A stretch of 34,721 nt of DNA, taken from contig JACAAZ010000014.1 in assembly GCA_013376995.1 (NCBI GenBank), forward strand, positions 94,169 through 128,889, in the 5' to 3' direction. The notes under the pieces were generated by a model that was given only the letters and a program-made list of their open reading frames with translations, was not told the origin of the DNA and ran no database searches. Source of the DNA: Bacteroidota bacterium (GTDB lineage Bacteria; Bacteroidota; Bacteroidia; Bacteroidales; UBA4417). Position numbers and translations under genes: made by a program. Below are positions 1-34,721 of the stretch, piece by piece (position 1 is the stretch's first letter; every line of letters starts with the position of its first letter).

Positions 1-365
1 ACGGAAAACAAAGATTGGCACGGAAAAATCAGTTTAATCAGTGTAATCTGCGTCCTTAAAAGGAATAGGAACACAGATTAGACGGAAAACAAAGATTGGC
101 ACGGAAAAATCAGTTCAATCAGTAAACTGCGTCCTTAAAAGGTATAGGAACACAGATTAGACGGAAAACAGAGATTGGCACGGAAAAATCAGTTTAATCA
201 GTGTAATCTGCGTCCTTAAAAGGAATAGGAACACGGATTAGACGGAAAACAAAGATTGGCACGGAAAAATCAGTTTAATCAGTGTAATCTGCGTCCATAA
301 AAGGAAGTGGAACACAGATTAGACGGAAAACAAAGATTAGCACGGAAAAATCAGTTTAATCAGTC
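1..365. repeat. 81-bp tandem repeat array (about 4.5 copies)
   Basis: Copies begin with ACGGAAAACA at 1, 82, 161, 242 and 323. Lengths are 81, 79, 81 and 81 bp, and the last copy breaks off near 365. The copies differ by a few substitutions and one 2-bp deletion (second copy, near 125). The array touches the window edge, so its full length is unknown. An open frame running through its end into 510 looks like a by-product of the repeat. No function is apparent. Confidence 0.95.
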
Positions 366-379
366 CGTCAGCAGACGGA
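364..379. repeat. Dispersed palindrome, CCGTC-type
   Basis: TCCGTC, loop AGCA, GACGGA: a perfect 6-bp stem at the exact point where the 81-bp array ends. It belongs to the dispersed palindrome family also seen at 3236, 23711, 28102, 28225, 28465, 28508 and 31452. Confidence 0.75.
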
Positions 380-456
380 TCAATGTCTTAAAAGTAAGTT
401 CAAATAACAGATTTCAACAGAAAAAGCAAGAGTCAGTTTTACTAGTATGCTCCCTG

Positions 457-469
457 TCTGCCAGGCAGA
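457..469. repeat. Dispersed palindrome, CTGCC-type
   Basis: TCTGCC-A-GGCAGA, a perfect 6-bp stem. Compared with the CCGCC-type copies both arms are changed in a matched way. It lies in the gene-free stretch 366-578, where nothing else is recognised. Confidence 0.65.
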
Positions 470-578
470 TACGTCAGAAAAATGTCATGAACACAACTGT
501 CCGTCGTTAAAGATGTTTCTAAATAAGGGTAGTGTTGGAAAGACAGGTCAATAATCTGAACACCTTAATCAAGGAGTA

Positions 579-2561
579 CTATTCTGAATAAACCTTTTTA
601 CTTGCATTCCTGGTAAATTCATCCATCTGGCGTTTCTGTTCCGATTTTGAAGGCTTTCCATGGTCCCTGGCCTGTCTGGCAATGGGTTTGGTAGCAATTT
701 CTTCCAATACCTGGATCAAAGAATCAATATCTTCTTCTGTATTCTCTAAGCCAAGGCTAATTCGGGCGAGTCCGGGCAGCCGGACTGATGGGATAAGGGT
801 CAGCATAATCTTTTGAAAACGTTCCAGCGACGGGCTGACTTTCAATAAGTGCTTTATAATGATATGGGCACAGTGACAGCCGTACCGGGCACCAATTCCA
901 CTTCTTATGGCCAGTTCCTTAACCAGTTGGCTGGGCATCATACGCTTAAGACGGAATACAATCACCCCAATCTTATTTTCAAAGCCAGCTGAATTGAAAT
1001 CTTGTACACCAAAGATCTGCAATCCAGGGACTTTAGCTAAACCACTCAGGGCTTTGGCTGTCAATATTTTCTCCTCTTTGTGAACCAGTTCCATTCCGAC
1101 CCTTTGCAGCAGGATGAGTGCTTTACCGAGAGCCGCAATCCCGGCTGCGTTTTCTTCTCCGGAGTCCTGCCAACACCGTAATTTCTCAGCATCTTGCATC
1201 AGCAATCCTTTCCTTACAACGAGAGCTCCGCTGCCAAAAGGAGCATAAACTTTATGTGCTGAGAAGGCCAGGTAATCAATACCCCATTCTTCCATACGGA
1301 TCTTCCGATGAGCGACAAGTTGGGCTGCATCAACCAGCAAACGGGCTCCATGTTTATGAGCAATGCTGCTGATTACAGCTAGGTCATTGCAAATGCCAAG
1401 CACATTTGATGCCCCGCAAATGGCTATCAGCCTGACACGTTTCTTTCCATATTTTTCCAGCGCATTATAATCCCTGAGGATGTTCTCCAGAGCTTCATGG
1501 TCAATCAATCCTTCATCATTCACTGACAGGCGGAGAAGGGAGATTCCCCGGGTAAACCGCCATGGCAGGTCGTTCGACGAATGTTCCATGATGGTGTTGA
1601 GAACTACATGTTCTATACCTTCCTCCTGTTCCATACCGAAGCTTTCAGCAGCGAGGTTGATTGCTTCCGTAGTATTTGATGTGAAGATGATATCGTATTT
1701 TTCAGCAGTAGCTCCAAGGAAATCAGCACAAATGGCCTTACCCTCCGTGCAGAGCTGACGGCGGACTTCAACAGGCTGTTTCAGGGTCTGGCAATAAGCT
1801 TTCCACACAGGTCCGAAAGCCGGGGTGCTGGCACTATTATCTAGGTTAATAAGAGGTGAGGAGCCTTCCATCGTTGGAACCAGGATTCCTTTACCGGATA
1901 TCGTCTGCTTTAAGCAATCAAGGAGTTCCTTCCCCGAGTATGATTCCAGCGCGTCATGGTAAATGATTTCCTTTGCTAATAAGGTTTCCTCCCGATGCTC
2001 ATTGAAAAGCCCAGCTTCGGATACCCCTATCATTTTAAGTGCCCTTGCGAAACAAATGATATTCAGGATTGAGGGAGTCCCAGCTTCAAACTTGTCGGGG
2101 GAACCAGCCCAAAGTACCCAGGAAGTGGAGATCAGCCGGGTTGTACCACCGCCCGAAAACAGAGGTATACCCTGTGGCAGGGCATTTCGTTTAACAGCTA
2201 ATGCATGAATTCCAATAGGCAGCCCGATCTCGCTGCTTCTCAGTATCCTGAAACTCCCGTCAGGCATCTGGTTAAGCAGGGAGGCTGAACTGGCCGGTGA
2301 ACTAAAGATCACTACGTAGCTACTTTTATCGAGTTTCAGGTAATCCAGCACAATTTCCCTGGCTTGTTCATATAAATGTGTAGAAACCATTGAAAAGTGC
2401 CCACTTCCGCGATGAACATTTGAGTAAGTTTCCAGGGCAGCTAATACCCCTTTTTCGAGTTCCGGAAACGCGTTCTCCTTATTGATGTGATTTGTCTTAT
2501 AAGATTGCATGGGGATATCTGAAATCTGAGAGATATTAGTATTATTTGGTGGTTTTACCAC
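579..2561 (-). CDS. Double-domain class V aminotransferase (cysteine desulfurase-like)
   Basis: PLP-dependent fold-type I enzyme of the aminotransferase class V / cysteine desulfurase-like superfamily; the substrate cannot be told from sequence. At 660 aa it is far longer than the usual 400. Residues about 235-625 form a complete domain: N-terminal LDNSAST motif (240-246), TSNTTEA (294-300), PLP-contacting D411 in LLVDAAQ, and Schiff-base lysine K437 in SAHKVYAPFG. A GCHCAH segment lies at 561-566. Residues about 30-180 look like a second, partial copy: an FPELEK...YSNVHRG start and a WVLWA..PDKFEAGTP segment, without the middle part that would hold the catalytic Asp and Lys. The start is a GTG overlapping the end of the upstream VOC gene by 20 bp, with an in-frame stop just before it; ATG at codon 18 is an alternative. 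The overlap suggests translational coupling. Confidence 0.85.
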   Translation of the reverse strand: MVKPPNNTNISQISDIPMQSYKTNHINKENAFPELEKGVLAALETYSNVHRGSGHFSMVSTHLYEQAREIVLDYLKLDKSSYVVIFSSPASSASLLNQMPDGSFRILRSSEIGLPIGIHALAVKRNALPQGIPLFSGGGTTRLISTSWVLWAGSPDKFEAGTPSILNIICFARALKMIGVSEAGLFNEHREETLLAKEIIYHDALESYSGKELLDCLKQTISGKGILVPTMEGSSPLINLDNSASTPAFGPVWKAYCQTLKQPVEVRRQLCTEGKAICADFLGATAEKYDIIFTSNTTEAINLAAESFGMEQEEGIEHVVLNTIMEHSSNDLPWRFTRGISLLRLSVNDEGLIDHEALENILRDYNALEKYGKKRVRLIAICGASNVLGICNDLAVISSIAHKHGARLLVDAAQLVAHRKIRMEEWGIDYLAFSAHKVYAPFGSGALVVRKGLLMQDAEKLRCWQDSGEENAAGIAALGKALILLQRVGMELVHKEEKILTAKALSGLAKVPGLQIFGVQDFNSAGFENKIGVIVFRLKRMMPSQLVKELAIRSGIGARYGCHCAHIIIKHLLKVSPSLERFQKIMLTLIPSVRLPGLARISLGLENTEEDIDSLIQVLEEIATKPIARQARDHGKPSKSEQKRQMDEFTRNASKKVYSE

Positions 2562-3084
2562 CCATTTGTGTCATTATACTATCAACGGGCTCCCATAGTT
2601 CTATCTTATATCCGTCGGGATCCATAATATGGATGAATTTGCCATAACTCACTGTCTCCATAGTATCGACAATTGTAACACCGTTCTCCCTTAATTTCCG
2701 GACGAGACCTTCAATATTCTGTACCCGGTAATTGATCATCAGCTCGTTCTTCGAAGGTGCAAAGTACGAACTGCCTTGCTTAAAGGGGCTCCATATCAGG
2801 TAATTGATCTCTTCAGGCTTATTGGCATTGCGGAATTCGAAAGGCGATCCGTAATTATCAATAGCCAAACCCAGGTTTTTTCCATACCATTGCCGGCTCT
2901 CTGCAGGGTTAGTTGTACCAAAGAAAATACCTCCAATGCCAGTGACCCTGGGGGTTGTATCGATCATGGAATTATTGCTGCTATCTTTTTTGCCTTTTTC
3001 AGGTTCTTTTCCCCCTTCATTGCTATGATTGGAGAAAGCTGTGAGAATTAACAGCAGGAATAAAATGGTGATTACTTTGTTCAT
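2542..3084 (-). CDS. Exported VOC (glyoxalase/bleomycin-resistance fold) protein
   Basis: 180 aa. The start is the ATG at 3084, which opens directly onto a signal peptide (MNKVITILFLLLILTAFS); the longer frame from 3165 would bury it. Residues about 48-165 are one VOC domain (GIGGIFFGTTNPAESRQWY near its start, HIMDPDGYKIELWEP at its end), a fold of metalloenzymes and small-molecule binding proteins. A single domain suggests a dimer. The substrate is unknown. The signal peptide ends LTAFSN where Bacteroidota lipoproteins usually have LTACSN; the codon is TTC, one base from TGC, so a lipobox may have been lost. A charged, flexible linker (NEGGKEPEKGKKD) follows. Probably co-transcribed with the aminotransferase downstream. 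Confidence 0.8.
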   Translation of the reverse strand: MNKVITILFLLLILTAFSNHSNEGGKEPEKGKKDSSNNSMIDTTPRVTGIGGIFFGTTNPAESRQWYGKNLGLAIDNYGSPFEFRNANKPEEINYLIWSPFKQGSSYFAPSKNELMINYRVQNIEGLVRKLRENGVTIVDTMETVSYGKFIHIMDPDGYKIELWEPVDSIMTQMGGKTTK

Positions 3085-3235
3085 TTTAGTATTTTCTGAT
3101 TGAGTAACAGTTTGCGATCTTACAGGGTTTTGATAATCTTCCCGTAAAGCTAAGCAATTTAGCACTTGATCAGGTATATGTATATAAAAGGGATTAATTG
3201 GAAAGCAGGTTCCGCGGATGCATAAGCAGCGCGGA

Positions 3236-3251
3236 TCTGCCAGTTGGCAGA
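3236..3251. repeat. Dispersed palindrome, CTGCC-type
   Basis: TCTGCCA-GT-TGGCAGA, a perfect 7-bp stem between two minus-strand genes. Another CTGCC/GGCAG member of the dispersed family. The rest of 3085-3305 shows no gene. Confidence 0.7.
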
Positions 3252-3305
3252 CGGGAAATTCATTATTTTATCCCATTCTCCACCTCCCCCGGTCTCCCAT
3301 TCCCC

Positions 3306-3932
3306 TTAAAAGGAGGTCATCAATGCCAGTATTCCAAGGCCAACCAGGACAATGCCGGTGATGAGTTTCTCATGGTGTTCGAGATAGTGTGACCGTATCC
3401 GCTGAATTCCCTGGTAACCCAAACCAACCAGGCCTGCCATGAAAAGAACCGTAGTGAAGGTATACACGGCAGAGACTGTCCATATACCTGCCCATCCCAT
3501 CTTGCCAGCCTGGAAATAGTAGGCTTCAATTTCGATGCAAGGAGTCAGGAACATGGACAGGCTCAAAGTAAAAAGTACTGACCGGGAAATTTTACCCTTT
3601 GATGAAACGCCATGTTCATGTGAATGGGAGTGATGATGATGGCTTCGGTCAATTATTATATAAATGGCTCCCAGTAAAATGAGAATGGAAGGAGCGATTT
3701 TTTCAGAGACAAAACTGTAGTTTTCGGAAAGCTTGTACCCTGCAAGCCCTACTATTACCCCGATCAGAATAGTACTCAGGGTATGGGCAAACCCTGTGAT
3801 AACTGTTGCAGAGAGTGTTCGCCCCAAATTCCATTTCTCTGCCTTGCCAACAGCAAGGAGGGGAATCCAGTGATTGGGTATTGTAGCATGAACTGCGCTC
3901 AGCAGGAAAGTAGATAAGATAATCTGAAGCAT
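3306..3932 (-). CDS. NicO/RcnA-like membrane metal transporter
   Basis: 208 aa, hydrophobic, with about six predicted membrane segments. The first segment carries AVHATIPNHWIPL (residues 13-25) and a later one GFAHTLSTILIG (47-58). These polar His/Asn motifs in helices resemble the NicO (RcnA) nickel/cobalt transporter family. A cytoplasmic-type loop at 97-108 is histidine-rich (eight His in HHHHSHSHEHG and nearby), typical of metal binding. A helix also carries CIEIEAYYF. The likely role is nickel or cobalt transport across the inner membrane, but direction and metal are inference. No metal-regulator gene is adjacent. The alternative is a member of the wider LysE/cytochrome-biogenesis-like transporter superfamily. 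Confidence 0.7.
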   Translation of the reverse strand: MLQIILSTFLLSAVHATIPNHWIPLLAVGKAEKWNLGRTLSATVITGFAHTLSTILIGVIVGLAGYKLSENYSFVSEKIAPSILILLGAIYIIIDRSHHHHSHSHEHGVSSKGKISRSVLFTLSLSMFLTPCIEIEAYYFQAGKMGWAGIWTVSAVYTFTTVLFMAGLVGLGYQGIQRIRSHYLEHHEKLITGIVLVGLGILALMTSF

Positions 3933-4107
3933 GAGGTTCTTTTTTTTTCTTTTGACAGAATGGATGAATGATGCTTTTTCAGGATCAGTTGAATGGAATT
4001 TTTATGCTACGAATACACGAATTGGCTCGAATAACAGTCAGCTATGCTGGACAATATTAATGACAAATGATTGAGCAAAAATTGAAATGGCAGTTTATGC
4101 TTAACCT

Positions 4108-5088
4108 TTAGATGGGTTTCTCCACCAGGAAGAATGCCCCGAAATTGATGTTTCCCTCATCTATCAGTTTATAGCCGCTTAGCTGAAAGAGATTTTTCCA
4201 GTCCTTCCTGCTGTCGAAAGCGAGGCTTAGCACATTGCCAATAGCAAAGCTTGTATAGCTCTTAACCAGGATAACAAGTAGAAATCTGCCACCGGGTTTC
4301 AGGACCCTTTTCATCTCTTTAAGGGCGGCTAATTTCCCTTTGCCCAGATGATCGAACATATAGGTGCTTACGGCGGCATCAAAGAAACTATCTTCAAATG
4401 GAGCTGACAAAATATCTCCCTGTTGAATCGTGACCTTGTCTGAAATGCCTGCCAGTTGCAGGTTGTGTTTAAGCAGTTCTAGGCCACCATTGTCAATATA
4501 GGCTGCATCAAAGCGGTCAAAAGCAACGATTGAAATGCCAGGTGAGGCTTTTGAAATTGCAATGCTCGTGCGGCCGGTCCCGGCTCCTACATCGAGCACA
4601 TTGGTTTTCCCGGCTTTAAAAAGGTCGACAGCAGGCAGGATGTTGTATTCATCTTTTTTTGATGCCCTTGCAATGAGGTTCCCGATAAACAGGTTCAACG
4701 CATTCAGCAGGAAGAATATGAATAAGAAAGGCTGAAGGAACGGATGTCCGGCAAGAGTAAGGTATGAATAAACAGAAAGCAGGGCGACAACAGCTGCAGC
4801 ATATCCGAAACCATTCGTCCAGCGCGATGACCATCCGAAGTCATACTTGCTGGAAGCATTACTCTTACGGTGTTTCCTGAGGAATTTTTCAGGAAGCAAT
4901 AACCAACCGGTCAGGGTAGCAATACTAAGGATGAGCAGGTGGCTCAACACCAGGCCTACCAGGATTGAAGAGAATACTTTTTCGTCTGGTAACCAATTGA
5001 TAAAAATGATGGCAAGGATAGAGGCGGCGATAATTACAATCCAGCTGTGCGAATGACTTTTAAACCAGGTTTTGTTTTTCGTTTCCAT
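4108..5088 (-). CDS. Membrane-anchored class I SAM-dependent methyltransferase
   Basis: 326 aa. The first about 140 residues hold four hydrophobic segments (about 16-33, 40-64, 95-113, 117-138). The rest is a Rossmann-fold methyltransferase: motif I VLDVGAGTGRT (164-174), acidic residue in VAFDRFD after strand 2, a GDILSAPF motif, then YMFDHL and LKEMKRVLKPGGRFLLV typical of the Methyltransf_11/UbiE-like group. The catalytic domain would face the cytoplasm, so a lipid or membrane-associated substrate is plausible but unproven. The 103-bp gap upstream, between this gene and the AraC-type regulator gene, carries repeated sites that look like that regulator's operator, so this gene is its likely target. 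Confidence 0.82.
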   Translation of the reverse strand: METKNKTWFKSHSHSWIVIIAASILAIIFINWLPDEKVFSSILVGLVLSHLLILSIATLTGWLLLPEKFLRKHRKSNASSKYDFGWSSRWTNGFGYAAAVVALLSVYSYLTLAGHPFLQPFLFIFFLLNALNLFIGNLIARASKKDEYNILPAVDLFKAGKTNVLDVGAGTGRTSIAISKASPGISIVAFDRFDAAYIDNGGLELLKHNLQLAGISDKVTIQQGDILSAPFEDSFFDAAVSTYMFDHLGKGKLAALKEMKRVLKPGGRFLLVILVKSYTSFAIGNVLSLAFDSRKDWKNLFQLSGYKLIDEGNINFGAFFLVEKPI

Positions 5089-5127
5089 AACGTAGAATTT
5101 TGATTATTTATGGCACAAAATTCAGCG

Positions 5128-5175
5128 GAAATGCAGTCCAGGCGTTTGCATTTCCCGTGGAGAAGTTTGCATTTC
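5128..5175 (-). promoter_or_regulatory. Probable AraC-type operator upstream of the methyltransferase
   Basis: On the minus strand GAAATGCAAAC occurs twice, at 5175-5165 and 5154-5144. The copies are exactly 21 bp apart, two helical turns, which is the classic spacing of AraC-family half-sites. A third element, GAAATGCA on the plus strand at 5128-5135, faces them. A near-consensus -7 box (GAATTTTG, one mismatch to TAnnTTTG) follows at about 5125-5118, placing the sites over the -33 region. Assignment to the adjacent AraC/GyrI protein is inference. Confidence 0.6.
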
Positions 5176-5191
5176 TTGCGAAGTTCATTTC

Positions 5192-6124
5192 TTACCCCTT
5201 CGGCCTGACCGGCAGCAATACATCCTTCATGATGCTTTCATAAGGTTTATATGCTGGGCATTCTTCGAATATTTCAAACCCAATAAGTTCAGATAAGCTG
5301 AAACCCATAGATTCAATAAAATTGTGATTCATGGATACAATTTTGTTCCAGGTAGCCTCCAGGTCCCCTTTCATTCGAAGGCTTGCATACTTACCTGCAT
5401 CCATCGAAAATAACTCAGCACCCTTGTAATTCATGGTTTCAGCGTCAATTTCTATACCGGCAAGGTAACGGCACTTTTCAAGGGACGTAAAAACCGGGGC
5501 GTCCAGCCATATTCCAATAAAATGGCTTTCTTTTCTGTGAAGCTCATTTGGAATAGCCCATTTCATAAGGTTCCGGAAAGCAAGGCTGATACATTCAGGG
5601 TGATTAAGAACGATCGGGATGCAGGCAAATTTTCTGCCCGGGACCCATTTAATGGTTGGACCGGATGAGAATTCGGGCTGATTTTGCCTTTCAGGGTTTT
5701 GCTTTACCCATTCTATCAATCCTGGTATTTCAATTTTATTTTCTTCACCATCAGGGGAGTAAAGATCTGAGTTGGGCATAGTCCGGAATGTTTCCGCATT
5801 CACCTGGTAATGGCTTTTAAAAGCGCGTGAGAAGGTGGCCGGGGAAGAAAAACCGCAATTAAAGGCTATTTCTGCAACCGGCATTTCAGGAAATATTTTC
5901 AGGTAATGTGCAGCTTTTTCGAGCCTGAGCCTGATCACATATTGCTTGGGTGTTTCCCGTATTGCTTCCTGGAAGATCCGCTGAAAATGATAGGGTGAAT
6001 AATTGGCAACTTCTGCGAGAACCTCAAGGGAAAGATCATCAGGAAGATGCTGATTGATATAATGCAATACCTTAAGAACGCCTTTCTTATGATCCGGTTG
6101 TATGTGGTGATCGTGCTCGTGCAT
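5192..6124 (-). CDS. AraC-family transcriptional regulator with GyrI-like effector domain
   Basis: 310 aa from the ATG at 6124; a GTG at 6190 would add 22 residues. A near-consensus -7 box (TCACTTTG, one mismatch) at 6176-6169 lies inside that extension and favours the ATG. The N-terminal 110 residues form the AraC double helix-turn-helix: LSLEVLAEVANYSPYHFQRIF and, after MPVAEIAFNCGFSS, ATFSRAFKSHY. Residues about 140-310 are a GyrI-like (BmrR effector / SOUL-related) domain that binds small hydrophobic or cationic ligands in family members. The layout, DNA-binding domain first, matches Rob/SoxS-like GyrI regulators. It probably activates the membrane methyltransferase gene just downstream. 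The His-rich start (MHEHDHH) is unusual, and any metal role is speculative. Confidence 0.85.
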   Translation of the reverse strand: MHEHDHHIQPDHKKGVLKVLHYINQHLPDDLSLEVLAEVANYSPYHFQRIFQEAIRETPKQYVIRLRLEKAAHYLKIFPEMPVAEIAFNCGFSSPATFSRAFKSHYQVNAETFRTMPNSDLYSPDGEENKIEIPGLIEWVKQNPERQNQPEFSSGPTIKWVPGRKFACIPIVLNHPECISLAFRNLMKWAIPNELHRKESHFIGIWLDAPVFTSLEKCRYLAGIEIDAETMNYKGAELFSMDAGKYASLRMKGDLEATWNKIVSMNHNFIESMGFSLSELIGFEIFEECPAYKPYESIMKDVLLPVRPKG

Positions 6125-6272
6125 GTGGCGGATATTTCGGGCAATGTTTTTTAAAAGGGGCAGAGGCGCAAAGTGAAAATGGAATCGCACATCTGTTTTC
6201 AGTTATGGATTAGAGAAAAGACAAAACACGCTAGCTAAATGGAAGTCAAATCAAACAACCTGGCAGTTATCA

Positions 6273-6710
6273 CTATTCACCAATGTCTTCGTTCCAAAGC
6301 TCAGGATTTTTCTCAATGAAATTGGTCATGATGGAAACACATTCTTCATTGTTTTCGACTATAACTTCGACATTGTTTTCTTTGAGGAGGGTTTCTCCAC
6401 CCAAGAAAGTCTGGTTTTCACCAATTACGACTCTTGGAATCCCGTAGAGTAAAATTGCTCCCGTGCACATCGGGCAAGGGGAAAGAGTAGTGTATAACGT
6501 GCATTCACGGTATACAGAGGCCTTTAGCCTGCCGGCATTTTCAAGGGCATCCATTTCAGCATGCAGGATCACGCTGCCTTTCTGCACTCTGCGGTTGTGG
6601 CCTCTTCCAATGATGTGTCCCTTATGCACCAGGACAGACCCAATAGGTATCCCTCCCTCTGCCAGGCCGGCCCTTGCTTCTTCAATTGCTGCTTTTAAAA
6701 ATGCATCCAT
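6273..6710 (-). CDS. Cytosine deaminase, fungal FCY1 type
   Basis: 145 aa zinc-dependent deaminase of the CDA fold. It follows yeast cytosine deaminase closely from end to end: GGIPIG near the start, GRGHN (N39), HAE with zinc ligand H50 and proton-shuttling E52, TLYTTLSPCPMCTGAI with ligands C79 and C82, YGIPRVVIGEN, and a C-terminal W139-NEDIGE, where the yeast enzyme has its substrate-contacting W and D. The inferred reaction is cytosine to uracil plus ammonia, for pyrimidine salvage. The usual bacterial enzyme, CodA, is an unrelated amidohydrolase. The gene stands alone with gaps on both sides. A TATATTTT box (one mismatch) lies upstream. A related small deaminase for another base cannot be excluded, but the C-terminal closure argues for cytosine. 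Confidence 0.85.
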   Translation of the reverse strand: MDAFLKAAIEEARAGLAEGGIPIGSVLVHKGHIIGRGHNRRVQKGSVILHAEMDALENAGRLKASVYRECTLYTTLSPCPMCTGAILLYGIPRVVIGENQTFLGGETLLKENNVEVIVENNEECVSIMTNFIEKNPELWNEDIGE

Positions 6711-6812
6711 TTAAAATAATTGTTTGGAAAATATAATTAGTGATACGTTTTAATAATCCAGTAAAATAAATCGAACTAAAAATTACTACTGGCAAAAATG
6801 GAACGCTTCTGC

Positions 6813-6822
6813 CTGCCGGCAG
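6813..6822. repeat. Short palindrome, CTGCC-type
   Basis: CTGCCGGCAG, a perfect 10-bp palindrome with imperfectly paired flanks. It is a weaker member of the dispersed palindrome family. A small hairpin (CCGC-GAAAA-GCGG, about 6840-6852) follows. Nothing else is recognised between 6711 and 6900. Confidence 0.5.
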
Positions 6823-6899
6823 ACAGGGATTACGCTGAACCGCGAAAAGCGGCCGCTGATTTACGCGGATGTGATTTCCTTGCTAACCAAATCTAATTC

Positions 6900-7023
6900 A
6901 ACTCCTTCCGGCTTCCAACTTCCTGCCATCTGCCTCCTGCCTCCTGCCTCCTGCTTCCTACTTCCTACTTCCTGCTTCCTACTTCCTACTTCCTACTTCC
7001 TACTTCTTACTTCCGGCTTCCAA
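6900..7023. repeat. Low-complexity CTTCC array, left part
   Basis: Irregular heptads of the type CTTCCTA / CTTCCTG, ending in TTCCGGCTTCCAA. The same vocabulary and phase resume at 7817. With 7024-7816 removed, the two parts join into one uninterrupted array of about 520 bp. Reading frames through it are a result of the repeat, not genes. Confidence 0.9.
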
Positions 7024-7107
7024 CGGTCGGGGCTTGGCGCTGGGGCTTTGTGTAGTAGGCCTGGCGCGTCGGGACAAAGCCCTAGCAGCTAAGCCCATGT
7101 TATGCCC
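7018..7107 (-). other. attC-like recombination site of the cassette
   Basis: Read on the minus strand: R'' arm GGGCATAAC (7107-7099); then GGGCTTAGCTGCTAGGG...TTTGT; a 22-nt loop; then ACAAAGCCCCAGCGCCAAGCCC; then CGACC and the core G/TTGGAAGC at 7024. The two arms of about 22 nt pair almost fully, with one unpaired extra base and a few mismatches, as in integron attC hairpins. The R'' arm is the exact complement of GTTATGCCC at the other end of the insertion (minus 7817-7809), which would become the R' arm in the excised circle. This was identified by eye; no covariance model was run. Confidence 0.8.
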
Positions 7108-7112
7108 GGTGC

Positions 7113-7463
7113 TTACTCCTCAAGCAATAATATATTCTCTATTTGTTTTTTATTTTCAGGAAGATCATTTGTAGCAACGTCCCAAATAATTTCATAATCT
7201 ATACCAAAATATTCATGCGAAATCTTGTTGCGCATTAAATACATTTCTGCCCAAGGGACATCTGGATATTTATCTTTGATCTCAGAGCTAAGGTTTTTAG
7301 CTGCTTCTCCTATTATTTCAAAATTTCTTATAACAGCATCTACTGTTTTATAATCTTTTTTAAAGACAGAAAAAGAAAGACCTTCTGTATACTCGCCAAT
7401 TCGATTCATGGCAAGCAGAAGGTCTTCAAGATACATTTTATATGTTCGATCTTCTTTTTTCAA
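7113..7463 (-). CDS. hepT: HepT-like HEPN toxin (DUF86 family)
   Basis: 116 aa, all-helical HEPN domain. The active-site motif RX4HXY is intact at R78-NKIS-H83-E-Y85. In HepT proteins R and H form the RNase site, and the Tyr is the residue AMPylated by the partner MntA. VIRNFEIIGEAAKNL (residues 44-58) is the usual HepT helix. The start is a TTG placed 1 base after the mntA stop; an ATG at 7436 would remove nine residues. With mntA it forms the only gene content of the cassette. The expected role is as toxin in a type VII toxin-antitoxin pair, either stabilising the cassette or acting in defence. Confidence 0.88.
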   Translation of the reverse strand: MKKEDRTYKMYLEDLLLAMNRIGEYTEGLSFSVFKKDYKTVDAVIRNFEIIGEAAKNLSSEIKDKYPDVPWAEMYLMRNKISHEYFGIDYEIIWDVATNDLPENKKQIENILLLEE

Positions 7464-7464
7464 G

Positions 7465-7755
7465 CTAGACGTAGTTAACTTTTTTTAGAATGCTATCCTT
7501 GATTTGTTCTTTTAGAGCATTCTTAGTCACGAGATCTATTTTTCTGTTGAAGATTTTTTGCAAGTATAATTCAAGAGAGAAGAACTTCCAGCCGATGGGT
7601 CTTTCAAGTTCTACAATCAGGTCGATGTCGCTCTCGTCTGAAAAAGTTCCGTCAGAGAATGAACCAAATAGACCAATCTCTTTGACAGAGTAGTCATTAT
7701 AAAGAGCTGGTTTTAACTCTTTTAATTTTGTAAGGATGTCATTCTTTGAAATCAT
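7465..7755 (-). CDS. mntA: MntA-like minimal nucleotidyltransferase antitoxin
   Basis: 96 aa, the usual length of MNT proteins. The polymerase-beta-type motif GSX10DXD is complete (G31, S32, D43, D45), with the third acidic residue probably D74 in KIDLV. Family members transfer AMP onto the tyrosine of HepT and so silence it. The gene precedes hepT with a 1-bp gap, so the two are surely co-transcribed. The -7 box of the promoter ends only 4 bases before this ATG, so the transcript would be leaderless or nearly so. Confidence 0.9.
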   Translation of the reverse strand: MISKNDILTKLKELKPALYNDYSVKEIGLFGSFSDGTFSDESDIDLIVELERPIGWKFFSLELYLQKIFNRKIDLVTKNALKEQIKDSILKKVNYV

Positions 7756-7759
7756 GAAT

Positions 7760-7791
7760 CAAAGATAAGAAAAATTGAGATGGGCAACCAA
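7760..7791 (-). promoter_or_regulatory. Bacteroidota-type promoter inside the cassette
   Basis: On the minus strand, -33 TTG at 7791-7789, a 21-bp gap, then -7 box TATCTTTG at 7767-7760, an exact TAnnTTTG match. The mntA start is at 7755. The cassette thus brings its own host-type promoter and does not need an integron Pc promoter. Confidence 0.65.
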
Positions 7792-7816
7792 CTAGATTTA
7801 TTTGCATCGGGCATAA

Positions 7817-8213
7817 CTTCCGGCTTCCAACTTCCTGCTTCCTACTTCCTGCCATCAGCTTACTGCCTCCTGCCTCCTGCTTCCTGCCATCAGCTTCCTG
7901 CCATCAGCTTACTACCTCCTGCTTCCTACTTCCTACTTCCTGCTTCCTGCCATCTGCCTCCTGCTTCCTGCTTCCTGCTTCCTACTTCCTACTTCCTGCT
8001 TCCTGCTTCCTGCTTCCTACTTCTTGCTTCCGGCTTCCAACTTCCGGCTTCCAACTTCCGGCTTCCAACTTCCTGCCATCTGCCTACTGCCTCCTACTTC
8101 CTAATTCCTACTTCCTACTTCCTGCTTCCTGCTTCATGCCATCAGCTTACTGCTTCCTGCCATCTGCCTACTGCCTCCTGCTTCCGGCTTCCAACTTCCG
8201 GCATCCGAAATCC
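7817..8213. repeat. Low-complexity CTTCC array, right part
   Basis: The array continues with CTTCCTG/CTTCCTA heptads, GCCATCTGCCTCCTG interludes, and 14-bp units TTCCGGCTTCCAAC at about 8030-8070. The sequence TTCCAAC, which reads GTTGGAA (an attC-core-like GTTRRR) on the minus strand, ends at 7024, 7831, 8041, 8055, 8069 and 8195. The array stops 7 bp before the stop codon of the next gene. The long frame 7780-8247 through it translates to Leu/Pro/Ser repeats and is not called as a gene. Confidence 0.9.
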
Positions 8214-8219
8214 CGCTCC

Positions 8220-10448
8220 CTACTTCTTCCCGAAGCAAAACAAATGATGTTGTCCCCTAATAAAAATCATCCCATCCGAAATAGCCGGTGTCGACATGCA
8301 AATTTCTCCAATCGGATTTCGGGTGATCTGTTCGAATTCCGGACCTGCCTTTACAACGATTTCCCCTTTTTCTTCGCTTGTGAAATACAGTTTACCATCA
8401 GCAGCTACTGGTGAAGCTGTAAATGCTTCTCCATCCTTCAGGTTCTCCCTGTATTTCTTTTCTCCCGATTTAGCATCATAGCATGTAAGGGTTCCATTGT
8501 TGTTAAGTGTGTACAGGTAACCATTGTATGCAATAGGTGTAGGCATGTAGGTGCCACCCTTCCTGGTTCGCCATTGAATAAAGGGGCCTGAATTCAGGCT
8601 GTCGGCGATGGAGATATTTCCTTTTCCTCCCGGTTTGATGGCGAATATTGGTTGCATGGGAGCATAACCTGCTGTGACAAAGATAAGGTCATCCATTACA
8701 ACAGGTGTTGCTACCGTGATCTCAGATGAAGGCCCCAGCCGCCAGAGCTCTTCACCGGTGAGCGGGTTGTTCCCCCTGATGAACCGGGAACCATTTGTAA
8801 TGATTTCGTCCCCTGTTGGACCTGAATAGAGTGTAGGTGTTCCCCAGGAGGATATCTCTTCCCGCATCGTTTTCCATAACTCCCTGCCGGTCTTCAGGTC
8901 ATAGGCTGCTAAATAGGAATCTTTTGACCTGTCGCATTGAACGATGACTGAATTTTTATAAATGATTGGAGAACTGGCACTACCCCATTGGGTCTCCTCG
9001 TCGAAAAACCAGCCTGCATCCAGGATGCCCAGGTCTTTTCTCCATATTTCATTTCCAACCAGGTCATAGCAGATCATACCTTCTGAACCAAATATGGCTA
9101 CAACATATTCTCCGTTGGTGACTGCTGTGGCATTAGCCTGTGTTGCTTTGGGATGTCTTTTTACTCTCGGGATTCCTTCGTAGGCCTTTTTCTCCCAAAG
9201 GATACTTCCGCTATTCTTATCAAGACAATAGATTTTCCATGTATGAAAAGAGCTATCCTCAACAGGTACGACATCTCCATAAAGTCCTACCCTGTAAGCT
9301 GCCGAGGTATCCTTCCCCATAGCAGTGGTAAGGAATACTTTGTCCTTCCATATTATCGGGCACGAATGAGCAAGCCCGGGAATAAATGTCTTCCAGCGAA
9401 GGTTAATTCCTTTTACAGCATCAAAATTCAGCGGAGGATATTGACCGTCACCGATCCCGCGAGCCTGGTTTCCCCTGAATGAAGGCCAGTTAATAGGTTG
9501 CAAAACATTTCCCTCTATGTCTTTGAAGACAGCCTTTCTTTTTAAGGTATCTGCTGCAGTTTGATCTGCTACTTTGAAGAATTGCGTTGAATTGCCAGCC
9601 TGGACAATTGTAAGGCTTGCAGGTATATCCTGGACCATTTCAAATGTTACATTAATTCCCGGGATATCTTTGAATGTAAACTCATTTCCGTCCTTAAGCT
9701 CGAGGGCATAATCAGGACTACCATTGAAGCTTAGCCATAGTGCTGCATCTTTGATGCGGGTTGTAACGAAAGTTTCGTCTTTAGCTTTATAGGTGCCAGC
9801 AAGCGCTTCGTTTATTGATCCTGTTACGGGCTTTTTTTCAGGTAGTTTCGCCCCAACTTTTAACAATGCCTGGATCATGGTTTGGTTTCCCATGCTTGTG
9901 GCTGTCAACAGGGCCTGTGAAAGGTTTTGCGCATCAGGAACGGTTGTTTTAAGGATATCCGTGACCAATAATGAATCTGCATTCCGGACTGCCGCCTGCA
10001 GAGCTTGTCCTGAGCCGGGGGCTCCTTTTTGAAGGAGCATTAATTCAACCTCCTTCAGCCCGCCATAGATGGAATACATCATGGGTTCTTCCGTGCTGAT
10101 ATCAGCTCCGTGATTAACCATTTCGGTGATTATGGAGATGTTTCCCTTGTCAAATGACCACAGGAAAGGAGTAGCTCCATAGAATGAATCTTTGAGATTT
10201 GGATTCGCCCCATGTTCAAGAAGGAGTTTAACTGCTTCCGGATGTACCTTATCCGTGGCATACATCAGGGCTGTAGCACCATATTGTGTTTTTACATTGA
10301 CATCTATACCCTTGTCCAATAATTCCTTAAGGGTCTTTATGTCATTGGTTTTGGCGGCTTTCCAGAAAGTCTCGTTTTGATCCTGGGAGAAGGAATAAAC
10401 AAAGAATAGCAATAAACTAATTAAAGCCAGGGTGAATTTTGAATTCAT
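8220..10448 (-). CDS. Exported ankyrin-repeat / PQQ-type beta-propeller fusion protein
   Basis: 742 aa. A signal peptide covers about residues 1-21 (cleavage near FSQ). Ankyrin repeats follow at about 25-210: AAKTNDIKTLKELLDKGIDVN, then GATALMYA and GATPFLW repeats. A linker domain of unknown fold spans about 215-320. From about 330 to the end lies a PQQ/BamB-like eight-bladed propeller: blade motifs such as WKIYCLDKNSGSILWEKK, AAYDLKTGRELWKT and LTGEELWRLG, closing with MIFIRGQHHLFCFGKK. Ankyrin plus propeller suggests a periplasmic or surface binding scaffold. No catalytic residues are recognisable. It stands alone with a 470-bp gap upstream. Confidence 0.85.
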   Translation of the reverse strand: MNSKFTLALISLLLFFVYSFSQDQNETFWKAAKTNDIKTLKELLDKGIDVNVKTQYGATALMYATDKVHPEAVKLLLEHGANPNLKDSFYGATPFLWSFDKGNISIITEMVNHGADISTEEPMMYSIYGGLKEVELMLLQKGAPGSGQALQAAVRNADSLLVTDILKTTVPDAQNLSQALLTATSMGNQTMIQALLKVGAKLPEKKPVTGSINEALAGTYKAKDETFVTTRIKDAALWLSFNGSPDYALELKDGNEFTFKDIPGINVTFEMVQDIPASLTIVQAGNSTQFFKVADQTAADTLKRKAVFKDIEGNVLQPINWPSFRGNQARGIGDGQYPPLNFDAVKGINLRWKTFIPGLAHSCPIIWKDKVFLTTAMGKDTSAAYRVGLYGDVVPVEDSSFHTWKIYCLDKNSGSILWEKKAYEGIPRVKRHPKATQANATAVTNGEYVVAIFGSEGMICYDLVGNEIWRKDLGILDAGWFFDEETQWGSASSPIIYKNSVIVQCDRSKDSYLAAYDLKTGRELWKTMREEISSWGTPTLYSGPTGDEIITNGSRFIRGNNPLTGEELWRLGPSSEITVATPVVMDDLIFVTAGYAPMQPIFAIKPGGKGNISIADSLNSGPFIQWRTRKGGTYMPTPIAYNGYLYTLNNNGTLTCYDAKSGEKKYRENLKDGEAFTASPVAADGKLYFTSEEKGEIVVKAGPEFEQITRNPIGEICMSTPAISDGMIFIRGQHHLFCFGKK

Positions 10449-10919
10449 ACAATATCGATTTTGAAGGGTATATCTGATAACTCCTGTAAAGTTAAGGAAT
10501 GCGTCAATATTTTCGATTGTTCCCAGTGCGGGTTCTGTAATAATAATTGCTATAAGATCCGGATTATTCCAACTAAATGAAATAATGGAACACGAATGAC
10601 ACGGATATACAGATACTAAAGAGACAGCTAACGTGATCTATGTATGAATATTTTGAAGTCAAGCATTAAGAAGAGCCTCACTGAAATTAACCATCAGACT
10701 ACCATTAACGGCTGTATTTTATGACGGTTGATATGTAAAGCAAAAATATCGAAAGGCCTTTCATTCTTTCCAAGAAATTCGAATCCTTCTTTACCAAAGA
10801 TGCTGATGGTGTCAAATCACGGATTTTTGAATATTGAAGTTTAGAAAAGAGCATCTTCTTCTGCCTCTGTATCGAACAAATACTAAGTTGTGACTTGATG
10901 CGCCAGGGTATTGTCAGAT
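10449..10919. other. Gene-free interval
   Basis: No convincing coding frame or RNA was seen. A short segment near 10588-10610 (GGAACACGAATGACACGG) uses the same vocabulary as the 81-bp repeats at 1-365. A TAACTTTA box (one mismatch to TAnnTTTG) on the minus strand near 10493-10486 may serve the ankyrin/propeller gene, but no -33 partner is visible. Confidence 0.6.
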
Positions 10920-11351
10920 TTAATGTAAATTGCTTTCAGCGTAAGCTTTGAAATTGTTGAGGATGGCTTGCCAACCGGCTTGTTGCATTTCAACAGGATT
11001 TGTCGATTCAGCTTCAAAATGCTCTTCTATCTCAGTGACACTGTCCTTGGCAGTAAAGGTGATGCCCACTTTCCTCCCGTCACCTATGGTGTATTCAATT
11101 TTCTTAAAGAGGACAACATTATCGTAGATACCTCCAAAATCGAATCCCATACTACCATCCCTGGCTTCCATCCGAAACTTAAAATGGCCCCCGAAATGGA
11201 GATCATTTTCAGCTGAAGTAGTATGCCAGTCATCGGAAGCAGCGGCCCATCTGACAATATGTTCAGGACTGTTCCAGATTTGCCAGACCTGCTCTACGGG
11301 TGCCTGAATTGTTGCCTGGATTTTTATAACCGTTTTTACTGATGTTTCCAT
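10920..11351 (-). CDS. SRPBCC / AHSA1-family protein
   Basis: 143 aa, a single START-like helix-grip domain of the AHSA1 (activator of Hsp90 ATPase homologue 1-like) type. It opens with KIQATIQAPVEQVWQIWNSPEHIVRW, continues with GGHFKFRMEARDGSMGFDFGGIY, and ends with the usual helix MQQAGWQAILNNFKAYAES. These proteins enclose hydrophobic ligands; the ligand is unknown. It follows a PhnB-like VOC gene by 21 bp and is probably in its transcript. SRPBCC and PhnB-like genes are commonly paired in Bacteroidota. Confidence 0.85.
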   Translation of the reverse strand: METSVKTVIKIQATIQAPVEQVWQIWNSPEHIVRWAAASDDWHTTSAENDLHFGGHFKFRMEARDGSMGFDFGGIYDNVVLFKKIEYTIGDGRKVGITFTAKDSVTEIEEHFEAESTNPVEMQQAGWQAILNNFKAYAESNLH

Positions 11352-11372
11352 AATTCAAGATGATTAACCAAG

Positions 11373-11810
11373 TTATTTTAGTGGGTAGTTCAGCATCCAC
11401 TGTACACCAAATTTATCGATACAGCTTCCAAAATAAGCTCCCCAGAACATATCCTGCAGATCCATAGTTACAGTTCCTCCTTCTGATAAAGCATCAAAAA
11501 GTCGTTTGGTCTCCTCTTTTGAATCCGGTTCGAGACTTAAATTGATATTGTTCCCGTAATTGATTGTAAAGCCCATAGATTCCGGGGCATCTGTTCCCAT
11601 AAGGAGGTGACCTCCCAGAATTTGCAGTTCAACATGCATAACCAGGTTTTTATCTTCCTCAGCTAAAGGTGGATTTTCATTGGAAGGAGGGATCTCGCTA
11701 AATCGTGAAATGCCTCTGCCACCAAAATCACCCCCGAAAACTGATTTGTAGAAGTTGAATGCCTCTTTCGTATTCCTGCTAAAATTGAGATATGTATTGA
11801 CCCGTGCCAT
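11373..11810 (-). CDS. PhnB-like VOC family protein
   Basis: 145 aa, single VOC domain. It begins NTYLNFSRNTKEAFNFYKSVFGG, the hallmark of PhnB/3-demethylubiquinone-methyltransferase-like VOC proteins, and ends with MFWGAYFGSCIDKFGVQWMLNY. LQILGGHLLMGTDAPES lies in the middle. Despite the family name, a phosphonate role is not implied; the function of such stand-alone members is unknown. First gene of a probable two-gene unit with the SRPBCC gene. Confidence 0.88.
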   Translation of the reverse strand: MARVNTYLNFSRNTKEAFNFYKSVFGGDFGGRGISRFSEIPPSNENPPLAEEDKNLVMHVELQILGGHLLMGTDAPESMGFTINYGNNINLSLEPDSKEETKRLFDALSEGGTVTMDLQDMFWGAYFGSCIDKFGVQWMLNYPLK

Positions 11811-11975
11811 TGTTTCTTTTTTTTAGGAAACAGGTTTGCGGAATAAATGTTCGACTTATGTCTGCCGAATTGTCCGACTCTTAATTTTTCGAATTGCCGA
11901 AATATCATAGTGCCATCCTCCAGCTGGCGGACAAATTTTCAAACTATCGAATTGCCGAATTATCCAATAGCCGAA
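11811..11975. repeat. Short degenerate CGAATTGCCGAA repeats and a decayed palindrome
   Basis: CGAATTGCCGAA-like words recur at about 11864, 11890, 11948 and 11972. A degenerate copy of the dispersed palindrome (CCTCCAGCTGGCGG, one arm mismatch) lies at about 11918-11931. No gene is present. Confidence 0.6.
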
Positions 11976-12452
11976 TTACCGGATAGGTATCCATACCTCT
12001 TCTTCAGAATCCGGGTGATTATTTAGGTATTTTGCACCAAGTCGTTCGAAATGTTCTCTGGTATCCCGCTCATACCCTGAGGATGGAAGCCATGAGCCAT
12101 AAATAAATTGAATGGTTTTGTTGAATTCTCTAAAATCGCCTTTGTGGAGGAACACAGCATATAAGCCGCCTGAAAGGGTGTACGTTTTCATTCCTTCGGG
12201 TATTGCTCCAAATTCGCTTACTTCGGCAACTGCCCATTTTTCAAATTCAAGTTCGGGATTGAAGTTTTCGAATTCCATTTGAGTGCTGTAAACCTGCATA
12301 TTCAGCAGTTCATCGTTGAGCCGGTGAATAATTTTAAACCTGTCAGGCATAAAGCTGCGCCAGAGTTCTACAGTCCTGTCATTCGCAAAGGACATAGTTA
12401 AACTTTTACCGACAAGTTTTTGAGCAGGAATATTTTCGACACGCAGGAACAT
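11976..12452 (-). CDS. GyrI-like small-molecule-binding protein
   Basis: 158 aa, a stand-alone GyrI-like (AraC effector-binding) domain: RVENIPAQKLVGKSLTMSF at the start, a long middle helix with LWRSFMPDRF, YTLSGGLYAVFLHKG, and a C-terminal FERLGAKYLNNHPDSEEEVWIPIR. The final DSEEEVWIPI is typical of this family. Members bind or act on small, often cationic, compounds. It lacks a DNA-binding domain, so it is not itself a regulator. Located 72 bp after the ABC permease gene; co-transcription is possible. Confidence 0.8.
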   Translation of the reverse strand: MFLRVENIPAQKLVGKSLTMSFANDRTVELWRSFMPDRFKIIHRLNDELLNMQVYSTQMEFENFNPELEFEKWAVAEVSEFGAIPEGMKTYTLSGGLYAVFLHKGDFREFNKTIQFIYGSWLPSSGYERDTREHFERLGAKYLNNHPDSEEEVWIPIR

Positions 12453-12524
12453 GGTTTGGATTTAGTGTTGGTATTGCTATGATATTCGTAATTCGAATTA
12501 TAATTATCTACATCAGAATATCTT

Positions 12525-13337
12525 CTACTTTATATTCCTTATTCTCCATTCATAATAACCCAAGACAGACAAAACTGCAGCAACGATGAGCCAGTATGTG
12601 AGGGCCCATGAAAACAGATCCGATTTGACTTCCCCTCCCTGGGAGATTTTAAACACAAATGCAAAAGGGTAGGAGTAAGGGTCATAACGCAGTAACCATT
12701 CAAGCATTTTTGGATTCGAAATCAATCCTGTAATTCCAAGAACAAATAAAATAGCAATTGGAAGGATGATAAGTGAAGTCCCAATGGCAATGGGCGCAAC
12801 AACACTCCTCAGCCGGAGGCTTAGCAGGTACTGGATTACTATCAGTGCAGCTGCTGATAGAAATGTCTTGATTAACAAGAGTATGAGGTAAGTGTGATCA
12901 AAAGAACTGCTTAATTTTAGCCTGGGAGAAAAGGAACCCAGTATGAACAGTGACAGGTAAACAAGCAGTATAAGTAATAGCCAAGCAACTCCCATAAGCA
13001 GGAAGGATGCAGCAAGTTTCCCGAAATAAAGCGCCCACCTGGGGACTGGCAAAGCAAATAGATGCTTTGGCATTGAATTCCGTTGTTCAACCTGGCAAAG
13101 GAAACTTACCATCAAAACCGCGAAAAACGGTAAAAAGAAGGCAAGCATACTATTGAAATTGTTAATGAAGTTCACCATTTCAGGTTTTACATTCTCCCTG
13201 CCTGCATATAAAAACAGGGAAGCCAGGAATACCGAACCAATCGGGTAGAGCAAGGTTAACCAGAGCGCTACTGTATTGCGTAGCTTTTGAATCTCGGTAG
13301 AAATAACGAGGGTCAGGATTTTAGCCGGATTGCTCAT
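12525..13337 (-). CDS. ABC transporter permease (ABC-2 type)
   Basis: 270 aa with six predicted membrane segments and the layout of ABC-2 / BcrB-like permeases (ILTLVISTEIQKLRNTVALWLTLLYPIGS at the N terminus). Its start overlaps the ATPase stop by four bases (ATGA), and it has a strong Shine-Dalgarno sequence (AAGGAGG, 6 nt before the ATG), which is rare in this window. It forms an exporter with the preceding ATPase. The closest functional analogues are bacitracin or lantibiotic immunity transporters; the substrate is inference only. Confidence 0.85.
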   Translation of the reverse strand: MSNPAKILTLVISTEIQKLRNTVALWLTLLYPIGSVFLASLFLYAGRENVKPEMVNFINNFNSMLAFFLPFFAVLMVSFLCQVEQRNSMPKHLFALPVPRWALYFGKLAASFLLMGVAWLLLILLVYLSLFILGSFSPRLKLSSSFDHTYLILLLIKTFLSAAALIVIQYLLSLRLRSVVAPIAIGTSLIILPIAILFVLGITGLISNPKMLEWLLRYDPYSYPFAFVFKISQGGEVKSDLFSWALTYWLIVAAVLSVLGYYEWRIRNIK

Positions 13338-14260
13338 GAATTGCCTCCTTCTGTCAGAATTTCAAGAAATGAACTTTCGAGGTCATTCCGGTCTCGTTCT
13401 ACTGCATAAATTTCGATACCTGCATCATTGATCCTGCGGATCATAGATGCAATATCCTGTTTTGAATGAAATGGGACCCTGACATGATCCTTTTCAAGGA
13501 TAGCACCATCTGTCAAAAGCATTTTCGAGACTTGAACATTGTCCCCTGTTTCCAGGATTACACTGTCAGCCTGGTTGTATTTAAGCATAAAGGATGAAAT
13601 GTCTCCCTGGAAAAGCAGGTTGCCATGGTTGATAACTGCTACATGAGAACAGAGCTTTTCGATTTCATCAAGGATGTGGCTTGAAAGGAAGACCGTACAA
13701 TTTGCCTCCTTATTAAGCCTGGTAAGCAGGTTACGGATTTCAATAATCCCTGAAGGGTCCAGTCCATTTATAGGTTCATCCAGGATTAACAGTTCAGGCT
13801 CACTCATAAGTGCAATAGCCAGGCTAAGCCTCTGTTTCATGCCTGTTGAATATTGTTTGACTTTTTTATTTGAGTCCTTTGTCAGTCCAACCAATTCGAG
13901 TACTACTCCGATCCTGTCCCTGGATAGTTGCCTCAACTTCTGTGTGATCTCCAGGTTGTGGGTTGCACTCAGGTGTTCGTATAGTGAGGGCGATTCCACC
14001 ATGGCACTTGTTCTTTGCAGGAGCCCGATCCTGTTGGCATGGAATTCTTTACCAAAAAGGTAGACCATTCCGCTCTTAACTTGTAACAAGCCAAGCAAAG
14101 CTTTTATGGTCGTTGATTTGCCTGCCCCGTTAGGTCCAAGGAAGCCAAAGATGCTGCCATGCGGGACCTTCAGGTCGATCTGCCTGAGAACAGACTGATG
14201 ATTGTAAGCAAAATCAAGCTTTCTGGTTTCAATGATGAGGTTAGTATCTATGGGTTCCAT
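13334..14260 (-). CDS. ABC transporter ATP-binding protein (BcrA-like)
   Basis: 308 aa. Walker A GPNGAGKST (42-50), Q-loop near 82, signature YSTGMKQ (137-143), Walker B LLILDEP (157-163), D-loop GLDPSG, and switch His in SSHILDEI. The C-terminal 80 residues after the nucleotide-binding domain (ADSVILETG...YAVERDRNDLESSFLEIL) match the tail of drug/peptide-exporter ATPases such as BcrA/CcmA-like proteins. Probably in one transcript with the permease and, 25 bp upstream, the isoprenylcysteine-methyltransferase-like gene. Confidence 0.9.
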   Translation of the reverse strand: MEPIDTNLIIETRKLDFAYNHQSVLRQIDLKVPHGSIFGFLGPNGAGKSTTIKALLGLLQVKSGMVYLFGKEFHANRIGLLQRTSAMVESPSLYEHLSATHNLEITQKLRQLSRDRIGVVLELVGLTKDSNKKVKQYSTGMKQRLSLAIALMSEPELLILDEPINGLDPSGIIEIRNLLTRLNKEANCTVFLSSHILDEIEKLCSHVAVINHGNLLFQGDISSFMLKYNQADSVILETGDNVQVSKMLLTDGAILEKDHVRVPFHSKQDIASMIRRINDAGIEIYAVERDRNDLESSFLEILTEGGNS

Positions 14261-14285
14261 ACAGGAATATTCAAGTAAGGTTTAT

Positions 14286-14846
14286 TTAATATATCCAGGG
14301 AATCAGGCGTTTTGTTTCATGCTGGTATTGTTTGTATTCTTCGCCAAAGGATTTTTCTAACATTTTCTCCTCAACATTAATCCTGTACATAAACGAAATA
14401 ATAACAGGAAGCAGGGCGAGAGGAATGCATGGCCAACTGTTAAGAGATAGTCCAAAACCCAGGAATGACAACAGTGATCCTGTATATGACGGATGTCTCA
14501 CATAGGAATACAAACCTGATTTGATAAGTCTGTGATCCTTCCTAATTGCAAGGTCAACGGTAAAATGTTTGCCTAGTGACCTGATAGCTGTGAACCGGAT
14601 CACCATTCCCAGCATAATTAATACAAGGCCGGTATAAGCCGGGATGAATCCCAATCCAATTGGAAAGTCTAGGTAAACTGTGCTTAAAACACACATTGAG
14701 ATAGAAACCAAGATAGTAACCCAGATAATAACAAGGGAGTTCTTATCATGTTCTGCACTTTTTTCATTTTTCGATCTCATCAACCTGCCAAGGAGGACTT
14801 CTGACAAGAGCCAGATAACCCAAACAATCTTGAATAAAATTGTCAT
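14286..14846 (-). CDS. Isoprenylcysteine carboxylmethyltransferase-like membrane protein
   Basis: 186 aa with about five membrane segments. The conserved C-terminal catalytic region of the ICMT/PEMT family is visible: LIKSGLYSYVRHPSYTGSLL (RHP at about 117-119), then a long segment ending in NVEEKMLEKSFGEEYKQYQHETKRLIP, with the EE pair and the EY..Y..T..R.IP pattern that bind SAM in family members. Bacterial homologues methylate unknown, probably lipid or small-molecule, substrates. It lies 25 bp before the ABC ATPase gene, so a joint role with the exporter is possible. Confidence 0.85.
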   Translation of the reverse strand: MTILFKIVWVIWLLSEVLLGRLMRSKNEKSAEHDKNSLVIIWVTILVSISMCVLSTVYLDFPIGLGFIPAYTGLVLIMLGMVIRFTAIRSLGKHFTVDLAIRKDHRLIKSGLYSYVRHPSYTGSLLSFLGFGLSLNSWPCIPLALLPVIISFMYRINVEEKMLEKSFGEEYKQYQHETKRLIPWIY

Positions 14847-14873
14847 ATGCTTATAATCTGAAATATTTAATCA

Positions 14874-14881
14874 CAAATATA
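14874..14881 (-). promoter_or_regulatory. -7 promoter box of the ICMT-ABC operon
   Basis: TATATTTG on the minus strand, an exact TAnnTTTG match, 27 bp before the ATG at 14846. The nearest -33-like TTG (14895-14893) is too close (11 bp), so the -33 element is weak or absent. Confidence 0.45.
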
Positions 14882-14952
14882 ATGAGCCATATCAATGCAT
14901 ACACGAATGCAAAGTGTAAAATATTAACGAGCCAGGTAATGGTTGTATTGTA

Positions 14953-15519
14953 CTACCGGCTAATGTAATGAACCCCAACAACACCATTTTTGAGGGAATA
15001 GCTGGATTCAAGGATAAGCATGGATGACTTTTCAGTACCTGGAAATATGGTGATTCCTTTCCCTAATATAACAGGATTTATAAAGAACCAATATTCGTCA
15101 ACAAGTTGATGTTCAATTAGTAATCGCACTACAGAAGGACTCCCGAACAACAGGATATTTCGGCCTTCCTGGTTTTTGATATTTGTAATTTCGTGTTCAA
15201 TATCAGTTCCGATGAATGTAGCAGAAGGGTGTTCTTTACCGGACAAAGTGCCGGATATGACGATTTTGTCTACCCGGTTGTACCATTCAGAATGCTGAAG
15301 GTCATGTTTGCCTGCGCCAGGTTGGTTAGCTGCTGTTGGCCAATAGCTTTCCATTATTCCATAGGTAACTCTTCCATATAATGCTGTATCCGCTTCATCG
15401 GTCAATTTTCCAACGAGGTCAAACAGTTCATCATTAACCAGGATCCAATTCATTTCACCATTTGGACCAGTTGCATAACCATCAAGGGAAATGTGGAGGG
15501 ATACAATGAGTTTTCTCAT
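14953..15519 (-). CDS. DHFR/RibD-like reductase family protein
   Basis: 188 aa of the RibD C-terminal / dihydrofolate-reductase-like fold: MRKLIVSLHISLDGYATGPNGEMNW at the start, ALYGRVTYGIMESYWP, VISGTLSG, NILLFGSPSVVRLLIEHQLVDEYWFFINPVILGKGITIFPG. This is the usual pattern of the small stand-alone YyaP/YwjB-like proteins. NADPH-dependent reduction is expected; the substrate is unknown and it need not be dihydrofolate. A TACCTTTT box (one mismatch) lies 3-11 bp before its start codon. Confidence 0.88.
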   Translation of the reverse strand: MRKLIVSLHISLDGYATGPNGEMNWILVNDELFDLVGKLTDEADTALYGRVTYGIMESYWPTAANQPGAGKHDLQHSEWYNRVDKIVISGTLSGKEHPSATFIGTDIEHEITNIKNQEGRNILLFGSPSVVRLLIEHQLVDEYWFFINPVILGKGITIFPGTEKSSMLILESSYSLKNGVVGVHYISR

Positions 15520-15699
15520 TTTAAAAAGGTATTATACTTCGTTGATGGTCACCCAATATTTACGGGATGCAATTCAATAGTAACAATAATTAACGATGAA
15601 AAGTTTATTCCTGTACTCAGGATATCTTCCATCTCTCCCGCAACAATTTACATTAGGATACTTCACTGTGTGCATGAGAAAAGAAAAGCTGACAATTGC

Positions 15700-15730
15700 T
15701 TGGAAATGAGGGTTAAATAGAGTAAATTTA
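15700..15730 (+). promoter_or_regulatory. Probable promoter of the exported hypothetical gene
   Basis: -33 TTG at 15700-15702, a 20-bp gap, then TAAATTTA at 15723-15730 (one mismatch to TAnnTTTG), 25 bp before the ATG. The spacing agrees with Bacteroidota promoters. Confidence 0.5.
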
Positions 15731-15755
15731 CATATGTTTTCTAATTCTTTCTGCC

Positions 15756-16484
15756 ATGATTACGAAGATAATATCCCTGATTGGATTTTGTGTCTTCCTG
15801 TTCTTCCAGATCAGCCTGGCGCAAGAAAAGGCCGGTGTCAGCAGTGTCAGGCCTACTGCACCGTCAACGAGCGGATCATCTGCTTCCGGTTCTGAAACCC
15901 ATTCGGGAACCGGGCTCATTCTAAGAAACGAAATGCTCGAGGGTAGTGAAGGCAATATCTACCTCGGGGAGCTATGGCCAAAAGGCAAACTTATCCTAAA
16001 GGATGGAGAAATAAAGGATAATTACCTGTTCCGTTACGATGTGTATGCTGACCAGATGCAATTTATAAAAGGAAAGGATACGTTGGCTTTTGCATCACCC
16101 GCTGAAATCAAATCGGTTACCTTTGATGGGATGACATTCATTTATGCGCCTTATGAATGCACAGGCATGCTTATGAAAGGCTATTTTGAAGTTCTTTCGG
16201 AAGGCAGGAAGCAACTTTTGCTGAAAAGAACAATCAGTTATCATCTTAAAGCTGATGCCAGCCTTCCTTCTGATCAAAAAGATACCTACCTGATCAATGA
16301 ATCTTATTTCCTGAAAGAAGGGAATATGCCTGCCCAAAAATTGCTTCCTGACAGGAAAGATGTGTTGATCGCGCTCAATGACCGGAAAAAAGAGGTTGAC
16401 AGCTTCCTCAGGAAAAACAGCAACCGGCTGAAAACAAAGGGCGATCTCATCCAGCTCATGGATTATTATAATTCACTGAAATAA
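15756..16484 (+). CDS. Exported hypothetical protein
   Basis: 242 aa, not recognised as a named family. A signal peptide covers about residues 1-22 (cleavage after SLAQ). A low-complexity Ser/Thr/Gly/Pro stretch (28-52) follows, then a mostly beta domain beginning GNIYLGELWPKGKLILKDGEIKDNYLFRYD. A charged helical C terminus (NDRKKEVDSFLRKNSNRLKTKGDLIQLMDYYNSLK) closes it. The pattern of reporting what gene products require (KLILKDG, LFRYDVYADQMQF) recurs in uncharacterised Bacteroidota envelope proteins. It lies 59 bp before the radical SAM gene, which has its own promoter. Confidence 0.8.
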   Translation: MITKIISLIGFCVFLFFQISLAQEKAGVSSVRPTAPSTSGSSASGSETHSGTGLILRNEMLEGSEGNIYLGELWPKGKLILKDGEIKDNYLFRYDVYADQMQFIKGKDTLAFASPAEIKSVTFDGMTFIYAPYECTGMLMKGYFEVLSEGRKQLLLKRTISYHLKADASLPSDQKDTYLINESYFLKEGNMPAQKLLPDRKDVLIALNDRKKEVDSFLRKNSNRLKTKGDLIQLMDYYNSLK

Positions 16485-16513
16485 TCCTGGCTGGAAAAAT
16501 TAGGTAAATCCGT

Positions 16514-16521
16514 TACTTTTG
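16514..16521 (+). promoter_or_regulatory. -7 promoter box of the radical SAM gene
   Basis: TACTTTTG, an exact TAnnTTTG match. Transcription should begin near 16526-16528, which makes the upstream GTG at 16526 an unlikely start and supports the ATG at 16544. Confidence 0.55.
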
Positions 16522-16543
16522 CCTGGTGCAAAAGCTGGCGGTA

Positions 16544-17500
16544 ATGAAGGTAAAGTCATTTCGGGATATTGCAGAAACTAACCTGGCATCATTATCAGAA
16601 TGCCGGGTATGCCCCAGGAATTGCGGTACCGACAGGTTATCTGGCAAGACAGGTGTCTGCGGTTCAGATGCCCGTTTCAACATTAGTTCTATTTGTGTTC
16701 ACAAAGGTGAAGAACCCGTTATCAGCGGAGATTCAGGCATATGCAATGTCTTCTTCAGCAGGTGCAACCTCTCATGCAGCTATTGCCAAAATTGGCAGAT
16801 AAGTGCTGCCAAAGGTGAGGTTTTACAGACAGTATTCTCTCTTGATCAGGTCGTTGCATCAATAACTGCCTTGCTGGATAAGGGTTGCAAAGCTGTTGGG
16901 TTTGTTTCTCCATCTCACTATATTCCCCATGTTAAAGCTATTATTGAAGCGCTGAGGTCAATTGGCCGTTCAGCAATCTTTATATATAATACAAACGGTT
17001 ACGATCTTGCTGATGAGATAAGGGGTCTTGAAAATTATATTGATGTTTATCTTCCGGATTTTAAATATGCAGATCCTGAATTGTCCTATGCTTATTCAAG
17101 GGCAAAGGACTATCCAAGGCTTGCATTGGCAGCCATAAAGGAGATGTACAGGCAAAAAGGCTCAACCTTATTACTTGATGATAAGGGACATATTGAAAAA
17201 GGCCTGATAATACGCCACCTGATTATGCCGGGAGCGGTCGACAACAGTTTTCAAGTACTGAAGCTGATTGCCGGTGAGCTATCTGAATCCGTTGCTATTT
17301 CACTTATGTCGCAATACTGGCCAACTCCGAAGGTTGAATGCCATCCCACCCTGGGCCGTTCACTGAACAGGGATGAATACGAGCAGGTCGTGGAAGAAAT
17401 GGAGAATCTTGGGTTCTACAAAGGTTGGGTGCAGGAACTTGAAAGTCATTCGAATTACCGTCCTGATTTTGAAAGGGATCATCCTTTTGAAAGCATCTGA
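16544..17500 (+). CDS. PflX-like radical SAM Fe-S protein
   Basis: 318 aa from the ATG at 16544; a GTG six codons upstream is judged to fall at the transcription start. The N-terminal cysteine cluster CRVCPRNCGTDR with a later GVCG resembles an auxiliary Fe-S site. The radical SAM triad follows as CNLSCSYCQN (CX3CX2C). The rest is a TIM-barrel, including GVFVSP-like GFVSPSHYIP, IFIYNTNGYD and the closing MSQYWPTPKV. The family is annotated as pyruvate-formate-lyase-activating-enzyme-like (COG1313/PflX), but no glycyl-radical enzyme is encoded nearby and the substrate is unknown. Confidence 0.87.
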   Translation: MKVKSFRDIAETNLASLSECRVCPRNCGTDRLSGKTGVCGSDARFNISSICVHKGEEPVISGDSGICNVFFSRCNLSCSYCQNWQISAAKGEVLQTVFSLDQVVASITALLDKGCKAVGFVSPSHYIPHVKAIIEALRSIGRSAIFIYNTNGYDLADEIRGLENYIDVYLPDFKYADPELSYAYSRAKDYPRLALAAIKEMYRQKGSTLLLDDKGHIEKGLIIRHLIMPGAVDNSFQVLKLIAGELSESVAISLMSQYWPTPKVECHPTLGRSLNRDEYEQVVEEMENLGFYKGWVQELESHSNYRPDFERDHPFESI

Positions 17501-17547
17501 GACTGGATTGCCTGCAAGTTTAAGAGGCAACATAAAGACTGAAGGCC

Positions 17548-18027
17548 TTAGTACTCGATCTTATCAGTTTTTTCAATCCATTGATTGAAAACTTCGATGG
17601 CATCATCCTGCATCAGTTGGTCTACCGGTAACTGACGTTGATCAGGAGGAAGGCTTAATTCTGTATAAAAAACCTCATCATCAAAACCAGCACGAGCTGC
17701 ATCATCCCGGTTTGCTGCATAATACAGCTTGTTGATACGCGCCCACATAACGGCTCCCAGGCACATAGGACATGGTTCGCAGCTTGCATAGATCACACAT
17801 CCGCTAAGGTCAAAGGTGTTTAATTCCTTGCATGCTTCCCTGATGGCAACTATTTCTGCGTGCGCTGTTGGGTCGTTGGATGAAGTAACCCGGTTCCCGG
17901 CAGTAGCCACTACCTTACCATCCTTAACTATAACGGCGCCGAATGGGCCACCATTCCCGTTCCTTATATTTTCCCCGGCCTGCCGGATGGCTTCAGCCAT
18001 GAATTCCTTGTGATTGTGTCTGTTCAT
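17548..18027 (-). CDS. guaD: Guanine deaminase (CDA-fold, GuaD type)
   Basis: 159 aa from the ATG at 18027. The zinc site is H56 in HAE with catalytic E58, plus C86 and C89 in CEPCPMC. NGGPFGAVIVKDGKVVA, SSNDPTAHAEI, YYAANRDDAARAGFDD and a C terminus ending in EY follow Bacillus subtilis guanine deaminase closely, not tRNA adenosine deaminase, including the acidic AGFDD loop and the terminal Tyr. Reaction: guanine to xanthine plus ammonia. A TTG at 18051 would lengthen it by eight residues but lies inside the -7 box, so it is rejected. It stands alone with repeats upstream. Confidence 0.87.
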   Translation of the reverse strand: MNRHNHKEFMAEAIRQAGENIRNGNGGPFGAVIVKDGKVVATAGNRVTSSNDPTAHAEIVAIREACKELNTFDLSGCVIYASCEPCPMCLGAVMWARINKLYYAANRDDAARAGFDDEVFYTELSLPPDQRQLPVDQLMQDDAIEVFNQWIEKTDKIEY

Positions 18028-18048
18028 GTATATTGTAGTTCTACTTGC

Positions 18049-18056
18049 CAAAGGTA
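18049..18056 (-). promoter_or_regulatory. -7 promoter box of guaD
   Basis: TACCTTTG on the minus strand (18056-18049), an exact TAnnTTTG match, 21 bp before the chosen ATG. The -33 region falls in the tandem repeats at 18058-18145 and has no TTG at the usual distance. Confidence 0.55.
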
Positions 18057-18057
18057 G

Positions 18058-18145
18058 GGAGTTATTGGTTATTCGTTATTGGTTGTTAGTTATTGGTTGT
18101 TAGTTATTGGTTGTTAGTTATTGGTTGTTAGTTATTGGTTATTGG
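18058..18145. repeat. 14-bp tandem repeat GTTATTGGTTGTTA
   Basis: Four full copies at 18075, 18089, 18103 and 18117, with partial copies on both sides. It lies directly upstream of the guaD promoter box, so copy number could change the promoter's upstream spacing. Confidence 0.9.
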
Positions 18146-18499
18146 CAATTTTCGCATGTGATGAGGTTCGTCGTTCTTAGGGTTCGAGGTTTGAAGGGTT
18201 TGGCGTTAGAAGGGTTCAAAGGTAAAAGGGTTCAGCGTTTTCTGTTTATTGGTTCAAGGGGTAAAACATCTCGTCAAAAATAATTTTCAAATTAATCAAT
18301 TCTAGTGTTCCCCATGTCGTATTCCGGGTTCATAGTTCCAGGGGCTGCATTTTTAAATTTGAAATTTGCAATTTGATATTTTACTTTTACCTCATACCTC
18401 TGACTACATACTTCATACTTCCGCCTCCTGGTAGCTGCTTAATGCCTCCTGCACCCCAATTCGCGCCCTTACGCTCTCAAGCCCTCTCACATCCCATCC
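18146..18499. other. Low-complexity intergenic DNA
   Basis: A G-rich stretch (recurring GGGTTC/GGGTTT words at about 18180-18260), an A/T-rich stretch near 18350-18390 (AAATTTGAAATTTGCAATTT), and CTTCC/CTCCTG words near 18410-18450 that recall the array at 6900-8213. No gene is seen. Confidence 0.6.
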
Positions 18500-19186
18500 T
18501 CACTCCATCCCTTTCCACGACCCAACCTTCCCTGGTTTCCGAATGGCAGGACCAAGGATACTGAGATACCGGTCCCTCGGGATAAGCTCTCCTCCAAGGC
18601 TCTCAAGATGGTTTGTATAAACCTGCGCATCAATGATAGCAAAATCCCATTCCTTGAGTTTTTCTACAAGATGGAAAAGTGCTACTTTAGAAGCATTGGT
18701 TTCAGTATGGAACATGGATTCGCCAAAAAAGGCTCTTCCCATGGAAACTCCATAAAGGCCTCCAACCAGTATATCATCCAGCCAGGCTTCAATTGAATGT
18801 GCATAACCTGCGAGGTGAAGACGGTAATAGGCAGCTTTCATTTCACTGGTGATCCATGTTCCGTCCTGGTCTCTTCGCGGTGTATTGGAACATTCCCTGA
18901 TCACCTTTTCAAATTCCCGGTCGAATGTGATCCTGAAACTTTCCTTCCTGATTGCCTGCCGCAAACTATGGGAAATGATCATCTTATGAGGGAATAAAAC
19001 CATACGGGGATCCGGCGACCACCAAAGGATAGGCATTCCCTGCTCATACCATGGAAAGATGCCGGTTGAATATGCTAGTAGTAACCTGTCCTTACACAAA
19101 TCACCTCCCACAGCCAGTAATCCTGAATCGTCAGCCTCATCGGGATCAGGGAAATACAAATCTTTCTTTGAAATAAGGTAAGCCAT
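18500..19186 (-). CDS. aat: Leucyl/phenylalanyl-tRNA-protein transferase
   Basis: 228 aa, the usual length. Conserved blocks are all present: FPDPDEADDSGLLAVGGDL near the start, LLLAYSTGIFPWYE, ILWWSPDPRMVLFP, GTWITSEMKAAY, AHSIEAW, LVGGLYGVSMGRAFFGESMF and LGGELIPR. The enzyme moves Leu or Phe from aminoacyl-tRNA to N-terminal Arg/Lys of proteins, marking them for ClpAP/ClpS degradation (the N-end rule). It acts in the cytoplasm. Neither clpS nor clpA is in the window. Confidence 0.95.
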   Translation of the reverse strand: MAYLISKKDLYFPDPDEADDSGLLAVGGDLCKDRLLLAYSTGIFPWYEQGMPILWWSPDPRMVLFPHKMIISHSLRQAIRKESFRITFDREFEKVIRECSNTPRRDQDGTWITSEMKAAYYRLHLAGYAHSIEAWLDDILVGGLYGVSMGRAFFGESMFHTETNASKVALFHLVEKLKEWDFAIIDAQVYTNHLESLGGELIPRDRYLSILGPAIRKPGKVGSWKGME

Positions 19187-19344
19187 GGATGCTCAGTATT
19201 ATTGCAATTACGCATAAAAGACAAACAGCTATTTCTATCATCAGAATACTTAAAGATACGCCAAAATTTCTGCCTTAAATTTGTCCCTTAACTGGTGAAG
19301 TAACAGTGAAATAACAGCGGAATTAGTTTGGCGATTTTTTTGCC

Positions 19345-20892
19345 TTATGATCCTGCCAATTTATACAAACCGAATTCTGAAAGACAGGGTGCCATTCTGC
19401 ATTCATCGATGATAAGCCTGATTTTACCTGTTGTAACAGTTTGAAAACGAAGCAGTCTTTTAAATCCGATGGTTGTTCCACTGGTTAATGTTTGCCAGTT
19501 TCCATCCACCAAGGCCTGGAGACGGAATTTTTCGATCCTTTGCCCCTTTTCAATGTTCTCCTGGAGTTGAAGTACATCAAAAGTCTTCATACCCTGAAGG
19601 TCCATTTCCAGCATCCAGGGTCCGTTACGCCCGCAAATCCAACTGCTGAATGGATCGGCATCCAGCAACTTCGCCGTTTCTCTGATTCCTTTGGAGGATT
19701 GGTTTGTTGACTTAGCATTTTTAGCAAGGTTTACACCAAATGTTTCGTCCAATGAGCGCTTCCATTCTTTCAATGAAGCAATATCGGCAGCATTGATGCG
19801 ACCATGTCGATCAGGAGGGATATTCAACAGCAGTTGTGAGCTCCTGCCTATTGAACAAAAAAAGATATCTAAAAGTTTGTTAGCGTTCTTAACTGTCGTG
19901 TTTTCTTTCTCATGCCAGAACCAGCCGTTCCTGATTGAAACATCTACTTCGGATGGGTACCATGCAAGTGCAGTAGCAGTCCGGATAAGGTTTCGACTAC
20001 CAAGATCAACGGCCATCCTGTCTCCTGGCGGGATAAAAGCTTCCCTGCTTTCTTCCTGCTGCGATTGCCCGGCAACCAGGTCTGGGTTTGCCAGTTCTAC
20101 AGGTACTACACTCCATTCCGTTTCCCGGCCATAACCACTCTCGGTCCCGACCCATCTTACATCAGGTCCCATGATCGCAATTACGGCATCTGGCTGAAGA
20201 GTTCTGACAGTTTTATAATAAGATTGCCAGTCATATACCTGTTTGTTTCCATTGGGTCCTTCTCCACAGGCTCCGTCAAACCATACTTCTGCTATTGGGC
20301 CATAAAGTGTTAGCAATTCAGTAAGCTGATTGATAAAATGTGTATTGTATGCCTCAGAGCCGTAGGATTTTTCATGACGATCCCAGGGCGAAAGATATAT
20401 CCCAAACCTTATTCCGGATTCATGACAGGCGTTGGCCAGCTCACTTACAACATCTCCTTTCCCTTGTTTCCATGGGCTGGATGCAACCGAATGAGTTGTG
20501 TATTTTGATGGCCACAGACAAAATCCATCATGGTGCTTACAGGTGAGGATAATACACTTCGAACCTGCATCCTTGCATACCTTCACCCATTGCCTGGCAT
20601 CCAGGGAATCAGGGTTGAAACGCGCGGGATCTTCACTTCCGTTTCCCCATTCCTGGTCATAAAAGGTATTTATTGAAAAATGCAGAAATGTTGTCAGCTC
20701 CTGTTTTTGCCAATTCAATTGGCGTAAGGACGGAGTTATTGAGGCGGCAATTTTGATTCTCTCAGCTTCTGAGCAGTTTGCCGGTATCCTTGAAATATTG
20801 TTTCCCTGGTAGGATTCCTGTGCCGAGATAGTTTGCTGGTAAATAAAGGTATTGAGGAAGATGAGGATAGTGAAAAGTATGGGTCTGTTCAT
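19345..20892 (-). CDS. GH29 alpha-L-fucosidase, exported
   Basis: 515 aa. A signal peptide covers about residues 1-24 (cleavage near SAQ). The GH29 barrel spans about 45-385: FLHFSINTFYDQEWG, CKHHDGFCLWPSKYT (119-133), FGIYLSPWD, and EVWFDGACGEG with the probable nucleophile D206. The C-terminal about 110 residues resemble an F5/8-type-C (discoidin) carbohydrate-binding module: DADPFSSWICGRNGPWMLEMDL, then GKIRLIIDECRMAPCLSEFGLY. It should release terminal fucose from glycans in the periplasm or outside the cell. No SusC/SusD pair lies nearby, so this is not a typical polysaccharide utilisation locus. It is 51 bp after the aminotransferase gene. Confidence 0.9.
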   Translation of the reverse strand: MNRPILFTILIFLNTFIYQQTISAQESYQGNNISRIPANCSEAERIKIAASITPSLRQLNWQKQELTTFLHFSINTFYDQEWGNGSEDPARFNPDSLDARQWVKVCKDAGSKCIILTCKHHDGFCLWPSKYTTHSVASSPWKQGKGDVVSELANACHESGIRFGIYLSPWDRHEKSYGSEAYNTHFINQLTELLTLYGPIAEVWFDGACGEGPNGNKQVYDWQSYYKTVRTLQPDAVIAIMGPDVRWVGTESGYGRETEWSVVPVELANPDLVAGQSQQEESREAFIPPGDRMAVDLGSRNLIRTATALAWYPSEVDVSIRNGWFWHEKENTTVKNANKLLDIFFCSIGRSSQLLLNIPPDRHGRINAADIASLKEWKRSLDETFGVNLAKNAKSTNQSSKGIRETAKLLDADPFSSWICGRNGPWMLEMDLQGMKTFDVLQLQENIEKGQRIEKFRLQALVDGNWQTLTSGTTIGFKRLLRFQTVTTGKIRLIIDECRMAPCLSEFGLYKLAGS

Positions 20893-20943
20893 TGATATTC
20901 AGTGTGTTAAAAACCATTCCGTGGATCCGGTTTCAAAGGTTTT

Positions 20944-22134
20944 TCAAACTGCTTGTTTAATGGATTCAGCAATTATACTGCATGCTGATGTGATTTCCTG
21001 GTTCGTGATCGTCAGGGGAGGGGCAATGCGTATGGAAGAAGAGTTAAACAGGAACCAGTCGGTGATCACGCCTTTTTCAAGATTCAGGTCTATCACCTTT
21101 TTAACGCTGTTAAAATCCTTTAATTCGACAGCGATCAATAAGCCTGAACTTCGATAATCCAGAACTCCCGGAAGCCCGGAAAGCAATTCCCTGAACAACC
21201 CGCTTTTTCCCTTAACCTGTTCAGCCAGTTTCTCTTCCAGGATGACATTCAGGTTTGCCAGTGATGCTGCACAGCAAACCGGGTTGCCTCCGAATGTTGT
21301 GATATGCCCCAGAATTGGATCATGACTCAGTGACGACATGATCTCCCTTGACGAAATAAAGGCCCCGATCGGTAATCCTCCCCCCATTCCTTTGGCTAAA
21401 ACCAAAATATCCGGTATTACATCGTATCCCTGGAAAGCGAATAACTGACCGGTCCTGCCGAATCCCGACTGTATCTCATCAAAAATGAGCAATGCTCCCG
21501 TTTCGGTACATCTCTCCCTTAAGGCTTTCAAGTATTCAGGAGTGGATGCGAAAATACCAGCTTCACCCTGTATAGGTTCAATAATTACGCAGGCACATTC
21601 ATTTGTTATTTTTTCAAGGCCTTCACTGTCATTCAGTTCAATTTGAATAATGTCAGGCAGAAGCGGGTAAAATGGCTTTTTCAGCGTTTCATCACCCATA
21701 ATGCTCAGGCTGCCGTGAGTTCCGCCGTGATAGGCATTCCTGTAGGAAACTATTTTGTGACGGCCTGTAAATCTTTTTGAAAGCTTCAAGGCTCCTTCAA
21801 CGGCTTCGCTTCCGCTATTTACGAAATAGGTAGATTGAAGTTCAGGTGGAAGCACTTCGGCCAGCTTTGCAGCCAGTTTTACCTGGGGTGATTGAATGTA
21901 TTCACCATAAACCATCAGGTGAAGGTAACGGTCGAGTTGCTGCCTGATGGCTTCAATTACTTTTGGATGACGGTGGCCTGTATTGCTGACCGAAATACCG
22001 GAGATGAGGTCCATGTATTTCTTCCCGTCAGGCGAAAAAACATATATACCTTCGGCTCGTTCAACCTCAATACCAATAGGCGATTCACTTGTTTGGGCGA
22101 GATATGAAAGGAACAATTGACGGTCAGTTATCAT
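20944..22134 (-). CDS. Class III aminotransferase (ornithine/acetylornithine-like)
   Basis: 396 aa, fold-type I PLP enzyme of class III. SGISVSNTGHRHPKV is followed by FVNSGSEAVEGALKL (104-118), YHGGTHGSLS, IIEPIQGEAG, LLIFDEIQSGFGRTG with PLP-contacting D219, and the Schiff-base lysine K248 in LAKGMGGGLP. TTFGGNPVCCAASLA follows. It belongs to the ArgD/RocD/GabT cluster. The substrate is not certain, and no arginine-biosynthesis genes are adjacent. It may share a transcript with the fucosidase gene, although the two have no clear metabolic link. Confidence 0.87.
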   Translation of the reverse strand: MITDRQLFLSYLAQTSESPIGIEVERAEGIYVFSPDGKKYMDLISGISVSNTGHRHPKVIEAIRQQLDRYLHLMVYGEYIQSPQVKLAAKLAEVLPPELQSTYFVNSGSEAVEGALKLSKRFTGRHKIVSYRNAYHGGTHGSLSIMGDETLKKPFYPLLPDIIQIELNDSEGLEKITNECACVIIEPIQGEAGIFASTPEYLKALRERCTETGALLIFDEIQSGFGRTGQLFAFQGYDVIPDILVLAKGMGGGLPIGAFISSREIMSSLSHDPILGHITTFGGNPVCCAASLANLNVILEEKLAEQVKGKSGLFRELLSGLPGVLDYRSSGLLIAVELKDFNSVKKVIDLNLEKGVITDWFLFNSSSIRIAPPLTITNQEITSACSIIAESIKQAV

Positions 22135-22154
22135 ACTGGGATTCTTAGGAAGTT

Positions 22155-22162
22155 CAAAGGTA
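22155..22162 (-). promoter_or_regulatory. -7 promoter box of the class III aminotransferase gene
   Basis: TACCTTTG on the minus strand, an exact TAnnTTTG match, 20 bp before the ATG. The 121-bp gap is divergent; the SDR gene on the other side has only a near-match (TGTATTTG, about 22233-22240). Confidence 0.55.
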
Positions 22163-22255
22163 CATTATTAAGCTAAAAATTCTTAATTACTTGCCATAGG
22201 CTCTAATATTCCTTATCATTGTGCTCTGTATAGGTGTATTTGAAGGTTATTTATA

Positions 22256-23065
22256 ATGAAAGACAAAGTTGTCATTATTACCGGAGCTTCTTCAGGTATC
22301 GGACGTTCACTCGCATCATTATATGGTTTAAGAGGATTCAGGCTTACAATAGTTTCCAGGCACCTGGACAAGATTGAAGCTGTCGGTAATGAGTTAAGGA
22401 TAAAAGGAGTTGAAGTCCTTGCCTTGCAGGCTGATGTGGCCAAAGAGGAGGATTGCCGGAAGATGGTCGAGGAGACCCTGAAAAAGTTCGGGAGAATAGA
22501 TATCCTGGTCAATAATGCCGGTATCAGTATGCGAGCTCTGTTTCAGGATGTCAACCTGGATGTTATCCGCAGGTTGATGGACACTAACTTCTGGGGGACG
22601 GTTTATTGCACAAAATATGCCCTTCCGCATCTTATTGAAAGCAAGGGGACAGTTGTTGGAGTGATCTCTGTTGCCGGTCATATCGGGTTGCCTGGCCGCA
22701 CGGGGTATTCTGCTTCAAAGTTTGCAGTCAGGGGATTCCTGGATGCACTTAGAGTTGAAAACCTTCATACAGGCTTAAAAGTACTGGTAGTAGCACCAGG
22801 ATTTACATCTTCAAATATTCGCCGTTCAGCCCTGGTTGCAAATGGCGATGCCCAGGGCGCCACTCCGCGTGATGAATCCAGGATGATGTCGCCTGATAAA
22901 GTTGCAAAAAGAATTTTCAGGGCAGTGAAATATAACCGCCGCCAATTGATCCTGACCTTTGTGGAGGGTAAACTGGCTGTTCTGCTGAAACAATGGTTGC
23001 CAAGAGTTGTGGATTGGCAGGCTTACAGGGAAATGGCCAAAGAACCTGATTCGCCATTTCATTGA
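22256..23065 (+). CDS. SDR-family NAD(P)-dependent oxidoreductase
   Basis: 269 aa classical short-chain dehydrogenase: cofactor loop TGASSGIG (9-16), acidic-position turn VSRHLDK with R/H suited to NADP, NNAG (86-89), active-site S138 in ISVAG, and Y151/K155 in YSASK. The C-terminal part beyond 195 (MMSPDKVAKRIFRAVKYNRRQLILTFVEGKLAVLLKQW) resembles the DHRS7-like branch, whose members often act on lipids or steroids. The substrate is unknown. It starts a plus-strand pair with the acidic hypothetical gene 77 bp downstream. Confidence 0.9.
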   Translation: MKDKVVIITGASSGIGRSLASLYGLRGFRLTIVSRHLDKIEAVGNELRIKGVEVLALQADVAKEEDCRKMVEETLKKFGRIDILVNNAGISMRALFQDVNLDVIRRLMDTNFWGTVYCTKYALPHLIESKGTVVGVISVAGHIGLPGRTGYSASKFAVRGFLDALRVENLHTGLKVLVVAPGFTSSNIRRSALVANGDAQGATPRDESRMMSPDKVAKRIFRAVKYNRRQLILTFVEGKLAVLLKQWLPRVVDWQAYREMAKEPDSPFH

Positions 23066-23142
23066 TGAAATTTTTTAATTTTAATGTTGTAGTTGCGAAA
23101 TTGTATATATTTATCCTGTTGATTGACCATAATATTTAGGCG

Positions 23143-23571
23143 ATGAAGCTTGAAATCAAAATAAAAAAAGGATTGGATGAACTTTTGTTCGGTTCTACTC
23201 CTGAAGCAGTCAGGGCAACTTTCGGCGAGCCTGATGAAACGGAAGAACTGGATAACCAGAGCGATGGGTCCCTTGAAAGTATAGTTTGGAACTATGTTAA
23301 TACTGGTTTGAACTTCTTCTTCGATTGTACAGGTGCAGAGCCAATGCTTACCACTATTGAATCCGATAACCTGGAAACCGTGCTTGCCGGGCAAAAGATT
23401 TTCCAGCTATCCCCTTCCGACCTTTTAGCTTTTATGAAAAACCTTGGTTTTGACGAATTTGAAGAAGAAGATGAAACCTGGGGAGAACACCGCATTACCT
23501 TTGATGAGGCACAGATTGATTTCTACTTTTCAGAAGGTGAACTCAATATGGTCAGCTGGAGTCACTTCTAG
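23143..23571 (+). CDS. Acidic hypothetical protein
   Basis: 142 aa, strongly acidic (for example FDEFEEEDETWGEH at about 104-117), without signal peptide or membrane segment, so cytoplasmic. FGSTPEAVRATFGEPDETEELD (about 16-37) resembles the G-x-x-x-x-x-V-x-x-x-x-G-x-P pattern of several small uncharacterised and immunity-type proteins. No catalytic motif is recognised. It has normal codon use and a good start context, so it is a real gene. A role with the SDR upstream is not evident. Confidence 0.75.
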   Translation: MKLEIKIKKGLDELLFGSTPEAVRATFGEPDETEELDNQSDGSLESIVWNYVNTGLNFFFDCTGAEPMLTTIESDNLETVLAGQKIFQLSPSDLLAFMKNLGFDEFEEEDETWGEHRITFDEAQIDFYFSEGELNMVSWSHF

Positions 23572-23638
23572 GATCTTCCCTGATATTTTCTTTCCTTGAT
23601 GGTCATGATTCAGGGGCGTTAATGATTTATGTGTGAAA

Positions 23639-23766
23639 GACATTCAATGGTCATTCAATGGTCATTCAGTGGTCTTTCAGTGGTCATTCAGTGGTCATTC
23701 AATTGTCATTTCCGCCAGCTGGCGGATCATGCAATAGTCATTCAGTTGGAAGGCTAAGCGCTTAGC
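23639..23766. repeat. 12-bp tandem repeat, palindrome and GCTAAGCGCTTAGC
   Basis: About six copies of TCATTCARTGGT (23641-23710) run into the dispersed palindrome TCCGCCAGCTGGCGGA (23711-23726). ATCATGCAATAGTCATTC follows. The palindrome with both flanks reappears in reverse orientation at about 28450-28540, giving an extended shared element of about 45 bp. A separate perfect palindrome, GCTAAGCGCTTAGC, lies at 23753-23766. Situated between convergent genes. Confidence 0.85.
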
Positions 23767-23914
23767 GCATAGGGCGTAGAGTGAGGTTTCTAATAGAAGA
23801 ATTCTTTGCGACTTTGCGTCTCTGTAAGATAACTATTTGAAGGTCAATCTCCCCAAGCCCCCCCGCTTCTCCCCATCTCCAAGTCCCTCTATCCCCGAGT
23901 CCTCCCATCTCCAA

Positions 23915-23998
23915 GTCTCCCCATGTCCAGGTCTCCCATGTCCAGGTCTCCCATGTCCAGGTCTCCCATGTCCAGGTCTCCCATGTCCAGGTCTCCCC
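23915..23998. repeat. 15-bp tandem repeat GTCTCCCATGTCCAG
   Basis: Five copies from 23915 (the first has one extra C), then a C-rich run to 24030 (CCTTCTCCTTGTCCCC, repeated). Lies between the 3' ends of convergent genes, just after the stop of the xer gene. Since 15 is a multiple of 3, both strands show open repeats here, which are not called as genes. Confidence 0.92.
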
Positions 23999-24033
23999 TT
24001 CTCCTTGTCCCCCCTTCTCCTTGTCCCCCCTTC

Positions 24034-24951
24034 TTACTTCCCCCAGTCCTTCCCATAAATCGGGTGGTGTGAAAGAATGGCATCTCTCAAGTATTCACGG
24101 CTGAGGTGAGTATAAATCTCCGTGGTAGTGATACTTTCATGTCCAAGCATCTCCTGCACGGCACGAAGATCAGCACCGCCTTCCACCAGGTGAGTGGCAA
24201 AGGAATGCCGCAAGGTATGCGGACTCAGTTTCTTATGAATGCCAGCTATGGCTGCCAGGTCTTTAAGAATTGTGAAGATCATTACCCGGCTTAATTTGCT
24301 GCCCCGTCGGTTGAGAAATACGAAATCTTCATGACCTTTCTTAATAGAAGCATGAGAGCGAATTTCGTGCATGTACACCCGGATCTGGTCTAATGCTCTT
24401 TTTCCTATGGGGATCAGACGTTCCTTATCTCCTTTGCCGGTTACCCTGACAAATCCATCATTAAAATAGATATTGCTGATCTTGAGATCTGTAAGCTCCG
24501 ATACTCGCAGGCCGCAGCTATACATGGATTCAATTATGGCTTTATTCCTTTCTCCTTCAGGTTTAGACAGGTCGATGGCAGCAATCAGCCGTTCAATGTC
24601 GTTTACGGATAGCACATCCGGCAGTTTACGGCCAAGCCTGGGTGATTCGAGTAATTCAGTAGGATCAGAATCGATCATGTTCTCCAGCAGAAGGTACTTG
24701 TAGAAAGCCCTGATACCCGATATGTTTCGCATCTGTGAGCGGGCATTTACCTGGGATTTGTTGAGCCATTTCAGGAATTCCTGTAATTCTTCAAGTGTAA
24801 TGCCAGGGGGCATCTTGTTTGAACCGGTTTCTTCAAGAAATTTGGTGAACTTATCAAGATCATGCAGGTATGCTTCAATTGAATTAGCCGATAACGACTT
24901 TTCCAGTCTAAGGTAAGCTTGAAATCCCCTTTTAAATGATTCCCAGATCAT
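24034..24951 (-). CDS. xerD: XerD-like tyrosine recombinase
   Basis: 305 aa, full length. The N-terminal core-binding (SAM-like) domain spans about 1-95. The catalytic domain carries all six residues: R149 in CGLRVSEL, K173, H245 and R248 in LSPHTLRHSFATHL, H271 in LGHESI, and nucleophile Y280 in IYTH. This is the standard Xer pattern for resolving chromosome dimers at dif with FtsK. The product matches XerD better than an integrative-element integrase by length, and no element surrounds it. It is not an integron integrase: the IntI-specific extra helix region is absent. XerC versus XerD cannot be settled without the second copy. Confidence 0.88.
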   Translation of the reverse strand: MIWESFKRGFQAYLRLEKSLSANSIEAYLHDLDKFTKFLEETGSNKMPPGITLEELQEFLKWLNKSQVNARSQMRNISGIRAFYKYLLLENMIDSDPTELLESPRLGRKLPDVLSVNDIERLIAAIDLSKPEGERNKAIIESMYSCGLRVSELTDLKISNIYFNDGFVRVTGKGDKERLIPIGKRALDQIRVYMHEIRSHASIKKGHEDFVFLNRRGSKLSRVMIFTILKDLAAIAGIHKKLSPHTLRHSFATHLVEGGADLRAVQEMLGHESITTTEIYTHLSREYLRDAILSHHPIYGKDWGK

Positions 24952-24966
24952 GGGACCAAAGTTAAC

Positions 24967-26472
24967 TTATTGCCGGATTAATTTACCAGGGAACTGCTTC
25001 CCGTTGTCCGAAATAAAACGATAAATATACATTCCGGGAGGAAGCCCGGAGAGGTCAATATTGAGATGGGACCTGTCAATTGGAAATGCTGCTGCCTCTT
25101 TCCCTGTTAAATCAAATAATTCAAGTATCCCGTTTCTTTGGTTGCCTGCTAATTCAATTGTTGCATATTGGTGAGCCGGGTTTGGCGTTAAGGAAAAACC
25201 TTTTTCAGTGCCCTCTTCGGGCAGGCCAACTTTGAGCAGCGAATCACAATCAAATGGAGAGCCCCAGGTTTCATTGCCTTTCTTGAAATAAGTGACCTCA
25301 TTGATAAGCGTGTTTGAAAAAATGTTTGAGGGGCAATTATAATAGGGCCCTCCTAATCCGCTTATAAAATATGGATCACAGGTTCCATCCACGGCAACCC
25401 TCATCCAGCATTCGGAGCCTGTAGAACCTGAGTATGGGTAATCATAGGTCAAAACCTTGGCAGACCGGCCATGCTGAATAAAACCTTCTGCCGTGTAAAG
25501 CCAGTCATTGATTATTGGTTCCAGTGGTTCCCCGGATAATTCATATCCCAGCGTGGAATTAAAAAATACTGTATCAAGTGATGCATAGTGACCGTTTGTA
25601 TAGGTGTATTCCTGTAACCCGGTTTGTTCAACCCTGACAAAACAATTTTCTGTCGAATAGGCTACCCAACTCAAATCAGGCGCATCAATTCTTTGCAGGT
25701 ATTTCTTTATCCGGTATTCGTTTATTCCACCCATTCCAACAAAGTATTGTTCATTATAATGTGTGTGTACTTCATCCCCTGGTGAAAAATCATATACTGA
25801 TTGAATGGTTGGGTTTAACTGTCCGACAGCAGGATTGCTCATTCCGCAAAGGGAGTAGAGAGCTGTATAGGCCGGGAACTCATCAAACCTGGGCAACTTT
25901 ACCAGGCCATGATGCTGGCTCAGTAATATTTGCTTCCCGTTAACTTCATCATTGACCACCTGGCCCAGATTATCCTTTCTCAAAAGGCTTATTACCTTAA
26001 CAGAATCTGTGATTCCAAGAAAGTTCATCTGAATGATTGAAGACACAACAGCCTCAATATGATCTCCACTTCCGGGATACCGGAACATTATCCATGGAAC
26101 ATCAAGGCCCACTAAAGTTTGGATGATAATGGAATCGGAGATTTGCCCGTTTTCCGTGTTGACATTGTTGAAACGATAAATCCCATCGGGTTCGCTTGTA
26201 ACAGGATCTCCGAGCCAGGATTTCCCATAGGGAGTATAACATTCAAACGGTGTCAGTTGCCTGATTTGCTTGAAATTATAATAAAATTCTGTTCCATTTA
26301 GTTGGGCTGTTGAATCGATGCGAATGGCTAGTTGCCGGTTATAGACAGTATCAATAAAAAAGTATTCGCCAGCTGTTTTCATGGCTTCATAGTTCTGTGC
26401 TATAGTAGGCTTATAAATCAGGCTGAGAATCAGGCTGATAGAAAGTAATGATGATTTTAAAACTATCTTCAT
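24967..26472 (-). CDS. Secreted protein with T9SS C-terminal sorting domain
   Basis: 501 aa. A signal peptide covers about residues 1-25 (cleavage near TIAQ). The central region of about 390 residues is not recognised; it is rich in Tyr, Ser and Gly and has several Cys. The final about 80 residues are a type A sorting domain for the type IX system: FSLTPNPAHQYATIEL, then GILELFDLTGKEA, LDLSGLPPGMYIYRF and a basic end, GKLIRQ. The protein is therefore exported across the outer membrane, and the domain is usually cut off when the product is attached to A-LPS. Its function is unknown. The gap to the xer gene is only 15 bp, both on the minus strand. Confidence 0.85.
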   Translation of the reverse strand: MKIVLKSSLLSISLILSLIYKPTIAQNYEAMKTAGEYFFIDTVYNRQLAIRIDSTAQLNGTEFYYNFKQIRQLTPFECYTPYGKSWLGDPVTSEPDGIYRFNNVNTENGQISDSIIIQTLVGLDVPWIMFRYPGSGDHIEAVVSSIIQMNFLGITDSVKVISLLRKDNLGQVVNDEVNGKQILLSQHHGLVKLPRFDEFPAYTALYSLCGMSNPAVGQLNPTIQSVYDFSPGDEVHTHYNEQYFVGMGGINEYRIKKYLQRIDAPDLSWVAYSTENCFVRVEQTGLQEYTYTNGHYASLDTVFFNSTLGYELSGEPLEPIINDWLYTAEGFIQHGRSAKVLTYDYPYSGSTGSECWMRVAVDGTCDPYFISGLGGPYYNCPSNIFSNTLINEVTYFKKGNETWGSPFDCDSLLKVGLPEEGTEKGFSLTPNPAHQYATIELAGNQRNGILELFDLTGKEAAAFPIDRSHLNIDLSGLPPGMYIYRFISDNGKQFPGKLIRQ

Positions 26473-26565
26473 TTGAACGGGGATATAGAATATTGAGTAA
26501 ATTTACACATTCTGTACAAGAGATATCCGGCAGTCAGCATATAAATGAAAATATAATTTTCAGGA

Positions 26566-26599
26566 TTGTTGTTAATATTCGGATTAATTTCTACTTTTG
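26566..26599 (+). promoter_or_regulatory. Promoter of the rpmG operon
   Basis: -33 TTG at 26569-26571 (another at 26566-26568), a 20-bp gap, then TACTTTTG at 26592-26599, an exact TAnnTTTG match followed by CACCCC. The rpmG ATG is at 26629. This is the clearest promoter in the window. Confidence 0.75.
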
Positions 26600-26628
26600 C
26601 ACCCCTGAAATAAAAATGCGTTACCACA

Positions 26629-26817
26629 ATGGCAAAGAAAACTAAAGAAGCCCGCGTCCAGGTGATTATGGAATGCACTGAGCATAAGACCAGTGGCATG
26701 CCCGGCACATCACGCTATGTTACCGTGAAAAACAAGAAAAACACACCCGAGCGCCTCGAGCTGAAGAAATACAACCCTATCCTTAAGAAAGTAACCGTTC
26801 ACCGCGAAATTAAATAA
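26629..26817 (+). CDS. rpmG: 50S ribosomal protein L33
   Basis: 62 aa, with the L33 pattern [15 protein letters not shown]...[35 protein letters not shown]. Only one cysteine (C16) is present, so this is the zinc-free (C-) form. In most Bacteroidota rpmB (L28) lies directly upstream. Here it does not; the promoter sits immediately before rpmG and the T9SS gene lies beyond. The DUF4295 gene follows after 9 bp. Confidence 0.95.
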
Positions 26818-26826
26818 CTTACTACC

Positions 26827-26979
26827 ATGGCAAAGAAAGTAGTTGCTACCCTGCAAAAATCCGGAAAAGACTTCGCAAAAGTGATCCGCATGGTTAAGTC
26901 GCCCAAAACCGGTGCCTATACCTTCAAGGAAAACATCGTTGCAAATGACCAGGTAAAAGATTTCCTGGCTAAAAACTAA
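26827..26979 (+). CDS. DUF4295 small basic protein
   Basis: 50 aa: starts MAKKVVATLQKSGKDFAK and ends DQVKDFLAKN. It is the Bacteroidota-specific DUF4295 family, regularly encoded between rpmG and ftsY. Its small size, basic charge and the operon with L33 suggest a ribosome-associated role, but no function is established. The gene is 9 bp after rpmG and just before a terminator. Confidence 0.9.
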   Translation: MAKKVVATLQKSGKDFAKVIRMVKSPKTGAYTFKENIVANDQVKDFLAKN

Positions 26980-27003
26980 TATCACTCCAGTGGTTATTGA
27001 AGA

Positions 27004-27032
27004 GGCTTTTTCTTACGGGAAAAAGCTTTTTC
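27004..27032 (+). terminator. Rho-independent terminator after rpmG-DUF4295
   Basis: Perfect 8-bp stem GCTTTTTC (27005-27012) with GAAAAAGC (27019-27026), a 6-nt loop, then five T (27027-27031). The stem is A/T-rich, so termination may be partial, allowing some read-through into ftsY. Confidence 0.75.
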
Positions 27033-27117
27033 TGTTTCTGCCGGCTTGTTCAAAAAGATCATTCCTGTTTTACATCCGCCTGGCGCCACGCGCTAAGCGC
27101 TAAGCTATAAAGATACC

Positions 27118-28068
27118 ATGGGACTGTTTTCATTCTTCACCAAAGAGAAAAAGGAAGTTCTGGATAAGGGACTTGAAAAAACCCGTACTTCTGTCTTTTC
27201 AAGGATATCCAAGGCAATTATCGGGAAATCCAAAGTTGATGATGAGGTATTGGATAACCTCGAGGAGATACTTGTAACTTCCGATGTCGGTGTTGAAACC
27301 ACCCTGAAAATCATTGACCGCATACAGAAAAGGGTTTCCCGTGACAAATTTCTCGGTACCGGCGAACTGAACGGTATCCTCCGTGAAGAAATCGCAGCGT
27401 TGCTGTCAGAACATGAATCCGGCCAGTTTGAAGGTTTTGACTTTCCAAAACGGGACTTCCCTTACGTTATCATGGTAGTTGGTGTTAACGGAGTGGGTAA
27501 AACAACCACCATCGGTAAACTTGCCTACAACTTCAGTAAAGCAGGTAAAAAGGTACTGCTTGGCGCTGCGGATACTTTCCGGGCTGCAGCCATTGAACAA
27601 CTGGGTATTTGGGCCGACAGGGCAGGGGTTGAGATCATCAGGCAGGATATGGGCTCCGATCCTGCAGCTGTTGCATATGATACCGTCAAATCAGCCATCA
27701 GCCGTGGGTCTGATGTTGTTATCATTGATACTGCCGGCCGTCTGCACAACAAAACCAACCTGATGAACGAGCTTGGTAAGATCCGTAAAGTAATGCAGAA
27801 AATAATGCCGGATGCCCCCCATGAAGTATTACTTGTATTGGATGCCTCCACAGGCCAGAATGCCATTGAACAGGCCAAACAATTCACTGCAGTTACGGAA
27901 GTTACAGCCCTGGCTCTGACAAAACTGGATGGCACAGCCAAGGGAGGAGTTGTAATCGGAATATCTGACCAGTTCAAAATCCCCGTCCGCTATATTGGCC
28001 TTGGTGAAAAGATCGGTGACCTGCAGGTGTTTGACCGGAATGAATTCGTTGACTCGCTGTTCTCTTGA
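27118..28068 (+). CDS. ftsY: Signal recognition particle receptor FtsY
   Basis: 316 aa SRP GTPase. The short N domain (about 20-100) lacks the long acidic A domain of E. coli FtsY. The NG domain has G1 GVNGVGKTTT, the DTFRAAAIEQL insertion-box start, G3 DTAGRLHN, G4 TKLDGTAKGG and the closing GLGEKIGDLQVFD. It docks ribosome-SRP complexes at the SecYEG translocon on the inner membrane. No separate promoter was seen in the 138-bp gap after DUF4295, so expression may depend on read-through of the terminator there. Confidence 0.96.
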   Translation: MGLFSFFTKEKKEVLDKGLEKTRTSVFSRISKAIIGKSKVDDEVLDNLEEILVTSDVGVETTLKIIDRIQKRVSRDKFLGTGELNGILREEIAALLSEHESGQFEGFDFPKRDFPYVIMVVGVNGVGKTTTIGKLAYNFSKAGKKVLLGAADTFRAAAIEQLGIWADRAGVEIIRQDMGSDPAAVAYDTVKSAISRGSDVVIIDTAGRLHNKTNLMNELGKIRKVMQKIMPDAPHEVLLVLDASTGQNAIEQAKQFTAVTEVTALALTKLDGTAKGGVVIGISDQFKIPVRYIGLGEKIGDLQVFDRNEFVDSLFS

Positions 28069-28580
28069 TAACTGCCAATTGCATGACTATCATAAGACAA
28101 ATCCGTCAACTGACGGAAAAGACAAAAGACAAAAGACAAAAGGCAAAGTGCAAAGTGCAAAGGGTAGCAGTCAGAAGGCAGTGGGCAGTTAGCGGTAGGC
28201 TGTAAGTAAAAGATAAAAGATAAATCCGCCTCAGGCGGAAAAGATTAAAGTGGAAGGCTGTATTGGGCGGAGGGCTGACAATTGGAAAGCAGATCCAGAC
28301 GCTATGCCCATTGCCCTATGCGCTTTGCTTATTTCCATCGAATGACCATCATAATACAAAAGACAAAAGTGGAAGGCTGGATTGGGTGGAGGGCTGACAA
28401 TTGGAAAGCAGATCCAGACGCTATGCCCATTGCCCTATGCGCTTTGCTTATTTCCATCGAATGATCCGCCAGCTGGCGGAAATGACCATCGAATGACTAT
28501 CGAATGATCCGCCAGCTGGCGGAAATAACCATCGAATAACCCAATCCCCCCCCATACTCATATCCTAAACTATTCTCTCT
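28069..28580. repeat. Repeat-rich intergenic block with palindromes and a 99-bp duplication
   Basis: Four dispersed palindromes: TCCGTCA-AC-TGACGGA (28102-28117), TCCGCCT-C-AGGCGGA (28225-28239), and TCCGCCAGCTGGCGGA at 28465-28480 and 28508-28523. A segment of 99 bp is duplicated nearly exactly (28247-28345 and 28366-28464, offset 119 bp). GACAAAA words fill 28118-28150. The two 16-bp palindromes sit between AATGACCATCG-type words shared, inverted, with 23640-23740. No gene is present between ftsY and rimO. Confidence 0.9.
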
Positions 28581-29897
28581 ATGAAGCCCCATCAATCTAT
28601 CAGGATTATTACTCTCGGATGTGCCAAGAATATGGTGGATTCAGAAGTTCTGATGGGTCAGTTGAAAGTCAATAATATCAAAGTCCTTCGCGAAAATGAC
28701 AAAGGCCACGCCCACACAGTGGTGATCAATACATGTGGTTTCATAAACGACGCCCGGGAAGAATCAATCGATACAATCCTCGGGTATATTGAAGAAAAAA
28801 AGAAAGGAAGGATCAAGAATGTATTTGTTATGGGGTGCCTTTCTGAGAGGTTCCGTGAGCCGCTTTTAAAGGAGATCCCTGAAGTAGATGAATATTTCGG
28901 TGTGCATGATATTGCGAAGATAGTTGAACGCATGGGTGCGGAATTCAGGCAAAACCTGGTGGGCGACAGGATGCTGACTACTCCCAATCATTATGCATAC
29001 CTGAAAATAGCTGAGGGCTGTAATCGTTCCTGCTCATTTTGTGCCATCCCCGGCATCCGTGGCCAGCATATTTCCAAAAGCATGGAAGATATTGTATTGG
29101 AAGCCACAAAGCTTGCAAAACAGGGTGTAAAGGAAATACTGCTCATTTCACAGGACCTTACCTATTATGGTTTGGATTTATACAAAAAGCAAATGCTGCC
29201 TGAACTGGTAGAAAAGCTATCAGATCTTAAACTATTTGATTGGATAAGGTTGCATTATCTTTACCCGACTACCCTGCCTTCAGGTTTGATAGATACGATC
29301 GCCAGCCGCCCGGATGTATGCAATTATATTGATATTCCGCTGCAGCATATAAATAACCGTATCCTCAAATCCATGAAAAGAGGAGTTACGGCAGGGGAAA
29401 CCAGGAAGCTTATTTCTCAATTCAGGCAGCGCCTTCCTGAAATGGCAATCAGGACTGCCTTTATCGTTGGATATCCGGGTGAGACAGAGGATGAATTCAA
29501 TGAATTGAAACAGTTTATAAAAGAAACCCGTTTCGACAGGGTAGGAGTATTCACCTATTCCCATGAGGAAGATACAGCAGCATTCCGGCTTAAGGATGAC
29601 ATCCCTGAAAAGGCCAAGCTCGCAAGAGCATCAGAATTAATGGAGATTCAGGAAGAAATCAGCCGGGACCTGAACGCACTCAAGGTGGGCAAAACCTTTA
29701 AAGTGCTTATCGACAGGCAGGAGGGTGAGTATTTTGTTGGTCGTACTGAGTTTGATTCTCCGGAAATTGACAATGAAGTATTGATAAATGTATCAGCGAA
29801 TCTAAAAATTGGCGACTTTTGCACAGTAAAAATTACAGGGGCGGATGCTTTCGACCTCTACGGATGTTTAACCGATAATCATTCATTACCACTATGA
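28581..29897 (+). CDS. rimO: Ribosomal protein S12 methylthiotransferase RimO
   Basis: 438 aa. The UPF0004 domain has auxiliary-cluster cysteines C14 (LGCAKN), C52 (NTCGFI) and C86 (MGCLSE). The radical SAM triad is C147, C151 and C154 in EGCNRSCSFC. The TRAM domain ends the protein (VGRTEFDSPEIDNEVLI onward). LGCAKNMVDSE and the GIRG motif mark RimO, not the tRNA enzyme MiaB. It adds a methylthio group to the conserved Asp of ribosomal protein S12. Its stop overlaps the start of the MORN-protein gene (ATGA). Confidence 0.96.
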   Translation: MKPHQSIRIITLGCAKNMVDSEVLMGQLKVNNIKVLRENDKGHAHTVVINTCGFINDAREESIDTILGYIEEKKKGRIKNVFVMGCLSERFREPLLKEIPEVDEYFGVHDIAKIVERMGAEFRQNLVGDRMLTTPNHYAYLKIAEGCNRSCSFCAIPGIRGQHISKSMEDIVLEATKLAKQGVKEILLISQDLTYYGLDLYKKQMLPELVEKLSDLKLFDWIRLHYLYPTTLPSGLIDTIASRPDVCNYIDIPLQHINNRILKSMKRGVTAGETRKLISQFRQRLPEMAIRTAFIVGYPGETEDEFNELKQFIKETRFDRVGVFTYSHEEDTAAFRLKDDIPEKAKLARASELMEIQEEISRDLNALKVGKTFKVLIDRQEGEYFVGRTEFDSPEIDNEVLINVSANLKIGDFCTVKITGADAFDLYGCLTDNHSLPL

Positions 29898-30724
29898 AGA
29901 AAATTATTCTCACATCAGTATTAGTATTGCTTGCTGTCATCTTTGTTTCAGCCCAGGAATCCAATTTGAATCAAACCGATGCAAAAGGTTTGAAACAAGG
30001 CCAATGGGAAGAAAAAATTACTACCGGCGTTTCTAAAGGATTGTATGTAAATGATCAGAAAGAAGGCAATTGGATCACTTATGGCCCTAACGGGAACCTG
30101 CTGAGGATTGAAGCATTTTCAAAAGGATTGCGTGAAGGAGTCTTCGTAGAAATTGATCAAAGGGGTTACCTGGTTACAGAGACGTATTACAAAAATAACC
30201 TCCTGGAAGGTGTCGCCAAAAAGTACTATTATGGGACCAATCCTGCATCCGTTATTGATTATAAAGCCGGTAAAATAAACGGCAAGAAAAAGGTCTATTA
30301 TGAAAATGCTGCCGGTAAAGTAACCGAAGAGTCAGAATATACCGATGACATTAAAAATGGAACTTCTAATTTCTTCGCCATCAATGGAGATCCTATCGCC
30401 GAATTTATATATAAAGATGGTCAGCTGGAAGGTGTTCAGAAATCATATTATCCTGGTAAAAAGCTCCTTAGTGAACAGAATTACCTTCACAATTTGGAAT
30501 CCGGACTTTATAAGGAATACTATGAATCCGGTAAGGTTAAGATTGAAAGCAATTACAAGGCTGGAAAACTTGAAGGGCCATACAAGGAATACAATGAAGA
30601 TGGAGGCCTGCTCAATGAAGGAGCCTATGTTGACGGCGAAAAGGAAGGTAAATGGACTGAATATGATGGTGCCGGTAAAATTCTGAAGGTGGTTAAATTT
30701 ACTAAAGGAGTAGAGAAAAAATAG
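29894..30724 (+). CDS. Exported MORN-variant repeat protein
   Basis: 276 aa. A signal peptide covers about residues 1-20 (cleavage near VSAQ). The rest is tandem MORN-variant repeats of about 22-24 residues: KQGQWEEKI, KEGNWITYGPNGNL, REGVFVEIDQRGYL, LEGVAKKYYYG, ESGLYKEYYESGKV, LEGPYKEYNEDGGL, KEGKWTEYDGAGKI. Bacteroidota proteins of this type are often labelled YwqK-like antitoxins, but no toxin is near. Such repeats usually form extended beta sheets that contact membranes or proteins. The 4-bp overlap with rimO means translational coupling. Confidence 0.87.
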   Translation: MKKIILTSVLVLLAVIFVSAQESNLNQTDAKGLKQGQWEEKITTGVSKGLYVNDQKEGNWITYGPNGNLLRIEAFSKGLREGVFVEIDQRGYLVTETYYKNNLLEGVAKKYYYGTNPASVIDYKAGKINGKKKVYYENAAGKVTEESEYTDDIKNGTSNFFAINGDPIAEFIYKDGQLEGVQKSYYPGKKLLSEQNYLHNLESGLYKEYYESGKVKIESNYKAGKLEGPYKEYNEDGGLLNEGAYVDGEKEGKWTEYDGAGKILKVVKFTKGVEKK

Positions 30725-30768
30725 TCTGCTTCTCTTATATACCACGCTTATATCCTTAAGCTTTTTTT

Positions 30769-31248
30769 ATGGGAATCACGGTTAAGAACCCTTTTGCAGG
30801 AAAGAAGGGATACAATTGCTTTGGCTGTTCTCCTGATAATCCCATCGGATTACATCTTGATTTCAGGGTTGAAGGCAATGTTGTGTTGGCTGAATGGACT
30901 CCCGGAGAAAATTACCAGGGCTGGATGAATATTTTACATGGTGGAATCCAGGCAACATTAATGGATGAGATAGCCGGATGGTTTGTGCTTGTTAAGCTCG
31001 GTTCAGCCGGTGTTACCTCCAAAATGGAAGTTCGTTTGCTTAAACCGGCACACATGCATCATTCCCCTTTCCATTTAAAGGCTGAGCTCATGGAAACTCA
31101 TTGGAATATTGCCATGATCAAAGTGGAATTGTCAGACTCCCAGGAAGTATTGGTAGCTGATTCCCTGATGCACTATTATATATACCCTGAAGAAATAGCT
31201 AGGGATAGAATGCATTATCCGGGCATGGATGCTTTTCTTGATATTTGA
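30769..31248 (+). CDS. PaaI-type hotdog-fold thioesterase
   Basis: 159 aa hotdog-fold protein. The core is GWMNILHGGIQATLMDEIAGW with HGG at 57-59 and D66, the PaaI/4HBT-type active region. YNCFGCSPDNPIGLHLDF (15-32) at the N terminus gives a Cys pair seen in one subgroup. It likely hydrolyses acyl- or aryl-CoA thioesters in the cytoplasm. It starts 44 bp after the MORN gene and may be the last gene of that transcript; the cobalamin operon behind it has its own promoter. Confidence 0.87.
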   Translation: MGITVKNPFAGKKGYNCFGCSPDNPIGLHLDFRVEGNVVLAEWTPGENYQGWMNILHGGIQATLMDEIAGWFVLVKLGSAGVTSKMEVRLLKPAHMHHSPFHLKAELMETHWNIAMIKVELSDSQEVLVADSLMHYYIYPEEIARDRMHYPGMDAFLDI

Positions 31249-31281
31249 TCAAAAAATATTTTCCTGAAATAAAAAACAATT

Positions 31282-31289
31282 TACCTTTG
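31282..31289 (+). promoter_or_regulatory. -7 promoter box of the cobalamin operon
   Basis: TACCTTTG, an exact TAnnTTTG match, just before the riboswitch; transcription should start near 31294. No TTG is present at the -33 distance. Confidence 0.6.
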
Positions 31290-31296
31290 TCATGCA

Positions 31297-31515
31297 ATGG
31301 TGAGCATTCCGGGGCCTCCGGAAATGCTTGAAAAGGGAATCGGGTGTAAATCCCGGACAGTCCCGCTGCTGTAAACCTCGCACGTCGTCAAAATTGCTTG
31401 TTATCGAACTATTTGACTTCGTGGATCCTCAGGACAACCTAATGGCCACTGTCCGTCAGCTGACGGATGGGAAGGCGTCCAAAAGGGAGGTAAGTCAGAA
31501 GACCTGCCAGGGCAT
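31297..31515 (+). promoter_or_regulatory. Cobalamin (B12) riboswitch
   Basis: The conserved core is clear: an AGCATT/AATGCT outer stem (31303-31327), AAAAGGGAAT, GGGTGTAAATCCCGGACAG, TCCCGCTGCTGTAA (the B12 box region), then CCACTG, GGGAAGGC, and GTAAGTCAGAAGACCTGCC near the end. It precedes a BtuB-like receptor by about 105 bp, so high cobalamin should switch off the operon. The peripheral stem between CCACTG and GGGAAGGC is formed by TCCGTCAGCTGACGGA (31452-31467), identical in type to the dispersed palindromes elsewhere in the window. A CTCGCACGTCGTC...GACTTCG arm is also present. Confidence 0.93.
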
Positions 31516-31620
31516 TAAATAATTCTAAGCTTTCGGGTTAAAGGCTGAGAATGGATCTGGTATTCAGGATTTATTCCGTCTCTTCCCTATTGCTTTGGTA
31601 AACATTCCTGTCCGGCAGTT

Positions 31621-33534
31621 ATGAAAAAGGGGTTTATAGTGTGCTTATTATTCTGGGCTTTAACCGGCTTGGCTCAGCACACTTTCACCGATTCCCTTCA
31701 CCTTCTTAAGCCTGTCGAAATACAGGCTCTCCGCTTAAATCTGCCTGCTCCCGGAGCACATACTGAATCTATAGACAGCGCAATGTTCTGGATGCATTCC
31801 AATTCTTCCATGGCTAAACTGATTTCCGATCTTTCTACCGTCATGGTTCGGTCCTATGGCACCGGTGGACTCTCAACCTTGTCTTTCCGGGGAACTCAGA
31901 CAAACCAATCCGGGATTTTCTGGAATGGTTTCAATCTCAACCAAGCTAATCTCGGGATGGCCGATCTCTCCGAAATTCCTGCTTTCTTCTTTAATGATGT
32001 CAATATTCAATTCGGAGGAAGCAGTTCCGTTCTGGGTAGCGGTATCATTGGTGGAAGCTTGCAACTGGGTAACCAGGATTTCTTTTCAAAGCCCCTGACT
32101 TTAACGTTGTCATCATCTGCCATCAGCTTTCATAATTATTCTCTTGCTTTCAAGGCAAGCGCCGGCAGTTCGAAATGGAGTTTTTCAACGTCATTCACCG
32201 GGAATTCCGACCGTAATGATTTCAAATACCGTTCTCTTGAGGATTCCTATAAAAGACTGTCTCATGCTATGAGTTCAGGTTTGGGGATGCTCAACACGCT
32301 GTCTTACAGGCTTAATTCTGCCCAGACTTTAACGATGGCTGTGTGGGCCCAGCATACAGATAAGCAAATACCGGCAACCCTGGTAATGAACTCCAGTAAA
32401 CAAAGGCAGGTCGATAAGGCTTTACGCACTTCCTTGCAATGGACCCGGGTATCAGCGGTTCAGCAGTTCCAGGTCAGGACAGCCTGGTTTTCCGAGAGCC
32501 AGCATTATACAAATGGCCTTATTTCCCTGGATAACACATATAGATTAGGTACATGGTGCACCGAAGGGGAATATAAGAGACAGTTCCAGCATAATACTTC
32601 CATTTCCGCTGGAATAACATACCGAATGGTGAAAGCTGATATCACTGACTACCATGGTAAGAGGCAACAGGACGAAGCTGCTTTGTTTGCATCCCTTTTA
32701 CACATATGGAAACCGGAAGGCTGGAGTAGCAGGTTAAATGTCCGCCAGGACCTGGATAATTCCTATCATATTCCGTTCTGCCCATCTTTTGGAACAGAAG
32801 GGCCCTTAACGGGTAATTTGAAGTTACGCCTTTTGATTTCAAGGAATTACCGCATACCCACTATGAATGACCGTTTCTGGCTGCCGGGCGGAAACCCTGA
32901 TTTGTTGCCGGAATCTAGCTGGAATGAAGAAGCAGGGATAGATTGGCAGCCCGCACAGAATGATAGGCTGGTCAATGTTCTGTTCAGGTTGACAGCATAT
33001 TCAATACAAATGAAAAATATGATCCTGTGGGAACCATTTACTTCTGATATCTGGTCGCCTGTGAATATTCAGGAAGTTTGGAGCCGGGGACTGGAATCAT
33101 CCCTCCAGGCGAAAATCGACAAGTCAGATATGCATCTCCTGTTAATTGTGGCTTATAGCTACTCACCTTCTACTTACCAGGGAAGCAATCAGCTTACAAA
33201 AGCTTATGAGGGCAAACAACTGATCTATGTTCCTTTAAACAAGGCCAATGCTAACCTCAGAGCCAGTGCCGGCAAGTATTTCGGTTTAATCAACGGTTCC
33301 TGGAGTGGCAAACGCTATGTTCAGCAGGACAATGAAAAAGCTCTCCCTTCTTATACGGTTCTAAACCTGACAGTTGGAAGGGAATTTATCTCATCCCTCA
33401 GCAACACCCGGCTCCAATTTGAAATACAGAACCTGCTGAATACCAAATTCCAGGCAGTGCAGTATTATCCAGAACCAGGCATTTCGTTCATGTTCAATTT
33501 AACTTTTACAATCCATAAAAATCCAAAGAAATGA
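31621..33534 (+). CDS. btuB: TonB-dependent cobalamin receptor, BtuB-like
   Basis: 637 aa outer-membrane receptor. A signal peptide covers about residues 1-18 (GLAQ). A TonB-box/secretin-strand-like start (LKPVEIQAL) follows, then the plug (SYGTGGLSTLSFRGTQTNQSGIFWNGF, SSSVLGSGIIGGSLQLG), then the beta barrel, ending with an aromatic strand (FMFNLTFTIH). It lacks the carboxypeptidase-like N-terminal domain of SusC proteins. The cobalamin riboswitch directly upstream and the BtuG-like lipoprotein downstream identify its substrate class as B12 or related corrinoids. The stop overlaps the next start (ATGA). Confidence 0.9.
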   Translation: MKKGFIVCLLFWALTGLAQHTFTDSLHLLKPVEIQALRLNLPAPGAHTESIDSAMFWMHSNSSMAKLISDLSTVMVRSYGTGGLSTLSFRGTQTNQSGIFWNGFNLNQANLGMADLSEIPAFFFNDVNIQFGGSSSVLGSGIIGGSLQLGNQDFFSKPLTLTLSSSAISFHNYSLAFKASAGSSKWSFSTSFTGNSDRNDFKYRSLEDSYKRLSHAMSSGLGMLNTLSYRLNSAQTLTMAVWAQHTDKQIPATLVMNSSKQRQVDKALRTSLQWTRVSAVQQFQVRTAWFSESQHYTNGLISLDNTYRLGTWCTEGEYKRQFQHNTSISAGITYRMVKADITDYHGKRQQDEAALFASLLHIWKPEGWSSRLNVRQDLDNSYHIPFCPSFGTEGPLTGNLKLRLLISRNYRIPTMNDRFWLPGGNPDLLPESSWNEEAGIDWQPAQNDRLVNVLFRLTAYSIQMKNMILWEPFTSDIWSPVNIQEVWSRGLESSLQAKIDKSDMHLLLIVAYSYSPSTYQGSNQLTKAYEGKQLIYVPLNKANANLRASAGKYFGLINGSWSGKRYVQQDNEKALPSYTVLNLTVGREFISSLSNTRLQFEIQNLLNTKFQAVQYYPEPGISFMFNLTFTIHKNPKK

Positions 33535-34595
33535 CAATGAAAGTTTCAACCCTGTTTAGCATCTTGGTGGTATTAATGATGGTGGTTTTTTCTTGCAAAA
33601 AAGAGGATTCCACGTCTGGTAATACAGACTATTCAAAAGGAGTAATGATCAGCAATGAGGGCCCGTATTTAAGTGGTTCCGGCACTGTGACGTGGTTTAA
33701 TCCGGATACAAAAGAAGTGAAGCAGGATATTTTTGAAACTGTTAATGGCAAGCCGCTTGGAAACATCTTACAAAGCATGGATCTCCACAATGGTAAGGTT
33801 TATATGGTTGTAAACAATGCTGCGAAAATAGAAGTTGCAGATGCTTCCACCTTCAAATCGACCGCCACAATTACAGGCTTTTCGCTTCCAAGGTATTTCC
33901 TGGGAATCTCCGATACCAAGGCGTATGTTACTGATTGGGCGAATGTGGTTGATATTGTTAACCTGGAAGGTAATACAGTGACAGGAACCATCCCGACTCA
34001 AACAGGCCCGGATCTGATGCTAAAATCCGGAAAGTTTGTATTCGTTTTAAATGACGGCGGATTTAGCGTGGATAGTACGATTACGGTGATTAATTCCGAT
34101 AATGACCAGGTAGTTAAAACCCTGAATGTGTACAACCGGCCAACCGGGATTGTGGAAGATGCAGCAGGGAAAGTCTGGGTAATGTGTTCCGGCAAAGGAT
34201 ATAATGATTTTCCTGCAGATGGCGATACAAAAGGATATTTGATCCGACTTGACCCTGCAACACAGACTATAGATCTGACGATGGAAATAGGTGATGAACA
34301 TAATCATGCAGAGAAACTTGTAATCAATTCGGAGAAGAATATGCTCTATTTCTTATTCAACAGGGGTGTTTACAGGCTGAACACTGCTTTTGCCGGAGCC
34401 GAGCCTGAAAGGGTGCTTTCCCATGACAGGCTGAATGCTTTGACCTATGATGGTGCGAACAATATTATCTACACTTCTGACCGGATGGACTTTCAGCAGG
34501 CAGGATGGGTATTGAGGTACCAGGCATCAGGCGGCGCATTGATCGACTCTATCCCCGCCGGAATTGTTCCCGGATGTATTGTAGTTACTCATTAA
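33531..34595 (+). CDS. btuG: BtuG-like surface lipoprotein (YncE/DUF5074-type beta-propeller)
   Basis: 354 aa lipoprotein: signal peptide with lipobox VVFSC and lipidated C22, then KKEDSTSG. The following residues form a YncE-like seven-bladed propeller (for example VTWFNPDTKEVKQDIF, SMDLHNGKVYMVVNNAAKIEVAD, STITVINSDNDQVVKTLNVYNRPTGIVEDAAGKVWVM). In Bacteroides, propeller lipoproteins next to BtuB, named BtuG, bind B12 very tightly on the cell surface and cap the receptor. Gene order, the 4-bp overlap and the shared riboswitch support that role here. An ATG two codons later is an equally good start. btuB plus btuG is the minimal uptake pair; btuF/C/D are not in the window. Confidence 0.85.
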   Translation: MTMKVSTLFSILVVLMMVVFSCKKEDSTSGNTDYSKGVMISNEGPYLSGSGTVTWFNPDTKEVKQDIFETVNGKPLGNILQSMDLHNGKVYMVVNNAAKIEVADASTFKSTATITGFSLPRYFLGISDTKAYVTDWANVVDIVNLEGNTVTGTIPTQTGPDLMLKSGKFVFVLNDGGFSVDSTITVINSDNDQVVKTLNVYNRPTGIVEDAAGKVWVMCSGKGYNDFPADGDTKGYLIRLDPATQTIDLTMEIGDEHNHAEKLVINSEKNMLYFLFNRGVYRLNTAFAGAEPERVLSHDRLNALTYDGANNIIYTSDRMDFQQAGWVLRYQASGGALIDSIPAGIVPGCIVVTH

Positions 34596-34615
34596 GATGT
34601 AAATTTGGTGCCGGC

Positions 34616-34721
34616 AGGAAAGAATAAAGATAAAAGACAAAAGGAAAAAGACAAAAGGAAAAAGACAAAAGGAGAAAGACAAAAGGAAAAAGACAAAAGG
34701 AAAAAGACAAAAGGAAAAAGA
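34616..34721. repeat. 14-bp tandem repeat GACAAAAGGAAAAA
   Basis: Purine-only repeats run from about 34620 to the window end, with at least five near-identical 14-bp units from 34638. The GACAAAA words match those at 28118-28150 between ftsY and rimO. Its length beyond the window is unknown. Confidence 0.9.

Follow-up and report, generated by a model that had tools for sequence, protein, structure and literature searches.

The window (the whole 34,721-nucleotide stretch of DNA that was analyzed) contains, at 7024–7816 of the minus strand, a 793-bp unit that its borders and folded site mark as an integron-type mobile cassette. On the evidence below, the probability that this cassette is a member of a Bacteroidota integron run by a tyrosine recombinase other than IntI, here called REC, was put at about three in four (0.76). 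The support, all of it at the sequence level, comprises G/TT borders, a covarying attC, cassette arrays in a relative, and REC genes followed by attI-like sites and same-strand chains. In the mechanism proposed, REC would cleave between G and TT, both in attI and in attC, the latter as a folded bottom strand. It would insert the excised cassette circle at attI or, on occasion, at a GTT elsewhere, and the cassette of the window, which carries hepT and mntA, would have ended up in such a GTT inside a repeat array. We infer that REC itself placed it there.

The hepT/mntA cassette and its target

On the minus strand, the unit reads G/TTATGCCCG (7817/7816), mntA, hepT, GGGCATAAC, a bulged hairpin, and CCG/TTGG (7024/7023). 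Followed from 7816 to 7024, it begins G/TTATGCCCGATG... and ends ...GACCG/TTGG, where it meets the repeat array. The 5′ border (7808–7817, minus) was located by reading the sequence, and would contribute the R′ arm once the cassette is excised as a circle. The attC (7024–7107, minus), assigned from its fold and from covariance models, features R″ at 7099–7107, an imperfect hairpin with an extrahelical base, and the last G at 7024. The first-pass annotation had described complementary ends, a G/TT junction at both borders, and an R′ arm derived from the opposite end of the cassette. All three features held up: both junctions were read directly, plus-strand GTTATGCCC (7099–7107) pairs exactly with GGGCATAAC (7809–7817), and R″ is the exact complement of the first bases of the cassette (start tag and R″ agree at 10/10 positions). 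As inverted repeats, the two ends agree at all of 9 bases and at 93% of 14. The proposal, made in the same annotation, of an integron-type cassette in a Bacteroidota host was supported as well.

The mntA-like gene (7465–7755, minus) encodes a predicted nucleotidyltransferase antitoxin of 96 aa (Pfam NTP_transf_2, PF01909, 50.8 bits), and the hepT-like gene (7113–7463, minus, TTG start) a predicted RNase toxin of 116 aa (Pfam HepT-like, PF01934, 105.4 bits); both scores exceed their cut-offs. With the NCBIfam MntA and HepT models, the scores were 43.1 and 41.1 bits, respectively, which are below the cut-off of 60 in each case. Standing side by side in the cassette, the two genes constitute a putative type VII HepT/MntA toxin–antitoxin system. 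At HepT/MntA homologues in six other loci, no attC of the type described by covariance model R2 was found; 3/6 had a start-tag pair that was exact or off by a single base, and by reading one of these alone (L041, genome G028) was cassette-like. Its start, GTTATACCCC, and its R″, GGGGCATAAC, differ by one mismatch, and its downstream sequence is a different one; a cassette of another type may thus carry this cargo too.

The array that received the cassette has 7/14-bp repeats and was delimited by a tandem-repeat search to 6902–7023 on the left and 7817–8192 on the right (no strand assigned). That the insertion target was a GTT within this array was supported by direct reading: the insertion point is the GTT of GGAAG/TTGGAAGCC, in the GGAAGTTGGAAGCC unit of the array, and the site reads GGAAG/TTGGAAG. 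The perfect rejoining of repeats claimed upon excision was upheld in part. With 7024–7816 cut out, the 14-mer repeats are indeed back in register and 37 nt match the remaining array; however, because the repetitive array lets 55/625 nearby offset pairs match equally well or better, this rejoining is weak evidence. No empty site was found, and the two relatives with the neighboring gene carry no repeat array there. Rfam yielded no family at E≤0.1 within 6700–8400 of the window. Further tandem arrays, with units of 7–160 bp, are located at 1–364, 18060–18145, 23641–23710, 23872–24044, 28239–28537, and 34632–34721.

The attC site in the host and its relatives

Judged by its fold and covariation, the window-type hairpin is a genuine attC. 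On the bottom strand of the cassette it folds with −22.3 kcal/mol (z −3.3), a value that none of 200 shuffles attained, and on the top strand with −17.6 kcal/mol (z −1.9), which was reached by 6/200 shuffles. The attC-like bulged hairpin noticed at first pass was thereby corroborated, as it was by covariance models: the window site scored 97.3 bits with model R1, which was built from seven hairpins that included the window site itself, and 82.8 bits with R2, and R1 also found sites from outside its own alignment. In an alignment of 70 sites, the 17-pair stem had 94.1% of its cells paired (shuffles: 71.8%; slid partners: no more than 54.2%), and 203 cells were changed on both sides (shuffles: 55.7); this alignment was fitted to the covariance model, which favors the pairing score. 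When the first seven hairpins were aligned without the model, 93.9% of cells were paired and 4 pairs had changed on both sides. R″ matched its own cassette start at 9–10 of 10 bases in 47/71 attC sites (swapped controls, 177/1420). With DNA parameters, the bottom strand was the better folder in 69/69 short attC, among which related sites are non-independent; the 70th short site, cut by a contig end, was dropped. A second, long type of attC was taken from chosen chains. These 52 sites had a median fold z of −3.1 (cassette interiors, −0.14), and their bottom strand was better in 34 and worse in 18.

The first-pass annotation had called the cassette isolated; the host genome contradicts this. R1 gave 16 matches there, or 14 attC sites once two opposite-strand echoes were subtracted, on contigs C1, C2, C6 (three), C7 (five, in one orientation), C21 (two), and C41 (two). 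A 15th was found in further searches, and the host sites occupy 8 places, one of which is the array of five on a single strand (C7, 54–8427). The start tag is kept at 9 of 10 bases by only 5/14 host attC. Another site lies ca. 2 kb before the window (L104; C6, 92037–92117), where the best start tag (8/10) comes after TTGAGGTTATAAACTAG/TT, much like the attI sites in other genomes.

The search of relatives for cassettes ending in a similar attC, suggested in the same annotation, was positive, with R1 matches in 7/16 genomes of the host genus (E≤0.1) and in Bacteroidales Cfx3-06 (G060). The latter contains 34 attC matches at E≤0.01; a single 15-kb contig (C54) accounts for 22, all on the same strand, so that in an orientation test same-strand arrays were evident both there and in C7 of the host. 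A BLAST search of the unit in 60 relatives returned six additional places, two of which are in the host genome; only the hairpin was matched there, and the neighboring genes differ. A start/R″ pair of their own, at 9–10 of 10 bases, accompanies L032/L102, L033, and L035, and is absent from L031, L034, and L036/L116. A pattern scan of 84,980 species located 13 stretches, 12 in metagenome-assembled genomes (MAGs) of Bacteroidales or other Bacteroidetes and the remaining one in a Chlorobiaceae MAG. In 60 relatives, a short exact attC pattern matched two and was rejected, as both places were without an attC-like stem by reading. Phage searches returned 0 records, and viral contigs gave 0 attC pattern matches and one remote recombinase (27% identity).

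REC and the sequences downstream of it

The first-pass annotation had named an IntI-like integrase as the actor and had suggested that an intI gene be sought elsewhere in the assembly. No match over the curated cut-off of the IntI model (TIGR02249) was obtained in the host genome or in 16 genomes of the genus. The statement that the window holds no integrase was right for IntI, but a tyrosine recombinase is present in it: XerD, at 24034–24951 (minus; TIGR02225 353 bits, cut-off 329.6). The best host match to TIGR02249 below the cut-off is REC, a 475-aa tyrosine recombinase that aligned only to the two halves of the IntI model. It was matched outside the window, at the end of host contig C20 (49041–50462), with a reading frame open throughout.

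An alignment of 13 REC-type proteins shows no variation at the catalytic arginines, lysine, histidines, and tyrosine. From the lysine box to HxxR, the spacing is 58–59 residues in 32 REC, 63–67 in six Xer proteins, and 100 in two IntI; REC is without the IntI-specific I2 insertion and ca. 41 residues shorter there. In a quick tree of 46 proteins, from which archaeal XerA was left out, the Xer set split off from REC and IntI with an SH-aLRT support of 100, and four IntI, on a long branch, fell among the REC proteins, where supports did not exceed 83–84. Among solved structures, archaeal XerA was nearest to REC, followed by IntI4, and the order by fold was the same. The model NF040815 (“site-specific tyrosine recombinase/integron integrase”, cut-off 220) gave 224.6 bits for the host REC and 223.9 for the XerD of the window. 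The same words are already the product name of a REC on a Chryseobacterium plasmid; the name likely comes from this model, which is so broad that the window XerD passes it too.

By reading, the N-terminus of REC holds one to three repeats of ca. 60 aa (IPGAxWSxTxKAWHxP). AlphaFold rendered one repeat confidently as a beta-beta-alpha-beta-beta-alpha domain (pLDDT 91.5) and the whole protein less well, at a pLDDT of 73.6 and a pTM of 0.41. Structural comparison of the N-terminal fold gave no significant match; the non-significant ones included HARP of SMARCAL1 and the damage-recognition domain of XPB, which unrelated folds outranked, and a HARP-like nature of the modeled repeats is offered as a lead only. 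At a guess, the repeats might help to grip folded single-stranded DNA, a task that falls to the I2 helix in IntI.

In relatives, REC lies ca. 100 bp upstream of an attI-like ATATAAACaAG/TT at which same-strand cassette chains start. The motif ATAWA(1-3)RG/TT occurred within 330 bp downstream of 35/68 recombinase genes (median, 102 bp), although at least 7 of these 35 positions are not the apparent attI (L076, L163, L172, L194, L232, L236, L245); the controls were 2/53 upstream and 6.9% in shuffles. The 68 genes were chosen by catalytic motifs from fetched loci, with near-identical genes counted once. Because R2 hardly detects the long type of attC (only 4 matches at E≤1 in 21 loci of other families), chains were followed by their start tags: a link was a start tag and R″ pair with one mismatch in ten allowed. 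For 50 genes, chosen by catalytic motifs from loci selected for long contigs, chains of at least two cassettes began 30–320 bp after the stop codon in 32 (the longest had 15), compared to 36/500 shuffles and 0/24 upstream controls. Chains of at least one were found at 45/50 genes vs. 169/500 shuffles and 5/24 upstream, and single links are thus common by chance. With exact tags, the counts were 10/27 genes, 25/540 shuffles, and 1/8 upstream. The recombinase test set holds at least one IS91-type recombinase (L253).

An attI adjacent to the integrase, with cassettes starting at it, was thus seen in relatives; the host shows the attI-like motif only. Its REC is followed by TATATACTAG/TTACC, 5 bp before the contig end, and therefore no cassette is seen attached to it. 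Contig breaks fell within 600 bp downstream of REC for 27/64 minus-strand matches and within that distance on the upstream side for 6/56 plus-strand matches, the latter measured from the match start and so overstating the upstream distance; these counts cover the first 120 of ca. 150 REC-type matches.

Two Chryseobacterium plasmids carry REC with the same attI, and their sequences agree up to G/TT and diverge directly after it: identity is 97% over the last 300 bp of REC, 95% over the last 60 bp before G/TT, 100% over the last 20 bp, and 25% over the next 20 bp. The 20-bp identity fell across G/TT from 0.90 to 0.52 among three species of one genus, from 0.60 to 0.38 in the host genus, and from 0.56 to 0.42 and 0.55 to 0.30 in two other groups. 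In genome G064, REC, six cassettes of the long type, and one window-type attC share a contig and a strand; the first cassette starts 244 bp after the REC stop codon, without the attI motif.

Several minor features were observed in these loci. A second attI copy stands ca. 3.0 kb into an array, before a different cassette (L178; G146:C76, minus), and a second recombinase-like gene soon follows the attI of REC at L081 (G010:C132). On one Chryseobacterium plasmid (L252), a group II intron reverse transcriptase lies downstream of REC (20726–22042), and on a plasmid of Chryseobacterium oryzae annotated pairs of an IS91 transposase and a tyrosine recombinase come after the first cassette.

Distribution, rival explanations, and known systems

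REC-type matches were found in 154/393 genomes of the order (E≤1e-60) and 112/395 of the phylum (E≤1e-80). These counts may take in other recombinases (G003 is counted, though its matches are IS91-like copies only), and a REC match does not equate to an array, as arrays were sought only in fetched loci. Seven genomes of the host genus have REC and no R1-type attC. The recombinases beside attC clusters in G003 were considered as the integrase and set aside: they occur in several copies, in which a second ORF comes after the integrase ORF or is fused with it, and which we take to be of an IS91-like family (L110, L111). These elements adjoin the attC clusters.

The cassettes could instead be products of a canonical IntI integron that was lost or unassembled in the host, or that acts from other species, with REC a mere neighbor. 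IntI does occur in 5/22 genomes with arrays or REC (G703, G693, G509, G712, and G427, all of more distant families), and in the Chlorobiaceae MAG an IntI (481.6 bits) is accompanied by one window-type attC, on a different contig. Two genomes of the host genus, G003 and G011, have window-type attC and no REC among the only four candidates scored per genome. We nevertheless consider this explanation unlikely. Of the 393 genomes of the order that were searched for REC, only 5 have an IntI over the cut-off, and the host and its genus lack such a match; the remaining 17/22 genomes likewise have none; and at the 32/50 genes described above the chains start in the zone after the recombinase, including in single-contig genomes with chains of 5–7 and no IntI over the cut-off (G752, G468, G470, G529).

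It is extremely improbable that XerC/XerD of the host moved the cassette in the manner of dif-using elements. XerD is encoded in the window, and another contig has a XerC-like gene, but the borders of the cassette are of the attC type by reading, the Xer proteins form a clade apart from REC and IntI, and the tested chains begin beside REC. Loss of mobility, with an old cassette kept for its toxin–antitoxin pair, would agree with the lack of an empty site in relatives and with the weakness of the repeat-register evidence; it too is very unlikely, as the type of attC is common to other cassettes with different genes and as the 10/10 agreement of start tag and R″, with the attC intact, suggests recent mobility.

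With a REC-run integron as the preferred reading, the system resembles canonical integrons in its G/TT borders, folded attC, R″/R′ complement, and better-folding bottom strand, in the small genes of its cassettes on one strand, and in an attI core before the first cassette. It differs in that REC has extra N-terminal repeats and no I2 insertion, and in that REC lies upstream of attI on the strand of the cassettes, whereas intI usually points opposite to them. Taken alone, the unit of the window would be a single attC without a nearby integrase, as in the CALIN class of IntegronFinder, but a candidate integrase and an attI-like site are present elsewhere in the host genome. REC shares the catalytic fold and residues of XerA, XerC, and XerD; it differs from them in adjoining attI and chains and in its place in the tree, where the Xer set is another clade (archaeal XerA being outside the tree). 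IntI has been described to insert cassettes at a GTT other than those of attI and attC, termed attG (Loot et al. 2024, as cited in PMC12901181). The cassette of the window would likewise sit at such a GTT, but its enzyme would be REC.

In the literature, I2 is described as necessary for cassette capture, as conferring single-strand recombination, and as present in no other protein, with direct proof of causality lacking (PMC7790495); as “not fully conserved” in an integron-like subgroup yet essential for integron function (PMC8138268); and, for archaeal IntI, the additional domain is reported to be present, and integrons to have been detected in Bacteroidota (PMC9668308). A set of eleven attC models for different taxa has none for Bacteroidota (PMC8352920), and IntegronFinder 2 named one complete Bacteroidetes integron, in Salinibacter (PMC9024848). 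No paper recognizable as dealing with a non-IntI integron of Bacteroidota was found in the literature searched, which was mostly without subscription papers and preprints.

A wider proposition stands, in our estimation, at even odds: that a sizeable share of Bacteroidota (28–39% of the sampled genomes have REC-type matches) carries integrons that are devoid of I2 and IntI, and that IntI arose from within the REC-type enzymes, which would then be a paraphyletic group. Integrons would therefore have preceded I2, or else the N-terminal repeats, as binders of DNA structure, would have solved the same problem. If this is true, a recombinase without I2 beside attI/attC arrays represents another route to recombining folded DNA, REC is a natural enzyme for testing the origins of integrons, and IntI-based searches overlook many cassette collections of Bacteroidota. 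As a minor observation, the window also encodes an AraC/GyrI-like regulator (5192–6190, minus), for which the Cass2 model (“integron-associated effector binding protein”) gave 26.8 bits against a cut-off of 27.
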